Origin: Thermoguttaceae bacterium | GTDB taxonomy: Bacteria > Planctomycetota > Planctomycetia > Pirellulales > Thermoguttaceae | Reading direction: 5' to 3' | NCBI GenBank assembly: GCA_025060325.1 | Contig: JANXBW010000009.1 | Location: forward strand, 91,896-155,895 | Length of the DNA: 64,000 bases | Part shown: one piece after another, positions 1 through 64,000 of the stretch | Position numbering within the stretch: the stretch's first letter is position 1 | Layout: each line of letters begins with the position of its first letter | Program-made: the position numbers and the translations under genes | Notes under the pieces: generated by a model | What the model saw: only the letters and a program-made list of their open reading frames with translations | What the model was told of the DNA's origin: nothing | The model's database searches: none

Positions 1-2
1 AG

Positions 3-968
3 TTGGTGCCCACCGACTACCACAAGGGGGCAAGCGGGGGGAGCTTGCTGGCTCGTCAACGGCTGAGAATGTTGATGTGGCAGTGGGCGGAGGAAGTAAA
101 AAAATGTGTCTCGACCGGTCAAGATCCCACCAAAGGGATGCCAGCTATCTGGGCCCGCATTCGTGAATCGCTCGGGGATTTTCCTCGGGAATTGTTTGAT
201 CAAATTCGGGTTAGCCCGCAGGAGATTAATGCTCTTATCGAAGACCAGGTGAAAAAAAGTGTTCGGCTGTGTCGGAACCTGCTTGAAAGTAAATTAGCTT
301 TTCGTCTTGGTAAGCCGGACGATGTCTTTTTGGTGGGCAATGGGTCCCGTTATCCGCTTGTGGGCCAAACGCTGCGTCAAGAATTTTTAGGGGAACCATT
401 AGGCGAAAAAGGGGCAGCAAGCGGGATGTGGAGATTCTGTCCGTCTTTAATGGGTCTTGAAAGTAGCTTTTCCGAGGCGGATCTGAAGGATTGCGTGGCC
501 AAAGGGGCAGCCATGGCGCTTGCCCTTCGGCAAGGGAGTTTGGGGCTCAGTTTGGAGTTCGATACGGATCTTTGTCGACGTCTGCCCTTTTCGATTGGTT
601 GGCACGACGCCGCTGCCAACACCTATGTGCCGCTTTATCACGAGGGGGAGCGGTACGAGGAGCTGGCCCCAAAAACGTTAAATGTGAACGTTCGGGAAGG
701 AAGCAATCCGCCGACATGGATCCGCTTATCGCACCGATGGCCAGGTGGAGAGTACGAGCCTTTCCTCATCTTCGAATTTGACGAAGGCGTGGAAGGGCCG
801 GTGACCATCTCTTTCGATGCAGAAACGGAGCAGTTCATCGCGACAGTCGATCAGACTGGGCAGCAGGTGACAGGAGAACGGGATATTGACGTTGATGTTT
901 ATCGGGCGGCTTTGCAACGCGAAAAGATCCGATTATCGTTCCGAAGTGACATTCGCGAAAATACTTGA
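3..968 (+). CDS. Hsp70/actin-like ATPase, C-terminal part (5' end outside window)
   Basis: The frame is open to the left edge, so this is the C-terminal 320 or so residues of a longer protein. Around residues 107-125 it reads VFLVGNGSRYPLVGQTLRQE, which matches the phosphate-2/adenosine region of Hsp70-type ATPases (consensus LVGGSSRIPLV). About 50 residues later DCVAKGAAMAL matches the conserved 'A.GAA' helix that ends the nucleotide-binding domain. The remaining 140 residues form a beta-rich tail in the place of an Hsp70 substrate-binding domain. SrfB-like 'virulence factor' proteins have the same fold and are an alternative family. The next gene starts 196 bp downstream on the same strand, so it probably heads the operon. 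The fold assignment is by motif only; the substrate is unknown. Confidence 0.6.
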   Translation: MVPTDYHKGASGGSLLARQRLRMLMWQWAEEVKKCVSTGQDPTKGMPAIWARIRESLGDFPRELFDQIRVSPQEINALIEDQVKKSVRLCRNLLESKLAFRLGKPDDVFLVGNGSRYPLVGQTLRQEFLGEPLGEKGAASGMWRFCPSLMGLESSFSEADLKDCVAKGAAMALALRQGSLGLSLEFDTDLCRRLPFSIGWHDAAANTYVPLYHEGERYEELAPKTLNVNVREGSNPPTWIRLSHRWPGGEYEPFLIFEFDEGVEGPVTISFDAETEQFIATVDQTGQQVTGERDIDVDVYRAALQREKIRLSFRSDIRENT

Positions 969-1164
969 GGACTGTGTTCAGATGGACGCATGTTGCCCTC
1001 GTGCAGTGGGTCTCAGGGCTTGGATCTGCGAGAGCGGCACGGTGGCTTTCCTCTCTCACGGGCTCGTTAATTAGCTTTGGACAGAGCGTCGCGGTAGGAG
1101 GGGACACTTTATCGCTTGTTGACCTAGCCGCATTCGACACGAAATCTGGCGAAGGGACTCGATC

Positions 1165-3906
1165 ATGGCAGGCGGCAGCGGATTTAAAAAGACGGGGGAG
1201 ACCGGTCAGCGGCTCAGCGAGATCCGGAAAGAGTGTCAGGACCGGCGCATGCAGGCAAACCAGCTCATGAAAGATTTTCAGGAGCGGTTGCGCCTCGCTT
1301 GGCTCAAGGCCTTGTTATTGATGGACTTATGGGAACCGCAGCTGCTTCAGAAGGGTTTGGAATTTCTTGATGAGGTTATCAAGTTCTTAGATGAGGTTGA
1401 GCGTCTGCTGACTCAAGGACAATGGCTTCTCGAAGTCCTGCGGATCCTGTCGGAAACTCCTGAACTAAGGCATTTGGCTGATGAGCTAATTTCAGATCTG
1501 TCACAGTTGGGTGGGGAGCTTGACTGCGAAGAGGTTTGGAAGCGACGGGAAAAGATCTGCAGATTGGCCGCCCTAACCTTTTGTCTTGGCGAGGCGTTGG
1601 GTCAGGCACCCCTGGTTGAGCAATTTCGGGAATTGAGCAAGGGGTTGAGCCGGGGCGGCATTCGCCTGACCGTCGAGCGAGTTCAAGCTAGGTCCGGGGG
1701 ACCGGTTTTTTGGGAGTTTATGAAAGGGCCAGGTGAGCTGGAGCTCCATTGCCTGTGGGCCACAGTCAGTAGAGCCGTTAGCCCTGGTAATGTGGCGAAC
1801 CAGTTTCAAGGGTGCTTTCGGGTGGTGACAGGTCCGGAGGAGCAGCTTGAAATCATTCGGACTGTCACAAAGGCCCTTGAGAAGTTCAAAGAGATTAATG
1901 CGGCTCTCTCCGAGGAGGGTCAGCAGATTTTGATCAGAGCATTGTCCCGTAAGGATCCGGGGTCTAAGGCGGATGCTTTTCATTACTTGAACAAACTGTG
2001 GCAAGAGACGCTTAGGTGGAAGGCAAGTTTACGTGAGACCGCTGAGCCACCACCCCTAGTTAAACTGGAGGAGGATTTGCAAATCATCGGGGCGGTGAGT
2101 TCCGCGCCCCAGAGCCAGCTGTCCTATGCCGTCGTGGGGAAGCAACGGCGAGCTTCGTCTGGCGTACACGCGGGTAATCCTCCACAGGAGAATGGGAGGG
2201 TTTTAAATATCGCAGTTTCGGCCTGGTGGCGATTCTGCGTGGAAATCTTGGGTTTGGAGATCCTGCCCCAATTGGGAGCGGAAGATCAGGCAGGTCACCT
2301 TATCTGGGATTTCCAGCCGGAACTTGAGGACATTGTAGGTAAAAAACCTTCCAGTGTTCTCGTCAAGGACAAACGTGAGAAACTTTTTTACGAAGTTAAG
2401 CAACTCGGCCTAAGTCCCTCTCGTCGAGCGGCGGTTTCATTTGATGCCTTTTGGTGTAGGGAGTTTCCCGAGGAGCGGCAGTGGACGGTGGTAGTTAATT
2501 TGCCGCCAGATTTGTGGCAGCTGATCAATCTTGAGAATCCCAAAAAGCTTGAGAATGTGGTGAAGCTGGCAGAAATACTCCGTCGGTGGCAAATTAAGCT
2601 TCTCCAGTATGCTTTCCGTTCAGATTCATCGAGCAAAGTTAAAGTGTTATCCAAGGCGGAAATGGACCGCTTGCGTGACGACGGATTTGCTCAAGAGTTG
2701 CATAACCTCGTTTGCGCCGCTTGGGGTGTGGATGCACAAGGAAAAGTTTCCCGCCCAGAAAATCCGTTGGCAAAGCGTTGGCTTGAAGCCGTTGAGAGCT
2801 TTCTGGGTGTAAGGGTCTATCCACGAAAGAGGGAAGGAGACGCCGGCTCTGCCGGATTTGAGCTTCCGGAAGGTTATAGCCTAGAGAATATTGAGTGCGT
2901 TTTCGACGCTGCGCTGCCGCGTACGGTGGTGGCATGTAAACAATTTGCCGTGGATCCGCAACGGTGTCGACTGGTCGTAAGCGCGGGGCCGCTGGAGTTG
3001 GCAACCGAGATTGTACGAAGCGCCTACCAGCTTCATAAAGCTGCCCGCGAGCTCCGAAAGAGTTGCCCTAATTTGCCGCAGGCTGCGAGCTTGGCCGAGC
3101 TAGTTGAGAGTCTGATCAAGCACGAAACGTTTAATTATCTTGAATTTAAGAAGTTCCATGATAGCGATAGGTCGGAAGTACTGGAAAAAATCATTGATTA
3201 TCTCAATCAACTTCACCATCGTGAGCCCCAAGCCGTGCAGCTTCAATTTCTACGGTCTCTCGAGGCCTGGGCACAATCTTTTGGCTACGGGATCCTCCCT
3301 TCCGGTTATACCCCCAACTTTAAATGGGAGAAGTTGGCTCCCGAGGAGCGCAAGTGGGCCAAGTTCGAGTTCCGCGATGATGTCCCTTGTGGCACGGTGA
3401 TTGTGGAAGAATTCGGCTACATCCAGAAAGGAAAGCAGCAACCAATTCGGCCACCAAGTCTCACGGTCTCCGCGGGGGGAATGCCCACCGAGTGGAAGAT
3501 CTTGCGGAAAATGGTGGAAGACTGGGATGGGGGTAGGGAACTCCGCGATCGACTTTCGACCCACCTTGCGAAGTGGCCGGAGGAGATGGTCAGAGGCGGA
3601 TCGAAGGAAAGTTGCACCATCGGGTGGTACGAGACGCTTTGTGAATTGCCTCCGGCGACTGGGGCTTCTGAGCAAGAAGAATTTTGGCGGTGTATACGGG
3701 AGAGGTTTAAAAGCGAAGTTCTTTCCGGCATTAAGCTCTTTCTTTGGGAACCCAATAGTTTTTCTGAGGCGCTCGATGAGAGAAGGTGCATCTCGATTAA
3801 CCAATGTCCGCCGGGAGCGAATCACTTTGAGGTTGTTTTTCCCGGCCTACAACAAAGCGATGGTACTCTGGTTGTGGCGGCAAGAGTGCGTTTAATCCGC
3901 AGATGA
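1165..3906 (+). CDS. large helical protein of unknown function with a possible nuclease-like core
   Basis: A 913-aa protein that I cannot place in a family. No signal peptide or membrane segment is visible, so it is probably cytoplasmic. Residues 20-340 are dominated by Leu/Glu/Arg-rich amphipathic helices. Residues 355-450 look alpha/beta: a helix, a strand ending in WDF (Asp about 382), a strand SSVLV, a charged turn, the strand LFYEVKQL (Glu410-Val-Lys412), then a strand WTVVVNLP. That spacing loosely resembles a PD-(D/E)xK nuclease core, but this is an eye-level suggestion. Residues about 545-600 are a short beta-rich stretch that faintly recalls the GrpE head. It lies between the Hsp70-like gene and the membrane protein, which starts 25 bp after its stop, so it is very likely co-transcribed. 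Confidence 0.7.
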   Translation: MAGGSGFKKTGETGQRLSEIRKECQDRRMQANQLMKDFQERLRLAWLKALLLMDLWEPQLLQKGLEFLDEVIKFLDEVERLLTQGQWLLEVLRILSETPELRHLADELISDLSQLGGELDCEEVWKRREKICRLAALTFCLGEALGQAPLVEQFRELSKGLSRGGIRLTVERVQARSGGPVFWEFMKGPGELELHCLWATVSRAVSPGNVANQFQGCFRVVTGPEEQLEIIRTVTKALEKFKEINAALSEEGQQILIRALSRKDPGSKADAFHYLNKLWQETLRWKASLRETAEPPPLVKLEEDLQIIGAVSSAPQSQLSYAVVGKQRRASSGVHAGNPPQENGRVLNIAVSAWWRFCVEILGLEILPQLGAEDQAGHLIWDFQPELEDIVGKKPSSVLVKDKREKLFYEVKQLGLSPSRRAAVSFDAFWCREFPEERQWTVVVNLPPDLWQLINLENPKKLENVVKLAEILRRWQIKLLQYAFRSDSSSKVKVLSKAEMDRLRDDGFAQELHNLVCAAWGVDAQGKVSRPENPLAKRWLEAVESFLGVRVYPRKREGDAGSAGFELPEGYSLENIECVFDAALPRTVVACKQFAVDPQRCRLVVSAGPLELATEIVRSAYQLHKAARELRKSCPNLPQAASLAELVESLIKHETFNYLEFKKFHDSDRSEVLEKIIDYLNQLHHREPQAVQLQFLRSLEAWAQSFGYGILPSGYTPNFKWEKLAPEERKWAKFEFRDDVPCGTVIVEEFGYIQKGKQQPIRPPSLTVSAGGMPTEWKILRKMVEDWDGGRELRDRLSTHLAKWPEEMVRGGSKESCTIGWYETLCELPPATGASEQEEFWRCIRERFKSEVLSGIKLFLWEPNSFSEALDERRCISINQCPPGANHFEVVFPGLQQSDGTLVVAARVRLIRR

Positions 3907-3930
3907 GTGCGATAGGGCGCGGTACCGAGT

Positions 3931-4833
3931 ATGAGCGACGCTTGGGGATCAAGCGAATCATTGCGGGATAGGCGGTCCGCGGTTCCCGGGGGGCTGGCGG
4001 AAGCCCCTGCGGCGCGAACACCCAGCTGGCGCCCGTGGGCTGCCACGCTGTGGATTGTTCCTTTATCGTTAATCGGTATTTGCGCCATACAGCTAGCGAC
4101 GGAGGTCTTTCGCGGCTTATCGGCGCAAGTGCTCTCGGCGGTCGTGTTACTCGGGGTCATAGTGGGGAGTGCGTTGGCGGGTTGGCTCCCTTGGCAACTT
4201 GGGATTTCTGTATGGAGATTGGAAAAGGCCGTGGAGATCTCCTCAATGGGAAAACCACCGGGCCACCGCCAGCCTGGCTTAAACCCGCCCGTGTCTTTAG
4301 TCAGCTTTTGTCAAGACCTCTTCGGCCTTCTTCGGGCTTGGCGCATGCCCTCGGGAGAGGCGATCGCTTTTACGGCAAAGGCCGTCATCAACAGGGCATC
4401 TTTGGCTAATTTGGTTTACTTCTGGGTTCCCCTTTGGGGCTATGGGGCAGTGGTGGCGTTGGAGAGGCTTGGCACGTATCACCGTCTGTCGCTTGATGAA
4501 CTGGACGTGACGATTTTCGCGTGGCAAGCATGGATTCCACTGCTTGTTGTCTTTGTGGCAACCCTCAGTTTGATCGCTTTTGAATTGTGGTGGCGTATTG
4601 CGCTTTTAAGGTGGATCAGGGCTGAGCATGAAAAATTGGTACTCGATTTGATTCCCAAGGTTGAGCCAGTTCCCGAAACCTTAAAAGCTGAACCCCCGAG
4701 CATTCACAAAGAAATTCCACCCGCGGTTGTGCACAGTGCGGAGGAAACTAGCAAGACTGCACCCCCGGTTGGTAGGCCCGGGCAGCCATGGGAGGCGTCA
4801 CCAGAAACAGAGGAGCCTCCGCTCGAATTCTGA
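3931..4833 (+). CDS. four-TM membrane protein of unknown function
   Basis: A 300-aa protein with a Pro/Ala/Arg-rich N-terminus followed by four probable membrane helices: about residues 35-57 (around IVPLSLIGICAIQL), 64-87, 155-177 (around LVYFWVPLWGYGAVVAL) and 195-220 (around WIPLLVVFVATLSLIAF). The last 80 residues form a Pro/Glu-rich tail, probably cytoplasmic. No enzyme motif is seen. It starts 25 bp after the 913-aa gene on the same strand. By position it may anchor the cytoplasmic proteins upstream to the exported proteins encoded downstream; that is inference from order only. Confidence 0.65.
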   Translation: MSDAWGSSESLRDRRSAVPGGLAEAPAARTPSWRPWAATLWIVPLSLIGICAIQLATEVFRGLSAQVLSAVVLLGVIVGSALAGWLPWQLGISVWRLEKAVEISSMGKPPGHRQPGLNPPVSLVSFCQDLFGLLRAWRMPSGEAIAFTAKAVINRASLANLVYFWVPLWGYGAVVALERLGTYHRLSLDELDVTIFAWQAWIPLLVVFVATLSLIAFELWWRIALLRWIRAEHEKLVLDLIPKVEPVPETLKAEPPSIHKEIPPAVVHSAEETSKTAPPVGRPGQPWEASPETEEPPLEF

Positions 4834-4873
4834 GGTGTTCCTTCAGAGGGTACCTCAAGAGTAGGAAGTGCCG

Positions 4874-5008
4874 GTGACACAAAGGGTAATCAGCCAACCG
4901 GGATGGTTTTCTTTGTGGCGCCGATGGAGGGCCTCCACGGGGAAAGATTTCGGCTTCGAGGAGACATTTGCAGCCTTTTTGAGCCAACTCAACACAGATT
5001 GTTTGTAG
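4874..5008 (+). CDS. candidate small protein (44 aa)
   Basis: In the 261-bp gap between two operon genes a GTG at 4874 opens a 44-codon frame ending with TAG at 5006-5008. A Shine-Dalgarno-like GGAAG sits five bases upstream. The peptide begins MTQRVISQPGWFSLWRRW and has a credible composition, with aromatic and basic residues in the first half and an amphipathic FEETFAAFLSQLN segment in the second. There is no hydrophobic span. The frame stays open for a while after the stop, so it could also be a broken longer gene. Evidence is weak: only the ribosome site, codon content and position support it. Confidence 0.3.
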   Translation: MTQRVISQPGWFSLWRRWRASTGKDFGFEETFAAFLSQLNTDCL

Positions 5009-5094
5009 TGGATATCCAAAAGGCGGGAAGGGGGCTGTGGATCTACTGTGGTTGAGTGGTTGTGGATTTGGCAGCCGGGTAACGGGAGATTAGC

Positions 5095-7068
5095 ATGCGG
5101 CTGGGGACAGCGGTATTTTTTATGTGGACGGCCTTAGTTGTTCCCGCCGTCGTCTTATTTGCCACAATTGGGCTTGCGGCTGCGATCGTGCTAGAGCTTA
5201 GCCAGCTCCCGGAGGTTAAGTTCGCCGTCGAGACTATGGAGGTACAGGAGGGAAAGCTGAATTTGTTTCTCCCTTTAAAAATTGTTCGGCAACGCCCGAT
5301 CTTAGGAATTGCTTCTCGGATGACTCCGCCCTTAATCCTAGAGCTGGAAAGCATTGAGAAAACTGCCCAAGAAGGGAAGGACTTTCGGCTGGTCAAGGAA
5401 TCGCGCGTTGATGGGCAGGAAAGTGAGCCGGGAATAAAGGTCGAGATTATCAACAATCCTACAGTTGATTCGTTGCGGATCTTCGAAGTCCGAATTGCAC
5501 AGATAAAAGGTGGCCGGCTAGGCGCCTCGAATAGGGTGACTGTGCATTTAAAGGATGATGATAAGGTGGGTCTTCGGGCGGAAGTTCCGCCCTGTATTGA
5601 AGTGCGGGGCCAGACGGTCTTTACGCTCCCGATGAGTCTGACAGCTCCTTGTAGCTTTGAAACTCGGCTTGTGTTTAAGAGCCGGGACGGCGATGCCTTA
5701 GCCGGCCGACACTATGAGCCAGTAGCCGGCGAGGTAGTGCTTGCGCCGGGCCAGCAAAGGTGGCCGATTGAACTGCGCCTTATCGAAGGAAGTTTCATCC
5801 AAGGATCGAAGCAATTCTTCCTTGACGTCTCGCTTTACCGCGAAAGTTCCAAGCTAGCTTCTGCGGAGATTCCGGTGAGTTTGTGTTTTCCGGGGAAGTC
5901 GCTCGCGCTGGAAATCTCTCCGGTCACCTGGCGGGTCTCTTCGGAGACTAAAGAGGTGATCGTACCGATTAGGTTAGCCCAGGTGGGGACGGAGCCAATC
6001 ACCCTGTTTTTGAAAACGGAGGATGGCTCTGCGCAGGCCGGGAAACATTTCCAAGCTGTTGAAAAAGAAATTACTTTCGAACCAGGTCAAATGGAAAAGC
6101 GACTGACAATTCCCCTTTTGCCCACCTCCGCCGAAGGGAGCAAGTTATCGTTCGCGGTAGTTGCCTACCCGAGTCATCAGGATACCGAAGTAATTGCTCG
6201 GGGTCAGGTTACGCTTGTTTATGTTACGTCTCCACCCATTTTGACCGCACCTGAACGAATTGCGCTTGCCGTGCGAAGCGGCCAACAGGAAGCGGTAAAG
6301 ATCAACGTAACTTTGACACGCGCGGCTGATGAGCCGGCTTCGTTTGAATACCGCACGGTTCTTGACCCTGGCCAACCTCCCATATTTGACATGGTTCAAG
6401 GAACGGTCGTCATCCCGGCCGGGCAAACCACCGCAGAGCTCCAGCCGATTATGGTGCGCGGATTGCGGCCTGGCTCGCCCCCTGTGGACGTTCGTGTTGT
6501 GTTCGAAAATCCGGTTAATGTCCGATTGGGGACGAACGAAGTTGTTGTCACAGTCCGTAGTCCTAAGGGACTGCGGGGCACAAGCTTGATAGTGGTACCG
6601 CTGACAGCCTCCGCGGAGCAAAAGTGGCAGGATTTGCAAAGCCAGCTGGCGCAAATTATCCAGCATCGGGGGTCACGTCTTGTGGATCAAGCGATTTGGT
6701 TTGTCGACTTAGAGGGGCAGATAGTCGGTTGGACAGGCGGTGAATTGCCGAAGGGAGCGACGATTGTTGACGAAGAGTTTGATCGGGCGTTTGGGAATGC
6801 TTTCGAAGCGGCTCGCACCGTAGCCGGGGCCTGTGAGGAGAGCTTAGAAGAAGTGGTTGTGATTTGGGTGAGCGAGCTTAATCCGGATTTTGGTGACCTC
6901 GGGCGGCAAGTGAGAGCGCCCATGGACTTGCCGATTTGGGCGGTGTGGGTTCGGGACGAGGTACCCGGCGGACGAATGCCCTCGTCACGGCTGCGGGGAT
7001 GGTTCAGCAACAAAAAGGTCTTACAGATTCCTGTTGATGATTTAGCTAAGAGTCTTTCAGGGAGCTAA
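5095..7068 (+). CDS. membrane-anchored Calx-beta repeat protein
   Basis: A 657-aa protein; ATG preceded by GGGAGA seven bases upstream. Residues about 8-33 form one membrane helix (around VVPAVVLFATIGLAAAIVL), so most of the chain should lie outside the cytoplasm. Four Calx-beta-like domains follow at roughly 38-158, 165-275, 278-385 and 390-500. The best marked carry the family's 'DG.A.AG.HY..V...V.F.PGQ' pattern, for example DGDALAGRHYEPV and DGSAQAGKHFQAV. The C-terminal 155 residues alternate hydrophobic strands and helices (SLIVVPL, AIWFVDLEG, EVVVIWVSEL, PIWAVWVRDE), suggesting a Rossmann or vWA-like fold without an obvious MIDAS. Calx-beta domains are known for Ca2+ binding and adhesion. 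The next gene begins 6 bp after the stop. Confidence 0.75.
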   Translation: MRLGTAVFFMWTALVVPAVVLFATIGLAAAIVLELSQLPEVKFAVETMEVQEGKLNLFLPLKIVRQRPILGIASRMTPPLILELESIEKTAQEGKDFRLVKESRVDGQESEPGIKVEIINNPTVDSLRIFEVRIAQIKGGRLGASNRVTVHLKDDDKVGLRAEVPPCIEVRGQTVFTLPMSLTAPCSFETRLVFKSRDGDALAGRHYEPVAGEVVLAPGQQRWPIELRLIEGSFIQGSKQFFLDVSLYRESSKLASAEIPVSLCFPGKSLALEISPVTWRVSSETKEVIVPIRLAQVGTEPITLFLKTEDGSAQAGKHFQAVEKEITFEPGQMEKRLTIPLLPTSAEGSKLSFAVVAYPSHQDTEVIARGQVTLVYVTSPPILTAPERIALAVRSGQQEAVKINVTLTRAADEPASFEYRTVLDPGQPPIFDMVQGTVVIPAGQTTAELQPIMVRGLRPGSPPVDVRVVFENPVNVRLGTNEVVVTVRSPKGLRGTSLIVVPLTASAEQKWQDLQSQLAQIIQHRGSRLVDQAIWFVDLEGQIVGWTGGELPKGATIVDEEFDRAFGNAFEAARTVAGACEESLEEVVVIWVSELNPDFGDLGRQVRAPMDLPIWAVWVRDEVPGGRMPSSRLRGWFSNKKVLQIPVDDLAKSLSGS

Positions 7069-7074
7069 CTGGCG

Positions 7075-8427
7075 ATGTCAATTGGCCCAGACCGAGGCGG
7101 GAGGGATAGAACGGCGAGTTCCCCCCCTAGGCCGGTTGCGACGCGGAGTGTTCGGCCTTCAAACGGGAAGGGTGTTCAGCACGATGGCCCGCCGGTGCGG
7201 TTGAAGATTTTGGCGACGGTGGGTCCTTTAATCTTGGCCGGGGGGGCAGTCTTGTGCTTCTGGCTTGGGCTTCTCTTTGGTGACGCCCTAGGCAGCCGAC
7301 GGGCACAGAATGCCAACCAGACAAAAGGCACGGGTGGCTTGACAAGCGGGGGCACCGCGCCCGGTACGCCCCCGCCCTCCTGGGCCGATAACATTCTGCA
7401 GGAACTTAACAAGCAGGCGAAGAGACTGGGGCAGTTAGAACAGCTAGTTTCGAAGCTTCAGACCACCGCGACACAGATAAATGAATTTAAAAGCCTGGCT
7501 ACAGATATACAGCGTGTACAGAGAACCGCTAGTGATATACAAACGATTATCGGCGAGCTCAAACTTAAGATTGACGAAATTGATAAGGACCTCTCGCAGT
7601 TTAAGCCCAAGGTTTCAACCCAGCAAGAGGGAGCCGCGCCGGGTCAGGGCGGGGGCCCGTCAGAGGGAGGTTCCCAAGCAGGAGAGGCTCGGGGGGAAGG
7701 CGCGCAAACGCGTTTGCCAGTTTTTGTTTGGTTTGTCCACACAAGCGAGTCTCCTTGTATTAGGTATAAACCCGTTTGGGAGGATCTCCGGAGCCTCATT
7801 AAGGAGCACGCAGGCGAACGGACGGTCGGCGACACCGACGAATGCGGCCGCGAAGTTTGCAAGGAGCCCGCACGGGAACGGATGGTCGTGAAAGTCTTCG
7901 CTCAAGAGAACGAAAACGTTACGCCAGTGTGGGACTCTGAAAACGATAGCGAGCCACAACCTCCTCAAACACCCGCTACTGAGGCAAGCAAGGAAGTAAA
8001 ACTTCAACTATTTTCCAAGACGTTGGATGAAACGATGGAAAAGTCCCAACAACTGGGTGATGCGCGTTGGTCAGTCGTCATTGTGGCGCCGCCCCAAGGG
8101 TTTACCACTCGGGGAGCTGAGCTCACCCAGTTTCAGCATAAATTTCGTAACCTGGAGGAAGTGTGGTTGGTCCCATTGAGCGCTCGCCCTGACGAGAAGG
8201 TAGAAGTAGGTTTTGCGAATATTTTTTGTGGAGGGGGCCCGCCAAAAGGAAGCCAACCGTTTTCCGATAGGCCCACTGTAAGACTACATCCGGTTTTTCG
8301 TCCAAGCGACGCAGCTCAAGAAGGTGCTTCATTAGCGGGGAATGTACCATCCCCGCAAGATAGCGCAAATACGTGGGACGTGGACTTTCTTCGAGAGTTG
8401 TTGCGAAGGGTTGTCTCGAGGAATTGA
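7075..8427 (+). CDS. membrane-anchored coiled-coil protein of unknown function
   Basis: A 450-aa protein. Residues 1-40 are polar and disordered-looking, followed by one membrane helix at about 42-65 (around ATVGPLILAGGAVLCFW). A long heptad-rich coiled coil (about 105-180) includes the stretches LEQLVSKLQTTATQI and DIQTIIGELKLKIDEIDKDL. After a Gly/Ser/Gln-rich linker, residues 220-400 look alpha/beta (strands LPVFVWFVHT, MVVKVFA, WSVVIVAPP, EVWLVPLSA). Like its upstream neighbour it therefore has one N-terminal anchor and a C-terminal Rossmann-like domain. It lies 6 bp after the Calx-beta gene and 11 bp before the vWA gene. The role is unknown; the coiled coil suggests oligomerisation. Confidence 0.7.
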   Translation: MSIGPDRGGRDRTASSPPRPVATRSVRPSNGKGVQHDGPPVRLKILATVGPLILAGGAVLCFWLGLLFGDALGSRRAQNANQTKGTGGLTSGGTAPGTPPPSWADNILQELNKQAKRLGQLEQLVSKLQTTATQINEFKSLATDIQRVQRTASDIQTIIGELKLKIDEIDKDLSQFKPKVSTQQEGAAPGQGGGPSEGGSQAGEARGEGAQTRLPVFVWFVHTSESPCIRYKPVWEDLRSLIKEHAGERTVGDTDECGREVCKEPARERMVVKVFAQENENVTPVWDSENDSEPQPPQTPATEASKEVKLQLFSKTLDETMEKSQQLGDARWSVVIVAPPQGFTTRGAELTQFQHKFRNLEEVWLVPLSARPDEKVEVGFANIFCGGGPPKGSQPFSDRPTVRLHPVFRPSDAAQEGASLAGNVPSPQDSANTWDVDFLRELLRRVVSRN

Positions 8428-8438
8428 GGTGGCTGGTT

Positions 8439-11000
8439 ATGAAACCGGGGCGGTTTGTTTGTTTACCATTCTTGCTGGTTGCTTTAACACCTGGTTTGTG
8501 TTTTGGCCAAGTGTCCCTAAGTGTGCAGATGCCGGATGGCAGTCCTGTGCCTAGGCAGGCGTGGCCCTCCGTCAATCCGTTGATGGTTGGAGTGCCATTT
8601 TGGGTTTGGAACGCATACGAGGGCCTCAGACCCCGAGATCTGCCCGGCGGTAAGGAGCTGGGACAGCCACTTACGTTTGGCCAGCAGCTTGTGGTCATGG
8701 CCGTGGTATTCGGCGGGGCCTTGTACAAATCCCCCCCGTCGAACGTTGACAGGCGTGAGCTAGTGCGACGTGGATGGGTCTTGGTGGGGAGATGGCCGGC
8801 GAAAGCCGAGGGACTTGACAGTGAGGCTATCGGTTGGGTGGAGGGGAGGTATCTGGCCCAGGATGAAGCGATCAGGGATGCTGCCTCAGGAGTTCATCTG
8901 AAGGGCTGGTTGAAAAGAGACATTCGCGGCCTTAAGGCGGGACAACAACAGGTAGGCGCGACTGGGACTCGTAGTGACCAAGAACAGGCAGGCTCGACTG
9001 AGGCTCGTAGTGACTATGTTAAGGGCGTCACAACGGGATTAAAAGCTCCGCACCACGAAGCTCCTAGCCACCGGCAAGTTCGTTTTAACGAATTCTTTTT
9101 TATCTTTGGTCAGACGGGCAACGCACCTGATAAAGATTTTGTCCTCCTAGGCACCGAGTATCAGTTTCAGGCTGGTCAGGAGGATCGCCTTCTCGGGTGG
9201 TTTCCCCGCTGGGCTGTGGAGATTTGGTACACAAGGGAAGCTCTCCAGTGGAATCAGTCAGAGAATCGTCCCTTAAGGCCGGGACGCATTTACTTAACCC
9301 CTGACGATGCGTTGAAGGCACATCCGAGCCAGGTGGGGCCAGGGCAGCCCGAGTCTCAGGTAGCACCGAAAGCCCCAAGTCCGCTCCGGGACGGCGATGG
9401 CGGCACAGGGGTGAAGCCGGAAGTGCGTCCGCTTCTTGAGGAGCGATTTGTTGACAACAAGCCGGTGCCGTTAAGGCCGGACTCACCTCGATTTCCCATC
9501 CTCCTCTGGCCGGAAGAAGAGCGTTACCGGTACAAGTTTCCGTCGGGCTGGCGGCTTGTAAAAGTGGGCGCGGAAGGGGGCTTTGTGGACGAAGAGGGTA
9601 ATCCCGTCGCTTCGGCGGAAAGGATTAAGGAACTTCGGGAGGAACTTCGGAACGTTGAGGAAAGTATCAAACGACTGGAAATTCTATTAGTAGTTGACGA
9701 CACGGAAAGCATGAGACCATGGTTTCAGGTAGCTGCCCAGGCTCTTGAAAAGGTAGTCAGCGCTCTTACGCAACAATCGCCTTCGGCGGCTGACCGTCAG
9801 GTGGCACTAGCGATCACTTTTTATTCTGACTTTGACCCGGATGATCCGGGGTTTCCGCCCGTGCGAACGCAGTCCTTGAGTGCTAATCCTGTCGAGATTG
9901 CGAGCCGGCTGGATCAGTTACGAAGGCACTCTGTCTCGCGTGGGGGAGATGCGCGGGAGATGGTGTTTGAGGGGATAATTAGAGGTATTCGGGCAGCGGG
10001 CTTTCTTCCTCTTTCTACGAAAGTCGTGATTGTCGTCGGGGACGATGCGGACAAGTCGGATGAGAACGATCCGAGTCATTTGGCGGAGCGCCAAGTGGTA
10101 GAGGCGTTGGCGAGCTTTCCGGTGCCGCCTCACTTTTTTGCGATTCAGGCGTTTCCGGAGTCGGGATTTGAAGATCGTCCGGTGGCGGCAGCCTTTCGGA
10201 AACAAATGGACACAATAGCTCGGCTTTATCGGGAACACATTCAAGCCAAGTTTAAGAATAAGGATAAGGATAACGTTAAGGATTATCAAGCCCGGGTCCT
10301 TAGTACGGATCAGGCGTCGCGAATAGTCCAAGACGTCGTTAATTACTTTGAGACCGTTGCTCACCAGCAGAATGTATGGCGTAGGGAACTCCAGGCACTG
10401 CGCCTCGGAGACTTTGCTACCCGTATTGGCCCGGCGGTCCAGTCGGTGCTAGAAGATCTTGGGATAGAGCAAGAGCTAGCGCCGCTGCGAGGCAAGCAGG
10501 GGTTTCAGGTGTACCTCGAGGGGTATACTTGGTTGCCGGTGGGAGGGGGTGATAATATAGGGGAAACTGAATTGGTTGTTTTGTTGTCTAGGCGGGAGGT
10601 GGAAGACGTGGTTGCGATCGTTCGGGAATTTTTCGACGAGTTGGGCGGAGACTACAACCCTAATAAGTTTCGCGAGATTTTGGATAAGGCGTTGGGCGAG
10701 AAATCGAAGGATTTTTGGGAGCAGCTGCTCAAGATGACGGCGCTTTTGGGTGCGTCCCAGAGGTTGCGGAAGTTTTTAAAACGCGATCCTGATCTTTCGG
10801 TGGAAGACTTGTACGAGCTTCAGGGGCGGTTGGTGCGCCTTGAGGACATTCTGCGGGGGGTCCGGTATGAGTATCGTCGGCGAGGGGGCCAGGGCGTGTG
10901 GATGCGAGTGGGTGACGGGGAGCCGGACGACCGCTGGTTTCGTTCCTTTACGGGAGAGGTAAGTTGGGCGTGGATTCGAGTGCGGGACGAATGGCCGTAG
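8439..11000 (+). CDS. exported vWA-domain protein
   Basis: An 853-aa protein. The ATG at 8439 is chosen because GAGGTGG lies just upstream and the next residues form a classic signal peptide (MKPGRFVCLPFLLVALTPG, probable cut near CFG-Q). Residues 25-400 contain two SH3-like segments marked by 'GW' signatures (AIGWVEGRYLA and LLGWFPRWAVE). They are joined by a low-complexity linker with a short tandem repeat. A vWA domain spans about 410-640: strand LEILLVVDD, then D-D-T-E-S-M in place of the usual D-x-S-x-S metal site, and a later strand VVIVVGDD. The C-terminal 200 residues are helical. GW-type SH3 plus vWA also occurs in PpkA-type kinases of type VI secretion, but no kinase domain is present here. 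The next gene overlaps it by 10 bases. Confidence 0.75.
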   Translation: MKPGRFVCLPFLLVALTPGLCFGQVSLSVQMPDGSPVPRQAWPSVNPLMVGVPFWVWNAYEGLRPRDLPGGKELGQPLTFGQQLVVMAVVFGGALYKSPPSNVDRRELVRRGWVLVGRWPAKAEGLDSEAIGWVEGRYLAQDEAIRDAASGVHLKGWLKRDIRGLKAGQQQVGATGTRSDQEQAGSTEARSDYVKGVTTGLKAPHHEAPSHRQVRFNEFFFIFGQTGNAPDKDFVLLGTEYQFQAGQEDRLLGWFPRWAVEIWYTREALQWNQSENRPLRPGRIYLTPDDALKAHPSQVGPGQPESQVAPKAPSPLRDGDGGTGVKPEVRPLLEERFVDNKPVPLRPDSPRFPILLWPEEERYRYKFPSGWRLVKVGAEGGFVDEEGNPVASAERIKELREELRNVEESIKRLEILLVVDDTESMRPWFQVAAQALEKVVSALTQQSPSAADRQVALAITFYSDFDPDDPGFPPVRTQSLSANPVEIASRLDQLRRHSVSRGGDAREMVFEGIIRGIRAAGFLPLSTKVVIVVGDDADKSDENDPSHLAERQVVEALASFPVPPHFFAIQAFPESGFEDRPVAAAFRKQMDTIARLYREHIQAKFKNKDKDNVKDYQARVLSTDQASRIVQDVVNYFETVAHQQNVWRRELQALRLGDFATRIGPAVQSVLEDLGIEQELAPLRGKQGFQVYLEGYTWLPVGGGDNIGETELVVLLSRREVEDVVAIVREFFDELGGDYNPNKFREILDKALGEKSKDFWEQLLKMTALLGASQRLRKFLKRDPDLSVEDLYELQGRLVRLEDILRGVRYEYRRRGGQGVWMRVGDGEPDDRWFRSFTGEVSWAWIRVRDEWP
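8947..9014 (+). repeat. two copies of a 36-bp tandem repeat inside the vWA gene
   Basis: The units at 8947-8978 and 8983-9014 (period 36 bases) differ at only four of 32 compared positions. They encode two 12-residue copies related as QQVGATGTRSD and QEQAGSTEARSD, in the linker between the two SH3-like segments. This is direct reading. The likely cause is replication slippage in a disordered linker, so copy number may vary between strains. Confidence 0.75.
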
Positions 11001-11806
11001 CATTCACCGTAGAGGATTTGCAGTACCATTATCCGAGCCAAGATGGGTTGATCCTTCGGGGACTGACGTTCACCATTCCTCTTGGGTCAAAAGTGGCCAT
11101 CTTTGGCCGCTCGGGGGTGGGCAAGTCCACATTGCTTTCCATCTTAGGGCTTTTATGGGAGGGCGAGCTTGCCAGCGGCAGGGTCTGCTACCATAGCCTC
11201 GACCACGGTCTGCCCTGGGATTACCGGCAATTAACTTCTCCCGAGATTCGGGCAAGTTTACGCCTGCGTGAGTTTGGTTTTGTGTTCCAGTGGTCGGGGC
11301 TTTTGCCTCACCTGACATGTGAAGAAAATGTAGCCCTTCCGCTAATTTTGCAAGGTTGGCCAACCAGCAAGTGGCGGCCCCGGGTCCGGCGACTCTTAAA
11401 GCTGGCCGAACATTCGCCCGGCGAATTGAGCGAGCTAGCCAATCGCTTGGGGCCATTTTCTGGAGGTCAACAGCGGCGATTAGCTCTTATCCGCGGGCTC
11501 AGTCATAATCCGCCGGTGCTTTTTGCCGACGAACCCTTTAGCAATCTTGACAGCCGCTCGGTTGAGGCGGTCCTTCGGCTCCTAGCAAGTTGGCACATGG
11601 GGGAGCTTTTCCCGGAGGATCCACCCGCCCCGCGGACGCTTCTTTTAGCCAGTCACGACATAGAGGAAGCTTGGCAGCTGTGCGATCACTTTTTGATTCT
11701 TACGCCGGAGGGGACACTTGCGGACCAGCGAATCCTCCCCAAGACGGACTTGAGCTTAGACAGGGTAAAGGAGCTGATTGATCGGCCGAGTGTTTGCCAT
11801 ACTTGA
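10991..11806 (+). CDS. ABC transporter ATP-binding protein (LolD/MacB class)
   Basis: A 271-aa ATPase read from the ATG at 10991, which overlaps the upstream stop by 10 bases; GTG 10964 is an alternative. Walker A is GRSGVGKST (residues 39-47), the Q-loop is FVFQWSGLLPHL, the signature is FSGGQQRRLAL, Walker B is PVLFADEP and the switch His is in LLASHDIEEA. All catalytic residues look intact. The signature and the partner gene place it in the class whose ATPases drive periplasm-facing mechanotransmission or lipoprotein release (LolCDE, MacB, FtsEX) rather than solute import. Its FtsX-type partner follows after 28 bp. Overlap with the vWA gene suggests translational coupling and a shared complex. 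Confidence 0.9.
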   Translation: MAVAFTVEDLQYHYPSQDGLILRGLTFTIPLGSKVAIFGRSGVGKSTLLSILGLLWEGELASGRVCYHSLDHGLPWDYRQLTSPEIRASLRLREFGFVFQWSGLLPHLTCEENVALPLILQGWPTSKWRPRVRRLLKLAEHSPGELSELANRLGPFSGGQQRRLALIRGLSHNPPVLFADEPFSNLDSRSVEAVLRLLASWHMGELFPEDPPAPRTLLLASHDIEEAWQLCDHFLILTPEGTLADQRILPKTDLSLDRVKELIDRPSVCHT

Positions 11807-11834
11807 CGGGCGGCAAATCAAGGGGATGTAGAGG

Positions 11835-13361
11835 ATGGCTCTGGGAAGAGGTTGGCGAGTGGTGTGGTGGTTAGCAGTGCGGAATTTGGTGCGTCGGGGT
11901 CGGGTGTCTTCGACGGTGGTGATAAGCGTGGCTTTGGGGTTGTTGACTTTTTTGACAGTATTAGGCCTGGGGGTGTTATTCGGCTATCAGGCGGTGGAGC
12001 GCGCGAAACTTTTGGAGGATCCGCTATCGTGTTGCTTGTGGGTAGGTCATCCGGCGATTCGCGAGAGGTGGTTAGATGAGGAGCGGATGGAGGCATTGAA
12101 GCAGTTGTTGGGAAGGATGGAGGGGGTTAGGGGGTGGTATCCGTGTCGGGAGATACATGTGGACTGGTTTATGGTGGATCGGCCGGAGGCCAAGGAGTCG
12201 GTGACAATCCGCGGTCGCACTATTCATCCCGATGATCCTTTCTGCCAAGTGCTTGGCCCAGAACTGATCCAAAAGCCCGGCAGAGTCGTTGTCACAGCGG
12301 AATTCTTTCGTTTAGTCGGTCATCCAGAAGATCAAGAGCCTCCGCCGCAACTAAGTTATCGTTCAGATGTTGGGCAGCATGGCACCTGCCAGGTCGCGGG
12401 AGTCCTTAGGCGCGATCTTCCTTGGCAACATCATTTCATCGTAAGCGAGGGTTGGTATCAGCGCGAATTTAGTCGCCAGGCGGATGTTCGCACCAGTTGC
12501 GTCCGCACGGGCCACTTGCCTGCCGATTGGCCTGAACGCTGGACAGACTTCCCCGCCGAAGTGCGATCCCTGTTTGGTAGCTATCATTTTTTTCCGCCCA
12601 GCCGCACTTTGGATGTGGATGGCAAGCCTTATTGGGTGATCATGACGGACAGCCAGCCGGGGCTATTCATCAGCGAATTCCGCGTCCGCCTGGAGATGGT
12701 ATGTCAAAAGATGCGTTTGCTGGGCTTCCAAACCCAGGGGGAGGAAGCCTTTCTTGACGGCATTGCCCCCTATGGCGCTGCCAGTAGTCCCCGTCAAGCT
12801 ACCAGTCGTCCCTACAATTTGGTTGCTGTTTATGTCAACTCCCTCTCGGACCTAAAACCGGTCAAGCAGACTTTAGAGGCGCATGGGTTTGCTGTGCGAG
12901 ATACCGCTTATGTTATCGAAAGGCTCGATCAAATTGCTCAGCGGACGACTGTCCTTGGGAGAATTATTTTGGGCGTATTGCTGGCAATGGGGGGTGGACT
13001 CCTTACTTTGCTTGCCGGCGTACACATGATGCGGGCCGAAACGCGGATCCAAGAAATTGGTACGCTTAAGGCCCTGGGGATGTCAAAGGGTTTTGCTGTC
13101 GCCGTGTTGGCCGTCGAGGCTATTATCGTTTGGGTCGTGGGAACTGCGTTGGGCTTAATAATAGGTGTGCCGGCCGGAAAGTTCTTCGTCGGGCCAGCGC
13201 TCCTTGCTGCAAGTGAAAATCTCCGACAACACGCGTTCATCCTGCCGCCCGGCGTTTTGATTGGTCTGTTTATGTTGACCTTGTTCACCAGTCTATTGGC
13301 TATTTTGGCCTCGGCCTGGCGGGCAATCACTTCGCCCCCCGTCCTGACGGCGCAACCGTAA
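11835..13361 (+). CDS. FtsX/MacB-type ABC permease
   Basis: A 508-aa permease of the LolC/MacB class. One N-terminal membrane helix (about 22-47, VVISVALGLLTFLTVLGLGV) is followed by about 320 residues of extracytoplasmic domain. Three C-terminal helices follow at about 372-395, 420-450 and 465-495. The segment MMRAETRIQEIGTLKALGMS is the typical coupling motif of FtsX-like permeases (consensus RR.EIG.LRALG). It must pair with the ATPase encoded 28 bp upstream. It is the last gene of the run and converges on the Cys-rich TPR gene. What it acts on is unknown; the exported vWA and anchored Calx-beta proteins are the obvious partners to test. Confidence 0.85.
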   Translation: MALGRGWRVVWWLAVRNLVRRGRVSSTVVISVALGLLTFLTVLGLGVLFGYQAVERAKLLEDPLSCCLWVGHPAIRERWLDEERMEALKQLLGRMEGVRGWYPCREIHVDWFMVDRPEAKESVTIRGRTIHPDDPFCQVLGPELIQKPGRVVVTAEFFRLVGHPEDQEPPPQLSYRSDVGQHGTCQVAGVLRRDLPWQHHFIVSEGWYQREFSRQADVRTSCVRTGHLPADWPERWTDFPAEVRSLFGSYHFFPPSRTLDVDGKPYWVIMTDSQPGLFISEFRVRLEMVCQKMRLLGFQTQGEEAFLDGIAPYGAASSPRQATSRPYNLVAVYVNSLSDLKPVKQTLEAHGFAVRDTAYVIERLDQIAQRTTVLGRIILGVLLAMGGGLLTLLAGVHMMRAETRIQEIGTLKALGMSKGFAVAVLAVEAIIVWVVGTALGLIIGVPAGKFFVGPALLAASENLRQHAFILPPGVLIGLFMLTLFTSLLAILASAWRAITSPPVLTAQP

Positions 13362-13390
13362 CTTAAAGGCAAAACGCCCGGTGCCGGGCC

Positions 13391-13425
13391 GAATAAACAA
13401 AAAGCCGGGCACTGTGTTGCCCGGC
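13391..13425 (-). terminator. intrinsic terminator for the minus-strand TPR gene
   Basis: An 8-bp perfect stem (13404-13411 with 13418-13425, GCCGGGCA/TGCCCGGC) has a 6-base loop. Read on the minus strand it is followed by TTTTTGTTTATTC, a good U-tract. A second short GC stem (13376-13380 with 13385-13389) lies between it and the plus-strand permease gene. The pair sits between two convergent genes and probably separates their transcripts. Confidence 0.75.
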
Positions 13426-13498
13426 CATAATAACCGCCCTCAACGATATACTTAAGTCTTTTAGTTCTCTTCAGCCGCAGCGATGAATTTAGCGAACC

Positions 13499-15085
13499 TT
13501 ATGGCCGCACGGCAAGCTTCGGGACTGCGGTAGCAGATTTGGGAGCCTGACGCAGAGGCGGTTCGGCTATCTTCGCGGGCATCGCGCTTAGCAAGCGTGC
13601 CTCCTCGAGCGCCAGTCGGGCCTTGCCTTGGACCCGAGCCAACGCCTGAGTTACAAGCCGCTGATCTTCCGGGGAAGCTGTTTCATGCAGCCAAATAGCC
13701 CGAGCAAACGACCTCTTGGCCTCCTTTTCACGACCAAGCGCTGTCTCCGCTAAACCCTTGTAGTACCACAGTCGGGGGTCTTCCGGCGAAGAAGCAACGC
13801 CCTCTTCTAACAATTTGAGAGCCTCTGTGTACTTGCCGCCCCAGTAAAGTGTCGCCGCTTGTCCAAAAAGCTGGTGCCCCATGCCGTTGGGATCGATCCG
13901 GCCCCGAAGCGGCCAACTGGACAACATCCCGGTATTCGGGTTCCGCTGGCCAAAACTTGCAGGGATTATTGCCGCCGGAGACGCCGATCCCGCGGAAGCA
14001 AGGAGCACCGACCCGCTATTCTGCTGGGCTCTTTCCACAAGATAGGCTATTAGTCTTTCCGCTCGTGCCAAGGCTGTAAACGACGCGACACTTTTTACTA
14101 ACTTTTCAGCATTCAGCATGGGCATGGTGCGGCTCGAAACAAACACACCGGCCCGTGGGGCCCCAATTCCGCATAGACAACTTTGGCAGCAACCGCAGCA
14201 ACATGCGGGAACTTCCGCCGCGGAGCAAGGCACCGCTTGCGCCACAAGCACCACCGGAGCCCAAATGCACCGCCATCCACACCCCAGACCTAGCCGAGCA
14301 AGAAGTCGGCCCAGGAGCCCGCACGGCTCGGGTGTGGCGGCACATAATACAACGGTGGGGGGCGAGGGTGGCGATGGCGGCGCCTGCGGTTGTTCCTCAG
14401 TCTTCGGCGGTTTGGGTGTCGCTGGCGGCGGTGGCGGCGGTTCCTCCACAACCGCAAGAACTACGTTAAATCCTGCCTTTATTAAGCCCTCACATTTATC
14501 GAGCTCCTCAGAGAGATCGCGCTGCATTCGATCCAACATGTCCTTCGGGAGCGGCTTATTAGCCGGCGCCTTGATCGTGATTCGAACCAACCTATTAACT
14601 TTGTCTAATTCATGACCTGCAAGCCCTAACTGGTGAGCGCCTAGGACTGCAGCGGCATTCTTGTCGATACAGTCTTGGACGCGAGGGCCAACTCTCTCAG
14701 GTGGATTTATTTTCAGCTCGCCAAGAAGCTGCGCGACACCTCGGGCGAGGAGGACCTCGCGAAGTTCTTTTTCAAAGTTCTCAGGAAGCTCGAACAAATA
14801 CTTCACGGTGATCGACTTATCGTCCCCAACCGTGATGCTAAGAATATCCGGATATTTATTTCTGAGCTCCTCTGCCACCTCACTAACCCTCTTCCTAGCT
14901 TCGGTCATTTGCCCCTGGGTCGTGGTTTGGACTTGGGTTGGGGACGATTGCGGCTGCGCCGCTGGGGCTTGCGGTGCTCCAACTTCCGCCGGGCTTTGTT
15001 GCTGCAGAGCGTAGAGCGGCATCGCGAAACAACAAGCGATTAGTATTGTGAAGCTACCGATAAGCCAGTTTTGCCAGTTCCCCAT
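13499..15085 (-). CDS. exported Cys-rich protein with C-terminal TPR
   Basis: A 528-aa protein read from the ATG at 15085, which has AGGAGGAG seven bases upstream and is followed by a signal-like segment (LIGSFTILIACCFAMPLYAL). The frame is open for another 60 codons upstream (to 15265) and that extension carries a second hydrophobic stretch, so a longer two-helix form is possible. After a Pro/Gln linker, two beta-alpha-beta units at about 60-200 recall BON or secretin-like small domains. A Pro-rich hinge leads to a short Cys-rich cluster (CCCGCCQSCLCG) that could bind metal or carry disulfides. TPR-type helices occupy about 400-480 (ALKLLEEGVASSPEDPRLWY). It converges on the region 1 operon; a functional link is not shown. 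Confidence 0.65.
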   Translation of the reverse strand: MGNWQNWLIGSFTILIACCFAMPLYALQQQSPAEVGAPQAPAAQPQSSPTQVQTTTQGQMTEARKRVSEVAEELRNKYPDILSITVGDDKSITVKYLFELPENFEKELREVLLARGVAQLLGELKINPPERVGPRVQDCIDKNAAAVLGAHQLGLAGHELDKVNRLVRITIKAPANKPLPKDMLDRMQRDLSEELDKCEGLIKAGFNVVLAVVEEPPPPPPATPKPPKTEEQPQAPPSPPSPPTVVLCAATPEPCGLLGRLLARLGLGCGWRCIWAPVVLVAQAVPCSAAEVPACCCGCCQSCLCGIGAPRAGVFVSSRTMPMLNAEKLVKSVASFTALARAERLIAYLVERAQQNSGSVLLASAGSASPAAIIPASFGQRNPNTGMLSSWPLRGRIDPNGMGHQLFGQAATLYWGGKYTEALKLLEEGVASSPEDPRLWYYKGLAETALGREKEAKRSFARAIWLHETASPEDQRLVTQALARVQGKARLALEEARLLSAMPAKIAEPPLRQAPKSATAVPKLAVRP

Positions 15086-16698
15086 TTTTGGCTCCTCCTC
15101 TGACAACTTGAAGCGCCCAAACACCCCTCGACGGAGAGGCCTCTGCCAAGTAACCAGGATAATTCCGGCAAACATTAAAACAAGCGTTAGGAATTGCTTT
15201 TGTTTTTCTTCAGAATTTGCCGGTTCGGTAACCGGGCGGTCCCTTGGAGTCCGGGCCTCGTTCATCTGGGCCGCTCGGAGGAAGAGCCGAGCTCCACTGT
15301 GCGAGCAAGGTTACGGAGGTCGAAATTAAACATGTGGTTATATTCGTTCATAGGACGGATGCCACGTATAGGATGCGCGAATCTTGCCTGAGGGACGCGT
15401 GCGGTCCAAAGCCCCCACACTCCTCGGGTTACAAGACATGTTCTGCCGGCTCCCGGTCTGTAAACCACTAATGCGAATAGGAGCCCGCAGGTACAAACCC
15501 CCAAAGCTTTGCTCGAAGACCGGCTGTTGCAGGGCAGAGGATGTTTCTCCCAACCGGTGACACCAGAAAAGGGAATTCCGCCGAAGCCTTTCAGCCGTCC
15601 CAACCGGCACGTTTGATCAACTAGAAATAAATCCGGAAGGTGCTCTAGTGGACCTTGACACCGGCCCTGGAGGGACTTTGGCAAGGACTTGAGACTTTAT
15701 TGAAGTGGGTGGTGAAAAGTTGCTAGCGTACCGAATTGGAAGCTTTAAGGGTTTACGCCTTGGGGGTTTCGACCTATTGGCGAAGACACCGTAGCTTGAG
15801 GCCGGTCCTTCCACCAAATGGGAGAGACAGCGGCTTGATCAGATCCTTGAGGCCAGTCTAGCAAGCGCGGTGCCAAATTTTTTGGTTGGCGCTTTACTTG
15901 GGGTTGGCCAGGCGGTATGTTGATCCCGGGGGTTAATCGGAGGTTGTTAGGGGGGAACCCCGGGTTAAAGCCGTCGCCGCCTTTATGGAGATGCGTCTAA
16001 AAACGGAGAACCACTGCGCAAAAAAGAGCCCTCGGCTGGCCGTAAACCGAGTGCCGACTAGGGGGGTGTGGGGCAGGGGATGCGGCCAAGCCGAGGGTTT
16101 TTAAGGGGAAACGGTCAATCCCACATTGGCTTGTCTATGGGCTTAGCGGTACCTTTTCAACAAGAAGCCGCTAACGCCCTAGGGAGTACTTCATCCTCCA
16201 TCCCGGTCAGCTAGGCGGGTCGATCTTCCAGGCGACAAACCTTTCGGTCCCTTTGCCGGGAGAAGCACCCGCGTTTCCTTCCGTGCTGCACCTAGGCTAA
16301 ATTAACCCTTGAAAAAGTCCGCGGTTCCGCTCGTCGGGCGAAATTTTTTATCGGAATGGCGAGGTTCCGCCCCGAAAGACTACCGCGAGGTCCGCGTCTA
16401 CTTATCGGAAGATTTCACTTGGCTTATCGATGCTTCTTATAGTGGGGGAACTTTGCCTTGTCGGAGTTCTGGAAGTTCCAGTCTGGTTGGATGCCCCTGG
16501 AGCTTTTCCCGTGTCGTACCTTTACGGCGAGTGGATGTCCTTGCCTTAGGGCGGGGGTTTTGGGAGAATCTTTCGGTCCGGCCGCGCCCGGGGATTTATC
16601 CGCGGCCAAGTTAAGTTTCTATCATGTGCCAAGCCAAAACTTGGAGCGGCACGGCTGGGTGTCGCAGCGATTGTGGGACTTTAAGTTTTGGAAAACCA
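15086..16698. other. 1.6-kb gene-poor stretch
   Basis: No convincing gene is visible. Positions 15086-15265 are the in-frame upstream extension of the TPR gene. A TTG-started frame at 16309-16614 has poor composition and no ribosome site. The only clear structure is the long GC hairpin at 16029-16102, listed separately. The 600 bases before hisG look unstructured to the eye. Long untranslated stretches like this recur across the window. Confidence 0.5.
16029..16102 (+). terminator. long stem-loop with U-tract, terminator or structured RNA
   Basis: Arms 16029-16042 (CCCTCGGCTGGCCG) and 16083-16097 pair over 14 bp with a single bulged A, and TTTTT follows at 16098-16102. The loop of about 40 bases is longer than usual for a simple terminator and is G-rich. 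On the other strand the stem is followed by a run of six T, so it could stop transcription in both directions. No coding gene ends nearby (the flanking genes diverge), which makes termination of an unseen RNA or a role as a folded RNA possible. Confidence 0.5.
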
Positions 16699-17580
16699 AT
16701 GAGTGCGACCAATAAGCTTCGCTTAGGGATTCCTGCTGGCAGCCTGCAAGAGGGAGCAATCGACCTTTTTCGGCGGGCAGGTTACAAGATTACCTTTGGT
16801 GCCCGCAGTTACTTCCCACACATTGACGACGATGAGATTGAGTGCCTTCTCATCCGGGCCCAGGAGATCGCTCGTTACGTCGCCGACGGAGTCCTTGACG
16901 CCGGCTTGACCGGTTATGACTGGATTGTGGAGACGGGGGCGGAGGTGATTGAACTGGCCGAGCTTGTTTTCTCCAAGGTCAGCCGGCGGCCGGTCCGCTG
17001 GGTGCTTTGCGTGCCGGAAAATTCCCCCGTCCGCTCGGTCCGGGATCTAGAGGGTAAGCGGATTGCCACGGAGGCGGTGGGGATTACCAAACAGTATCTG
17101 GCCCGGCATGGGGTGAATGCCCGGGTGGAATTTAGCTGGGGTGCCACGGAGGTCAAACCGCCGCTTTTGGCCGACGCTATTGTCGAGGTCACCGAGACCG
17201 GAAGCTCCCTCCGGGCCAATAATCTCCGGATTGTTGACGAAGTTCTGATAAGCACCCCGCGATTTATCACCAATGCGGTTTCCTATTCCGATCCTTGGAA
17301 GCGGCAGAAGATTGACGACATTGTTCTGATGTTAAAAGGGGCGATGGCTGCCGAGGGGAAGGTGGCCCTGATGATGAATGTCCCGCGGGAACGCTTAAAC
17401 GAGGTGCTAGCTATCCTCCCTGCGCTTCAGAACCCCACCATTGCCGATTTGGCGGACAAGAACTGGGTAGACGTAACCACCGTTGTTGACGAAGCAGTGG
17501 TTCGGAAGATTGTGCCCCGGCTGAAGGCCGCCGGCGCTTGTGGCATTGTGGAATTTCCCCTCAATAAGCTCATCGATTAG
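16699..17580 (+). CDS. hisG: ATP phosphoribosyltransferase, long form
   Basis: HisG catalyses the first step of histidine synthesis, joining ATP and PRPP. The 293-aa length and a C-terminal ACT-like domain (about 215-290, ending [15 protein letters not shown]) mark the long, hexameric, histidine-inhibited form that needs no HisZ. The N-terminal [18 protein letters not shown] and [10 protein letters not shown] match the family. The PRPP loop is [16 protein letters not shown]. The ATG at 16699 fits the usual N-terminus; a longer frame to 16624 has no support. No other his gene is adjacent. A RidA-like gene starts 59 bp downstream on the same strand, which may reflect a joint role around PLP and amino-acid metabolism. 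Confidence 0.95.
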
Positions 17581-17639
17581 GCCGGTTGACCTTCAGGTGT
17601 CGGGGGATGAGTTTGTGCCCCAGGTGGAAAGGACCGGCA

Positions 17640-18143
17640 ATGGATTGGGATCCAGATCAACGATTTAATCAACTACTTGAAAGCCGCGGTTGGAGCTCTC
17701 TAAGCCCACCCGCTCCTAAAGGGCTTTATCGACCCGTTTTGCGAATCGATTCTTTTATATACACCTCCGGCCATCTACCCATCGGCCCGGATGGTGCCGT
17801 CGTCTGCGGGCAAGTGGGCCGGGACGTTGACGAAGCTCAAGCTGCCCAGGCCGCCGCACTGGCCATGGCTTCCATCCTGCGGGCACTTCAGCAGGAATTA
17901 GGAAGTTTGTCCAAGGTGGCCCGCGTGGTCCGGCTATTTGGGCTTGTCAACGCGGTGGCAGACTTTACGGCTCATCCTCGGGTGCTTAATGGCGCAAGCG
18001 AGGTTTTGGCCGAGGTCTTCGGAAGCGAGCTAGGGGTCGGCGTCCGCACCGCCGCAGGTGCTTCTAGTTTGCCCCTGGGAGCAGTGGTTGAGCTTGAGGC
18101 AATCTTTCGACTAAAGAGCGAGTCGCTCGCGGACGCCTCCTAG
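17640..18143 (+). CDS. RidA/YjgF-family protein
   Basis: A 167-aa protein of the YjgF/YER057c/UK114 fold, in the subgroup with an N-terminal 'R...L...G..LP' segment. The start at 17640 is supported by AAAGGA upstream. Recognisable elements are YTSGHLPIGPDG, the long helix with DEAQAAQAAALAMASILRAL, and the C-terminal GVGVRTAAGASSLPLGAVVE. Classical RidA deaminates reactive enamines released by PLP enzymes, but this subgroup often lacks the catalytic Arg and its activity is unsettled. It probably shares the hisG transcript (59-bp gap). Confidence 0.85.
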   Translation: MDWDPDQRFNQLLESRGWSSLSPPAPKGLYRPVLRIDSFIYTSGHLPIGPDGAVVCGQVGRDVDEAQAAQAAALAMASILRALQQELGSLSKVARVVRLFGLVNAVADFTAHPRVLNGASEVLAEVFGSELGVGVRTAAGASSLPLGAVVELEAIFRLKSESLADAS

Positions 18144-18336
18144 CGGAAGTAGCACTCTGGGCGCAAAGAGACCGACTTGTGTTGCTGGAAGCACGCCGGG
18201 TTTGCCTTGGCCGCCGGAACCTCTTCTTTTGTCGCCGCGCGGTGGTTCCGAACGCTTGTTTTTTTCTACTTCAGGGACTTTACTCGGTAAGCCCTTGGTT
18301 ATCGACGCATGTTAGTTTCTTCGGATCGGTGTTGAC

Positions 18337-20604
18337 TCAAGGGACAAGGAGGAATCGAAGTGCCTCGTTGCCGAATTCTTCGAAGCTAGCGGCCGAGGAA
18401 ATAACTAGCTTTTCCCGGGCACCCGCGGCTTCGTAAACGGCGCGGACCACTGCCAAATCACTTTCCTGCTCGCTCCAAATCAGAAGTGGCACCGGGGCAG
18501 CCAGGGCGAGCATGCCGGGCAGGTCAAGATATTTGACAGCTCCCGGCAGGAAGTCCGGATCGTCGATGGCGCTTAGCTGACGGAAGCGGAAGCCGGCGGT
18601 ATCGATCACGGCCCGATCCACCGCGGAAGACGCCTGCGCCAGTGCCGCGGCTGCCCAGCGCCCGCCGTCGCCCAATCCAACAAGGTAAACGCGGGCAACC
18701 TCCGGCCGGGCCCGCAACGCTGCTAGCACTGTGAGGATATCGTGTACCCTCTGAGCAAATAGTGGATGATTGTAGCCATACGTGTAGCCGGCATATTCCT
18801 TTCGCTTTGGATCAAGACGGTTTCGTGTAATTGGCTGGCCATCAAGCGTCGATTCGCCTTGCCCGAAAACATCCACAGCCACTACGCCGTAGCCTTTGCG
18901 AACGATCTCTAGCACCTGCTCGTGAGGTGAGCCGGTCTGGCTGACCAAGTCTTGTTTGCCGTTGGGTGTGACACAGAGGATTGCCGTGCCATTGAAAGGA
19001 ACCCCGCGGGGGACCAAGACGTAAACAGGCACCTCTTCGCGATATTTGGTTTGGCGGACGATTCCGCCCACCCAGAGGAAGCCCTCACCGCGACGCTCAA
19101 ATCGCTGTTCGAAGTCGACCTCATTTGCCGGCGGCAGTCCCCGGCCGATCATTACATCCACAGCACCACCGATAACCTTGCGGAATGGCGCAAGACCTTC
19201 CGCGCTTTGGGGGATAAGTTCCTCGATTTGCCGGCGACTGTCCTCCGTGATCCAACGCAACAAACTTCGCTCGTAATCTTCGCCACTGGGAGGCTTTGGG
19301 TGATCGTCGGTCCAGACGGTCATTTCTTCCCGCGACAACGGGCGGAACGGCCGTTCGTCGATGGGTTCGGGCAGACCTAGACCCAAGTGTTTGTTCATCC
19401 AGCGATACATAACGAGCCGCGAGTGATAATTGTAATTGTGTGGATGATCAAGGAAGGCCGCGAGATAAACCCGATCGGTGGCGTCATATAGTTGGTAAAG
19501 CCGCTGCAATTCCGGAAAACCCTTCGTGGGCATTTCCTTGGTCCAATCGTTAGCGCTTGTCATGCCCAGGGCTTTGGGGGCAAAAAGCGCAGCAAATTCC
19601 ACGTTGCTCGTACCGATGCGGAGGTAGCAGGCATTTTCGCAGGTGCACCCCCCTTGCATCGCCGTGGAAACCATCACCGCAGGGAATGCGACAAGGGGGC
19701 GAGGATCTAACGCGCACAAGATGAAGGTCTGAGTACCCCCGCCGCTGGCCCCGGTGATCCCGATGCGATTGGGATCCACATCCGGCAAACTGGTAAACCA
19801 ATCGAGTACACGAATTGAATTCCACGTCTGGAGACCCATCATGTTTTGTAAATGAAGCTCCGCTTGCGGACTAAAATAGCCCCAGTTTTCCGGGGTGTTC
19901 ATGTGGGCTCGCATGCCCGGGCGATGGGGGATCTGGATGCTGTCGGCATAGCCCACCATGTCGTAATGGAAGACGACGCAACCCATACGGGCAAGATGCA
20001 CACAGCGGGCCTGCAGCGGATATCGTCCACAGCAGGGGAGCTTTTCCCAGCCGTTTTCTAGCTCCCGCTTCAGGCCGGCATCTCCAGCATCATAAAAACG
20101 GCCATTGGCCCAGTGGCCGTGAGGACAGAGGACTCCGGGTTTTTTGGCCGGCCCGCCTTTGGGCCGATACAAATTCCCCGTCACAAAATGCCCGGGAAAG
20201 CTTTCCAAGTACACACGCTCCACAGTGTACTCGTCGCGATCCACCTTGCCGTGGATCACTGCCCGCTGGGGCGTGCGGGTGGGCATGGGCCACAGGCCAA
20301 GCGCCACTAGCATTTGTCGACGGACTCGTTCACTTCGCTTTTCCCACTCCTCCAGATTCTCTGGCGGATAGAAAGGATGGTAATCGTCAAGCGTCTTAAT
20401 CGGCCCAAGGCGCGAGTCAGCAAGCGGTTTATCTGGTGAACATACCTTCGGGGCTTCCTGCGCTTGGAGGATGCCGGCGCCTAGGGCAAAAACAATCGCC
20501 GTCCACACACAACTGATGACACCGGACCAATTCTTTACGACAATAGATTTGTCAACAAAACATACCTGTCGACAAAGTGCAGGAGTAAGATCTGTCCTGT
20601 CCAT
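18337..20604 (-). CDS. exported two-domain alpha/beta hydrolase (acetyl xylan esterase-like)
   Basis: A 755-aa protein read from the ATG at 20604 with GGAGG about 10 bases upstream. A hydrophobic segment near residues 25-48 is the likely export signal. The N-terminal domain (about 100-440) is an alpha/beta hydrolase with nucleophile elbow GASGGGTQ (Ser about 286), HGHWANGRFY as a likely oxyanion-region motif, and a late His in LDHPHNYNY. It resembles planctomycete acetyl xylan esterase-like proteins. A second hydrolase-like domain (about 500-755) has GLGDGG where G-x-S-x-G is expected, so the Ser is replaced by Asp. It stands alone on the minus strand, converging on the RidA gene. Confidence 0.75.
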   Translation of the reverse strand: MDRTDLTPALCRQVCFVDKSIVVKNWSGVISCVWTAIVFALGAGILQAQEAPKVCSPDKPLADSRLGPIKTLDDYHPFYPPENLEEWEKRSERVRRQMLVALGLWPMPTRTPQRAVIHGKVDRDEYTVERVYLESFPGHFVTGNLYRPKGGPAKKPGVLCPHGHWANGRFYDAGDAGLKRELENGWEKLPCCGRYPLQARCVHLARMGCVVFHYDMVGYADSIQIPHRPGMRAHMNTPENWGYFSPQAELHLQNMMGLQTWNSIRVLDWFTSLPDVDPNRIGITGASGGGTQTFILCALDPRPLVAFPAVMVSTAMQGGCTCENACYLRIGTSNVEFAALFAPKALGMTSANDWTKEMPTKGFPELQRLYQLYDATDRVYLAAFLDHPHNYNYHSRLVMYRWMNKHLGLGLPEPIDERPFRPLSREEMTVWTDDHPKPPSGEDYERSLLRWITEDSRRQIEELIPQSAEGLAPFRKVIGGAVDVMIGRGLPPANEVDFEQRFERRGEGFLWVGGIVRQTKYREEVPVYVLVPRGVPFNGTAILCVTPNGKQDLVSQTGSPHEQVLEIVRKGYGVVAVDVFGQGESTLDGQPITRNRLDPKRKEYAGYTYGYNHPLFAQRVHDILTVLAALRARPEVARVYLVGLGDGGRWAAAALAQASSAVDRAVIDTAGFRFRQLSAIDDPDFLPGAVKYLDLPGMLALAAPVPLLIWSEQESDLAVVRAVYEAAGAREKLVISSAASFEEFGNEALRFLLVP

Positions 20605-20895
20605 CGTGGCCGGTCCTCCTGGATGTTCCGCAGCCAACGGATCCTACAGTGGATGAAACTTACCGTCCGATGAAATTAGCCATGTGATTTGCGTTTAGCA
20701 GCTTCTTGAGGTAGGAAGGGGTAAAGTACGGGTGGCAGTCTCGCGGACTGTGGTACCCGCTTGGTTTGCGATCTTCCTCGGCGGCAGGCGGAGGTTCGCT
20801 GGTGCCGGCTACCGACGGTAAATAACATAGGGGTTTGCCGGTACCAGTTCAAATCCTAAGGCGTTTGTTTGGTCCTGGTGGCAAGGGGGTGACTT

Positions 20896-23418
20896 GTGAG
20901 CGAGATTGATCAAGCGCAAGGCTGTGGGGAGGGGACCGGTCCCCTTGAGGACCGCGAGCGGGCGGAGCGGGGCGATGGCGGCCTCGGCTTCGGGATGTTT
21001 GTGGCAATCGTGGGTGCTGCTGTTGGCGGGCTTTCGCTCGGGGTGATTTTTCTTTTGGTGATTGTTTCTGGCCTTATTCTTTTGACCCCGGCGAGCGAAA
21101 ATTTAATCCCGGCGAGCGAAGACGAGGGGGCGAAACACGTTGCTTGGCCGGAAACAGAAGGTGCCTTTCCCCAGCGCACGTCGGAGGGAGTTACACGGGA
21201 GGAAGTGCCCACCGATTTGTCGAGCACACACTCCGGTTCTGGGAGTAGGCTCGACATCGGTGACTCTCAAGAAACTGCGAGGGGTTTCTCATCAGCTGAG
21301 ATCCCTGCCAAAGACCCGGCGAGGGCCTTAAAACCAGAATTCCCCGGGGAGGTTCCTTCCGAGTTGGCCAACCCCCCGAGGGAATCACCGCCTGAGGCGG
21401 AGCCGGCGGGGCAGGTGGGCGTCCAAGCGGGGCAACTCCCGCCGCCTTTGCCAGAGCACGTTTCGGTGGGGCTTCCGACTGGTCATCTTTTAGGTGTGAC
21501 CGGCGTCAGCTTCAGCCCGAGCGGAAACTTCCTCGTCACGAGCTCACTAGACCGGACCGCCAGAGTTTGGGACTTATCCGCCGGCTTGCCGGTGTTGGAG
21601 CTCGCCGGTCATGCCATGCCAGTGCTGAGCTGTGCCTGGTGCCCAAGTGGGGAAAAGATCGCCACGGGCTCGTCCGATGGTGAGGTGATTGTGTGGGATG
21701 CTATCTCGGGCGATTCCCTTTTTGCCTTCGCCGCCCATCAAGGCGCGGTAGCTGCTTGCGCTTGGAAGCCCGACGGGAGCCAGCTTTTAACTGCCGGCGC
21801 CGATGGAGTGGGTAAGGTTTGGGATATGGCCGAGCGGAAGCTGGTGGCCGAACTTAAAGGCCACGCAAGTGCTGTTCTGGGATGTGCCTGGGATGGAGAC
21901 GGTTCTCGAGCAGCCACAGCGTCGGCGGACAAAACCGTGCGGATTTGGGAGCCATCTTCGGGAAAGCCGATTCGGGTTCTCAAAGGCCATGAGGGCCAGG
22001 TGGTGGGCGTGTGCTGGAGTGCGGACGGCACAAGATTGCTCAGTTGGGGGGAGGACAAGACTGCCCGAGTTTGGGACGTCCGCAGCGGGGGAGAGCTAGT
22101 GCGTCTTGGAGCTCACCCAGGACCGGTGATCGGTGGGGCCTGGACCAGAGATAACCGTTGGGTGGCAACGGCGTCTGTGGACGGTGTGCTACGAATCTGG
22201 GATGCCTCGGTAGGACAAAAGGTGGCTGATCTCCAAGGTGGCGGCGGGCCGCTTGGCCAGTGCGCCTTTTCGCCCGATGGCCGGCTTGTGGTGGCGGCTA
22301 CCGCTGCGGGATCAGTGCTGGTCTGGGAGGTAAAAACAGGTCGACTAGTAGGTGCCCTTGAGCGAAAGACTTCGGCCGCTGTGGTCGGGGTCTTCTCCCC
22401 CAAAAGGGATAAGCTAGCCACAATCTCGCCGAAGGGACAGGCTCTTTTGTGGAATCTCAAGTCTGGCATGCTCGCGGGGACATACTCGGTCCAAAAGGGG
22501 CGGGTGACGGCCGTCGCATGGAACCCGGAGGGAGCCCGCCTCGCTTTGGGAAGTGAAGATGGGCAAGTCGTGATCTGCGATCCGGGCGCGATGGAGGAAG
22601 TGGCAGCCTTTCGCGTAGGCTATGCCGCCGTAAAGGCCCTGGCCTGGAGCCCTGGTGGCACCCGGATCGCAATTGGCGCGGATGACGGAACCGTTGCGCT
22701 TTGGGACCTGGTCGCGCAGCAGCCGGTTTGGGAGGAAAAAATCCATTTGGCCAGTGTGCTTACCTGTAGCTTCGCCCCGGATGGCGAAACGATCGCCACC
22801 GGCTCAGAGGACCGCAGTGCGAGGCTTTTAGAGGTGGCTTCGGGCAAGTTAAAGTGGACCCTTCAGGGCCATGCCGGGGCAGTCCGTGCTTGCGCTTGGA
22901 GCCTGGACGGCAATACGCTTGTCACCGGTAGCGACGATGGTCGGGCGAAATTGTGGGCGGCGGCTGCCGGGACACTTCGGCGAAACCTGCGGGGACATTC
23001 CGGCCTTGTGGTCGCCGCGGGATATCACTCGGAGGGGCGGCAGGTCTTCACCGCGTCGGACGATGGCACGGTCAGAATTTGGGATCCGAATAGTGGAGAA
23101 ACGATCGCGGTCCTCGAGGGTCACCAAAGCGGGGCCTGCGCGGCCATCTGGTCGGCAACTGGGAGGGCCCTTCTAACTTTAGGAGTGGAAGGGGTAGTCT
23201 CGGTTTGGGATGCTAGCACGTGGCAGCGACGGGCTTGGATATGTCTTCTCCCCGGTCGAGACAGTTGGATTGTGGTCACGCCGTCGGGTTATTTCGACGG
23301 ATCTTCCCAGGCGGCCCAGCTTATCAGCTTTTATGATCGCCGCACCGCTCAGGTATGGGACCGAAAGGTGATTGCTTCCTATCGGGTGCCCGGGCTACTC
23401 ACAGGATTATTGGACTGA
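20896..23418 (+). CDS. membrane-anchored WD40-repeat protein, 14 repeats
   Basis: An 840-aa protein starting at a GTG with GGGGG upstream. Residues about 33-62 form one membrane helix (around VGGLSLGVIFLLVIVSGLI). A Pro/Glu/Ser-rich linker to about 195 follows, then 14 WD40 repeats, each of about 42 residues with the 'D..TVRIWD' ending (for example DRTARVWDL, DKTVRIWEP, DGTVRIWDP). Fourteen repeats fit two seven-bladed propellers. A cap of 45 residues (GRDSWIVVTPSGYFDGS) closes the chain and is common in bacterial WD40 proteins. No enzymatic domain is fused. It is likely a scaffold at the membrane; partners are unknown. Neighbouring genes are separated by about 290 bp on each side. Confidence 0.9.
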   Translation: MSEIDQAQGCGEGTGPLEDRERAERGDGGLGFGMFVAIVGAAVGGLSLGVIFLLVIVSGLILLTPASENLIPASEDEGAKHVAWPETEGAFPQRTSEGVTREEVPTDLSSTHSGSGSRLDIGDSQETARGFSSAEIPAKDPARALKPEFPGEVPSELANPPRESPPEAEPAGQVGVQAGQLPPPLPEHVSVGLPTGHLLGVTGVSFSPSGNFLVTSSLDRTARVWDLSAGLPVLELAGHAMPVLSCAWCPSGEKIATGSSDGEVIVWDAISGDSLFAFAAHQGAVAACAWKPDGSQLLTAGADGVGKVWDMAERKLVAELKGHASAVLGCAWDGDGSRAATASADKTVRIWEPSSGKPIRVLKGHEGQVVGVCWSADGTRLLSWGEDKTARVWDVRSGGELVRLGAHPGPVIGGAWTRDNRWVATASVDGVLRIWDASVGQKVADLQGGGGPLGQCAFSPDGRLVVAATAAGSVLVWEVKTGRLVGALERKTSAAVVGVFSPKRDKLATISPKGQALLWNLKSGMLAGTYSVQKGRVTAVAWNPEGARLALGSEDGQVVICDPGAMEEVAAFRVGYAAVKALAWSPGGTRIAIGADDGTVALWDLVAQQPVWEEKIHLASVLTCSFAPDGETIATGSEDRSARLLEVASGKLKWTLQGHAGAVRACAWSLDGNTLVTGSDDGRAKLWAAAAGTLRRNLRGHSGLVVAAGYHSEGRQVFTASDDGTVRIWDPNSGETIAVLEGHQSGACAAIWSATGRALLTLGVEGVVSVWDASTWQRRAWICLLPGRDSWIVVTPSGYFDGSSQAAQLISFYDRRTAQVWDRKVIASYRVPGLLTGLLD

Positions 23419-23717
23419 TTGGCGGGAAAAAATCATCTCGGCTCGACTCGCCCAGCAAGTTGATGAGCTCTTACGATTGTCCCAGCCCCCGGGGCCAACG
23501 CAACGGAATCGGCGGTCGAAGTCGGTTTTGCTTTATTTGTCTGCGATTTAACTGAGTGCTGGCTCAGTTTCGTTTGCTAATGGATTCAGTCGGACCCAGG
23601 ACTAGGCTGGGCGTTGTGGGTAATGGCGCCCGTATGCACCGGGTGGGGGATACGACTCCCACAGCCCTCTTGGACCGGGCTTGACCTTTTGTCTCCCTGT
23701 GCCGCAAATACTTTGTC

Positions 23718-24890
23718 ATGGGAATCATGACGCGTTATGTGCTCGGGGAGATGCTTAAGGTCCTGGTGGCGGCGACCGCCGGGATAATGCTGATGATGCT
23801 TCTGGTGGGAGCCGGCCGCGAGGCCTGGGAATACAGTCTCCCGCTTTCGTGTACAGTTCGACTATTGCCCTATCTTCTTCCTGACGCCCTGCGGGTAGGT
23901 ATTCCGGTCGCGCTCCTTTTAGCTGTGGTCACCACTTTTGGGAGGCTGGGTGGCTTCAACGAACTTCTTGCCATAAAAGCTGCCGGAATTTCTCCCGCGC
24001 CCATTTTGGGGCCGGTACTAGCAGTTGCCTTTGGGCTGAGTCTTTTTACGGTGTGGATGAACGACTTGGCGGCCTCGTGGGGTCGACAGGGAATCCGGCA
24101 AGTGGTGATCGCGGCGGCGGAGGATATTGTGTACGGCTTGCTTCGCCTGCAGCACCGGTTCCAGCAAGGCCGGGTGACCATCCAGGTTAGCGGAGTTGTC
24201 GGTCGTCGCCTCCTGGAACCAATCCTTGTCATTTACGGCTCGGGGGACGAGCCGGCGATCACCGCTTCCGCCCAGGAGGCCGAGCTTCGAGGCGATTCCC
24301 GAACGGGCACACTTCGGCTGACACTGCGCAATGGCACGATTGAGGTTGGCGGTCAGGCCCGGGTGCAATTCCCGGATACCTACGAGCAAGAAATTCGACT
24401 GGTGGACAAAGCCGATTCGGGGCGCCTTTTGCCTCCTTCGTGGTTGCCGCTTCGCGATATCCCCGCGGAGGTGTCCCGATGTCTGGCCCGTATTCAGGAG
24501 TACCGGGCAAAGCTCGCTGATGGGCCGAATCGGGGCAGCAACCCGACCATTTCACCTGGCGAGCAGGAGCGCGTGCTTAGAGAGTTGAGGAACTTGGTGC
24601 AGTACTATCACCGGTTGAGGACGGAACCCTTCCGTCGCTGGGCTGCCGGCTTCAGTTGCCTGGGATTTGCGCTGGTCGGCAGCGGGATGGCGATCCGGCT
24701 TCGTCAGCGCGAGCTTGTGACCGCATTCTTTCTGTGCTTTGCCCCGATTTTGGTGGCTTATTATCCGCTACTTGCGTGGACGGTTGACGCGGCCAAAGGT
24801 GGGGTTATTCCGCCGTGGGGTGTGTGGCTGGGGAATGTCCTTTGCGGAGTTTGGGGCGGGGGGCTCTTGTGGCAGGACTTTAGACATTAA
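23718..24890 (+). CDS. LptF/LptG-family (YjgP/YjgQ) permease
   Basis: A 390-aa membrane protein with the LptF/LptG layout: two helices near the N-terminus (about 12-35 and 55-90), an extracytoplasmic beta-jellyroll-like domain (about 130-260), and helices at about 300-325, 330-355 and 362-385. FGRLGGFNELLAIKAAGIS is the typical cytoplasmic coupling region (consensus R.SE....RA.GIS). In LPS export LptF and LptG pair with the ATPase LptB. Only one such gene and no lptB are in this window, so partners must be elsewhere. An ATG nine bases downstream is an alternative start. Confidence 0.85.
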   Translation: MGIMTRYVLGEMLKVLVAATAGIMLMMLLVGAGREAWEYSLPLSCTVRLLPYLLPDALRVGIPVALLLAVVTTFGRLGGFNELLAIKAAGISPAPILGPVLAVAFGLSLFTVWMNDLAASWGRQGIRQVVIAAAEDIVYGLLRLQHRFQQGRVTIQVSGVVGRRLLEPILVIYGSGDEPAITASAQEAELRGDSRTGTLRLTLRNGTIEVGGQARVQFPDTYEQEIRLVDKADSGRLLPPSWLPLRDIPAEVSRCLARIQEYRAKLADGPNRGSNPTISPGEQERVLRELRNLVQYYHRLRTEPFRRWAAGFSCLGFALVGSGMAIRLRQRELVTAFFLCFAPILVAYYPLLAWTVDAAKGGVIPPWGVWLGNVLCGVWGGGLLWQDFRH

Positions 24891-26033
24891 TAAGCATGTG
24901 CCACCGGCCTAAGTGAGGATGGGACAACGGCTTAGCAACTTGGGCGCGACCGGCTAGCTCCTCCTTGCCTAGCCACATTTCCTCCCTCTTTGTGACCGTC
25001 CTTCTTGTCAGTCGCTCAACCCTCCGGCAGTGGGGGCCGTTAGGCCGCAACTCCGGCGTGGTCACACCCTGGCGATAAGTTTTGAGCCGAGGTGGTCGGT
25101 GGGTTGAAATCCGGCAAATTTTCGGTAGGGGACCGGCGGCCCCGGCTCCAAGCAATTACCTCCTTCGCTGCCCGGCCCTGGGAACGCCCCCGTTCGGCCC
25201 TCTGGCCGGCCTTAAATGCGTCAGGTCAAACCCGTGGTTTGAAGGGGCGCGAAGTTGGAGTCTCCCCATACCGCGATCAAAAGGCCCCGAGGTGGGACGT
25301 CCCTCGCTAACGCCACCAGGGTCACGGATGGTTGCCAAGGTACTGGTCTTCCCCCCTTTCTTAAAGCTTGAGCCGCTGTGGCCCGAGGCTTATCACAGTC
25401 CTTTGGTCGTTGCAAAACACCGCGCCAGAAAAGGAATTCCCTCAGGGCACCGAGGCTCCGGAAGCTGGATTGATTTTGCCGAACGGCCCGGGCGGGATTG
25501 CCGGGGTGGTTCCAGATTTTCGGGAAATTAGCCACGGGGCTCATCGGGCGTCGGCCCCGTAGCGAGGCGATCCGGACTTTTGGAAGTTGACGCTGGCCTA
25601 GGCCGGATGCGAGTCTATCCGCCGGAGCGACGATTCGGGCAAGTGGGGTCGGTTGTCCATAGCCGCAGTGAGACCGGAAAATTTGGGCGGACCTTGACTC
25701 CCGGCCGGGGCCTTTGGAGCCCTTTCTTTTGTGGGTTTTTAGTTAGGGCTGAACTGGTGGGAGGCTTATCAGTGCTAGGGCGGCGGTGGTGTCGTCGGCT
25801 TGTCAAGACTTTGGGTGCCCAAGGGACAGGCCGCGGAAAGTTTTTAGGCGGCATAAGGGTGAAGGTCCCGGGCGCTTGGCGACACCCTTCCCATCACTGG
25901 GGAGCTTGACAGGCGACTATCGGGTGGGGAAAGTAGTGTGGGGGCGAGCGGTAAGGTCGGCAGAGCGCTTTTGTTGGCCGGGTGGGTGAGTCACTTTCCG
26001 TAAACGTCTTTTCACAGCTAAAGGAGGTCTCCT
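24891..26033. other. 1.1-kb stretch without a supported gene
   Basis: Several short frames exist on both strands, the longest near 25082-25531 and 25580-25909, but none has a ribosome site, a coherent composition or recognisable motifs. No tRNA or clear terminator is seen. The last 20 bases carry the strong ribosome site of the CBS gene. Confidence 0.45.
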
Positions 26034-26411
26034 ATGCCCAAAGCCAAGGACATCATGACGACGGATGTGGTCACTATTTCCGGCGATGCCACCGTGGCAG
26101 AGGCAGTGGCGCTTATGAAGTCCCGCGGTGTTCGTTCACTTATCGTGGAACGCCGGAACGAAGAAGATGCTTACGGAATGATTACGCAGCGGGACGTTGT
26201 GTACAAAGTGGTGGCCAAGGGGCTTGATCCGGCCCAGGTACGCGTTCATGAGATCATGTCCAAGCCACTGGTGGTGGTTAATCCCAATTTAGATGTTAAG
26301 TACGTAGCTCGTCTGCTGGCCAATATGGGGCTATCGCGGGCGCCGGTCATTGGCGATCACCGCCTGCTGGGGGTGGTCTCACTGAGTGATATTGTCAACA
26401 AGGCGATGTAG
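26034..26411 (+). CDS. tandem CBS-domain protein
   Basis: A 125-aa protein made only of two CBS domains (about 5-62 and 72-125). The domain signatures are IMTTDVVTISGDATVAEAV and IMSKPLVVVNPNLDVKYVA, each followed by the usual second half (YGMITQRDVVYKVVAK, LLGVVSLSDIVNKAM). CBS pairs bind adenosine nucleotides and usually regulate a partner protein. The ribosome site AAAGGAGGT, seven bases before the ATG, is the strongest in the window, which suggests high expression. It is flanked by long spacers and is probably transcribed alone. Confidence 0.95.
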   Translation: MPKAKDIMTTDVVTISGDATVAEAVALMKSRGVRSLIVERRNEEDAYGMITQRDVVYKVVAKGLDPAQVRVHEIMSKPLVVVNPNLDVKYVARLLANMGLSRAPVIGDHRLLGVVSLSDIVNKAM

Positions 26412-26953
26412 CAACGTTCGATTTCTGTTGGCGGGGCTTTAAGGCGGCATCAAACAGAAGGACGCCGGGCCGGGACGTCGCGGCGGGAGAGAGTGCTTTG
26501 TTCGTCCACGGAGGGGCCTTCCCATAGTCCTGGGTTTGGGGCTGTGGTTCCTTGGCTTGCACCCTGGGCGGGGAGCAGGAGACCATGCGAGGGCGACGGT
26601 AGCATCGGCGGTCTGACCCTGGGCAATCCGGCGCGTCTTATCAGACGGAGTTTCCGCAAACAAGCTATTCGCTCCTTAGGGCGGCAGCCTCCGACGATCC
26701 GCGTGAGCGCCAGGAGGCGAATCGGCGTGGAGGATGTGCGTAAACTGGTTGAGAGTTTTTCCCCTTTGATCCTCCTGGCGGCGACAAGCTAGCTCGCCTA
26801 GCCAAATTTTTGAAGGGGGCAAAGGCAGGAAACTTTCGCCTTGGGTGGTTAAGTCAACAGCCGGCATGTTTCGGAAAGGCCGTAGGCTGCTGACCGGTAG
26901 GGCCTCGGCGACGGATGCAGAGATCTCTTCCCTGGCGTTAGTGCGAGGGGGAT
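26412..26953. other. 540-bp stretch without a supported gene
   Basis: No convincing coding frame, RNA gene or terminator is visible between the CBS gene and the kinase gene. The kinase N-terminal boundary is uncertain, so part of the right end may be untranslated leader. Confidence 0.4.
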
Positions 26954-28618
26954 GTGGGGCGGTTTGTGTACGAATGGCTGACTTCGTTTGGCAGGAAAGC
27001 CTTTTGGCCCAAGCGTGGCACGGGTGGCGCTGCCGGTGCGGGGGAGAGGAAAGGGGCGCATAAGGTGCGAAGACGAGGCAGTTCTCTCCCCGGCGGCTGT
27101 CCACGGTGGGAAAGGGGCAAAGTTGTTGGCGATCTTTATCGGGTGGAAAAGTTTTTGGGACGAGGCGATTTCGGGGTGGTCTATCTAGCCCGCGAGATCT
27201 TCACGCGGCGACCGGTAGCCATTAAGGTGCCGGTGGTCTACTCCTTTATAAGTGCCGACGGAGAGCTTCGCCGCATCCGTTTTTCGGACAGTTCGGTCGC
27301 AAAAGAGCGTCTTTTCGCCGAAGTCCGCGCGTGGATGAGCCTTTGTCATCCGCATGTGGTCGAGGCTGTGGATGTTCGCGATGACAAGTCCACGGATCAT
27401 GTCCCAGCGATTTGCTTGGAGTATTGTAACGGCGGTAGCTTATCCGAGGGTTTAAAAGGCACGGGGGAGGGGCTTCCGATCCCGGAAGGGATCGATACTG
27501 CTCTTCAGGTTTGCTGGGCCTTAAGTTACATCCACAGTCAGGGAATATTGCATCGGGACTTAAAGTCGGCAAATGTGCTCCTCATGAACGAGGAGGCCGC
27601 CAAAGGGAGGCTCCGAGCGCTTATAAGCGATCTGGGGTTGGCCAAAGTGCTCCATAGCTACGAGTCGGCCGGCCCAGGGTTTTGTGCGGCATCTGGGCGG
27701 GCGACCCTTTCGCACGTGATGGGCACGCCCACCCACATGGCCCCGGAACTTTGGGAGGAAGGAGCGTCGGTGGGACCGGAGGCGGATGTTTATGCTTTCG
27801 GAGTCCTGCTCTACGAAAGCTTTTGTGGACGTGTGCCTTTCGCACCGGGACATTTGTTTTTGGGAATTGAGGAACTTCATCGACATGGTCCCCGGCCTGA
27901 TCCGCGGAGGTGGCGGCCAAAGCTTCCCCGGGACCTCTGTGGACTTATGATGAGGTGCCTAGCCCCAAGGCCGGAAGATCGCCCAACACTCACCGAGGCG
28001 GAAGCGGTGTCGGTGGAGGTTTTCCGGCAGACCACGGGGGAAAGTTACGGCCAGATTCGTCGCAAGCCAAGTCAACAGGAGCTTTCTGTCGAGTTGTGTC
28101 GTCGCAGGGGATGGGCGAGGTTGCGCATGGGGGTGGGGGCCGGCCGACGGGGCGATTATGGGGAAGCGGAAAGGGAGTTCTCCGCTGCCGAGATGCTTTT
28201 TCGCCAAGCTACCGATGAGCGCGGGATGGGAGCTGCGCGGGGCAATCGCGCCGTGGTGCTTGGCTGCACGGGGAACCTGCCGCAAGCCCTCGTTCTCTTA
28301 AAAGCGGTGACCGGACTGTGGCAAAAACTCGGCGATCCTAGTAATCTGGGCCGCTCTTTAGTCAACAGAGCCTTGCTTTACATTAAGATGAGTCGGCCAC
28401 AGGCGGCTGTTTCCTGCTTGCGGAGGGCACGACGGGCACTGCGGCAGGCAGGTGATTGGACAGCTTTGGCTGTGTCGATAACTACCCTTGCCTCGCTTTA
28501 TGTGAGTCAGAGAGAAAAGGAGCGGGCGGAAAGGATTTTTCCCGGGCAATTGCCCTTGCCCGACGAATTCGTCAACGGAACTTGCTTGGCCGGCTCTACG
28601 GTGACCAAGCGGCAGTGA
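26954..28618 (+). CDS. Ser/Thr protein kinase with TPR tail, frame interrupted
   Basis: The frame encodes 554 residues. The kinase domain (about 60-365) has all key elements: Gly loop LGRGDFGVVY, VAIKV lysine, catalytic loop HRDLKSAN, a DLG variant of DFG (SDLGLAK), and MAPE. From about 395 to 530 there are TPR-type helices (REFSAAEMLFRQATDERGMG, QALVLLKAVTGLWQKLGDPS). At about 28535, in GGATTTTTCCCGGG, the TPR pattern leaves this frame and continues in the frame one base back. The last 25 residues (PGQLPLPDEFVN...) are thus out of pattern. Pkn2-like kinases with TPR or WD40 tails are typical of planctomycetes. The true start is unclear; the GTG used is the outermost option. No membrane segment is seen. 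Confidence 0.75.
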   Translation: MGRFVYEWLTSFGRKAFWPKRGTGGAAGAGERKGAHKVRRRGSSLPGGCPRWERGKVVGDLYRVEKFLGRGDFGVVYLAREIFTRRPVAIKVPVVYSFISADGELRRIRFSDSSVAKERLFAEVRAWMSLCHPHVVEAVDVRDDKSTDHVPAICLEYCNGGSLSEGLKGTGEGLPIPEGIDTALQVCWALSYIHSQGILHRDLKSANVLLMNEEAAKGRLRALISDLGLAKVLHSYESAGPGFCAASGRATLSHVMGTPTHMAPELWEEGASVGPEADVYAFGVLLYESFCGRVPFAPGHLFLGIEELHRHGPRPDPRRWRPKLPRDLCGLMMRCLAPRPEDRPTLTEAEAVSVEVFRQTTGESYGQIRRKPSQQELSVELCRRRGWARLRMGVGAGRRGDYGEAEREFSAAEMLFRQATDERGMGAARGNRAVVLGCTGNLPQALVLLKAVTGLWQKLGDPSNLGRSLVNRALLYIKMSRPQAAVSCLRRARRALRQAGDWTALAVSITTLASLYVSQREKERAERIFPGQLPLPDEFVNGTCLAGSTVTKRQ

Positions 28619-29103
28619 TGCTGGGGATGGGACTGCGGGCCGAGGCACTCCACCTCTTTAAACTGCAGCAGCGACTTTGTGAAGAGATTGGAGATAGACC
28701 TGGCTTGGCTAACTGTTATGGTGCGCAGGCGGCTGTGTACAAACAAGAAGGGCAGTCCGAAAGAGCTTTGGAGCTTCATCAATTAGAGTCTCGCATTGCC
28801 GCTGAAAGCAACGACCGGGGGTATTGGCCCGATCGCTTCTTAACCAAGGGGGTGCGTTGTTGCTTATCGAGCGACCAGGGGGGACTTCCCGTTTTGGAAG
28901 AAGGGGAGCGATTAGCCCGGGAGCTTAAGCTTAAACACGAGCTTATGGTCTGCCTCATCAGCCAGGCTATCGCCTTGGCACTGGACCCCATGCAACTGGA
29001 GCTGGCCTACGGCAAACTGGCGGAGGCAGAGGGGATTTGCCAGGAAGCTTTGTCGGCCTTGTCAACAATTTGCAAATCCGTCGGCAGCTTTTGGATGATA
29101 TGA
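28535..29103 (+). pseudogene. continuation of the kinase TPR domain in another frame
   Basis: About 190 codons with clear TPR character (FSRAIALARRIRQRNLLGRL, EALHLFKLQQRLCEEIGDRP, SERALELHQLESRIAAESND). They follow directly from the kinase frame if one base is lost or a -1 shift occurs at the T5 run near 28533-28538. The fragment has no start of its own with a ribosome site. A second slip may lie near 29045-29065, because another frame then reads LVNNLQIRRQLLDDM and stops at 29120, only 16 bases before the Clp-like gene. Two slips would suggest decay or base-call errors rather than programmed shifting. Read as the 3' half of the same gene. Confidence 0.6.
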
Positions 29104-29136
29104 GGTGTCGATATTCGTAAACGGCTGGTGGTTACA

Positions 29137-31626
29137 ATGCCACGCTTTTCTGGCGGTCTGATGCTCAGTTGGCTTCTTGCTGCTCAGGAGGCGGGTGCCT
29201 CAGGCTCCGAAGCCATCGAGCCAGAGCATTTTCTTGCCGGGCTGACAAAGCTCGAGGCGCTTGCCGATCGTCGCCTGAGCGAAGGTGGGGGATCTTCCGA
29301 TCCGCAAGTGGCAGCGGCTAAACGGGAAGGGCAGACCGTCCGCGAACTTTTTAGGCAGGTGGGGGTAGATCCGGACGGGTTACGCCGCCGTTTACGAAAT
29401 TATTTCCCGGCTGGGGTTACCGTGCCGGAAGGCAAGGTGGCACTCCATCGCTCTGAGCGAAGTCGCCGTGTGTTTGAAGAGGCAAGTCGACTGGCCCGCA
29501 AGCGCGGTGAGCGGATCCTTACCTCGCTGCATCTCCTGTGGGCGATCGTCAAAGAGGCCGCCGCAACCGACGGAGCGCAGCTGCCACTCCGTCTTCTTCT
29601 TGCCCCGCAAGTTGGCGATCTGACCAGATTTGCCCAAAAGGTCGAGTCAGCCATTGGCGAAGTAGCCCCGCCGAAGTCGACCGGAGCAGAGCTGGCCGTT
29701 GTGGACTTGGGAGAGGCGCTTCAAGCTGCCGGTGCGAAACCGACTGCTCTCCGGATCGGTCGCCCCGGGCTTTTTTCCCGGTTGTTGACAAGTCTCGCTT
29801 CTCCGGCTGGCGGGTCCGTGTTACTTCTTGGGCTTGCGGGGACCGGGCGCAAAACTTTAGCCCTTTTGGTTGCTAGAGAACTTACCCGTCGCAAATCGGG
29901 TGCTCCCGGGGAAAGACTCTGGCCAGTGACGCCGCATGGCTCGGAGTTTGCTGGTTGTGTTGGGCGGGAGCGATCCCCGCTAACTTTCAAATTGGCCTTA
30001 GCCGCGCTTGTCCACGAGGAGAAGCTTCCCCCGGGAATGATCCTCTTTGTAACCGCACGGGATCTATTAAACCTTGTAGCCGTCGGGGGAGAGAAAAGAC
30101 TACTTGGGTTACTGCGGCGGAGGTTAGCGGCCGGCGAGCTTCGCCTCCTATTAGTCGCCACTCCGAAAGAGTTTTGTCAACTAAGTACGTACGATCCGTA
30201 TCTCCCCGCTTTGCTCGATGTGGTGGTTGTCCCGGAATTTAATCGCCGAATGACCCGGCGCCTCTTGGCGGCGAAAAGATCGCGCTGGCAGGCCCAGTAC
30301 GGTGTGACGATAAGCCCGGAGGCTGTTGAGGCATCTGTGGTTTTGTCGCAAAGCTTTCTGCCGGAGGAGGGCTTGCCGGGCCAAGCCCTTCGACTCCTGG
30401 AAACAACTTGTAAACAGGTCCGGAAGCTTGTGCAGCCGGCTGAAGGTGGAGGGGCGTTTGGCCCACCGGAAGTAGCCTCGCCGACAGTCACGGCGGAGCT
30501 TGTCGCACAGGTAGTTGCCCTTGAGACGGGCCGGGAAAAAACAAGCGTTTTGGCCCAGCTACTCCCCGATCAAAGAGATAGCCTTGCTGGTCTTGAAGAT
30601 GCCATTATCAAACGGGTGATCGGCCACAGCCAGGCCATTGAGGCTATTTGTCGACAAATCCGCTTGGCTGTGGTGGGGCTTGCCCCGACTCGTCGGCGCC
30701 CGGTGAGCTTTCTTATGGTGGGACCGCCGGGGGTAGGGAAGACCCATTTGGCCCGGGCATTTGCCACTGCTTTTTGGCCGGCAGATGGTAGCTGTAAACG
30801 CTTGGATTTGTCCCCCTATCGGGGCAGCCATGCGCTTGAGCGACTCTTCGGAAGACCACCTGGCGCTAAGCACGTGGGGAGACCGGGGAGTTTGGTCCGG
30901 GTGCTTCGGGGGAGAATGCCCAGGGTGGTTGTTCTGGAACATGTGGAAAAAGCTGGCAACGAGGTTCGCGACCTCCTAGCCCGACTTATCAGCAAGGGTT
31001 ACCTCCATGACCCAATGGGGCGACTTGTTGATATAAGCGATTGTGTCATCTTTGCATGCATTACCGAGCGGGCAGGTGAGAATTGCCGCGGGGCCGGGGA
31101 GAAAGAGGCACTCCTTGAACGAGCTTGCCAAGTGGCTCCGGAGCTTCTCCCAATTGTCGACGAAACTATTGTCTTGGAAACTCTTTCCGCAGAGGCGCTG
31201 GCTAGTGTTGCCGGTTTGTGGGCCAGGCGCTTGCAGGAGCGCTTGGAGCGGGCTTATGGCAAATCGTTGACGATTCTGGAAGAAGCCCTCGAACTTATCG
31301 CCGCGGAGGCAAGTCGGCTCGGCGAGGGTGGTCACTCACTTCGTCGGCTGTGGAAGGAGCGGATTTTAGATCCGCTGGGCAAGGCGGTGGTGAGCGGCAA
31401 AATCGGCTTGTGGGAAGCGATCGAAATTGCCGTGGAAAACGGCACTATCGAGTGTCTACCGACTAAGCCTAAGCCCACGACCGCAGCTCAGCTCACCAAA
31501 GTTTGTTGTGATTGCGGCGTGCCAGTACCGCCTGGAGAGGAGGATTCCTGGCGGTGGCTGGAGATACTCTATTTGTGTCCAGATTGCCGGCGGCAACTTG
31601 AAGATTTAGGCCGGCCGAAGACTTGA
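29137..31626 (+). CDS. ClpA/ClpB-like AAA+ protein with degenerate ATPase motifs and zinc cluster
   Basis: An 829-aa protein with the layout of a two-ring Clp chaperone: a Clp_N-like repeat domain (1-145), D1 (about 190-430), D2 (about 500-740) and a C-terminal small domain. Motifs are damaged. D1 Walker A is GLAGTGRKT (extra Arg before Lys). D2 keeps Walker A GPPGVGKT (about 528), but Walker B reads VVVLEHVEKA where VVLLDEIEKA is normal, so D-E became E-H. The D2 pore loop reads PPGAKHVGR instead of PPGYVGY, and sensor-1 Asn is not evident. A CxxC pair near 789 and another near 812 (LCPDC) form a probable zinc knuckle. ATP hydrolysis is doubtful. It follows the kinase-TPR gene closely. Confidence 0.8.
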   Translation: MPRFSGGLMLSWLLAAQEAGASGSEAIEPEHFLAGLTKLEALADRRLSEGGGSSDPQVAAAKREGQTVRELFRQVGVDPDGLRRRLRNYFPAGVTVPEGKVALHRSERSRRVFEEASRLARKRGERILTSLHLLWAIVKEAAATDGAQLPLRLLLAPQVGDLTRFAQKVESAIGEVAPPKSTGAELAVVDLGEALQAAGAKPTALRIGRPGLFSRLLTSLASPAGGSVLLLGLAGTGRKTLALLVARELTRRKSGAPGERLWPVTPHGSEFAGCVGRERSPLTFKLALAALVHEEKLPPGMILFVTARDLLNLVAVGGEKRLLGLLRRRLAAGELRLLLVATPKEFCQLSTYDPYLPALLDVVVVPEFNRRMTRRLLAAKRSRWQAQYGVTISPEAVEASVVLSQSFLPEEGLPGQALRLLETTCKQVRKLVQPAEGGGAFGPPEVASPTVTAELVAQVVALETGREKTSVLAQLLPDQRDSLAGLEDAIIKRVIGHSQAIEAICRQIRLAVVGLAPTRRRPVSFLMVGPPGVGKTHLARAFATAFWPADGSCKRLDLSPYRGSHALERLFGRPPGAKHVGRPGSLVRVLRGRMPRVVVLEHVEKAGNEVRDLLARLISKGYLHDPMGRLVDISDCVIFACITERAGENCRGAGEKEALLERACQVAPELLPIVDETIVLETLSAEALASVAGLWARRLQERLERAYGKSLTILEEALELIAAEASRLGEGGHSLRRLWKERILDPLGKAVVSGKIGLWEAIEIAVENGTIECLPTKPKPTTAAQLTKVCCDCGVPVPPGEEDSWRWLEILYLCPDCRRQLEDLGRPKT

Positions 31627-31945
31627 CATGCCCGTCAAATGAAAAACAACCAAAGATTTTTGCTGCCAAAATCCGGCCCGCTTTTTGGCGGTGATCTCTC
31701 CAAGGAAAGATCGCCGCTTTGAGAATTAGTTTGCTTTTGTCGGGCGGGGGAAATCGCCGGTTTTGCGCGGCAGCCAGCTAGACCAGGGCTACTTGGTAAG
31801 TGGCAAAGCTTCTTCTCCTTAGCAAGCGGCTTGGCTTGCCAAAGCGTTTAAGGTACCGCCCTTGGGAGAAAAGCTTTCTGCTTGCGCGGTGTGGTCGTAA
31901 AAAATTCGTCAACGGGTAGCCGAGCGCGCTAGGATCTGCGGGCGT
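31627..31945. other. spacer between convergent genes
   Basis: It separates the Clp-like gene (+) from the GH50-like gene (-). It contains the stem-loop listed at 31688-31717. Otherwise nothing is recognised; a run of six A at about 31899-31904 gives a U-tract in the minus direction, but I see no stem before it. Confidence 0.4.
31688..31717 (+). terminator. probable terminator stem after the Clp-like gene
   Basis: Arms 31688-31701 and 31704-31717 pair over up to 14 positions (GCGGTGATCTCTCC against GGAAAGATCGCCGC) with two G-U-type mismatches and a tight loop. It lies 62 bases after the stop of the plus-strand gene and before a convergent gene. The U-tract is poor (TTT), so efficiency is uncertain. 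Confidence 0.45.
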
Positions 31946-34171
31946 TTATTTTCCCAATCGAAGCTCGTACATTTTCTGGCCGATGAACCGTGCGGCCGAG
32001 CGAAGCTCCGGATACGGGGTGTCGCAAACGTCCACAAAACCGATTTGGTAATTTTCTCCGTCTCCCCGGCCTGTGGTTGCCTGGTCCTGGTACTGGAACC
32101 AATGCGTGCCCACGATAGCCGGATGGACAAGGGCACTTGTCACGTAGCGGCGGTAGGCTTCGGCCCGCTCGGCTTGCGTGGCTGATTCTTGCAAGCCGGT
32201 GTGGAACATCCCTCGATCGAGGGCACCAAAATGAAATTCGCCAATAATCACCGGGCGGTCGATTCCCTCTGGCAACCGAAAATCAACAAGATCGATGTCA
32301 TAGCGGTTGAAGCTTACCACGTCGCAGAATTCGGCCGCTGCGCGAATCGCTCGTTCGTTCACCCAGGCGAATCGGCATCCCAGGTAAAGCTTGTTTGGGG
32401 CATATTTCTTGAGGACTTCGCGGATTCGCCGGAAGTATTCGGCAGCAATGCGGTAGGTAAACTCACCCAGGTCTTCTTTTGCCCGGGCACGATCGGGGCC
32501 TTTTGTCGACTGAAGAAGCTCCTCCCAGGAGCTGTAAGAACTTCCCCAAGCACCGTTTAGCGCCTCGATCGATCCGTATTTCTGCTGCAGTAAGTCAACA
32601 AACACACGTTTGGCGGGCTGTTCGGCCGGCGACTGCAAGGTGGCTAAACCAAGTGCCAGCTCATCACCCCAGGATAGCTCATTGTCGACGAAGTAGCCCA
32701 CACACCAGGGATCTTGCCCGGAGGCGTTGGCTTCTCGTGTCATCGCTTTTTCCAGCGGGGCGACAAACTCCGCGTCAAAAGGATCGGGAAATTTGCCCCA
32801 ATATCCGCTTGAACCTTCGATCGGTCGCCGGCCGGACCCGAGGGTTACCACGTATGGCGTCTGCCGGAGCGTGTACACCTCTGGCCCGGACCAGTTGCCA
32901 ATAGTGTTCAACCCCCAGCTGCGAAGCCGTCGGTGAGCAAGAGCAGCGTGGACAGTTTCCCATTCGGGACCGTATTTACGCAGTAAATTTGCCCCGGAAA
33001 AGCAGAATGTCTCGTACGTGCCCTTGCCCTGGTAATATCCGTGAGGTGCCCAGCTTGCTCGACCATAGAAGGCAGCAAATGGTCCTTGCCGTGGGGGAAG
33101 TTCGGCAAAGTAATGCAGACGATCCGTAAGCGGGGTTGTTGCCGTGGTGGCCCGAACGCAGTCCACCCCGTGCGACCAAAAGAGCCTGCCTTCGGGGTCA
33201 ACAAGCCACCACTTGCCTTGGTGCTTAACAGGATAGAAGTGACCTGTGGCCTGGAAAGTGGGGCCTTTTAGCCAGCCTCCGTAGGTATCCCAGTCCGATG
33301 AACCAGGGTTCTGCCGAAGATCTTCTTCCTCAAGTTCTCGCTGTCGCTTAAGGTCCTCTTCCGACTGAATCTTCCCGGGCCACTCCCCGTGGATATATTG
33401 CCCAAAGCGATCAAGGATCGGGAAGATATCCACATCTTTGCGTTTAAGCCAGGTTGGCTGGGGGGCTGCCTCGTAAACGAAGATTTTCCCCACTTCCAGC
33501 TTGGCGTCGGGATCGCTTTGCCGCAGGGAAACGGCCACTTCGGTAATCCGGCTGACGTCGATGCCTCGTTCCGGATCCATAAGCGCCGGAAAACCGCGCA
33601 TGCCGAAAAACTTCCCCTCCAGGTGCGAGGGGACGATCCGCCGCAGCGTGAGGCGAAGGAGGTAGCTTTCGCCACTTTCTAAGCGGATCTGCCGGCCAAG
33701 TGTCCTGCCCTTTGGGCTGGCGCTTCGGGCGAGAAGCTGAACGCGGACCGGTTGCCCTGACGCATTTCGCAGTTCCACAGCCAAATAGCGGTACGCGGAG
33801 AAATCCCAGGGTTCCTTATCCGGAAGCACAGTGAAGGTGCAAGCCGGACCTGTAGACGAAAGGACAAGTCGCTTTTGGCTTAGTGTCCACATCCTGCCGC
33901 TTCCCGGCTGCCCCGGGATGCCATCCACCGTGGCGACAGCCTGGCTAGCCACCCATTGGCCTTTGCCTCCCGTAATCTTTAGCGCGGAAACGTCCTCCCA
34001 GTTGGCTGGGTCAAAAAGCACAATTTCTTCCTGGGCAATTGCCGCCGGAAATAGCGTAAGACTGCCTCCGAGCAATACCCACCCGGCAAACAACCCGGCT
34101 GCAAGCAAGCTTGTGGATTGACGCCTGCTGCTTACGTGATAGAAAGCGTGTTTACGGCAACGGCGTGGCAT
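31946..34171 (-). CDS. exported glycoside hydrolase, GH50 (beta-agarase)-like
   Basis: A 741-aa protein read from the ATG at 34171 (AAGGAG upstream; the longer frame to 34300 lacks a site). The N-terminus is Arg/His-rich with a signal-like segment (SLLAAGLFAGWVLLGGSLTL). Residues about 45-240 look like a beta-sandwich carbohydrate-binding domain. The catalytic part has WWLVDPEGRLFWSHGVDCV, typical of GH50-type agarases. The probable acid/base Glu is in YFVDNELSWG (about 496) and the nucleophile Glu in VIIGEFHFGALD (about 643). The substrate is probably a galactan or related polysaccharide, but GH50-like planctomycete proteins are poorly characterised. The thioredoxin-domain lipoprotein gene lies upstream on the same strand with a 139-bp gap. 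Confidence 0.75.
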   Translation of the reverse strand: MPRRCRKHAFYHVSSRRQSTSLLAAGLFAGWVLLGGSLTLFPAAIAQEEIVLFDPANWEDVSALKITGGKGQWVASQAVATVDGIPGQPGSGRMWTLSQKRLVLSSTGPACTFTVLPDKEPWDFSAYRYLAVELRNASGQPVRVQLLARSASPKGRTLGRQIRLESGESYLLRLTLRRIVPSHLEGKFFGMRGFPALMDPERGIDVSRITEVAVSLRQSDPDAKLEVGKIFVYEAAPQPTWLKRKDVDIFPILDRFGQYIHGEWPGKIQSEEDLKRQRELEEEDLRQNPGSSDWDTYGGWLKGPTFQATGHFYPVKHQGKWWLVDPEGRLFWSHGVDCVRATTATTPLTDRLHYFAELPPRQGPFAAFYGRASWAPHGYYQGKGTYETFCFSGANLLRKYGPEWETVHAALAHRRLRSWGLNTIGNWSGPEVYTLRQTPYVVTLGSGRRPIEGSSGYWGKFPDPFDAEFVAPLEKAMTREANASGQDPWCVGYFVDNELSWGDELALGLATLQSPAEQPAKRVFVDLLQQKYGSIEALNGAWGSSYSSWEELLQSTKGPDRARAKEDLGEFTYRIAAEYFRRIREVLKKYAPNKLYLGCRFAWVNERAIRAAAEFCDVVSFNRYDIDLVDFRLPEGIDRPVIIGEFHFGALDRGMFHTGLQESATQAERAEAYRRYVTSALVHPAIVGTHWFQYQDQATTGRGDGENYQIGFVDVCDTPYPELRSAARFIGQKMYELRLGK

Positions 34172-34310
34172 CGTTTGCGGCTCCTTGGCGAAAGGGTGTT
34201 CGGTTAAGTCTTTCCGGATGCGAAGAAAGGTAGGTGCAAATAGGCTTTTGCAGGTGCCCCCAGGGTGCGGAGGCTGGCTTGCGAGAGCCTTTATTGCCAA
34301 CCGCCTAGCC

Positions 34311-36932
34311 TTACTTTGGGACGATGCGCCAAGCGGTCAATCGCTCTGGTGTGGACAAAAGGAGGACAGGTCCAGAGCCTAAGTCAGCAAGGGCGATACC
34401 GGCAAGTTGACTTCCGGCAGCAAAGCTGTCCACAGGCTTCCCGTCCGGATCGAGGAAGTGGATGCTTCCATCTGCGGCAGCAATTACCCACTGGTCTGTG
34501 GGTCGGCCACCGACCGGGCCATACGTCACCGGCTCAATGGGCAGTGGATGAATGCCAAAGGGCACCGGGTATTGCCAGAGGATCTCACCCTCCCGGCTGA
34601 CGCCGACCGCCTCTAGTTCCTGAGCATCACTTAACCTGAGGGCACAAAGCTCGGTTTTTCCGTCCTTATCTAGGTCAGCTCCCTGGAGCCACACAAAAAC
34701 ATGTTGACGAAGAGAGATTTCGCCCACACGGCGGCCCTGAGCATCAAGCCGGGCAATTGCCCCCCCAATCCCTCCCCTCGTATCAATGCAAAACACCTCG
34801 CGCACCTGCGCCCCACGGTCTTCGTAAACAACTACTCTTACGGCGTCCGTAACTGATCGATTGGACCACAGCCGTTTGCCTTCCAGGGACACGTATTGTA
34901 CCCCCACTACATTCCAATAGCCCACCAGGAGCTCCGTGGTGCCGTCGCCGTCAAGATCGGCAAAGACCGCATCGGCTATCCCAGTGTGGGGATTCTCCTC
35001 CGCGTTAGGCGGGAAGACCAATCGGCTCTCCCAATTGGCGTCAAAGACGGTCACCTCCAGTCCCGGGCTTACCCAACCGGCAAAGAGGCTTCTTCCATCT
35101 TTGTCGCGGGTGTGGCGGAGGAAGCGAATCGGCTTGTCCGGTCGGGAACTCACATTAGCTTTGCCCACAATTTTCCCGTCAACAGCCAGTTCGAACACAT
35201 CACGGCCGGCCGAAAGAACAAAGATTCGCGGAGGTTGTCCTGGGTCGCCGGAGACCACAAGGATATTGCCTGGCTCCGGAATTTCCTGTGTTGTCCACAG
35301 CTCTTCCAGCCGATGCGCCTTGGGCTCCTGGCGGGGGGCAATTTGCGGGCCAGTGGTAACCTGCGCAGGCGGCGGAGGGAACACATACAAATCCTCGGCG
35401 ATGCAGTTCTGGGAGAGTTTGCGGAAGATCTCAAAATCGCGTTGATAGCGATCCAATAGCTCTTGGTAAGTGCTTTGGCCGGCTAAGAGGCGTTCCAGTC
35501 TGAGTCGCAACTGTTCCCCAAGGTCGGGGCGCACGCCTGTCTCGAAGTATTCAATGACCCCTTGTGCATTGGTCACCACCAGCGTGGGAATCCCCGCGAT
35601 ACCCATCGCCTTCGCCAAGCTAGCGCCGGGGTCGCGGGCAATCGGGATGGTAACCTGAAGGGAGTTAAAGACGTTTTCTAACTCGAGATCGGATCGCTCG
35701 GCCTCATCAATGCTGATGGCCCAAAACTGGACCGACTCTAAATCTTTATGCAGCTGGTAAACCTGTTCCAGAAGGGGAAGACTTTCCCTGCAATTGCCGC
35801 ACCACGTAGCCCAGAACTCGATCACGGCCACTTTGCCGCGGAGGTCCTGGGCGGTAAGCGGTTTGCCCTCGATAGTCACCACCTTGAAGTCAGGCAGCTG
35901 CTTACCCAACCAGCGGATGGCTGGTGGCTGAATGACCTCTACCACCTCGGTGTTTTCCGGCACACGGAAGGTGAAAGGTTGAGAATCGCTCGGCGGCCGA
36001 AGGGTGGCCGTCGAAAGGTCAGCTACGATCTCCAGATTCCGCACCCTGTCCGGCGGGAAGTTGGCTGCCAAAGGAGCTGCGGGAAATTCCACCTGTTTAA
36101 TGACCAGGTCGGCCCGATCGATCCAAAGAACGATTGCACCTTCGGGACGTTCAATCGCTATCCGATCGCAAAACGCTTGGTCGAGCTTCTGCGGCTGGAG
36201 AAACCGTGGAGGTTTGGACTGATGGAGCAGGGTCTTCAGCGGGTCCTTGGCCGCAAACAGAAGCAATTGAATGGGGACCCAAAAGGCAGGTCGCGTGGGA
36301 CCATCAGCCAGACCGGTGGCCAATTCGAAGTCTTCGTAGATGGCCGAGATACTTAGCTCGGGCGGGGCCGGTCGGCGCAAGACCTGTTGCGGCAAGGCCG
36401 CCGTCATCCCATAAAAATTTTCCCCATCACACACCACGAGGCCCTGGTAACACTGCAGCCGAAACCGATTCGGTCGGGCGAAGTAGAACTGATAATCCCC
36501 CTGCATCAACAGTCGCGGTTGACCGTCGACCTCGGCCCTCACCTGGATTGTGCCTTTGTCCTGGTAGCCTTCCGCGGCGCGATAGGCCGCGATCACCTTT
36601 CGCAGGAGCTCTAACGCATCTTCCTTAGGCGGCTCCGCCGGCGGGGCAGGCGGTACGGCTTCAGGGGCGGGCGGTTTGGTTTCACCAGCGGGCGGAACCT
36701 TCACGGCCTTTGGCGGACCTTCGGCCGGCTTTTGCACGGCAGAAACGGTGGGTGCCTCGGAGCCCTGCTGCCGTCGGGCACACCCAGGAGCGATGAGGAG
36801 GATGATGGCCAGAAGAGCCGTGCCCCCTGTGAAAAGAAACGCGGCGAGCGGATAAGGAATCGTCCCGGTCAAAATGGCCCTCTGAGAAGTTGGTTCAAAC
36901 CGGGCCATCTTTCGATCCCCGAAATATCGCAT
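34311..36932 (-). CDS. lipoprotein with DUF2092-like, thioredoxin (TlpA) and repeat domains
   Basis: An 873-aa protein; the ATG at 36932 is favoured because GGAGAG lies seven bases upstream (36947 and a later ATG are alternatives). A membrane segment ending LLIAPGC is a lipobox, so it is probably a lipoprotein. After a Pro/Ala linker, residues about 105-330 resemble an outer-membrane lipoprotein carrier-like/DUF2092 domain (YQDKGTIQVRAEVDG). A TlpA/ResA thioredoxin domain follows with active site WCGNC (about 374-378) and cis-Pro region GIAGIPTLVV. The C-terminal 330 residues hold FG-GAP/propeller-like repeats (ADLDGDGTTELLVGYW, ADLDKDGKTELCAL). Related planctomycete proteins are abundant and uncharacterised; a periplasmic or outer-membrane redox role is likely. 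Confidence 0.8.
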   Translation of the reverse strand: MRYFGDRKMARFEPTSQRAILTGTIPYPLAAFLFTGGTALLAIILLIAPGCARRQQGSEAPTVSAVQKPAEGPPKAVKVPPAGETKPPAPEAVPPAPPAEPPKEDALELLRKVIAAYRAAEGYQDKGTIQVRAEVDGQPRLLMQGDYQFYFARPNRFRLQCYQGLVVCDGENFYGMTAALPQQVLRRPAPPELSISAIYEDFELATGLADGPTRPAFWVPIQLLLFAAKDPLKTLLHQSKPPRFLQPQKLDQAFCDRIAIERPEGAIVLWIDRADLVIKQVEFPAAPLAANFPPDRVRNLEIVADLSTATLRPPSDSQPFTFRVPENTEVVEVIQPPAIRWLGKQLPDFKVVTIEGKPLTAQDLRGKVAVIEFWATWCGNCRESLPLLEQVYQLHKDLESVQFWAISIDEAERSDLELENVFNSLQVTIPIARDPGASLAKAMGIAGIPTLVVTNAQGVIEYFETGVRPDLGEQLRLRLERLLAGQSTYQELLDRYQRDFEIFRKLSQNCIAEDLYVFPPPPAQVTTGPQIAPRQEPKAHRLEELWTTQEIPEPGNILVVSGDPGQPPRIFVLSAGRDVFELAVDGKIVGKANVSSRPDKPIRFLRHTRDKDGRSLFAGWVSPGLEVTVFDANWESRLVFPPNAEENPHTGIADAVFADLDGDGTTELLVGYWNVVGVQYVSLEGKRLWSNRSVTDAVRVVVYEDRGAQVREVFCIDTRGGIGGAIARLDAQGRRVGEISLRQHVFVWLQGADLDKDGKTELCALRLSDAQELEAVGVSREGEILWQYPVPFGIHPLPIEPVTYGPVGGRPTDQWVIAAADGSIHFLDPDGKPVDSFAAGSQLAGIALADLGSGPVLLLSTPERLTAWRIVPK

Positions 36933-37949
36933 ACGGTTTCTCTCCATCGCTTCGTTGTGCTGGCACGGCCCGACCGTGCCTCCTGCAACTTTGAAAGGTC
37001 TTTTGGAAATGGTCGTGCCCTAAATTTGCGCACTTTTGGTGCAAGTTAAACCCGCGGCCGGAATTACTGCGACCTCAGGCCATGAGCCCCTGCGGAAGGT
37101 CCCTACCACCCGCGGCCTTATCGGCTTTGATTATGAGGCCCGGGGGAATCCCGGTAAAGCTTGGCGAACCCCGGGTAAGTCCACCGATCCTGCGGAGCGG
37201 AATCCCGTCCCGGTTGGCTTGGAGATTTCCCGAGGAATAGATCCTTGGGGATTTGGGCACGACGGTGACCCTAGAAACTCCGGGCTGACAAACTTCGGCC
37301 AAGGAGGGCGGAGCGGGGCACTTTCTCCGGGGGCATTGGGTGGGATTGTCCTCAGCTTCATCTTTGTCCTTGCCCTGGAAAGCTTTTGCCAGCCGGTGGA
37401 TGAGGCGAAGCTTCCGCCATCGCCGCCAGCCTCCTCTATCCGATTGGCCGTGAAAGCAGCGGGCACGCGACGAGAAAAGGCGAGGACGACGGGCGAGGTC
37501 GCCTTGGACAGTTGCCAGCCCACGATTTTCGAGGGCGCGGGTCAGCTCACCCATACTCCTTAGTCGATTTCCCCTCAGTTTCCCTTCAGTCGGAGGGCGG
37601 AGAGGAAACGGGGAATGCCCTTGCCTCGGACAGGCTCACCGCTTGGTGGAATGGGCTAAGTGCCCTACGACAAATTGCGTTTGGCCATCGAATGGGACAA
37701 AATACGGGAGGTTGGTGCGCCGTTCCAATGGGTCCAGGTGACCTGCTTTTTGGCTGGCCCTCGGTCTTGCCCCTGGGTTTGTGGCTTACGAGTAGGCTGT
37801 TTACAGAAGACCATTCGCTTTGGCCCACGCGGGTCGGTCGATGTTGGACCGGGTTTTGCGACAAGCCTCCGGCAGCCACTGGGTTACCCAAATCTTAGCG
37901 CAGTCACCTTTCGGGTCCAATTGTCGGAAAATGGTTTAAGGAAGGAGCA
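36933..37949. other. 1-kb stretch between divergent genes
   Basis: It lies between the divergent lipoprotein (-) and apt (+) genes, so promoters for both must be here, but none stands out. A 175-codon frame at 37036-37563 lacks a ribosome site and a convincing composition. No RNA gene is recognised. Confidence 0.4.
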
Positions 37950-38483
37950 ATGGCCACCCCGCAGGTTGTGGATCTTCGGGACTATATTCGCAATGTGCCG
38001 GATTTCCCCAAGCCGGGGATCCTCTTCCGCGATATCACCCCCCTGTTAAAGAATCCGGGCGCGTTTCGTCAGGCGATAGAGATGTTGGTCGCTGAACTTC
38101 GTCCCCGGCAGGTGGAGCTTGTCGCGGCGGCCGAAGCGAGGGGATTCCTTTTTGCTGCGCCAATTGCTTTGGCATTAGAGGCAGGGCTTATTCCGATTCG
38201 CAAATCGGGCAAGCTTCCCTGCCAAACCCTCAGTCACACTTACCAGCTCGAGTACGGCACAGACACGCTGGAAATGCATGCGGACGCCATCCAGCCGGGC
38301 CAGCGAGTGGTCGTTGTAGATGATGTCCTGGCCACCGGGGGGACGGTGGAGGCCTGTTGTCGGCTTGTGGAAAAAGCGGGAGGAATAGTGGTCGGGTGTG
38401 CTTTTCTTATCGAGCTTCGCCCCCTTGGCGGCAGGGAGCGAATCGCCCGCTATCACCCCGTCTGCCTAATTAGTTACGACTAA
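37950..38483 (+). CDS. apt: adenine phosphoribosyltransferase
   Basis: A 177-aa purine-salvage enzyme converting adenine and PRPP to AMP. The family is clear from the N-terminal DLRDYIRNVPDFPKPGILF, the adenine-binding region AAEARGFLFAAPIAL, and the PRPP motif VVVVDDVLATGGTVEA. Length is normal. AAGGAAGGAG lies just before the ATG. The C-terminus IARYHPVCLISYD is ordinary for the family. It converges on the aldo/keto reductase gene with a 60-bp gap that contains a small GC stem (38496-38510). Confidence 0.97.
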   Translation: MATPQVVDLRDYIRNVPDFPKPGILFRDITPLLKNPGAFRQAIEMLVAELRPRQVELVAAAEARGFLFAAPIALALEAGLIPIRKSGKLPCQTLSHTYQLEYGTDTLEMHADAIQPGQRVVVVDDVLATGGTVEACCRLVEKAGGIVVGCAFLIELRPLGGRERIARYHPVCLISYD

Positions 38484-38543
38484 GTTTGGCGCTGGTCCCC
38501 GGAACGGGGAGGCGTTCCCGAATCGGATATCGACTCTCCTGTC

Positions 38544-39533
38544 TCAGGTCCTCTGCAAATTGTGCCACCAGTCGCAGCCGTAGTTTCCGACCTTGTACTG
38601 TTCGATCTGGCCGGAGGCTGCCGGACCAGCGGCCTTGGCTAAAAGTTCACCAATTTCCTCCTCGCTGAGGGGCCGGAAGTTCCGGGCCATTTCAATATCC
38701 TGCCGGAGGTTCTCCCGGGACTGGATCCCGCACACAAGGCTGGCAATGGGGAGGGAGAGGGCATATCGCCGCAACAGGGGAGCCGGAAGTCCTAGCTCGC
38801 GGACAAGCCGGCCGCCTTGTGAACAGAGGGCCTTCATCCCGATAACGCCGATTCCCCGCTCCACGCACACCGGCAACACCTGCTTTTGAAAACTTTCGTA
38901 ATGCGCATCGAGGACATTGGTCGGCATCTGAACGGTCGCCCACTCATAGGGTTTTTTCAGCATGGCCAGGTGGAAACGGGGATTCTGATGGCCCGTAAAA
39001 CCGATGAAGCGAACTTTGCCTTCCTTTTGCGCCTCAAGCGCACAGCGAAGAGCACCGTTTTCCGCAAAGATCAAATCGGGATCGTCATCCCAGCGAATCC
39101 CGTGGAATTGCCACAGGTCGATGTAGTCCGTACGGAGTCGCCGGAGGCTGTCTTCCAAGTTTTGCCGAGCAGTCTTGTAATCGCGGCCACAGACTTTGGT
39201 CATCAGGAAGACCTTGTGCCGATACTTGCCTTCGGCCATGGCCCGGCCCATGAGCTCTTCGCTTCGCCCGCGGTGGTAATCCCAGCAGTTGTCAAAGAAA
39301 GTGAGGCCATTGTCCACAGCCTCATGCATGATTGCGATGGCTTCTTTGTCCTCGCGGACAGCGCCGATATCCCAACCGCCAAGACAAATGATGCTTACAC
39401 GCTGGCCAGTTTTTCCCAGCGGCCGGGTGGGAATCCCAAGCGGCGAAGGCTCCTGGGCCTGAAGCATGGTTCGTCCCATGGCCAAGCCGGCAAGAACGCT
39501 GCTGACAAATTCGCGGCGGGAAAGCTGCCTCAT
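38544..39533 (-). CDS. Tat-exported aldo/keto reductase
   Basis: A 329-aa protein read from the ATG at 39533, with AGGAGG eight bases upstream. The first residues MRQLSRREFVSSVLAGLAMG form a Tat signal. The aldo/keto reductase barrel shows Asp and Tyr of the tetrad in FFDNCWDYHRGRSEE, Lys in FLMTKVCGRDY and His in DLWQFHGIRWD. The C-terminus has no ferredoxin-like Cys cluster. Such exported NAD(P)-dependent reductases with Tat or 'twin-Arg' leaders are a planctomycete hallmark, probably tied to sugar oxidation or reduction. The longer frame to 39662 has no ribosome site. Confidence 0.9.
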   Translation of the reverse strand: MRQLSRREFVSSVLAGLAMGRTMLQAQEPSPLGIPTRPLGKTGQRVSIICLGGWDIGAVREDKEAIAIMHEAVDNGLTFFDNCWDYHRGRSEELMGRAMAEGKYRHKVFLMTKVCGRDYKTARQNLEDSLRRLRTDYIDLWQFHGIRWDDDPDLIFAENGALRCALEAQKEGKVRFIGFTGHQNPRFHLAMLKKPYEWATVQMPTNVLDAHYESFQKQVLPVCVERGIGVIGMKALCSQGGRLVRELGLPAPLLRRYALSLPIASLVCGIQSRENLRQDIEMARNFRPLSEEEIGELLAKAAGPAASGQIEQYKVGNYGCDWWHNLQRT

Positions 39534-39918
39534 CGTTTTGCCTCCTCTGGCTAAAGGACACCGCAACCGAACCGACGGCAAAATGCCCCCAGACGACATA
39601 TGCCAATTGTAACTGAGGGAACTGTCGCAATCATCTTTGCCCCACGGATTTTTGCGAGTCACGAGCGAGGATTTCCCCCGTCAGCCCGCCTTTCTTCGAG
39701 GGGCCTCGAGGGCTCGCCGGACGCGCAGGTCCGGCAGGAGCGGAAAGGCCCCGGCGGGCTGGCACTACTTCTGGTCCATGGCCTGTCCCTGAAGGATCTA
39801 GGCGGTCCAAACTCGGCCAGTGGTAGGGGAGCCGCTTGACGCTTTGCCACGATCATCTGCGAGCTCTTGCGAACCCAGAGTTATCGGCCCGGAAAAACCT
39901 GTCAGATCTATGCCTTGT

Positions 39919-41223
39919 TTAGTTGCTTCGCCGCAGGATGACATAGGCGCCAAACTCGCCATGAACCGGGACCCACCCGGTGCAATCGTCTTGCACCTTG
40001 CCCACGTAGACTGGTGGGCCGAAAAAATCGCGAGGATCACGCAGCTCGAATTCCTCCCCGGGGCGGAGAAAATTGGAAAAGTTGACGGCCACCTGAGCTG
40101 CCTTTTGCGGATTGAAGATGGCCAGATGTGCCCGACGCGGGTCGTATCGACTTTTGCGCAGATGGATGATCGGCGGCCGGTCACCCAAATCGGTTTGGCC
40201 GGAGGGAATGATCAGGTTGTTTTCGCTTATCACGTTTTTAAAACGAATGATGCTTAGCCCGCCATGAATAATGACGTTGTCGCGGACCTCGCAGTCCTCG
40301 TTTTGCGGGGCGGTATAGCCGATTTGCATGTTGACACGATAAAGACAGTTGCTAAGAACGCGGATTCCTTTGGCCGGCCCTTCCCCGCCCACAAGGAATC
40401 GTCCAGCATTATAAGCAATATTGCCCTCAATCAAATAATTGTGGACGAAAGCGCGGGGTGAACCGTAGGCGTGCATCGTGTGGCTAAAGCCACCTGTCAT
40501 GATGCAATCGGCGATGGTCTTAATGCCTATTTCGTTCTGGGTGTAAATGGCATGTCCGTGACCCCGGTCAGGGGCATCCCAGCCGTTGTCGTAAATGATG
40601 CATCCGTAAAGCTCGCTATCGGTTGCTCCGCGCCAAAAGCTCACGCCCTGGGCGCAGTCGTGGATAACAAGATGGATGTATTTGCAACCGGTGCCCGCGT
40701 GGATGTTTAGCCCTCCCCAGGGTCGGCCGTAGCTCTTCGGATGCGAGCCCGGCTCCTCCACTCGCCGCGGAAGTGTGAAGTTTTCCGAAACAAGGATTTC
40801 CAGATCCCAAATCCACAGATAGTCGCTCGGCGATTGGACGGAAAGTCCACCGTCGATGATGACGCGCTGGCTCGCAAGTGGCCGAATGTGGATCGGGCGA
40901 TCTTTTTCCCCTTTCAGCCTGATGACAAAACCCGGGCTGTTCACCGAGCGATCCGGATGTCGATAAGTTCCGCCTGCAAGCCAGATGGTATCTCCCGGCT
41001 GGACCGGCTGGCGACCGTCAAGAGCGGAGGCAATATCCCACGGAACCGCCTGCGTGCCCGCTCCCTCGGGTATGCCCTGGGGCGAGACATACCAGTCGGC
41101 ACCGATGCTGGCACCCGGTGTGGCCAGGCAGAAGACTACGAAGGCAAGCGGAATCATGAGCTTGCAAAAAGCCCATTTTGCCGGGTACTTCTCGGCCAAT
41201 TGGCAAGTCATGTGTCTTTTCAT
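39919..41223 (-). CDS. exported right-handed beta-helix protein
   Basis: A 434-aa protein with GGAGGAAA before the ATG and a signal peptide (about 20-42, LMIPLAFVVFCLATPGASIG). It begins the mature part with DWYVSPQGIPEGAGTQAVPW, the usual start of planctomycete pectate-lyase/chondroitinase-like beta-helix proteins. The rungs then show repeated short strands with Asn/Gly turns (SELYGCIIYDNGWDAP, AFVHNYLIEGNIAYNAG, ISENNLIIPSG). It probably cleaves or binds a polysaccharide, but the catalytic residues cannot be assigned by eye. A short C-terminal domain follows (FELRDPRDFFGPPVYVG). It stands alone on the minus strand. Confidence 0.8.
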   Translation of the reverse strand: MKRHMTCQLAEKYPAKWAFCKLMIPLAFVVFCLATPGASIGADWYVSPQGIPEGAGTQAVPWDIASALDGRQPVQPGDTIWLAGGTYRHPDRSVNSPGFVIRLKGEKDRPIHIRPLASQRVIIDGGLSVQSPSDYLWIWDLEILVSENFTLPRRVEEPGSHPKSYGRPWGGLNIHAGTGCKYIHLVIHDCAQGVSFWRGATDSELYGCIIYDNGWDAPDRGHGHAIYTQNEIGIKTIADCIMTGGFSHTMHAYGSPRAFVHNYLIEGNIAYNAGRFLVGGEGPAKGIRVLSNCLYRVNMQIGYTAPQNEDCEVRDNVIIHGGLSIIRFKNVISENNLIIPSGQTDLGDRPPIIHLRKSRYDPRRAHLAIFNPQKAAQVAVNFSNFLRPGEEFELRDPRDFFGPPVYVGKVQDDCTGWVPVHGEFGAYVILRRSN

Positions 41224-41671
41224 GGGAGTTTCCTCCGCCTTAGGATTTGGTCGGCCCGATTTGGCTGATCGGAGGGCGCTCCGCCCGTCCAGCGGGTGCT
41301 TACTGCGGAAAGAAGCTGGCCCTTTGCAGGGCGTATAATTCGAGGTTGCCGTGGGGCTAACCCGGTGGAAATCCCAGCGTTTCTTGTTTCGGCAGTGTTT
41401 ACTCCGGTTGGCTGGGCGATTTAGCTACCGCGGGAAACTGCCGGCTTTGTGCGGTCACCGGCCTAAATGGTCTTAAACGTTGGGGGCAACGCCGGCGGAC
41501 TCCTACCGTTTGCCGTCGGCGGTGTTGGGCGTTCTTCGGTCGCTGGGGAAATCGGTGCAGGTTTGGATCCTGGGGAAAGTTTAGCTCCGCGGCCGGCTCA
41601 GTTGGAGATTAAGGAGGCCAAGTAACACCCATTGCGTTTATGGGTGGAGTTTCTGAGATAGGCTAATCGAC
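41224..41671. other. spacer between divergent genes
   Basis: 448 bases between the beta-helix gene (-) and uvrA (+). Promoters for both must lie here. I see no LexA-type box, RNA gene or repeat. Confidence 0.4.
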
Positions 41672-44600
41672 GTGGGGACTGCGAGGTCGGATCGGCCGAT
41701 TGTGACAGAGCAAGCGGTTATTTCCCTGCGGGGTGTACGTGTCCACAATCTTAAGGGGATCAACTTAGATATCCCCCGTGGGCAACTTATTGTCATTTGC
41801 GGGGTGAGCGGAAGCGGTAAAAGTAGCCTCGCCTTGGACACGCTCTATGCGGAGGGGCAGCGCCGCTACATTGAAAGCTTTTCCGCGTATACACGGCAGT
41901 TTTTGCAGCGGCTAGAGCGACCGGCAGCTGATGCCATCGAAGGGATCTGCCCGGCCATTGCTGTTACCGGGCGGCAGTCCAGCCGGTCCAATCGCTCTAC
42001 GGTGGGCACGGCGACGGAGATCGGCGACTATCTTCGGCTTTTGTTTGCAAAGATTGGTCGGCCAGTGTGTCCTGATTGCCAGCGGGCCGTCCAATCTTAT
42101 CAGCCTCATTCAGTCGCGGAGGTCCTCTCGGCTCTGCCGGAAGGTCGTCGCATCCTCATCACCTTCGCTCTCGAGGTGCCGGACCTTGCCTCCCTGATGA
42201 TGGAAATTCCCCGGCTGAGGGAGCAGGGTTTTGTTCGTCTTTTGGCGGGAACAGAGATTGTGGACATTTCCACCGCGGGAGAGGATGAACTTTACCGGCA
42301 GCTGCGGGGGGTGCTGACGTCGGCTCCGGACGGCAAACGTCGCCGCGATATCCGTGTATTTGTCGTGGTAGACAGGTTGGTCACGGGGCAGGCGACGCGT
42401 AAACGGCTTCGCGATTCGTTGGAGCTTGCCTTTGGCCGAGGTAGCGGCACGTGCGATGTCTTCATGGAAGAAGCGGAAGCCGTTGACGCAAGCCTAAACG
42501 GGTTTGGACCGCTTAATTCCCGGGAAAGTACGCGCTTAGCCGTAAAGGACTTGCTGCCGCGGGGAGAAGGTGATAATCGCCCAACGGACACTTCCGCGGA
42601 AGAATCGGGCGAACTTCCCGGGGAAACTGCGGCGGCTGAGCTTCCGCCTTCCGAGACGATGTTCGTACAGGGTCGGCCGTTTGCTCGCTTCCGCTTCAGC
42701 GATCGGATGCGCTGCGGTGGTTGCGGTCGGGAATTTCCTGCTCCGGAACCGCGGCTTTTTAGCTTCAATCATCCGCTAGGGGCGTGCCCCCAGTGTGAAG
42801 GCTTTGGCGATGTTGTGGACATTGATCTGGATCTCATCGTCCCCGATAAGCAAAAGTCAATTCGTCAGGGGGCAATTGCTCCGTGGAATTTTCCGCACTT
42901 TCAAGTGCTGCTTGACGAGCTACTGGAAGTGGCGGACGAATATGACCTTCCTGTGGACGTTCCTTTCTCGCAGCTTGAGCCGCGGCATATCCAGATTTTG
43001 ATGGACGGTATTCCGGAAAAAGAGGTCTGGGGGCTGAAGGATTTCTTCGCCTGGCTGGAACGAAAGAAGTATAAGGTCCAGTATCGTATCTTCCTCAACC
43101 GCTGGCGGAGCTACCGGCGCTGTCCGAGCTGCGGTGGCCGGCGATTTCGCCCGGAGGTGTTGGCCTTCCGTGTGGGGGGCAAGAATATTGCGGAAATTTC
43201 CTGCATGACGGTGGCCGAGGCTCTGCGGTTCTTCCGTCAGCTTAAGCTGTCGCAATGGGAGCGGCAGGTAGCCCGAGCCATTTGTGAACAGATCGTCTCC
43301 CGTTTGGAATATCTCGTTGCTGTCGGGCTGGGATATCTGACCCTCGATCGACCCTTGCGGACGCTTAGCGGAGGGGAACTTCGCCGCGTGGCATTGACAG
43401 CCGCCTTGGGGGCAAGCTTAGTCAACATGCTTTATGTGCTCGATGAGCCTTCGGTGGGGCTTCATCCGCGAGATATTGGCCAGCTGATTCAGGCGATCCG
43501 GCGGCTGCGTGATTTAGGGAACACAGTCATTGTGGTGGAGCACGATCCGTCGGTCATTCTGTCGGCCGATCAGGTGATTGAAATCGGCCCCGGGGCGGGA
43601 GAAAAAGGCGGCGAAGTGGTCTTTCAAGGCTCACCGCGGGAACTTCTCCGGCAGAAAGGGACGGTCACGGGCGAATGGCTTTCCGGACGACGTCGGCCGG
43701 CCAAGCCCGCCGCGCGTCGGCCCACCACGGGTGGTTGGATTACCCTCGTCGGTGCTTGTGGTAACAACTTGAAGAATATCACGGTTGCTTTCCCGCTCCG
43801 GGTACTGTGCCTTGTGACGGGGGTCAGTGGCTCGGGAAAAAGTACGCTTGTCCAGGATACCCTCTATCCGGCGCTTTGCCGACGGCTGGGCAAACCGGCT
43901 CCCAAGCCCTACCCCTTTGAGTCGGTAAACGGCGTCGGCCAGATCGAGGACGTCATCCTTGTGGATCAATCGCCCATTGGCCGAACGCCTCGGTCCAATC
44001 CGGTAACTTATCTCAAAATTTTCGACGAAATTCGTCAACTCTTTGCCGACACCTCCGATGCGCGGATCCGCGGTTTTGGCCCGGGGCACTTTAGTGGCAA
44101 TGTGGAGGCCGGCCGATGTCCCACCTGCCAAGGCGAGGGAAACATCGAAGTGCCTATGCAGTTCCTGGCCGATGTTTACGTCACTTGCCCAGATTGCCAA
44201 GGCAAGCGTTATCGGCCGGAAATCCTGGAGGTGACTTTCCGCGGGCGGAATATCGCCGAGGTATTGGAAATGACCGTGGCTGAGGCGTACCAGTTCTTCC
44301 ACGGTTTCGATAAGATTCGCGAGGGGCTGGAGCAGCTAATCGATGTCGGCTTGGATTATATCCGGTTAGGGCAGCCTGCCAACACACTTTCCGGTGGCGA
44401 GTCCCAACGGCTCAAGCTGGCTGCGTACCTTTCTTCGGTCAAAAAGCCTAGAACGCTTTTCATCCTAGATGAGCCGACCACCGGGCTTCATGAGGCCGAC
44501 GTGGCCAAGCTGTGCGAATGCTTCCGCAAGCTCCTTGACCTGGGGCACTCGCTGATTGTGGTCGAACATAGCCTGCACATGATGGCCGTAGCTGACTACA

Positions 44601-44758
44601 TCATCGACCTGGGGCCAGGCGCTGCAGACGAAGGTGGCCAGGTAGTGGCTGCGGGCACACCGGAAGAAATCGCGGCGTGTCCGCAGTCAATCACAGGGCG
44701 ATATTTGGCGCCAGTTCTTGCCGGGGAGACCTATCGGATGGCAGGCACAGCTCGGTAA
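41672..44758 (+). CDS. uvrA: excinuclease ABC subunit A
   Basis: A 1028-aa UvrA, the damage-sensing ATPase of nucleotide excision repair. N-terminal ATPase: HNLKGINLDIPRGQLIV and Walker A GVSGSGKSS (about 44-52). C-terminal ATPase: Walker A GVSGSGKST (about 720), signature LSGGESQRLKLA (about 906) and Walker B LFILDEPTTGLH. Zinc-type CxxC pairs are present (CPDC, RCGGCG, CPSCGG, CPTCQG, CPDCQG). The first signature reads LSGGELRRVAL rather than the usual LSGGESQRIRL, and an acidic insert lies near residues 305-325. The GTG at 41702 would give a more usual N-terminus; neither start has a strong ribosome site. It is monocistronic and converges on an oxidoreductase gene. Confidence 0.95.
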   Translation: MGTARSDRPIVTEQAVISLRGVRVHNLKGINLDIPRGQLIVICGVSGSGKSSLALDTLYAEGQRRYIESFSAYTRQFLQRLERPAADAIEGICPAIAVTGRQSSRSNRSTVGTATEIGDYLRLLFAKIGRPVCPDCQRAVQSYQPHSVAEVLSALPEGRRILITFALEVPDLASLMMEIPRLREQGFVRLLAGTEIVDISTAGEDELYRQLRGVLTSAPDGKRRRDIRVFVVVDRLVTGQATRKRLRDSLELAFGRGSGTCDVFMEEAEAVDASLNGFGPLNSRESTRLAVKDLLPRGEGDNRPTDTSAEESGELPGETAAAELPPSETMFVQGRPFARFRFSDRMRCGGCGREFPAPEPRLFSFNHPLGACPQCEGFGDVVDIDLDLIVPDKQKSIRQGAIAPWNFPHFQVLLDELLEVADEYDLPVDVPFSQLEPRHIQILMDGIPEKEVWGLKDFFAWLERKKYKVQYRIFLNRWRSYRRCPSCGGRRFRPEVLAFRVGGKNIAEISCMTVAEALRFFRQLKLSQWERQVARAICEQIVSRLEYLVAVGLGYLTLDRPLRTLSGGELRRVALTAALGASLVNMLYVLDEPSVGLHPRDIGQLIQAIRRLRDLGNTVIVVEHDPSVILSADQVIEIGPGAGEKGGEVVFQGSPRELLRQKGTVTGEWLSGRRRPAKPAARRPTTGGWITLVGACGNNLKNITVAFPLRVLCLVTGVSGSGKSTLVQDTLYPALCRRLGKPAPKPYPFESVNGVGQIEDVILVDQSPIGRTPRSNPVTYLKIFDEIRQLFADTSDARIRGFGPGHFSGNVEAGRCPTCQGEGNIEVPMQFLADVYVTCPDCQGKRYRPEILEVTFRGRNIAEVLEMTVAEAYQFFHGFDKIREGLEQLIDVGLDYIRLGQPANTLSGGESQRLKLAAYLSSVKKPRTLFILDEPTTGLHEADVAKLCECFRKLLDLGHSLIVVEHSLHMMAVADYIIDLGPGAADEGGQVVAAGTPEEIAACPQSITGRYLAPVLAGETYRMAGTAR

Positions 44759-44885
44759 AGGTAGGCTTGCCACCGTCGGCAAAGCGCTGTGGACAAGCAG
44801 CTATCAAATCCGGGTTTTGCCCCACCTGATCGCGCTTTTGGATCAAGGGGGCGGAGTAGGTGCTGATCTGCGATCTCAGTCCGGA

Positions 44886-46241
44886 TCAATATTCCCGGGT
44901 TAATCCTGGGCGAGGTGGCTCGTACTGCCCTTCCGGCCCTTCCGGACAAGGCGGAAGCGAGTCAAACGATAGCGCGTCCACGTCGGGGACGAATTGGAAC
45001 TCGGAAGCCCAGGCCTCTTCCCAAGTGACCAATTGACCGCTGTGGACGGCCATTCGACCCATCAGGGCGGCCATGTTGGCCTGAGCAGCCCGCTGCGCCT
45101 CGTTGTGGGGCCGGTCGTTGCGAATAGCATCAAGCAGGATTTGCCACTCCTCCTGATAAGGATTGCAGTCGGGCTCGGGATATTTCCAGGCGAGCTCTTC
45201 CGGTACCATGCGGTGGCTCTTGTAAATCCGTGGCTCGGGGGCAGCAAGGCTTGTCATAATCACGGCCGAACCTTTCGTGCCGTGGGCATAATCGGAGTAA
45301 GTGCTGTAACAGTTGGCCACGTAACGCGAGTAGACGAAAAGCTTCGTCCCATCGGGGAAAGTGTATTCCAGAGCATAGTTGTCGAACTGGGGGCCGGCTT
45401 CCGGCCAGCACCTCCCGCCCAGGCCGTGGACCTCCGCCGGCCAGGCACCTTTCACCCAGCAGGCGATGTCGATGTTGTGGATGTGATAGTCGACGAACAC
45501 GCCGCCGGAAACCCAGGCGAAGCAGTTGGCTCGCCGGATTTGAAATTCAATAGGGTTCATTCCTTCCGGGCGGGGGGATATATGCACCGGACCGTGCATG
45601 CGGTAAATCCGGAGCATGGTCACCTCGCCGATGGCGCCGTCGTGGATCCGCTTGATGACCTCCTGCCGGGCCCGCGAATGCCGCCACATCAGACCTACGC
45701 CAACTTTGAGGTTCTTTGACTCCGACAGTTTGGCAATCTCCACGAAGCGGCGGGTGGCCGGGGCATCCACGGCAAAGGATTTTTCCATGAATACGTGGAC
45801 GCCTTTTTCCACCGCATACTTGAAATGGCTTGGCCGGAACACCGCGTGGGTGGCCAAGATGGCTACATCCCCCGGCCGAAGGCAATCGATCGCATGCTTA
45901 TAAGCGTCAAATCCCACAAACCGCCTCTCAGGAGGTACATCAACACGGTCCGGATAGTTGCGGGAAAGCGCAGCGTAGCTTGCATTTAACCGATCGGCAA
46001 AAAGATCGGCCATGGCGACAAGCTTGACGGGTCCACCGGTTGTGCTGAAGGCATCGGCGACTGCCCCGGTTCCTCGACCACCGCAACCGATAAGGGCAAG
46101 CTGAATGGTGTTGTCTTCGGCGGCATGAACGGCCGGCAAATATGCCCCAAGCACAGCGGAAGTTGCCGTCAGTCGACCAGCTTCTTGCAAGAACCGCCGC
46201 CGCGAAGGTCGATCGCCACCAGCCGATTGTTTCGGGGACAT
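44886..46241 (-). CDS. Tat-exported Gfo/Idh/MocA oxidoreductase
   Basis: A 451-aa NAD(P)-dependent oxidoreductase of the Gfo/Idh/MocA family. The ATG at 46241 has AAGGAGA six bases upstream and begins a Tat leader (RPSRRRFLQEAGRLTATSAV). The Rossmann motif is LALIGCGGRGTGAVADA and the family motif is HVFMEKSFAVDAPATRR, where the catalytic Lys of EKP-type motifs is kept. The C-terminal domain shows GVFVDYHIHNIDIACW and FDNYALEYTFPDG. Many paralogues of this type occur in planctomycete genomes, acting on sugars or inositols in the periplasm; the substrate is unknown. The second Gfo/Idh gene next door is divergent and has no leader, so it should be cytoplasmic. Confidence 0.92.
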   Translation of the reverse strand: MSPKQSAGGDRPSRRRFLQEAGRLTATSAVLGAYLPAVHAAEDNTIQLALIGCGGRGTGAVADAFSTTGGPVKLVAMADLFADRLNASYAALSRNYPDRVDVPPERRFVGFDAYKHAIDCLRPGDVAILATHAVFRPSHFKYAVEKGVHVFMEKSFAVDAPATRRFVEIAKLSESKNLKVGVGLMWRHSRARQEVIKRIHDGAIGEVTMLRIYRMHGPVHISPRPEGMNPIEFQIRRANCFAWVSGGVFVDYHIHNIDIACWVKGAWPAEVHGLGGRCWPEAGPQFDNYALEYTFPDGTKLFVYSRYVANCYSTYSDYAHGTKGSAVIMTSLAAPEPRIYKSHRMVPEELAWKYPEPDCNPYQEEWQILLDAIRNDRPHNEAQRAAQANMAALMGRMAVHSGQLVTWEEAWASEFQFVPDVDALSFDSLPPCPEGPEGQYEPPRPGLTREY

Positions 46242-46669
46242 GGTCTTCTCCTTTGGCTTTGCGAATACGCCCGCCACTGATCTAATTTCCTCTCCGTGAC
46301 CGACGTTGCATAAAGCCCTTATGCCAAAAGCCCTTGCCGCGGGGCCGGCTAAGCTCGGCTTACGCCCGCAGGTTTTCCTCGTCCTCAGCTTCAAATAGGC
46401 AGGGTCTTGGTCACCTAGCCCACCACTATACCCTCGCCAGTAGACCACCGCAAACAAACTGGTGGTGGGTGAAGGGTCAATGTGCCCAAGGAACTGCCCT
46501 GGCCGATCGGCAGTTGGAACCGCTCGCTTGTGGGCACCTTTATTTGGCGCTTTACACGGGGCTATAATCCGAACTTTAGGGGGCGTTGGGCCGGGGAACC
46601 AGGACTATATGGCCAGGGTTTTACGCATTGCCCAGTTTGTTGACACAGGGACATACGGGAGGAAAAACG
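46242..46669. other. spacer between two divergent oxidoreductase genes
   Basis: 428 bases that must hold promoters for two divergent Gfo/Idh/MocA genes. No operator-like palindrome is obvious. The last 20 bases carry the GGGAGG ribosome site of the plus-strand gene. Confidence 0.4.
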
Positions 46670-47785
46670 ATGGCAACCGGATTTGGGATTATTGGGTGTG
46701 GTTTGATTTCGAAGTTTCACGCTCGGGCGATTGCCGACACACCGGGGGCGGAGCTGGTGGCCTGCTACGACACGGTGCCGGAGGCGGCGGACCGCTTAGC
46801 CGCAGAGACCGGGTGCAAACCCTACCATAGCCTGGAGGCCTTTTTGGCCGACCCTCGCGTCGAGGTGGTTACTGTGGCCACGCCAAGCGGAGCCCATATG
46901 GAGCCGGCCGTAGCCGCCGCCACCGCCGGCAAACATGTGATCGTGGAAAAGCCGTTGGAAATCACCTTGGAGCGGTGCGACGCCATTATTCAGGCCTGTG
47001 AGAAGGCCGATGTCGTTTTGTCGACGATCTTCCCGTCTCGTTTCCACGATGTCAGTCAGCTTTTTAAGCGGGCGGTGGATCAGGGCCGATTCGGGCGCCT
47101 TGTGCTGGGCGATGCGTACGTCAAGTGGTGGCGGACTCAGCAATACTACGACAGCGGGGCTTGGCGGGGGACTTGGGAGCTTGATGGCGGCGGGGCGCTT
47201 ATGAATCAGGCCATCCACAGCGTTGACCTGCTTTTGTGGTTTATGGGACCGGTGGTGGAAGTCCGCGCCGATTTTGCCCTCCTAGGACATGAGCGCATCG
47301 CTGTGGAGGATGTGGCTGTCGCCACCCTTCGCTTTGCTAACGGTGCTTTGGGAACAATCGAGGCGACCACCGCTGCCTATCCTGGCCATAAAAAGCGGAT
47401 TGAAATCCACGGCACGAAGGGATCGGCCATCATGGAGGAAGAAGACATCGTCTTTTGGCAGTTTGCCGAGCCCCAGCCGGAGGATGAACAAATCCAGCGG
47501 AAAATGGCCGAGCGCGTCAGCGGAAGCGGTGGGGCAGCCGACCCAGCGGCCATCGGGCATCATGGTCACGCCCGCCAGTTTGCCAATGTGCTGCGGGCTA
47601 TCCAGACCGGCCAAAAACCGCTCATCGATGGCTACGAAGGCCGTCGGCCGGTGGAAGTGATCCTGGGCATTTATCTATCGGCCGAGCGGGGTGAGCCTGT
47701 CCGGCTCCCACTGCGAGAAGATCCCAAGCTAATGGTGCGGCAAGTCGGGGTAGCCCAACTGCGTCTGCCTTCGCGCTGGCAATAG
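46670..47785 (+). CDS. cytoplasmic Gfo/Idh/MocA oxidoreductase
   Basis: A 371-aa NAD(P)-dependent oxidoreductase without an export signal. The ATG at 46670 is supported by GGGAGG eight bases upstream. The Rossmann motif is FGIIGCGLISKFHARAI and the catalytic motif is HVIVEKPLEITLERCD with EKP intact. The second domain has GGGALMNQAIHSVDLLLWFM, where the conserved His of GG..xD..xH is present, and the dimer sheet region FANGALGTIEATTAAYPG. The closest known types act on sugar or inositol-like substrates. It diverges from the Tat-exported paralogue, so the two may work on the same compound on either side of the membrane; this is inference. Confidence 0.93.
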   Translation: MATGFGIIGCGLISKFHARAIADTPGAELVACYDTVPEAADRLAAETGCKPYHSLEAFLADPRVEVVTVATPSGAHMEPAVAAATAGKHVIVEKPLEITLERCDAIIQACEKADVVLSTIFPSRFHDVSQLFKRAVDQGRFGRLVLGDAYVKWWRTQQYYDSGAWRGTWELDGGGALMNQAIHSVDLLLWFMGPVVEVRADFALLGHERIAVEDVAVATLRFANGALGTIEATTAAYPGHKKRIEIHGTKGSAIMEEEDIVFWQFAEPQPEDEQIQRKMAERVSGSGGAADPAAIGHHGHARQFANVLRAIQTGQKPLIDGYEGRRPVEVILGIYLSAERGEPVRLPLREDPKLMVRQVGVAQLRLPSRWQ

Positions 47786-47924
47786 AGCCGGGGGCATGGC
47801 CGGTTGGTTGCGGGCAAACGTCTGTGTTGGTTGCCGCTAAATCGGCGAATTTTTATCCCGTGGCAAAGACGGGCAGCAGTTGTTGACGAAATTTGTGCCT
47901 CAAGCTACGCCATTTTTCGCGCCT

Positions 47925-48587
47925 ATGATCCCGCGGGTACTAGAGGTCGAGGCGATGGATACCGAGGCCGAGGCCATCGCCTATGACACGATGGACCATG
48001 GGGTGGCCAATCGAGCTTTTGTGGATGATCTGCTTGCCGCCGGGCCGGAGCCGGGCTGGATCGTCGATTTGGGGGCGGGCACTTTGCAGATTCCGGTGCT
48101 CTTGTGCCAGGAATTCCCCCTGTGCCGAATCTTAGCAATCGACCTGGCCTGGTGGATGCTCCGGGTGGGGTGGGCCAATGTGGAAAAAGCGCATCTGATC
48201 GATCGGGTGGTGCCGTGTCGGGCCGATGCTAAGAGTCTCCCCTTGGCGACGGCACAGTTTCGCACGGTGATTTCTAATAGTCTTTTGCATCATCTTCCGG
48301 ATCCGGCAATGGCCTTGCGAGAGGCCTATCGTGTCCTCGCCCCAGGTGGTTTGTTGTTTATGAGAGATCTTTTTCGGCCGGCGGACGAAGAAACTATTGA
48401 GAAACTCGTCAGCCAATATGCCCCCGATGCCAGCCGGGAACAGCACCAAATGTTTGCCGATTCCTTCCGGGCGTCGCTTACCGTTGACGAGGTGCGAGCC
48501 TTGGCAGCGGCCGAGGGTATCCCGCCGGAGAGTGTGTACCAATCAAGCGATCGGCACTGGACACTTCGTTACCGCAAGCCGGCGTGA
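47925..48587 (+). CDS. SAM-dependent methyltransferase, class I
   Basis: A 220-aa methyltransferase. The ATG at 47925 (MIPRVLEVEAMDTEAEAIAY) is preferred because homologues typically begin 'PR.LEPEVMDT.EEA..YD.MDH'; an upstream TTG at 47880 is the alternative. Motif I is WIVDLGAGTLQIPVLL, motif II ILAIDLAWWML, the acidic/adenine loop CRADAKSLPLATAQF, and motif IV ISNSLLHHLPDP. The post-motif EAYRVLAPGGLLFMRDLF is that of UbiE-type small-molecule methyltransferases. The substrate is unknown. It lies 139 bp after the oxidoreductase on the same strand and could share its transcript. Confidence 0.88.
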   Translation: MIPRVLEVEAMDTEAEAIAYDTMDHGVANRAFVDDLLAAGPEPGWIVDLGAGTLQIPVLLCQEFPLCRILAIDLAWWMLRVGWANVEKAHLIDRVVPCRADAKSLPLATAQFRTVISNSLLHHLPDPAMALREAYRVLAPGGLLFMRDLFRPADEETIEKLVSQYAPDASREQHQMFADSFRASLTVDEVRALAAAEGIPPESVYQSSDRHWTLRYRKPA

Positions 48588-48940
48588 ACTTTCCGGGCGA
48601 CAGACCCGCCACAGCGGTATGTCGGCTTGGCTGCCCAATCGCATGCGACCTGGGGAGCGAGGTCCACTTGGGTTGACTTATCGAAACGGAAAACCGGCAG
48701 CTTCCCATTCGCACATTTGGGCCGCGGACAGAGAGGTGTCCCGGGCGAACGTGGTCTAGACTGGTAACCGGTGATTTGGCGGCGGATCAAGACGCACGAA
48801 CTTTCGCAATGACGTCCGTGAAGAGAACAGCTTCCCAGGCGGTTTAGCGGGGTGGGTAGTTCTCTCTTTGATAGGAATAAGCGGTCAGGGAAGCCGGCGG
48901 GAAAGCGGGCACTCCCGGCGGCACTTACCGCGGGGCCGAC
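48588..48940. other. spacer between convergent genes
   Basis: 353 bases between the methyltransferase (+) and FHA (-) genes. No terminator with a U-tract, RNA gene or coding frame is recognised. Confidence 0.4.
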
Positions 48941-49570
48941 CTAATCCCTCAATTCGGGGGGGAGATCCTCTGGGAAAAGGGTGGGCAGTTGGTTTGGCGG
49001 CTCGGCTTCCGAAGCGGCTTCCCCAAAACTGTCGCCACTATCTTTGAGGCTGGCTTGCTCGTCCCCGGACGAGTCGACTTCCGCCAGCGCTCGGAAGAAG
49101 CCTGGTTGGTCAGCCGGGGCTATTTCCCGCAGGAATTCCATCTCTAAGTCGAATTCCCCTACCTCGGCGGGTATTTGGCCTGCACTGGGTGGGGGAGGAG
49201 GCGGTGAGACGGCGGCCTTTGCTCGATTCTCGGCCGCGGCCACTTCCTTTGCTTGCTGAGCGGCCTGGTGGGCCAAAACCTCAGGTGAATAATCGACCCT
49301 CAAAGTAAGGGGGCCAATTGAGAATTCCGACTGCGGCGGCAAAGGGGCTTCCACTACCCGCCGGCCCGCCACGTACACCCCATTCAGCGAACCTAAGTCG
49401 CGGATCCGGAGAACGCCGTCAGCGTAGTAAAGCTCGCAATGTCGCCGGCTGACCATAGGATGGGCGACGACCAAGCCGGCTTCGCGGCTCCTGCCGATCA
49501 TTACCGGGATCTTCACTCGCACTTGCCGTCGATCAGCCTTTCCGCCGACGACGGTTAAAATGACGTGCAT
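48941..49570 (-). CDS. FHA-domain protein
   Basis: A 209-aa protein read from the ATG at 49570; the longer frame to 49726 has no homology-like content. The FHA domain covers about residues 2-95. The phosphothreonine-binding motifs are present: IGRSREAGLVV, HPMVSRRHCEL and LGSLNGVYVAG (Arg, Ser-Arg-Arg-His and Asn-Gly all intact). FHA domains bind phosphothreonine made by Ser/Thr kinases, and this protein could read out kinases like the one at 26954. The remaining 110 residues are Pro/Ala-rich and acidic with no fold signal. It is the last gene before the phage-like module and points away from it. Confidence 0.9.
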   Translation of the reverse strand: MHVILTVVGGKADRRQVRVKIPVMIGRSREAGLVVAHPMVSRRHCELYYADGVLRIRDLGSLNGVYVAGRRVVEAPLPPQSEFSIGPLTLRVDYSPEVLAHQAAQQAKEVAAAENRAKAAVSPPPPPPSAGQIPAEVGEFDLEMEFLREIAPADQPGFFRALAEVDSSGDEQASLKDSGDSFGEAASEAEPPNQLPTLFPEDLPPELRD

Positions 49571-50376
49571 CCTCCGACCCTCGTGCCGGATCAGCGACCG
49601 ATTATGCCCGATTTTGGGGCGGCAAGGCCAAGACCCCTCTCTTCCCCGACTGCCGCCACCCTCTTGAATCGTATCTTTGGCCGTTTTTGGCCGCAAGTGA
49701 AAAGCCCCATCGAACAAGGGGGCCAAACCAAGGAATCCCCGGTATGTCCGCTCCCTTGCTTTCCCGCTGTCTTGGGGCGGTTGATGCGAAGGCTTTTTTT
49801 GTGAATTAGTTTCCTAAGCGACCCGGTTATTGGCGTGGTCACAGCCGCTATTGGAACGGCATTGGTCCGGGTGCTAGTTCCCCGTTTTAGCTCCTCCTCC
49901 CTTTAATGTGGGGCGAACTTTTACCTGCCTCCCAGCGGTAGATCTGTCACAGGTTCACGATCGACAAGTGACGAGAATATCGGTAAAAAATGGCACGACT
50001 GTTGGCAAAGATATTTCGCGGGCGCAAACGAGACATTATGCCTTTTCACAACTGCCAAAGCCTGTGCTAACGCGTCGGAACCTTAAAGTAGCCTTTTGGA
50101 AGCGTTAGTGGCTTCGGCACCTGCCTTTCATTCCTTCGGCCACTGGCGGACTGTCTCCTCTGGGGGCACAGCGTTTACCCCCGGTTGAGAAAAGATAGAT
50201 CTGCTCGGTAACGCCCCCGGCATAGGGCACGGCTTGTAGTTGAGCCGCCGCGGTATGTATTCTTTTGTACACCACCTGGCCGTCAACCTTTGGCGAGGGA
50301 TGAAAAGCCAAGAAACTGCGTGGCCTCAGCCGGCTCACAGAGCGGTCCGGAACCACCATTGTGGAGTACGCAAGCA
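49571..50376. other. gene-poor left flank of the phage-like module
   Basis: About 800 bases with no supported gene. Somewhere here lies the left end of the particle module. I looked for a tRNA, integrase site, the missing 5' end of cas2, cas1 and a direct repeat of the right junction (63050-63085) and found none. The region is slightly AT-richer around 49960-50040 (TTAAAAATGGC-like), but this is not measured. Confidence 0.4.
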
Positions 50377-51381
50377 ATGCACGAAGAAGGGGCAGTCTTG
50401 CTTCAAGAGTACTGGAGCGCTTGTGAACGACCCTTGCGCGTGGACAAACGCAATGCGGTTATTCGTGGGGTAAAGCTCCTGGGACTTCGGTCGCGAAATG
50501 GCCGGGTGTATTTGCCACAAGCACTGAGCGAGGCTTGTCCACTCTACGAAGGTGCCAAGGTCAATGTCAACCATGGTCATGTGGCCGGTTGCCCGGTGCG
50601 CGACTATCGGGACCGCATTGGCATAGTCCGCAATGTCCAATTTGTGGATGGTCAGGGGCTCTTTGCCGATCTTGTGTACAACCCAAAGCATGCCCTAGCT
50701 GAGCAGCTAGTTTACGACGCCGAGCATCTGCCGGAGAATGTTGGTCTCTCGCACAACGTGCTTGCCCGCATCCGCCAAGAGGGTGACGACACTGTGGTCG
50801 AAGCCATTCTCCACGTCTACAGCGTAGACCTTGTGGCTGACCCGGCAACAACAAGCGGTCTATTCGAAGGGGAATTGCCTTCTTTGGCTGGCGGCAGCTT
50901 TGAGAAGACCTCTCCCCACCGTCGCGGAGCCAATCAGACTCAGGTAACCGCTGCGGGGGACTGCCCATGGGTGGCTTGTTGCCGAGGTGCGTTTCGACCG
51001 GATGGTTCCAAGCGGGGTCAATGCTCAGGAGAAGCAGAGGAAGCGCTTCGGGGCTTAAGGGAAGAAGTTGATCACCTGCAGCAAAAGCTTGCCCGTGCCG
51101 AGCGGACCCTTGTTATTTGGCGAACACTTGCCGAGTTTGGTCTTCCTCTGCCGACTGGGTCCGGATCTGATCCTCAGATTGTTGACGACCATCTGCTTGA
51201 AAGGCTTTACCAACTGACTGACGAGGGGGAAGTGCGTCGCCTTATCGGTAGGCAGGCTGAATTGTGGCGCGAGCGTCAGGCCCGCATGGCCCGCGGTGGG
51301 CAAGGTGCGGCTTTTGGCGGATGTACACCCTCTGCGGATGATATCGGTTGGTTTATTCGCGCGATTTGTCCGGAGGGTTAA
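50377..51381 (+). CDS. phage prohead protease with scaffold-like C-terminus
   Basis: A 334-aa protein read from the ATG at 50377 (GGAG upstream); TTG 50290 only extends the frame. Residues 28-165 look like a phage head-maturation protease of the Mu gpI/S78-related kind: VKLLGLRSRNGRVY, a strand ending NVNHGH (His66/68), VGLSHNVLA (Ser125) and VYSVDLVADPATTSGLFEG. His and Ser in these positions are the expected catalytic residues. A polar linker leads to a coiled coil (about 228-265, LRGLREEVDHLQQKLARAER) and a helical tail, the usual place of a scaffold. Combining protease and scaffold is known in Mu-like and HK97-like phages. It is first in the particle module. Confidence 0.7.
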   Translation: MHEEGAVLLQEYWSACERPLRVDKRNAVIRGVKLLGLRSRNGRVYLPQALSEACPLYEGAKVNVNHGHVAGCPVRDYRDRIGIVRNVQFVDGQGLFADLVYNPKHALAEQLVYDAEHLPENVGLSHNVLARIRQEGDDTVVEAILHVYSVDLVADPATTSGLFEGELPSLAGGSFEKTSPHRRGANQTQVTAAGDCPWVACCRGAFRPDGSKRGQCSGEAEEALRGLREEVDHLQQKLARAERTLVIWRTLAEFGLPLPTGSGSDPQIVDDHLLERLYQLTDEGEVRRLIGRQAELWRERQARMARGGQGAAFGGCTPSADDIGWFIRAICPEG

Positions 51382-51496
51382 TGGGGCCCTTGCCAACTGC
51401 TGTGGATGTGCGTTGCTTCGAGCACAGCAAACTTTTTTCCAGTCGGTCGGTAGATTTTTTCTTCCGCACAGAAGCTGTGGAAAAAGGGGTAGGCTC

Positions 51497-51973
51497 ATGG
51501 CCAATGTCATGCGATGGCGCTACGGCGAAACGGCATCGGTCGTTGCGGCGGTCGATCGAGACACCATCATCTACCTTGGGGACTTGCTATGGCTTGACGG
51601 CAACCGTGCTAAGCCAGCTTCGGCGCTTAGTCCGGGCGGCAATGCTGCCGCTACGCGGGCTAATTTCGCCGCCAAATTTTTGGGTGTGGCTATGCAGCAA
51701 AGTCCGGCAGGGGATGATCGGCCTATTCGCGTAGCAACAAGCGGTGTTTTCGAAATGGACACCCCGGCGAGCACCTTCGAGCTGGGCGGGTGGGTTGGCG
51801 TGGCAATCGATAGCGCAACTGGCCGACCGAAAAATCAACAGGTCGAAAAAGTAACCGAAGCCACTCAGGCAATTGGTCGGATAGCCGCCCGGAGCGAGCG
51901 GACCACCACCAAAGTGCTCGTGGCGATTTGTTCCACTGTGATGGCCGGAGGGGTAGCCGGCACAACCACGTAG
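51497..51973 (+). CDS. capsid decoration/cement-like protein
   Basis: A 158-aa protein starting at the ATG 51497 with AGGGGTAGG upstream. Between the protease and the major capsid protein is the normal place for a decoration (cement) protein. Composition agrees: Ala/Gly/Thr-rich beta protein with IRVATSGVFEMDT and FELGGWVGVAID, similar to DUF2190-type capsid cement proteins. The longer upstream frame crosses the protease gene and is not real. Assignment rests on context and a modest sequence feel. Confidence 0.6.
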   Translation: MANVMRWRYGETASVVAAVDRDTIIYLGDLLWLDGNRAKPASALSPGGNAAATRANFAAKFLGVAMQQSPAGDDRPIRVATSGVFEMDTPASTFELGGWVGVAIDSATGRPKNQQVEKVTEATQAIGRIAARSERTTTKVLVAICSTVMAGGVAGTTT

Positions 51974-52085
51974 GGCCAAGGCACAAACGATCGCAGTTTA
52001 TAACATCCGGACAGCCAGGTTGCAGGAGTGGGTTTTATCAACAAGAGGTAACAGGTCTTATCCCAAGAAGTAGAGGGGCAAAAAC

Positions 52086-53246
52086 GTGGCAACGATTTGC
52101 TATCGCGAACTTCGCCGTCGTTTTGAACTAGACGGGGCGCAGGCCACCGTCCGGCACCTGCGGGAAGCCCTCCGCGCTGGCCATCTTCGCCCAGAGGATT
52201 TTAGCCTTCGGGAGCTGGCCGAGGCTTTAATCCCCGACGGCCGGCAGTGGGTTGGTCACCTTGATCCCCGTGCCCCCGTGGCGGTGGCGGAAAGCGCCGA
52301 AGGTGTGGACGTCACGGCTTTCCTTCAGGTGACCGGGCAAATTATTTACACAAAGATCTTAGAGGCTTATCAGAGCGAGGCGTTTGTCCTTTCGCGCTTG
52401 GTGCCGACGATTCCCACTCGGCTTGATGGCGAGCGGATACCGGGCGTTGGCCGGCTGGGGGATGTGGCCTCACCCATTCATCCGGGTATGCCCTATCCGC
52501 ATGTGGGATTGACCGAAGAGTATGTGGAAACACCCTCCACCACCAAGCATGGGCTGATTATTCCCATTACCCGCGAAGCCATCTTCTTTGACCGAACCGG
52601 TCTTATTCTGCGGCGAGCAGCCGAGGTCGGCCAGATCCTTGCCCTCTCCAAGGAAAAACGCCTCATTGACACGGTGATCGGAGCTGTCAACAGCTATCGC
52701 TGGAATGGACGAAGTTACCAGACCTATTATGCCGCAAGTGACGGCGGTCCTTGGGTCAACGCCTTGGCCGGCAACGCGCTTGTCGACTGGACAAGTGTCG
52801 ACAAAGCAGAGGCCCTTTTTGCCGACATGCTCGATCCCTCTACTGGCGAACCAATTGTCGTGGAAGCAACCACCGTCTTGGTGACGCCGGCTTATCGACA
52901 AGCGGCCCGGCGGATTTTTTACGGTCAGGAGCTTTCCGTCCAGACGCCGGCGGGGCTAATTCAGACCGGTAACATCCTCCGTTCCTATCGTGTGTATGAA
53001 AGCCGACTGCTTTATCGGCGGATTATTGCTTCCGGCATACCGGCTGAACAAGCCCGCACATGGTGGTTCATCGGCGACTTTAGCAAGGCCTTTGCGTACA
53101 TGGAAAATTGGCCTATTACCGTAACCCAGTCGCCCCCGGGAAGCGAAGCCGAGTTCACTCAGGACATTGTTGTGCGCTTTAAGGCAAGTGAACGCGGCAC
53201 GCCGGCCGTCTTAGATCCGCGGTATGTCGTCCGCTGCACCGGATAG
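52086..53246 (+). CDS. HK97/Mu-type major capsid protein
   Basis: A 386-aa protein starting with GTG at 52086 (AGAGGGGC upstream). The first 70 residues are helical and charged, like the delta domain removed by a prohead protease. The core reads as a HK97-fold major head protein: VAESAEGVDVTAFLQVTGQI, EYVETPSTTKHGLIIPITREAIFFD (the E-loop and spine region), TVLVTPAYRQAARRI, and a late strand DIVVRFKASERGTPAVLDPR. The element RFKASERGTPAV is typical of the C-terminal strand of these capsids. It follows the decoration gene by 112 bp. Calling it capsid is well supported by neighbours; the exact subfamily is not. Confidence 0.8.
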   Translation: MATICYRELRRRFELDGAQATVRHLREALRAGHLRPEDFSLRELAEALIPDGRQWVGHLDPRAPVAVAESAEGVDVTAFLQVTGQIIYTKILEAYQSEAFVLSRLVPTIPTRLDGERIPGVGRLGDVASPIHPGMPYPHVGLTEEYVETPSTTKHGLIIPITREAIFFDRTGLILRRAAEVGQILALSKEKRLIDTVIGAVNSYRWNGRSYQTYYAASDGGPWVNALAGNALVDWTSVDKAEALFADMLDPSTGEPIVVEATTVLVTPAYRQAARRIFYGQELSVQTPAGLIQTGNILRSYRVYESRLLYRRIIASGIPAEQARTWWFIGDFSKAFAYMENWPITVTQSPPGSEAEFTQDIVVRFKASERGTPAVLDPRYVVRCTG

Positions 53247-53503
53247 TTTGGCAAAGGCGTTGACAGACCCCTGTTGTCTATCGGGGGCACCAGTTGCCGG
53301 CACTTACCGCGAGAAATAACGTGGAGGCTATTTCCCGGGCCGAAACAAGCATCTAGCCTGGTGGGTACTCAGGGTGCGTGATAACCGTCCGGCGCTTTAT
53401 GCGTCGCTTGCTAAGGGGTAAGTCGTGTCGCGATCCTTGGGTGGGGCAGGGGCTGGGAGCGGGTCATTCCTTGACAACTTGTTGATTAAAGAGGGCAGGT
53501 TTC

Positions 53504-53989
53504 ATGTGGCTTATCGATTTTCCTCCACAAGGGATGCAAGCTTCCGGGACAAATGCGGCGTTGGTCAACGTGCGAGAAGGCTGGCCAGTGGTTGTCTTTC
53601 CTGCCTCGGAAGGGCTGCGGGCTGACTGGGCGGCTGTGTTGCCGTCGGCTTATCGGGGCGAAGGACTCCGCGTGTTGCTTCTTGCCGTCTTTGCCGGGGA
53701 TAGCGACCCGCGGCATCAGGCGGCCTTCGAGCTTGTGCTGGATCGACTTGCGCTCCCGGGCGGCAGTCTCGGGCAGCCGGCCTCCTCGCCGCCCCAAGTG
53801 GCTTTCCTTGCTGTGCCGGCCCAGGAAGGGGTTTTGTCCACAGCGGAGGCTTCCTTTCCCGCCGGGGAGGCAAGTGCCCGCCTTGCCGCCGGGGAACTAT
53901 TTCGCCTAAGGCTTCGCCTTGTCCCGGAGCTTAGCCAGTTTGCCGGTCAGTGCCAAGTCCTCCGCGTGCTGGTTCGCCCGGCAAGCTAG
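53504..53989 (+). CDS. small structural protein of the particle module
   Basis: A 161-aa protein with AGAGGGCAGG before the ATG. It is predicted to be mostly beta, with Ala/Leu/Val/Pro-rich composition (WPVVVFPASEGLRADW, GLRVLLLAVFAGDSDP, LFRLRLRLVPELSQF). No membrane segment or signal is seen. I do not recognise the family. Position after the capsid gene suggests a head completion, head-tail or decoration protein; no more can be said. Confidence 0.5.
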   Translation: MWLIDFPPQGMQASGTNAALVNVREGWPVVVFPASEGLRADWAAVLPSAYRGEGLRVLLLAVFAGDSDPRHQAAFELVLDRLALPGGSLGQPASSPPQVAFLAVPAQEGVLSTAEASFPAGEASARLAAGELFRLRLRLVPELSQFAGQCQVLRVLVRPAS

Positions 53990-54056
53990 AAGAGAACCGT
54001 CGCCCATCAAGTTGTTGATCAGCAAAGCGATCGCCCGCTCGGTTTGTCTTTGGACG

Positions 54057-54863
54057 ATGGCGCGAACATTCTCCGCTTCCAAAGGTTCCTATTGTCAACT
54101 TGTAGGGGAACTTCCGGCGGTCGGGCCGCCTTTTTGGGTAAGCTTGTGGATTTATCCGACCGCCACCGATCAAGAAGAATGCGTGCTGTTTTTGGGGAGT
54201 GCCCGGTCCACTACCTCCTTTTTTGCCCTCTTGGTAGATGCCACTAGGCGAGTGGCCGCCACAACGGTAGGCCCGTGGCATGGTCGGGCAGAAGCCAAGG
54301 TCGGCATACCGCTCACGGTAGGTCGCTGGCAGCCGGTGGTGGCACAATGGCCCGCTACTTTCCGCCGCGAGGTGTGGACCAATTCGGCCTCAAGCTTTAA
54401 CACAAAGACTGTCTCTGTCCCATTTGTCGACACGCTGGCGGTGGGTCGGCTTTCCTCCGCTTTGCCTGGGGCATGTTTCTCCGGTGCGGTGGCCCACTTT
54501 GCCCTGGGAGTGGGAAGCCTCAGCCACTCCCAAATTGCCGCCCTTTTGGCCGGGGTAGATGCCCGACTTGTGGTAAGCTGGCCGAAGCTTAAGGCCTCCT
54601 GGCCCTTTTTGTCAACGGATCGTGACCTGCTGGGAGGAAGGCAGCTTACCGCGTACGCGGATCCCGGCTGGGCGGCAGGACCGGCCCTCATCGGGCCAGG
54701 ATCGCCCCACCTGGCCATGGGCCCCGAGCCGGAACCTTCCTTACCGACCGGCCTTGTGGAAGCTGGTACTCTCTGGCCAGTTAGCGCCCCGGCGGCTCAA
54801 GCGGCGGTAAGTGGCCCAGTTTGTGGACAAATCGTTACCTCGCACCACCTGCGGGGAAAGTAG
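54057..54863 (+). CDS. LamG/concanavalin-like protein
   Basis: A 268-aa protein. The ATG at 54057 fits the start of a LamG fold (FSASKGSYCQLVGELPAVG, then PFWVSLWIYPTATD); the frame extends upstream into the previous gene and that part is not supported. The domain continues with FFALLVDATRRVAATTVG and ARLVVSW. LamG domains bind carbohydrates or proteins; in a phage particle they typically sit on tail fibres or surface decorations for host adhesion. The C-terminal 60 residues are Pro/Ala/Gly-rich. No secretion signal is present, consistent with assembly into a particle rather than export. Confidence 0.6.
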   Translation: MARTFSASKGSYCQLVGELPAVGPPFWVSLWIYPTATDQEECVLFLGSARSTTSFFALLVDATRRVAATTVGPWHGRAEAKVGIPLTVGRWQPVVAQWPATFRREVWTNSASSFNTKTVSVPFVDTLAVGRLSSALPGACFSGAVAHFALGVGSLSHSQIAALLAGVDARLVVSWPKLKASWPFLSTDRDLLGGRQLTAYADPGWAAGPALIGPGSPHLAMGPEPEPSLPTGLVEAGTLWPVSAPAAQAAVSGPVCGQIVTSHHLRGK

Positions 54864-54951
54864 CGGGGCTCTAAACGCAAAAAGGCCTTAGGCTTGCCCC
54901 GCCACTCCGAAGGGACGGGCGAACCGACGATGGATGGCAGGGAGGGCTTTT

Positions 54952-55365
54952 GTGAGCGATCTTCCCCACACCCAGGCGAGGGACATTTACGGCACGGTTT
55001 TTCGCGGCGGAAGTGCCATCCTCCTTGCCCGCGTGGTGGGCGAGGATGGTCGAGTGCTTCGGCCGGAGGATATCTCAAACGCAAGCTACAGCGTTTACGA
55101 ACTGGACGCTCATGATCCGGATGTCCGCCGGCCGGTAACCGGCCACGTTGACCGGCCACTTACGGTAGGCGAAGTCCTTTCCCCCCATTTGCGGCGGGAT
55201 TTTCCCTGGGACGTGGACGAAGTAGGTTATAACTTTCGCCACGTGCTTGAGACTGTAAGCACCCCGTGTTTTCCCCATGCAGGGAGGCACTACTTGGTGG
55301 AAGTTCGCTTCAACCCGGTCCGAGGCCAACCGATTTTGGTGCGATTTCGCCTATGGTCTATTTAG
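54952..55365 (+). CDS. small structural protein of the particle module
   Basis: A 137-aa protein. The GTG at 54952 has GGGAGGG just upstream and starts GTGAGCGAT, the same start style as the gene at 55866; ATG 54934 is the alternative. Content is beta-rich with DIYGTVFRGGSAILLARVV, NASYSVYEL and YLVEVRFNPVRGQPILVRF. The pattern resembles small Ig-like or tail-completion proteins. No family is recognised. It is one of a string of co-directional short genes between LamG and the terminase. Confidence 0.5.
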   Translation: MSDLPHTQARDIYGTVFRGGSAILLARVVGEDGRVLRPEDISNASYSVYELDAHDPDVRRPVTGHVDRPLTVGEVLSPHLRRDFPWDVDEVGYNFRHVLETVSTPCFPHAGRHYLVEVRFNPVRGQPILVRFRLWSI

Positions 55366-55534
55366 CGGCGGAAAGGTTTCTTCCCCTGGAAGCTTGGGCA
55401 TGCCTGGCCGGAGTGGGCGCGGGACAAACGGGCTTCTCAAGCTGACAAGTTGGGCAAGCGTCCGCCACGCGGCTTGGGCAGGCACCCCCGTGCCGCTAGG
55501 TTAAGCAGGTCAAGTTTACTTGAGGGCTTAATTT

Positions 55535-55747
55535 ATGGACGATTGTATACAACTTCGTCGTATTCGCAGTCAAGTGCTCAAACTTTTAGAAGAGGTGACG
55601 GCACAACCAAAACCCACTTACGAGCTTGACGGTCAACAAGTCGACTGGACGGAGTATCTTCGCGAGCTGCGCCGCCTCCTTGATTGGTGTGACCGCAAGC
55701 TTGCAGCACTGGAAAACACCGAGCTTGCCAGCCAGGCGTATACGTAA
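55535..55747 (+). CDS. small helical protein (70 aa)
   Basis: A 70-aa helical protein; ATG with GAGGGC eight bases upstream. It is a likely coiled coil (RRIRSQVLKLLEEV, LRELRRLLDWCDRKLAALE) around a short PTYELDGQQVDW turn. Small helical proteins with this kind of 'YELDGQ.V.W..YL..L' core are found near head-completion genes in related phage clusters. I do not know its function. Confidence 0.6.
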   Translation: MDDCIQLRRIRSQVLKLLEEVTAQPKPTYELDGQQVDWTEYLRELRRLLDWCDRKLAALENTELASQAYT

Positions 55748-55865
55748 ACAAGGGGGCATGCCCGATATGCCGGCCGGCTGTTTAGTTGGATGAGGTTAAC
55801 TCCTGGCCGAACTTGTGTGTGTCCAACTTGCTTGGGCAGCAGGGCATCTAAAAGGGGCAGGGTTT

Positions 55866-56510
55866 GTGAGCAGATTTCCGGGCACCGACCGCTTTTGGGA
55901 AATTGTCGACGGAGGGCAGCGCCTCCGCTACCGCTGTGTTGCCTCCGGTCAGGAAAGGACGATCGACCAGGCCCTTGTGCGACCAGCCGGCTACCGACCC
56001 GGGCAGGAAGCCGCCGGAGCCGTCAGCCACGAGGAAATCGTCTGTCATCTGCCTGCCCTTGCGGATTTAGCACCCACCCCGGGTGATCATATCTACACTC
56101 CGGATGGTCGACGCTTCACGGTGCTTTCTGCCCAGCTTGTCGCCGCTGGCACCCGCTGGCGCGTGCATGCCCGCGATCTGGTCTTAGCCCACGGGCTGGA
56201 TCGGCACGTGAGGGTGGAAATCCTCCGCTGGCAGCGAAAGCCTGACGGCACGGTCGTCGGCCGCTGGCACACCTGGAAAACGGGCCTCCGGGCGGCGGTC
56301 AGCCTTTGGCAAGCAACCACTGGTTCGCCCACAAGGCGAAGTTACGAACGTCGCTACCGCGTCATCCTCGAAGAATGTCCCCCTGTTGACCATGTGCTTC
56401 GCCTTTGTACCCCGGCCGGTCGCATCCTTCAGGTCCTTTCTGTCCACCGCGCCGATCGTGTTGACAGCTTGCCCTGGGTGGAAGCCATCGAGGCCGACCC
56501 CGACGGCTAG
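55866..56510 (+). CDS. head-completion or connector-like protein
   Basis: A 214-aa protein. The GTG at 55866 has GGGGCAGG upstream and starts GTGAGC; the frame extends further up but without a site. The first domain has VSRFPGTDRFWEIVDG, the beta strands LRYRCVASGQERTI and GDHIYTPDGRRFTVLSAQL, followed by VHARDLVLAHGLDRHV. The last third is Arg-rich, with WKTGLRAAVSLWQATTG. The segment 'GD.I..PDGR.FTV' recalls small head-tail joining proteins. The assignment is a guess from context. Confidence 0.5.
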   Translation: MSRFPGTDRFWEIVDGGQRLRYRCVASGQERTIDQALVRPAGYRPGQEAAGAVSHEEIVCHLPALADLAPTPGDHIYTPDGRRFTVLSAQLVAAGTRWRVHARDLVLAHGLDRHVRVEILRWQRKPDGTVVGRWHTWKTGLRAAVSLWQATTGSPTRRSYERRYRVILEECPPVDHVLRLCTPAGRILQVLSVHRADRVDSLPWVEAIEADPDG

Positions 56511-56579
56511 CTGCCGTCAAACCGTGCCTGGTTTTACGAGGGGCATGTCGCAGAAAACACCCGGAAAAGAGACCGCGCC

Positions 56580-56984
56580 ATGCAGGAGCTTCTAACCGCC
56601 TTTTTAACCCGTTGGCAAAGTGCCCCGGCTCTCTGTCAGCTTCTTTCGCCACAGCGTCTGACCGTCGGAACACCCTGGGGTAAACCGCCTTATGGTGTCC
56701 TTGAATGCGGAGGCCAACAGCTTTCCCTCCGCACCACTGCCGGCTACCTTTATCGGATCCTGGTACACCTTCGCTTTGTTGATGAAGATCACCATCGGCT
56801 TGCCGGCTTGGCGGAAGTGCTGCCGCGTGTTTACGACTCATGGAGGCAGCCCCTTGCCGCGGACAAATACCTCCTGGGGTTTACTGTCGAGCGGATCGAG
56901 GACCACATCCCTCACCCCGGCATGTGGCAAAAAACTTTTGGCTGTGTCGCTGTGGTCTTTGTAACTTTTGGGGATAGGACTTGA
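56580..56984 (+). CDS. minor tail/head-tail-joining-like protein
   Basis: A 134-aa protein; ATG after GAGACC. It shows TAFLTRWQSAPALCQLLSPQ and GTPWGKPPYGVLE, followed by strands TAGYLYRILVHLRFVDED and YLLGFTVERIEDHI. This order (helix, 'PYGV', strands) recalls the tail-terminator or DUF3168-type proteins of siphophages, but the likeness is only by eye. Same strand as neighbours, 69 bp after the previous gene. Confidence 0.45.
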   Translation: MQELLTAFLTRWQSAPALCQLLSPQRLTVGTPWGKPPYGVLECGGQQLSLRTTAGYLYRILVHLRFVDEDHHRLAGLAEVLPRVYDSWRQPLAADKYLLGFTVERIEDHIPHPGMWQKTFGCVAVVFVTFGDRT

Positions 56985-56997
56985 AGGACTGTTGACG

Positions 56998-57678
56998 ATG
57001 TCGCTTTCCTTGGGTGGCACGGTCTTTTGCCAGCTTTGTGCCCGTTGGGAGCAGAAAACGTCCGCTTCCGCCTTCGTGGATAGCTATAGCCTCCGGTATT
57101 ACTGGCCGATGGAGCCATCCTCGGCAGATGGCATGTGGGTTGTTGACTCCGGGCAATTGTCGGCCGGGCAATCGCAGCTATGGGAGCTTGATCTTTTGCC
57201 GCGGGAAGTGTTCGGCCGGCTTATTTACCTTTCCTTTAGCCAAATAAAACTACTGTGGATTGTCAACAAGAGGGAAAGCCAAGGCCAGCTGCACATCGCG
57301 CAAGCTCCGGAAAACGGGTGGATAGGCCCGTGGTCAAGCGGCTCGGCCCTTCTCCTCCCCCCTGGCTCGCCGCTTATCCTGGCCTATCCGGGTGCCGGTT
57401 GGCCGGTGAGGCCCCACCAGGCAGCTATCGTTCTTTCGGCAATCGGCGGTAAAGTTGTGTACGAACTTGCCCTCCTTGGCACCGTAGCGGCAGCTGGGTC
57501 TTCGCCCTCAGGCGGTAGCGCCAGTGGGAGCCAATCCCCCTCCGACCTGGAAGGGTCTTCTTCCAGCTCTGGCCAAAGTTCTTCAAGCTTTTCCGGCGGA
57601 ACTTCCGGCGGGGAGTCTTCCGCGCCTAGTTCCAGCTGGGAAAGCTCAAGCTCTGATGACGAAAGTTTTTGGTCGTAG
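56998..57678 (+). CDS. structural protein with Ser/Gly-rich tail
   Basis: A 226-aa protein from the ATG at 56998; the longer frame overlaps the previous gene. Residues 1-150 are beta-rich (SLSLGGTVFCQLCARWEQ, LIYLSFSQIKLLWIVNKRE, PGSPLILAYPGAGWPV), plausibly a tail-tube or tail-fibre type fold. From about residue 165 the sequence is a low-complexity Ser/Gly tail of about 60 residues rich in SSSS runs (for example SSSSSGQSSSSFSGG), then ending in Asp/Glu. Such tails are typical of flexible surface elements. Function not known. Confidence 0.45.
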   Translation: MSLSLGGTVFCQLCARWEQKTSASAFVDSYSLRYYWPMEPSSADGMWVVDSGQLSAGQSQLWELDLLPREVFGRLIYLSFSQIKLLWIVNKRESQGQLHIAQAPENGWIGPWSSGSALLLPPGSPLILAYPGAGWPVRPHQAAIVLSAIGGKVVYELALLGTVAAAGSSPSGGSASGSQSPSDLEGSSSSSGQSSSSFSGGTSGGESSAPSSSWESSSSDDESFWS

Positions 57679-57873
57679 TCACTTGACGTACTCGGTTGGG
57701 GGAGCTTACCCGGCGAGCAGTTAGCAAGCTCTGCCCACTTTGGGTTTGGGCCGAAGTAGCTCCCCGGCAAGCCGTGAAAGTCCGCCCCGCTTGGCCCCCC
57801 GCAGGGGCTTTCCTCAGGGGGTCGGCTCCAGCCACAGGCACCATCGCCACTTGGACATCCCGGAGGACCACCT

Positions 57874-58677
57874 GTGTTTTCGTTTACGGAATTAGTTGGT
57901 TCATCCACCGAGGAGTGGAGCTCCGACGGGCTTCGTGTGCGGCGACGGTTCCTTGTCGCTTGGCCCAAACGCCAGGAATTTGTGCACGCGCTTTGGGGAC
58001 CTCGCTCCGGGAAGGACCCGGCCTCAAGCCTCCCCGAGCCGTACCCGGTGGCCATCCGCTTTATGCCGGTAACAGACGAGCCCTCTTTATCAACAACACC
58101 TGAGGGACCATCGCCTGCCGGGCCTTTTGTCCAGGCCGAGGTGGACTACCACCTCCCCGCTACGACCGCTTTGGCCCCTGGGCGGCAGCCCCTGCCGGGG
58201 GATGTACACCTGGTCGAGCAAAAGCCGCAGCTTGTTCGCCTCTTTGTTTCCCCACAGGGGTGGCACTGGCCGGGACCGGCTCAGCTGCCCCTTCCGCCCG
58301 ATGTGCCCCTGGCCGTTGAGATTCCTGTTTGTGAGTATCTGGTGACGATTCGCCTGCCGCTGGAGCCGCCTTGGGATCTCCTGGGCGAAATGCGCGGCAA
58401 AGTAAACGGACGGACGTTCCTCGGCTTTCCGCCGGAAACTGTGCTCCTTGTGGGGCTGGAAGGCAAGCCGCTTTGGGCCGCAAGCGGGCCAACCGCCAGA
58501 CACTGGGAGCTTCGCTGCCACCTGGTGGAAAGATGTTTATGGCAAGCCGGTCAGCCTGTCGGCTGGAACCATCTTTTCCGCCCCGATACCGGTCGCTGGG
58601 AACGCCCCTTGGCCGCCGGACAAACCCTTTACGCATCGGCCGACTTTCAGCTTTTACTGGATTTAGCCGGCCTCTAG
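57874..58677 (+). CDS. particle-module protein of unknown function (267 aa)
   Basis: A 267-aa protein. The GTG at 57874 has GGAGG exactly seven bases upstream, the clearest start in the module. A Pro-rich middle (GPSPAGPFVQAEVDYHLPAT) sits between two alpha/beta stretches (SDGLRVRRRFLVAWPKRQEF; LVTIRLPLEPPWDLLGEMR). A late VNGRTFLGFPPETVLLVGLEG and WNHLFRPDTGRWERPLAAG recall tail-associated minor proteins from Gram-negative siphophages. I do not recognise a catalytic motif. Preceded by about 195 bp without a supported gene. Confidence 0.5.
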   Translation: MFSFTELVGSSTEEWSSDGLRVRRRFLVAWPKRQEFVHALWGPRSGKDPASSLPEPYPVAIRFMPVTDEPSLSTTPEGPSPAGPFVQAEVDYHLPATTALAPGRQPLPGDVHLVEQKPQLVRLFVSPQGWHWPGPAQLPLPPDVPLAVEIPVCEYLVTIRLPLEPPWDLLGEMRGKVNGRTFLGFPPETVLLVGLEGKPLWAASGPTARHWELRCHLVERCLWQAGQPVGWNHLFRPDTGRWERPLAAGQTLYASADFQLLLDLAGL

Positions 58678-58701
58678 CCTAAGGCCCCTAGGTTTGACCA
58701 A

Positions 58702-59817
58702 TTGGCAGCGTTTTTAAAAACGGAGCGCTTACTTCTTCCCGCTGTGGACGAGACAAATTGCCCACAATTTGGCCTTTATGTCTTTGGTTATCCTGCCGAG
58801 ATTGGTGGTGCCAGCACCGAGCTTTGGCACACCCTCCGCCTTTGGCGGCTGATGGGGCTAAGCGTCAGCTGTGTTGTCTCGGCACCCCCGCCGGCACGGT
58901 GGCAGGGCAAAGTAAACAAGCTTGGCGTCCGGACGCTCATTTGGCGACACAGTGTGCTCGACGAATACCCGGAAATCCGCGGCCGGACGGCCATTGCCTT
59001 TTGTCATCGGGAGTTTTTGCAACTTGCCCCGGTCCTTCGCCAGGCCGGCTGTCGGCTGCTTTGGGCCGGATGCATGAACTGGCTCTTTCCGGCCGAGCTC
59101 CGCTTCTATCGTCAACATGGTCCGATGGACGGCTATCTTTTTCAAAGTCGCTTTCAACTACGGACCCTTTTGCCGCAGCTAGCCGCTTGGGGTGTGGACC
59201 GCACCCGCTGCCACCATATCCCCGGTGCATTTTTTGTGGACGAAATGCCGTTTTGTTTTCTTCCCCGGCGACCGGACGAACCACTTGTTGTTGGTCGCCT
59301 GTGCCGGCCTGATCCGGCCAAATGGCCTCAGGAGCTGTGGACGACTCTTGCCCAGACGCGGCTTGCCCTTCGCTGTCGGCTTATGGGTTGGTCGCCGCGG
59401 ATCGCCCAGCACGTGGGCCCGCCACCTCCCTGGGCGGAGGTCTTCCCCCCAGGCGCTATACCGGCCCAGCAATTTTACGCCTCGCTTCATGTGCTTTTGG
59501 GGTGGGGAGGCTCGGCCATCGAAAACTGGCCGCGGATTGCTCTGGAGGCCATGGCCGCCGGCGTCCCTATTGTCGCCCCCGCTTCCGGCGGTTGGCCGGA
59601 GATGATCGACCACGGCCGTACCGGACTTCTCTTTCGCACAACAGCCGAGCTTGTCGACTGTCTTCGCCAACTTGTGGACGAAGAGCTTCGCCTTTACCTA
59701 GCCAGCCAGGCCCGCCGCCATGTGGAGGAAGTTCTCGCCCCCGCCCAGAAGCTCATCCCCCGCTGGCAGACCTTTCTTGGTGTCAATAACTGGCGGAGCC
59801 TTAGCGATGAAAGTTGA
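58702..59817 (+). CDS. GT4-family glycosyltransferase in the particle module
   Basis: A 371-aa GT-B glycosyltransferase. The start is a TTG at 58702 with a weak site. The acceptor domain has FGYPAEIGGASTELWHTLRL, the GG-loop typical of GT4. The donor domain has LVVGRLCRPDPAKWP and the E-x7-E motif ENWPRIALEAMAAGVPIV, followed by PASGGWPEMIDHGRTGLLF. All are those of active GT4 retaining transferases. It sits between a structural gene and terL, and its stop overlaps the terL start by 11 bases, so it is translated with the particle genes. Phage-borne glycosyltransferases modify phage or host glycans or DNA; this one is unusual in being inside the structural block. Confidence 0.85.
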   Translation: MAAFLKTERLLLPAVDETNCPQFGLYVFGYPAEIGGASTELWHTLRLWRLMGLSVSCVVSAPPPARWQGKVNKLGVRTLIWRHSVLDEYPEIRGRTAIAFCHREFLQLAPVLRQAGCRLLWAGCMNWLFPAELRFYRQHGPMDGYLFQSRFQLRTLLPQLAAWGVDRTRCHHIPGAFFVDEMPFCFLPRRPDEPLVVGRLCRPDPAKWPQELWTTLAQTRLALRCRLMGWSPRIAQHVGPPPPWAEVFPPGAIPAQQFYASLHVLLGWGGSAIENWPRIALEAMAAGVPIVAPASGGWPEMIDHGRTGLLFRTTAELVDCLRQLVDEELRLYLASQARRHVEEVLAPAQKLIPRWQTFLGVNNWRSLSDES

Positions 59818-61423
59818 TGCCCCCACTTGGCCAAGTTGGGAACCGTACCTGCGTGCCGGGACCGGCCCTGTCCTGTGGGAGAAGCTTCGCAGCGAGCTGG
59901 CCGCTGCCCATGCCGCCAAACGTCGCCGCCAGCAACCGCCGCCTCGCTGCCACGATCTCCTCGCCTGGGCCGGGCATTATCTGCCGGAAGCCTTCTCCCT
60001 GCCCCCCAGCCCCATGCACCGCTGGCTTGCTGCCCAGCTCCTGTGGCTTGTTGACCATCGCGGATCGCGGCTGAATGTCTTGGCTCCCCGCGGGAGTGCT
60101 AAGTCCACCTTGGCCACCTTCGCCTTTCCCCTGTGGCTAGCTCTCCACCAAAAGGAAAGCTACATCTGGATTGTCAGCGAAACCCGGCGCCAAGCCTGGG
60201 CCCATCTTGAACACGTCAAGCACGAGCTGACCACCAACCCCCAGCTTCTTGACGACTATCCCCAGGCTGCTGGTCGCGGCCCGGTGTGGCGGGCCGGCTT
60301 TGTCGTCCTCAAAAATGGCGTGACCCTCGAAGGGCTCGGCGTTCTTCAAGCGCTGCGGGGGAAGCGTCGGCTTGCCCATCGTCCATCGTTGATTATCTGC
60401 GACGACATCCAAAACGATCGCCACGTCCTGACTCCCGAAGGTCGCGATCGCACCCGACAATGGTTCTTCGCTACTCTCCTGCCCGCCGGGAGTCCACGCA
60501 CCAATGTGATCCATTTGGCCACCGCTCTCCACCCGGAAGCACTCGCCCTGGAGCTCCTCACCCGGCCTGGCTGGCGCTCCAAGGTCTTTCGGGCTATTCA
60601 GTCCTGGCCGCTCCGCATGGATCTTTGGCAGCAGTGGGAGAAAATCTACACAGCGCCCAACGACCCCGCTGCGGCCGCCAAGGCCCGCGCCTTTTATCTG
60701 GCCCACCAGGCGGAAATGGACGCCGGCGCCTCGGTCCTGTGGCCCCAGCGCGAGGATCTTTACTCCCTCATGTGTCAACGAGCGGAGCTAGGCCCCGCCG
60801 CCTTCGATCGCGAAAAACAAAACCGACCAGTCCTCCCCCAACTGTGCGAATGGCCCGCCGAATACTTCCACGCCGACATCTTCTTCGACACCTGGCCCGC
60901 TTCTGTCCGGTTGAAGATTCTTGCTCTGGATCCCAGCGAAGGTCTTTCCCCTCGCCGCAGCGATTACTCGGCCTATATCCTGCTGGCTGTCACCGAGGAG
61001 GGACTTTTTTACGTCCAGGCCGATCTGGCCCGCCGGCCCCTTCCCCAGATGCTTGCCGACGGCGTCCGGCTTTACCGGCAACATCTTCCCCATCTTTTTG
61101 TCATCGAAGCCAATCTCTTTCGCTCCCTGTTGGCCGATGCCTTCTACCAGGAGTTCCGCCGGCAGGGTGTCATTCCCCCAGCCCCTCTCTTGGTGAACCA
61201 CCAGATAAGTAAACACCTCCGCATCCGCCGTCTGGGACCTTATTTAGCCGCCGGGCGGATCCGCTTTCGCTCGCAGTGTCCCTCCACCAAGCTCCTTGTG
61301 GACCAGCTGCGGCAATTTCCTTTTGCCGATGCCGACGACGGGCCGGACGCCCTGGCCATGGCTGTCCGCGTGGCTGAAGACTACCTTCGCCTAGCTCCTC
61401 CGTCGTTCGTCCATCCTCCCTAG
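59807..61423 (+). CDS. terL: terminase large subunit
   Basis: A 538-aa DNA-packaging motor, read from the ATG at 59807, which overlaps the glycosyltransferase by 11 bases. ATPase: Walker A APRGSAKST (93-101), Walker B SLIICDDI with the catalytic Asp199-Asp200 pair, coupling region VIHLATALHP. Nuclease: Asp375 in ILALDPSEG, Glu434 in FVIEAN and Asp511/Asp514 in DDGPDALAMA. These form a standard RNase H-like catalytic set, so both activities look intact. No small terminase gene is visible next to it. The portal gene starts 104 bp after its stop. Confidence 0.92.
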   Translation: MKVDAPTWPSWEPYLRAGTGPVLWEKLRSELAAAHAAKRRRQQPPPRCHDLLAWAGHYLPEAFSLPPSPMHRWLAAQLLWLVDHRGSRLNVLAPRGSAKSTLATFAFPLWLALHQKESYIWIVSETRRQAWAHLEHVKHELTTNPQLLDDYPQAAGRGPVWRAGFVVLKNGVTLEGLGVLQALRGKRRLAHRPSLIICDDIQNDRHVLTPEGRDRTRQWFFATLLPAGSPRTNVIHLATALHPEALALELLTRPGWRSKVFRAIQSWPLRMDLWQQWEKIYTAPNDPAAAAKARAFYLAHQAEMDAGASVLWPQREDLYSLMCQRAELGPAAFDREKQNRPVLPQLCEWPAEYFHADIFFDTWPASVRLKILALDPSEGLSPRRSDYSAYILLAVTEEGLFYVQADLARRPLPQMLADGVRLYRQHLPHLFVIEANLFRSLLADAFYQEFRRQGVIPPAPLLVNHQISKHLRIRRLGPYLAAGRIRFRSQCPSTKLLVDQLRQFPFADADDGPDALAMAVRVAEDYLRLAPPSFVHPP

Positions 61424-61527
61424 CCCCGGCCACACGCAACTACGCTCTGCCCCGCCGGACTTCCGCCCACAAACGAGTCTCTTTCAATCATTTGGCTTTT
61501 GCTCAGGCACAAAAGGAGGAACCCCCA

Positions 61528-63054
61528 ATGACGCCACACGATGCTCCTTCCCCCGCAAAGCCCACTGGCGATGATTCCGAAAATGCTCTGGGAACACCCC
61601 CGCCTGCCCCGGAACCCGACGCCCAGCTTGCCCGCCTGTGGCAAAGTTATCGGCAGGCGATCGCTCGGATGCTCGAAACTCTCCACGATCAGTTCCCTGA
61701 TTGCGAGGATCCTTACGTCGACAGCGATGGCCAGCGCTGGCTACCGCTTGACTCGCCTGCCCCGCCAGGCTCCCAGCGCGGTCTGCCTTATCGGACCGAG
61801 GCCGAGCTTGCCCACATCCGCCTCCAATGTCGCGCGCTTGCCGTGGAAAACGAGTTTGCCATCAACGGCCACGAAAACCGCATTAGCTACATCGTTGGCA
61901 CAGGTCATGGCTACCGCGTCACGCCCAAACCCGGCCGACACGTCCCCGAGTCTCTCCTCTGGCAGATCCAGGAAATCCTCTCCCGCTTTCTCCGCCGAAA
62001 CATGTGGCACCGCCGTCAACAGGAAATCGTCCGCCGCCGCGATCGCGATGGCGAGGTCTTCCTCCGTTTCCTCCCCGATCCCGAGGGCACGCTGCTTGTC
62101 CGCTTTATCGAACCTGAACAAGTTTACACGCCAGAAGCGTATCGCCACGACCCCGCCGCTTCCTTCGGCATCCTCACTCGCCTCCATGATGTCGAATCCG
62201 TCCTCGGCTATTTCGTCGACGGGGAATTCGTCCCCGCCTCCCACATCCAGCATCGCAAGGCCAATGTGGACTTTAACGTCAAGCGTGGCCTGCCCCTGTT
62301 TTATCCGGTCCGCAAGAATCTCCGCCGCGCCGAAAAGCTCCTTCGCAACATGTGTGCCGTGGCCGAAATCCAGTCTGCCATCGCCCTCATTCGTCGTCAC
62401 ACCCACTTAGCTTGGCCAGCGGTCGAGGACTTCCTCAAACGCCAGCCCCAGTCCACCCAATGCCCTTACCCTGGTCCGGCCAACCTCCTGCGGCGTTTTG
62501 CCCCCGGGACCATCTTGGATGTCTACGCCGGAACTGAATACGAGTTCCCCGCCGCCGGCATCGACGCCGCCCGCTTTGTCGCCATCCTCCAGGCCGAGCT
62601 CCGCGCCATCGCCTCGCGGCTGGTGATGCCGGAATTCATGCTCACAAGCGACGCTTCCAACGCCAACTACGCCTCCACCATGGTCGCCGAAGGACCGGCC
62701 GTCAAAATGTTCCAGCGGCTCCAGCAGGAGCTTATCGAAGAAGATCTCCACGTGATGTGGCGCGTCCTGGAGACCGCCGCCTCCTTGGGCCAAATCCCCT
62801 CCCCGGTCCTGCGGGACATCGATGTTCAGGCTATCCCGCCTTCCCTGGCTGTCCGCGACCGCCTCAAAGAAGCCCAGGCCGATTGGATCCTCGTCCGCGC
62901 TGGCGCCATGTCCCCGCAAACGATGGCCATGCGGCACGGCCTGGATCCGGACCGGGAGCGTCAACTCCGCACCGCTGCCTCGGAGGCTCCCTGGCCGCCC
63001 AGCCCCCAGCCGCCGACTCACGCCGTTGAGCAAACCAACGGGCGGGCCAACTGA
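61528..63054 (+). CDS. phage portal protein
   Basis: A 508-aa portal, the dodecameric DNA gate at the capsid vertex. AAAGGAGGA lies before the ATG at 61528. Family features: the stretch ALAVENEFAINGHENRISYI, a long wing helix LLWQIQEILSRFLRRNMW, the crown/stem region with FRDREVF-like RRDRDGEVFLRF, and RFIEPEQVYTPEAYRH. The C-terminal clip and tunnel part includes LVMPEFMLTSDASNANYAST, a common portal motif, and a helix QRLQQELIEEDLHVMW. It ends with a Pro-rich tail at 63054. It is the last gene of the module; two bases after its stop the open frame that leads into cas2 is already running. Confidence 0.9.
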   Translation: MTPHDAPSPAKPTGDDSENALGTPPPAPEPDAQLARLWQSYRQAIARMLETLHDQFPDCEDPYVDSDGQRWLPLDSPAPPGSQRGLPYRTEAELAHIRLQCRALAVENEFAINGHENRISYIVGTGHGYRVTPKPGRHVPESLLWQIQEILSRFLRRNMWHRRQQEIVRRRDRDGEVFLRFLPDPEGTLLVRFIEPEQVYTPEAYRHDPAASFGILTRLHDVESVLGYFVDGEFVPASHIQHRKANVDFNVKRGLPLFYPVRKNLRRAEKLLRNMCAVAEIQSAIALIRRHTHLAWPAVEDFLKRQPQSTQCPYPGPANLLRRFAPGTILDVYAGTEYEFPAAGIDAARFVAILQAELRAIASRLVMPEFMLTSDASNANYASTMVAEGPAVKMFQRLQQELIEEDLHVMWRVLETAASLGQIPSPVLRDIDVQAIPPSLAVRDRLKEAQADWILVRAGAMSPQTMAMRHGLDPDRERQLRTAASEAPWPPSPQPPTHAVEQTNGRAN

Positions 63055-63077
63055 TTGGCCGCCAACACGCCACCCCG

Positions 63078-63335
63078 GGCGACGATCGGCGGCGGGAGCG
63101 GGTAGCCCGGGTGCTGGATGATTTTGGTGTGCGGGTGCAGGAGTCGGTGTTTGAGCTGTGGCTAAGGGAGGAGGACTGGGAGGTGCTGGAGGCAAGGCTT
63201 GCGCCGCTTTTGGCCGAGGGGGTGGGGGAGGTGCGGTTTTATCCCTTGTGTCGCTCGTGTCGGCAGAAGGTGCGGAGGATGGGCACGCAAGAGGGGGCCC
63301 CTGCTTTCGAAAGGCCATCGGTGATTATTCTTTAA
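63078..63335 (+). pseudogene. cas2: cas2 lacking its N-terminal strand and catalytic Asp
   Basis: From 63078 the frame matches Cas2 well: GDDRRRERVARVLDDFGVRV, QESVFELWL and the 'VRFYPLCRSC' C-terminal strand with RPSVIIL at the end. Cas2 normally begins 'M..VVVYDI.DDRRR', and the Asp of YDI is the metal-binding catalytic residue. Here the residues before GDDRRR are HATP (from RQHATP), not YDI, and no suitable ATG lies upstream. The usual first nine residues are therefore missing, replaced by sequence that directly follows the portal stop. GTG 63111 would only shorten it further. A CRISPR leader and array lie downstream, so this is the genuine cas2 of the locus, now 5'-truncated. No cas1 is in the window. 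Confidence 0.8.
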
Positions 63336-63759
63336 AGGCCTGGTGTGGGCCGGGGGTGGGCGGGAAGTGGGGCAGGAGTGTGCTGTGGGGGCGAGGCCCG
63401 GGGGGTTGACAACGGGGGGAAATGGATTAAACTGATCGCAAGTTTGTGAGCCGTCTTTGACAATTTGGTTGGCTAAGGGAAGCTGAGGGGGCAGCCAGTG
63501 GGAAAGGTCAGTATTGGGATTAAGGAGCTGTTACAATACCCCGATATAGGGGGCTTTAAACCCCTTTGGCGAAGGATAAAAATGGGTGGAAAAGGGGGGA
63601 CCTTTTCCGGAAGATGTAAGTTGAGGTGTGGTATGGGTTTGTGGCGGAATTTTACCCAGTTTAACGTGCCATTTGTGGACGAAGTCCATCCCCCAACTGG
63701 GGGGTCCGGAAGTTTTGGCTTTGTAAGTTGTGATTTTTCAAGGACTTACGAGGCCGGCT
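63336..63759 (+). promoter_or_regulatory. CRISPR leader
   Basis: 424 bases between cas2 and the first repeat, with no supported gene, as expected of a leader. A sigma70-like promoter is possible: TTGACA at 63406-63411 and TAAACT at 63428-63433, a 16-base spacer. A palindrome-like GGGGGCTTTAAACCCC lies at 63549-63564. The orientation (leader left, array right) agrees with the repeat 3' end, GGATCGAGAC, being next to the spacers. A 113-codon frame overlapping it (63498-63839) runs into the repeats and is not a gene. Confidence 0.6.
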
Positions 63760-64000
63760 CTCCGATTCACTGCCCTGACGAAAAAGGGATCGAGACCCGA
63801 AGGTCGTCTGGGTCAGGAGAGAGCCCCAAAAAGCGGTAGCTCCGATTCACTGCCCTGACGAAAAAGGGATCGAGACTGCCATCCATGGTGTATACGGCCC
63901 TCGTCGGGGTCAACCCATTCTCCGATTCACTGCCCTGACGAAAAAGGGATCGAGACGGGTGCCCAATACAAGCGCCCATAGCCCGGCCGTGCTCGCTCCG
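63760..64000 (+). CRISPR. CRISPR array, 37-bp repeat, three repeats in window
   Basis: Repeats at 63760-63796, 63840-63876 and 63920-63956 are identical over 37 bases (beginning CTCCGATTCACTGCCC, ending GGGATCGAGAC). Two spacers, both 43 bases, lie at 63797-63839 and 63877-63919; a third starts at 63957 and the array runs off the window. Identical repeats point to an active or recently active array. The repeat's 3' end and the 37-base length resemble repeats of type I or III systems, but without effector genes the type is open. By eye no spacer matches the phage-like module here. Confidence 0.95.

Follow-up and report, generated by a model that had tools for sequence, protein, structure and literature searches.

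The window, a stretch of 64,000 nt comprising bases 91896-155895 of contig C89 (155,895 bp) in a planctomycete draft genome of 4.78 Mb and 89 contigs, carries a phage-like head and packaging module on the plus strand (50290..63054). The module begins at 50290 with a plus-strand gene that is guessed from its place to be protease-like and matches only phrog_29592 (unknown function). It continues on the same strand with genes assigned through PHROGs and Pfam to a capsid protein (52086), a glycosyltransferase (58702) and TerL (59720), includes several ORFs of unknown role, and ends with the portal gene (61492..63054, plus strand), an intact ORF of 520 aa whose matches in the same databases are to portal families. 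Its left neighbour, on the minus strand (48941..49726), is a gene that we take from its sequence to be FHA-like. To the right, and again on the plus strand, follow a linker, a truncated cas2 frame (63057-63335), a leader and a CRISPR array. The leader contains a promoter-like site (63406..63433, plus strand; TTGACA-16-TAAACT), a match to the consensus only, which was found once against 0.3 expected in shuffled sequences, and a core (63549..63692, plus strand). The array comprises three 37-nt repeats on the plus strand (63760-63796, 63840-63876 and 63920-63956), the contig ending 44 nt past the third. Behind the cas2 fragment, leader and array run unbroken up to this contig end, and the leader would drive the array.

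The cas2 frame covers Cas2 from residue 12 to its end. It matches positions 11-74 of the 74 positions of the Pfam Cas2 profile (PF09827; 54.8 bits, cut-off 23.8, E 1.1e-14), while the TIGR01573 match begins at position 14 of 96. The remainder of the Cas2 domain is thus present, and the N-terminal beta strand with its conserved Asp (YDI) is absent: residues 1-11 are replaced, and the frame carries GRQHATP-G where MESWVATYDIS is expected in the alignment with P0003, an intact relative from another source, and with the cas2 start on contig C36 described below. The Asp on this strand is the catalytic one, and the first in-frame ATG, GTG or TTG is the GTG at 63111, so that the fragment is predicted from its sequence not to work as Cas2. 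The earlier note had placed a cas2 frame without YDI strand and Asp right behind the portal stop (63054), and the profile match from position 11 bears this out. Directly upstream, where cas1 might be sought, lies the portal gene, and GC skew also changes sharply between the portal side and the cas side.

A Cas2 search of the window genome returned three places: the window itself, C36:26586-26681 and C23:730-942. C36 (26,681 bp) terminates inside cas2, and its end holds csm1, a cold-shock/Csm2-like gene, csm3, csm4, cas1 and then the first 36 codons of cas2, MESWVATYDISDDRRRERVARVLDDFGVRVQESVFE. From D12 to E36, where C36 stops, its Cas2 is identical to the window frame. At the level of bases, identity starts at 63079 (break at 63078|63079), within one base of position 63078, from which the earlier note had seen the Cas2 match, and leaves a linker of 24 nt (63055..63078, plus strand) between the portal stop and the first common base. 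Besides the window's own protein, P0003 was the sole match to the frame at E 1e-8 (70% identity over 84% of the frame), and its N-terminus, METWVATYDISDD, is of the C36 type. Because this one relative begins like C36, we take C36 to hold the normal cas2 start and the N-terminus in the window to be the abnormal one. From the 77 nt that C36 shares with the window, we infer that C36 would continue into a whole cas2. Neither cas1 nor the cas2 start is lost from the genome, since C36 carries cas1 and an intact cas2 start (residues 1-36).

The genes preceding cas2 on C36 were compared with NCBIfam profiles for a type III-A locus. Cas10/Csm1 (TIGR02578, 466.6 bits), Csm3 (TIGR02582, 189.9 bits) and Csm4 (TIGR01903, 103.6 bits) all exceeded their cut-offs, and Cas1 scored above the general cas1 cut-off. 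The Cas6 match fell below its cut-off, as did the Csm2 match (17.8 bits, cut-off 24.8), and none of the six C36 proteins scanned matched Csm5 above cut-off. The protein at the Csm2 position (L012:3096-3752 on C36) fuses a cold-shock domain (E 9.4e-15) to the weakly Csm2-like part of 17.8 bits; no paper combining "cold shock domain" with "csm2" was found in the open-licence literature searched. The third place, C23:730-942 (L016), is a second, different cas2-like frame (69 bits) that a TGA interrupts; the 6 kb read there contained no direct repeats of at least 20 nt.

The stretch at which C36 meets the window, 63079..63155 on the plus strand, equals the last 77 nt of C36 (cas2 nt 32-108). An overlap of this length recurs elsewhere: the end of C21 shares 77 nt with window 63616-63692, the reversed end of C14 shares 77 nt with window 63578-63654, and C51 and C9 have exactly 77 nt in common between the end of the former and the start of the latter. 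Among 61 contig ends tested, which leave aside 22 contigs below 3 kb that read N, nine share at least 25 nt with another tested sequence (five 77 nt, two forming one pair 58 nt, one 50 nt and one 26 nt). We take 77 nt to be the k-mer length used by a de Bruijn assembler; the lengths of 58, 50 and 26 nt are unexplained by it. The order of the 89 contig sizes fits an alphabetical sorting of size-numbered names, presumably SPAdes-style. Since overlaps of exactly this length of 77 nt are also seen at further contig ends, we read 63079-63155 as a fork in a short-read assembly graph, at which both cas1-cas2 (C36) and the portal enter one and the same cas2-tail, leader and array. An edge leading from portal to cas2 in a k-mer graph should need k-mers that span the junction, which favours a real join. 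PMC10853769 describes SPAdes contigs as walks through the assembly graph.

The repeat was found on seven contigs, at or near an end in each (C89, C6, C9, C26, C31, C39 and C52; 21 copies at up to 3 mismatches). We read the latter six as array tails, because the 600-800 nt examined beyond each array contain no more repeats; the array stretch of C9 consists of a single repeat. The sequences that enter the leader from upstream are C36 (through the fork), C21, C14, C27 and the portal. Six tails thus face five upstream sequences with the portal and four without it, an unbalanced count either way. At least four leaders (63549-63692 and those at the ends of C21, C14 and C27) have a nearly identical core, shared whole or in part, and differing upstream sequences, and by eye most combine a TTGACA-like element with a variant of the CTTTGACAAT motif. 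Near the junction, Rfam gave matches to one CRISPR repeat family only, below the gathering score. Comparison of 23 spacers, some of them cut by contig ends, with the module in the window gave a longest match of 13 nt, and the best non-self match of the spacers to contigs of the same genome, the module and the loci of relatives had an E of 0.014.

The module itself is widespread. A portal match was found in 100 of the 147 genomes searched (own included), including all three members of the genus seen; it was single in 86 and absent from 47, and in the 14 genomes with two or three matches some of these are pieces of one gene. In a portal tree of 30 rows, chosen as best-scoring loci and not by random draw, all six genera with at least two rows were monophyletic with starred support; deeper branches were mostly weak, and a pair from another family sits among the rows of the window's family. 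The capsid matched in 90 of the 297 genomes of the class, once each in 84 of these. Identity is about 56-72% for the majority of matching genomes within the order, falls to 29-41% for family f16 and G106, and lies at about 30-49% for genomes beyond the order; matches near 30% may represent ordinary phage capsids.

Gene order was compared in 20 fetched portal loci from 18 relatives. Ten relatives have the portal followed by the protease-like gene on the same strand, so that the module in the window is permuted circularly against most relatives showing both halves. Seven showed no protease-like or capsid match in the stretch fetched, and in one of them (G095) the capsid gene lies about 62 kb from the portal. 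The genus-mate G001 has the order of the window, protease-like gene to portal, with an FHA-like left neighbour 63% identical to that in the window; as it shares this order, the opening of the module between portal and protease-like gene predates the split of the window genome (G000) and G001. The portal's spread, the six monophyletic genera and this shared permuted module beside the FHA gene together argue for an old resident, and the module does not look like a recent invader. Where a recent prophage insertion should be patchy and leave an empty site in close relatives, we found a widespread portal, and a left flank and gene order that are the same in G001.

The right edge differs. In G001 the module ends just past the portal, with about 230 bp followed by parB, parA, a DUF1015-like gene and sahH (names by eye) and no cas2 there, and no cas2-tail was found near the portal in any of the 20 loci. 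In the window genome the parB block is found on C27, where its neighbours are different genes. C27 itself opens with yet another leader, and its parB flank showed no similarity to the portal-parB spacer of G001. None of the queried genes from C27, C36, G001 or the window followed parB in the stretches fetched from genus-mate G002 and from G026. As C27:1-9843 and G001:C2 illustrate, the portal-parB adjacency is missing in the window genome, and arrays may mark points of rearrangement. Neighbouring genes at the right edge of the module thus vary from species to species, however the cas2 question is decided.

On balance, we consider it probable, by a modest degree, that 63057-63335 is a headless second copy, which arose when the end of the type III-A locus that comprises cas2-tail, leader and array was duplicated onto the module's right edge. 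In this event, the unit would have been copied beside the resident capsid-gene cluster, and the copy at the cluster's right edge would have kept cas2 without its first 11 codons. The portal-cas2 join would accordingly exist in cells, either as a second copy per genome or in part of the population. Several features favour such a copy. The break misses the portal ORF by 24 nt, which is expected of a tolerated event but not necessarily of a random false join, and the portal side holds no repeat that could mislead an assembler. That the edge is a natural boundary is suggested by G001, in which the module also stops about 230 bp before the next gene. A fifth leader at the portal fits better with six tails than do the four other upstream sequences (C36, C21, C14 and C27) by themselves, a weak argument given that the 22 contigs below 3 kb read N. 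Finally, array duplication has been described as a way in which one cas locus comes to have several arrays (PMC12814883).

The main alternative, to which we assign an appreciable but somewhat lesser probability, is an assembly join: the genome would hold a single cas2-leader unit of this kind, behind cas1 on C36, into which the portal end was wrongly routed. C36 stops exactly where it merges with the window contig, with the same 77-nt overlap as at other ends, several near-identical leaders collapse here, and runs of N occur inside contigs (99 N in C61 and 9 N in the C14 stretch). All bases to the right of 63079 could be the C36 locus alone, because the rest of cas2 and the upstream part of the leader occur once in the readable assembly and show no base differing from a single cas2 locus; a true copy would have to match base for base across the collapsed part. 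Also weighing against a second copy are the absence of a cas2-tail beside the portal in the relatives' loci, the inequality of tails and leaders even when the portal is counted, the four of nine end overlaps that are not 77 nt, and the 22 contigs reading N, which may hide additional leaders or a different sequence following the portal. Against a join, however, speak the position of the break 24 nt past an intact stop codon and the uniqueness of the portal side: with up to 3 mismatches allowed, the 24-nt pattern 63056-63079 occurs nowhere else in the readable genome (the 22 contigs below 3 kb reading N), so the usual repeat-driven misjoin offers no explanation. The exact portal-cas2 junction gave 0 matches among viral contigs. 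We therefore regard a real headless copy as somewhat likelier than an assembly join, and the earlier note's pair of options, a rearrangement or an assembly join instead of a clean insertion, was the correct one.

Its further suggestion, that a phage-like element inserted in or next to cas2, cut the gene and disabled CRISPR adaptation, is very improbable. A headless cas2 does abut phage-type genes, but most of the genomes searched contain the portal, mainly as a single match, and it groups by genus; in G001 this permuted module and its left flank occur with no cas2; C36, whose last 77 nt are also found in the window, carries cas1 and the cas2 start intact; and none of the 23 spacers matches the module over more than 13 nt. 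Portal spread, gene order in relatives, the G001 locus and the genus-wise tree led us to reject a prophage insertion. Still less probable is a natural Cas2 variant lacking the first strand: although the frame is open from an ATT codon that overlaps the portal stop and the protein database lists it as a 93-aa protein, it has no standard start codon upstream of GTG 63111, its identity from D12 to E36 with a normally starting C36 refutes a native lack of the YDI strand, provided that C36 is related, and in a comparison of P0003 with ten solved structures both alignments viewed include a tyd/ydi strand (two of the other eight matches begin only at P0003 residue 9 or 14).

As cas1 and the missing start are intact on C36, we see in the fragment a likely spare partial copy, or possibly an assembly join, rather than an immune system broken by a phage. 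Neither a second copy nor a join gives evidence of lost adaptation, or of working adaptation. Cas1-Cas2 from the main locus would serve the window array in trans, and spacer gain and use in trans are plausible because cas1 and the cas2 start of C36 lie in the same genome. Put together, a fuller account, which we hold tentatively and somewhat short of probable, is that a III-A leader-array unit with a headless cas2 was copied onto the edge of an ancient, GTA-like planctomycete capsid cluster, giving an extra array fed in trans by the main-locus Cas1-Cas2, with the fragment as a scar of array spread. If the join is real, it would be a molecular scar of array multiplication, in which a leader end was copied and took a piece of cas2 along; if the join is false, it illustrates how near-identical leaders at contig ends can yield false calls of disabled CRISPR in draft genomes. 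In both cases a knock-out of adaptation by a phage-like element drops out as a claim, and attention is drawn to capsid genes that Pirellulales seem to keep by descent.

Three known systems invite comparison. The C36 locus resembles type III-A (Csm) loci in its Csm1, Csm3, Csm4 and Cas1, and differs in having no Csm5 among the six proteins scanned, a protein at the Csm2 position that begins with a cold-shock domain, and a Cas6 match below cut-off. The module is a candidate domesticated or gene-transfer-agent-like element: like the head clusters of gene transfer agents (GTAs) and domesticated prophages, it combines head and packaging genes that mostly give one match per genome (86 of 100 for the portal, 84 of 90 for the capsid), with the portal grouping by genus (6 of 6) on a tree with weak deep branches. 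Unlike them, it is known from its genes only, and it is not contiguous in every relative. In the open-licence literature, represented mostly by listings and the beginnings of abstracts, we saw no planctomycete gene transfer agent described; PMC12213060, PMC13055281 and PMC9208149 use the term only within a cited title, in connection with an alphaproteobacterial MAG and as a general comment, respectively. Closest to the preferred reading are duplicated or distant arrays served by one cas locus. According to PMC12814883, duplication is one origin of multiple arrays per cas locus, and arrays with identical repeats gain spacers at similar frequencies whatever their distance from that locus. The genome studied here likewise has several arrays, alike in repeat and with related leaders, away from the contig of the cas operon; it differs in that the putative copy would bring along a 3' piece of cas2.
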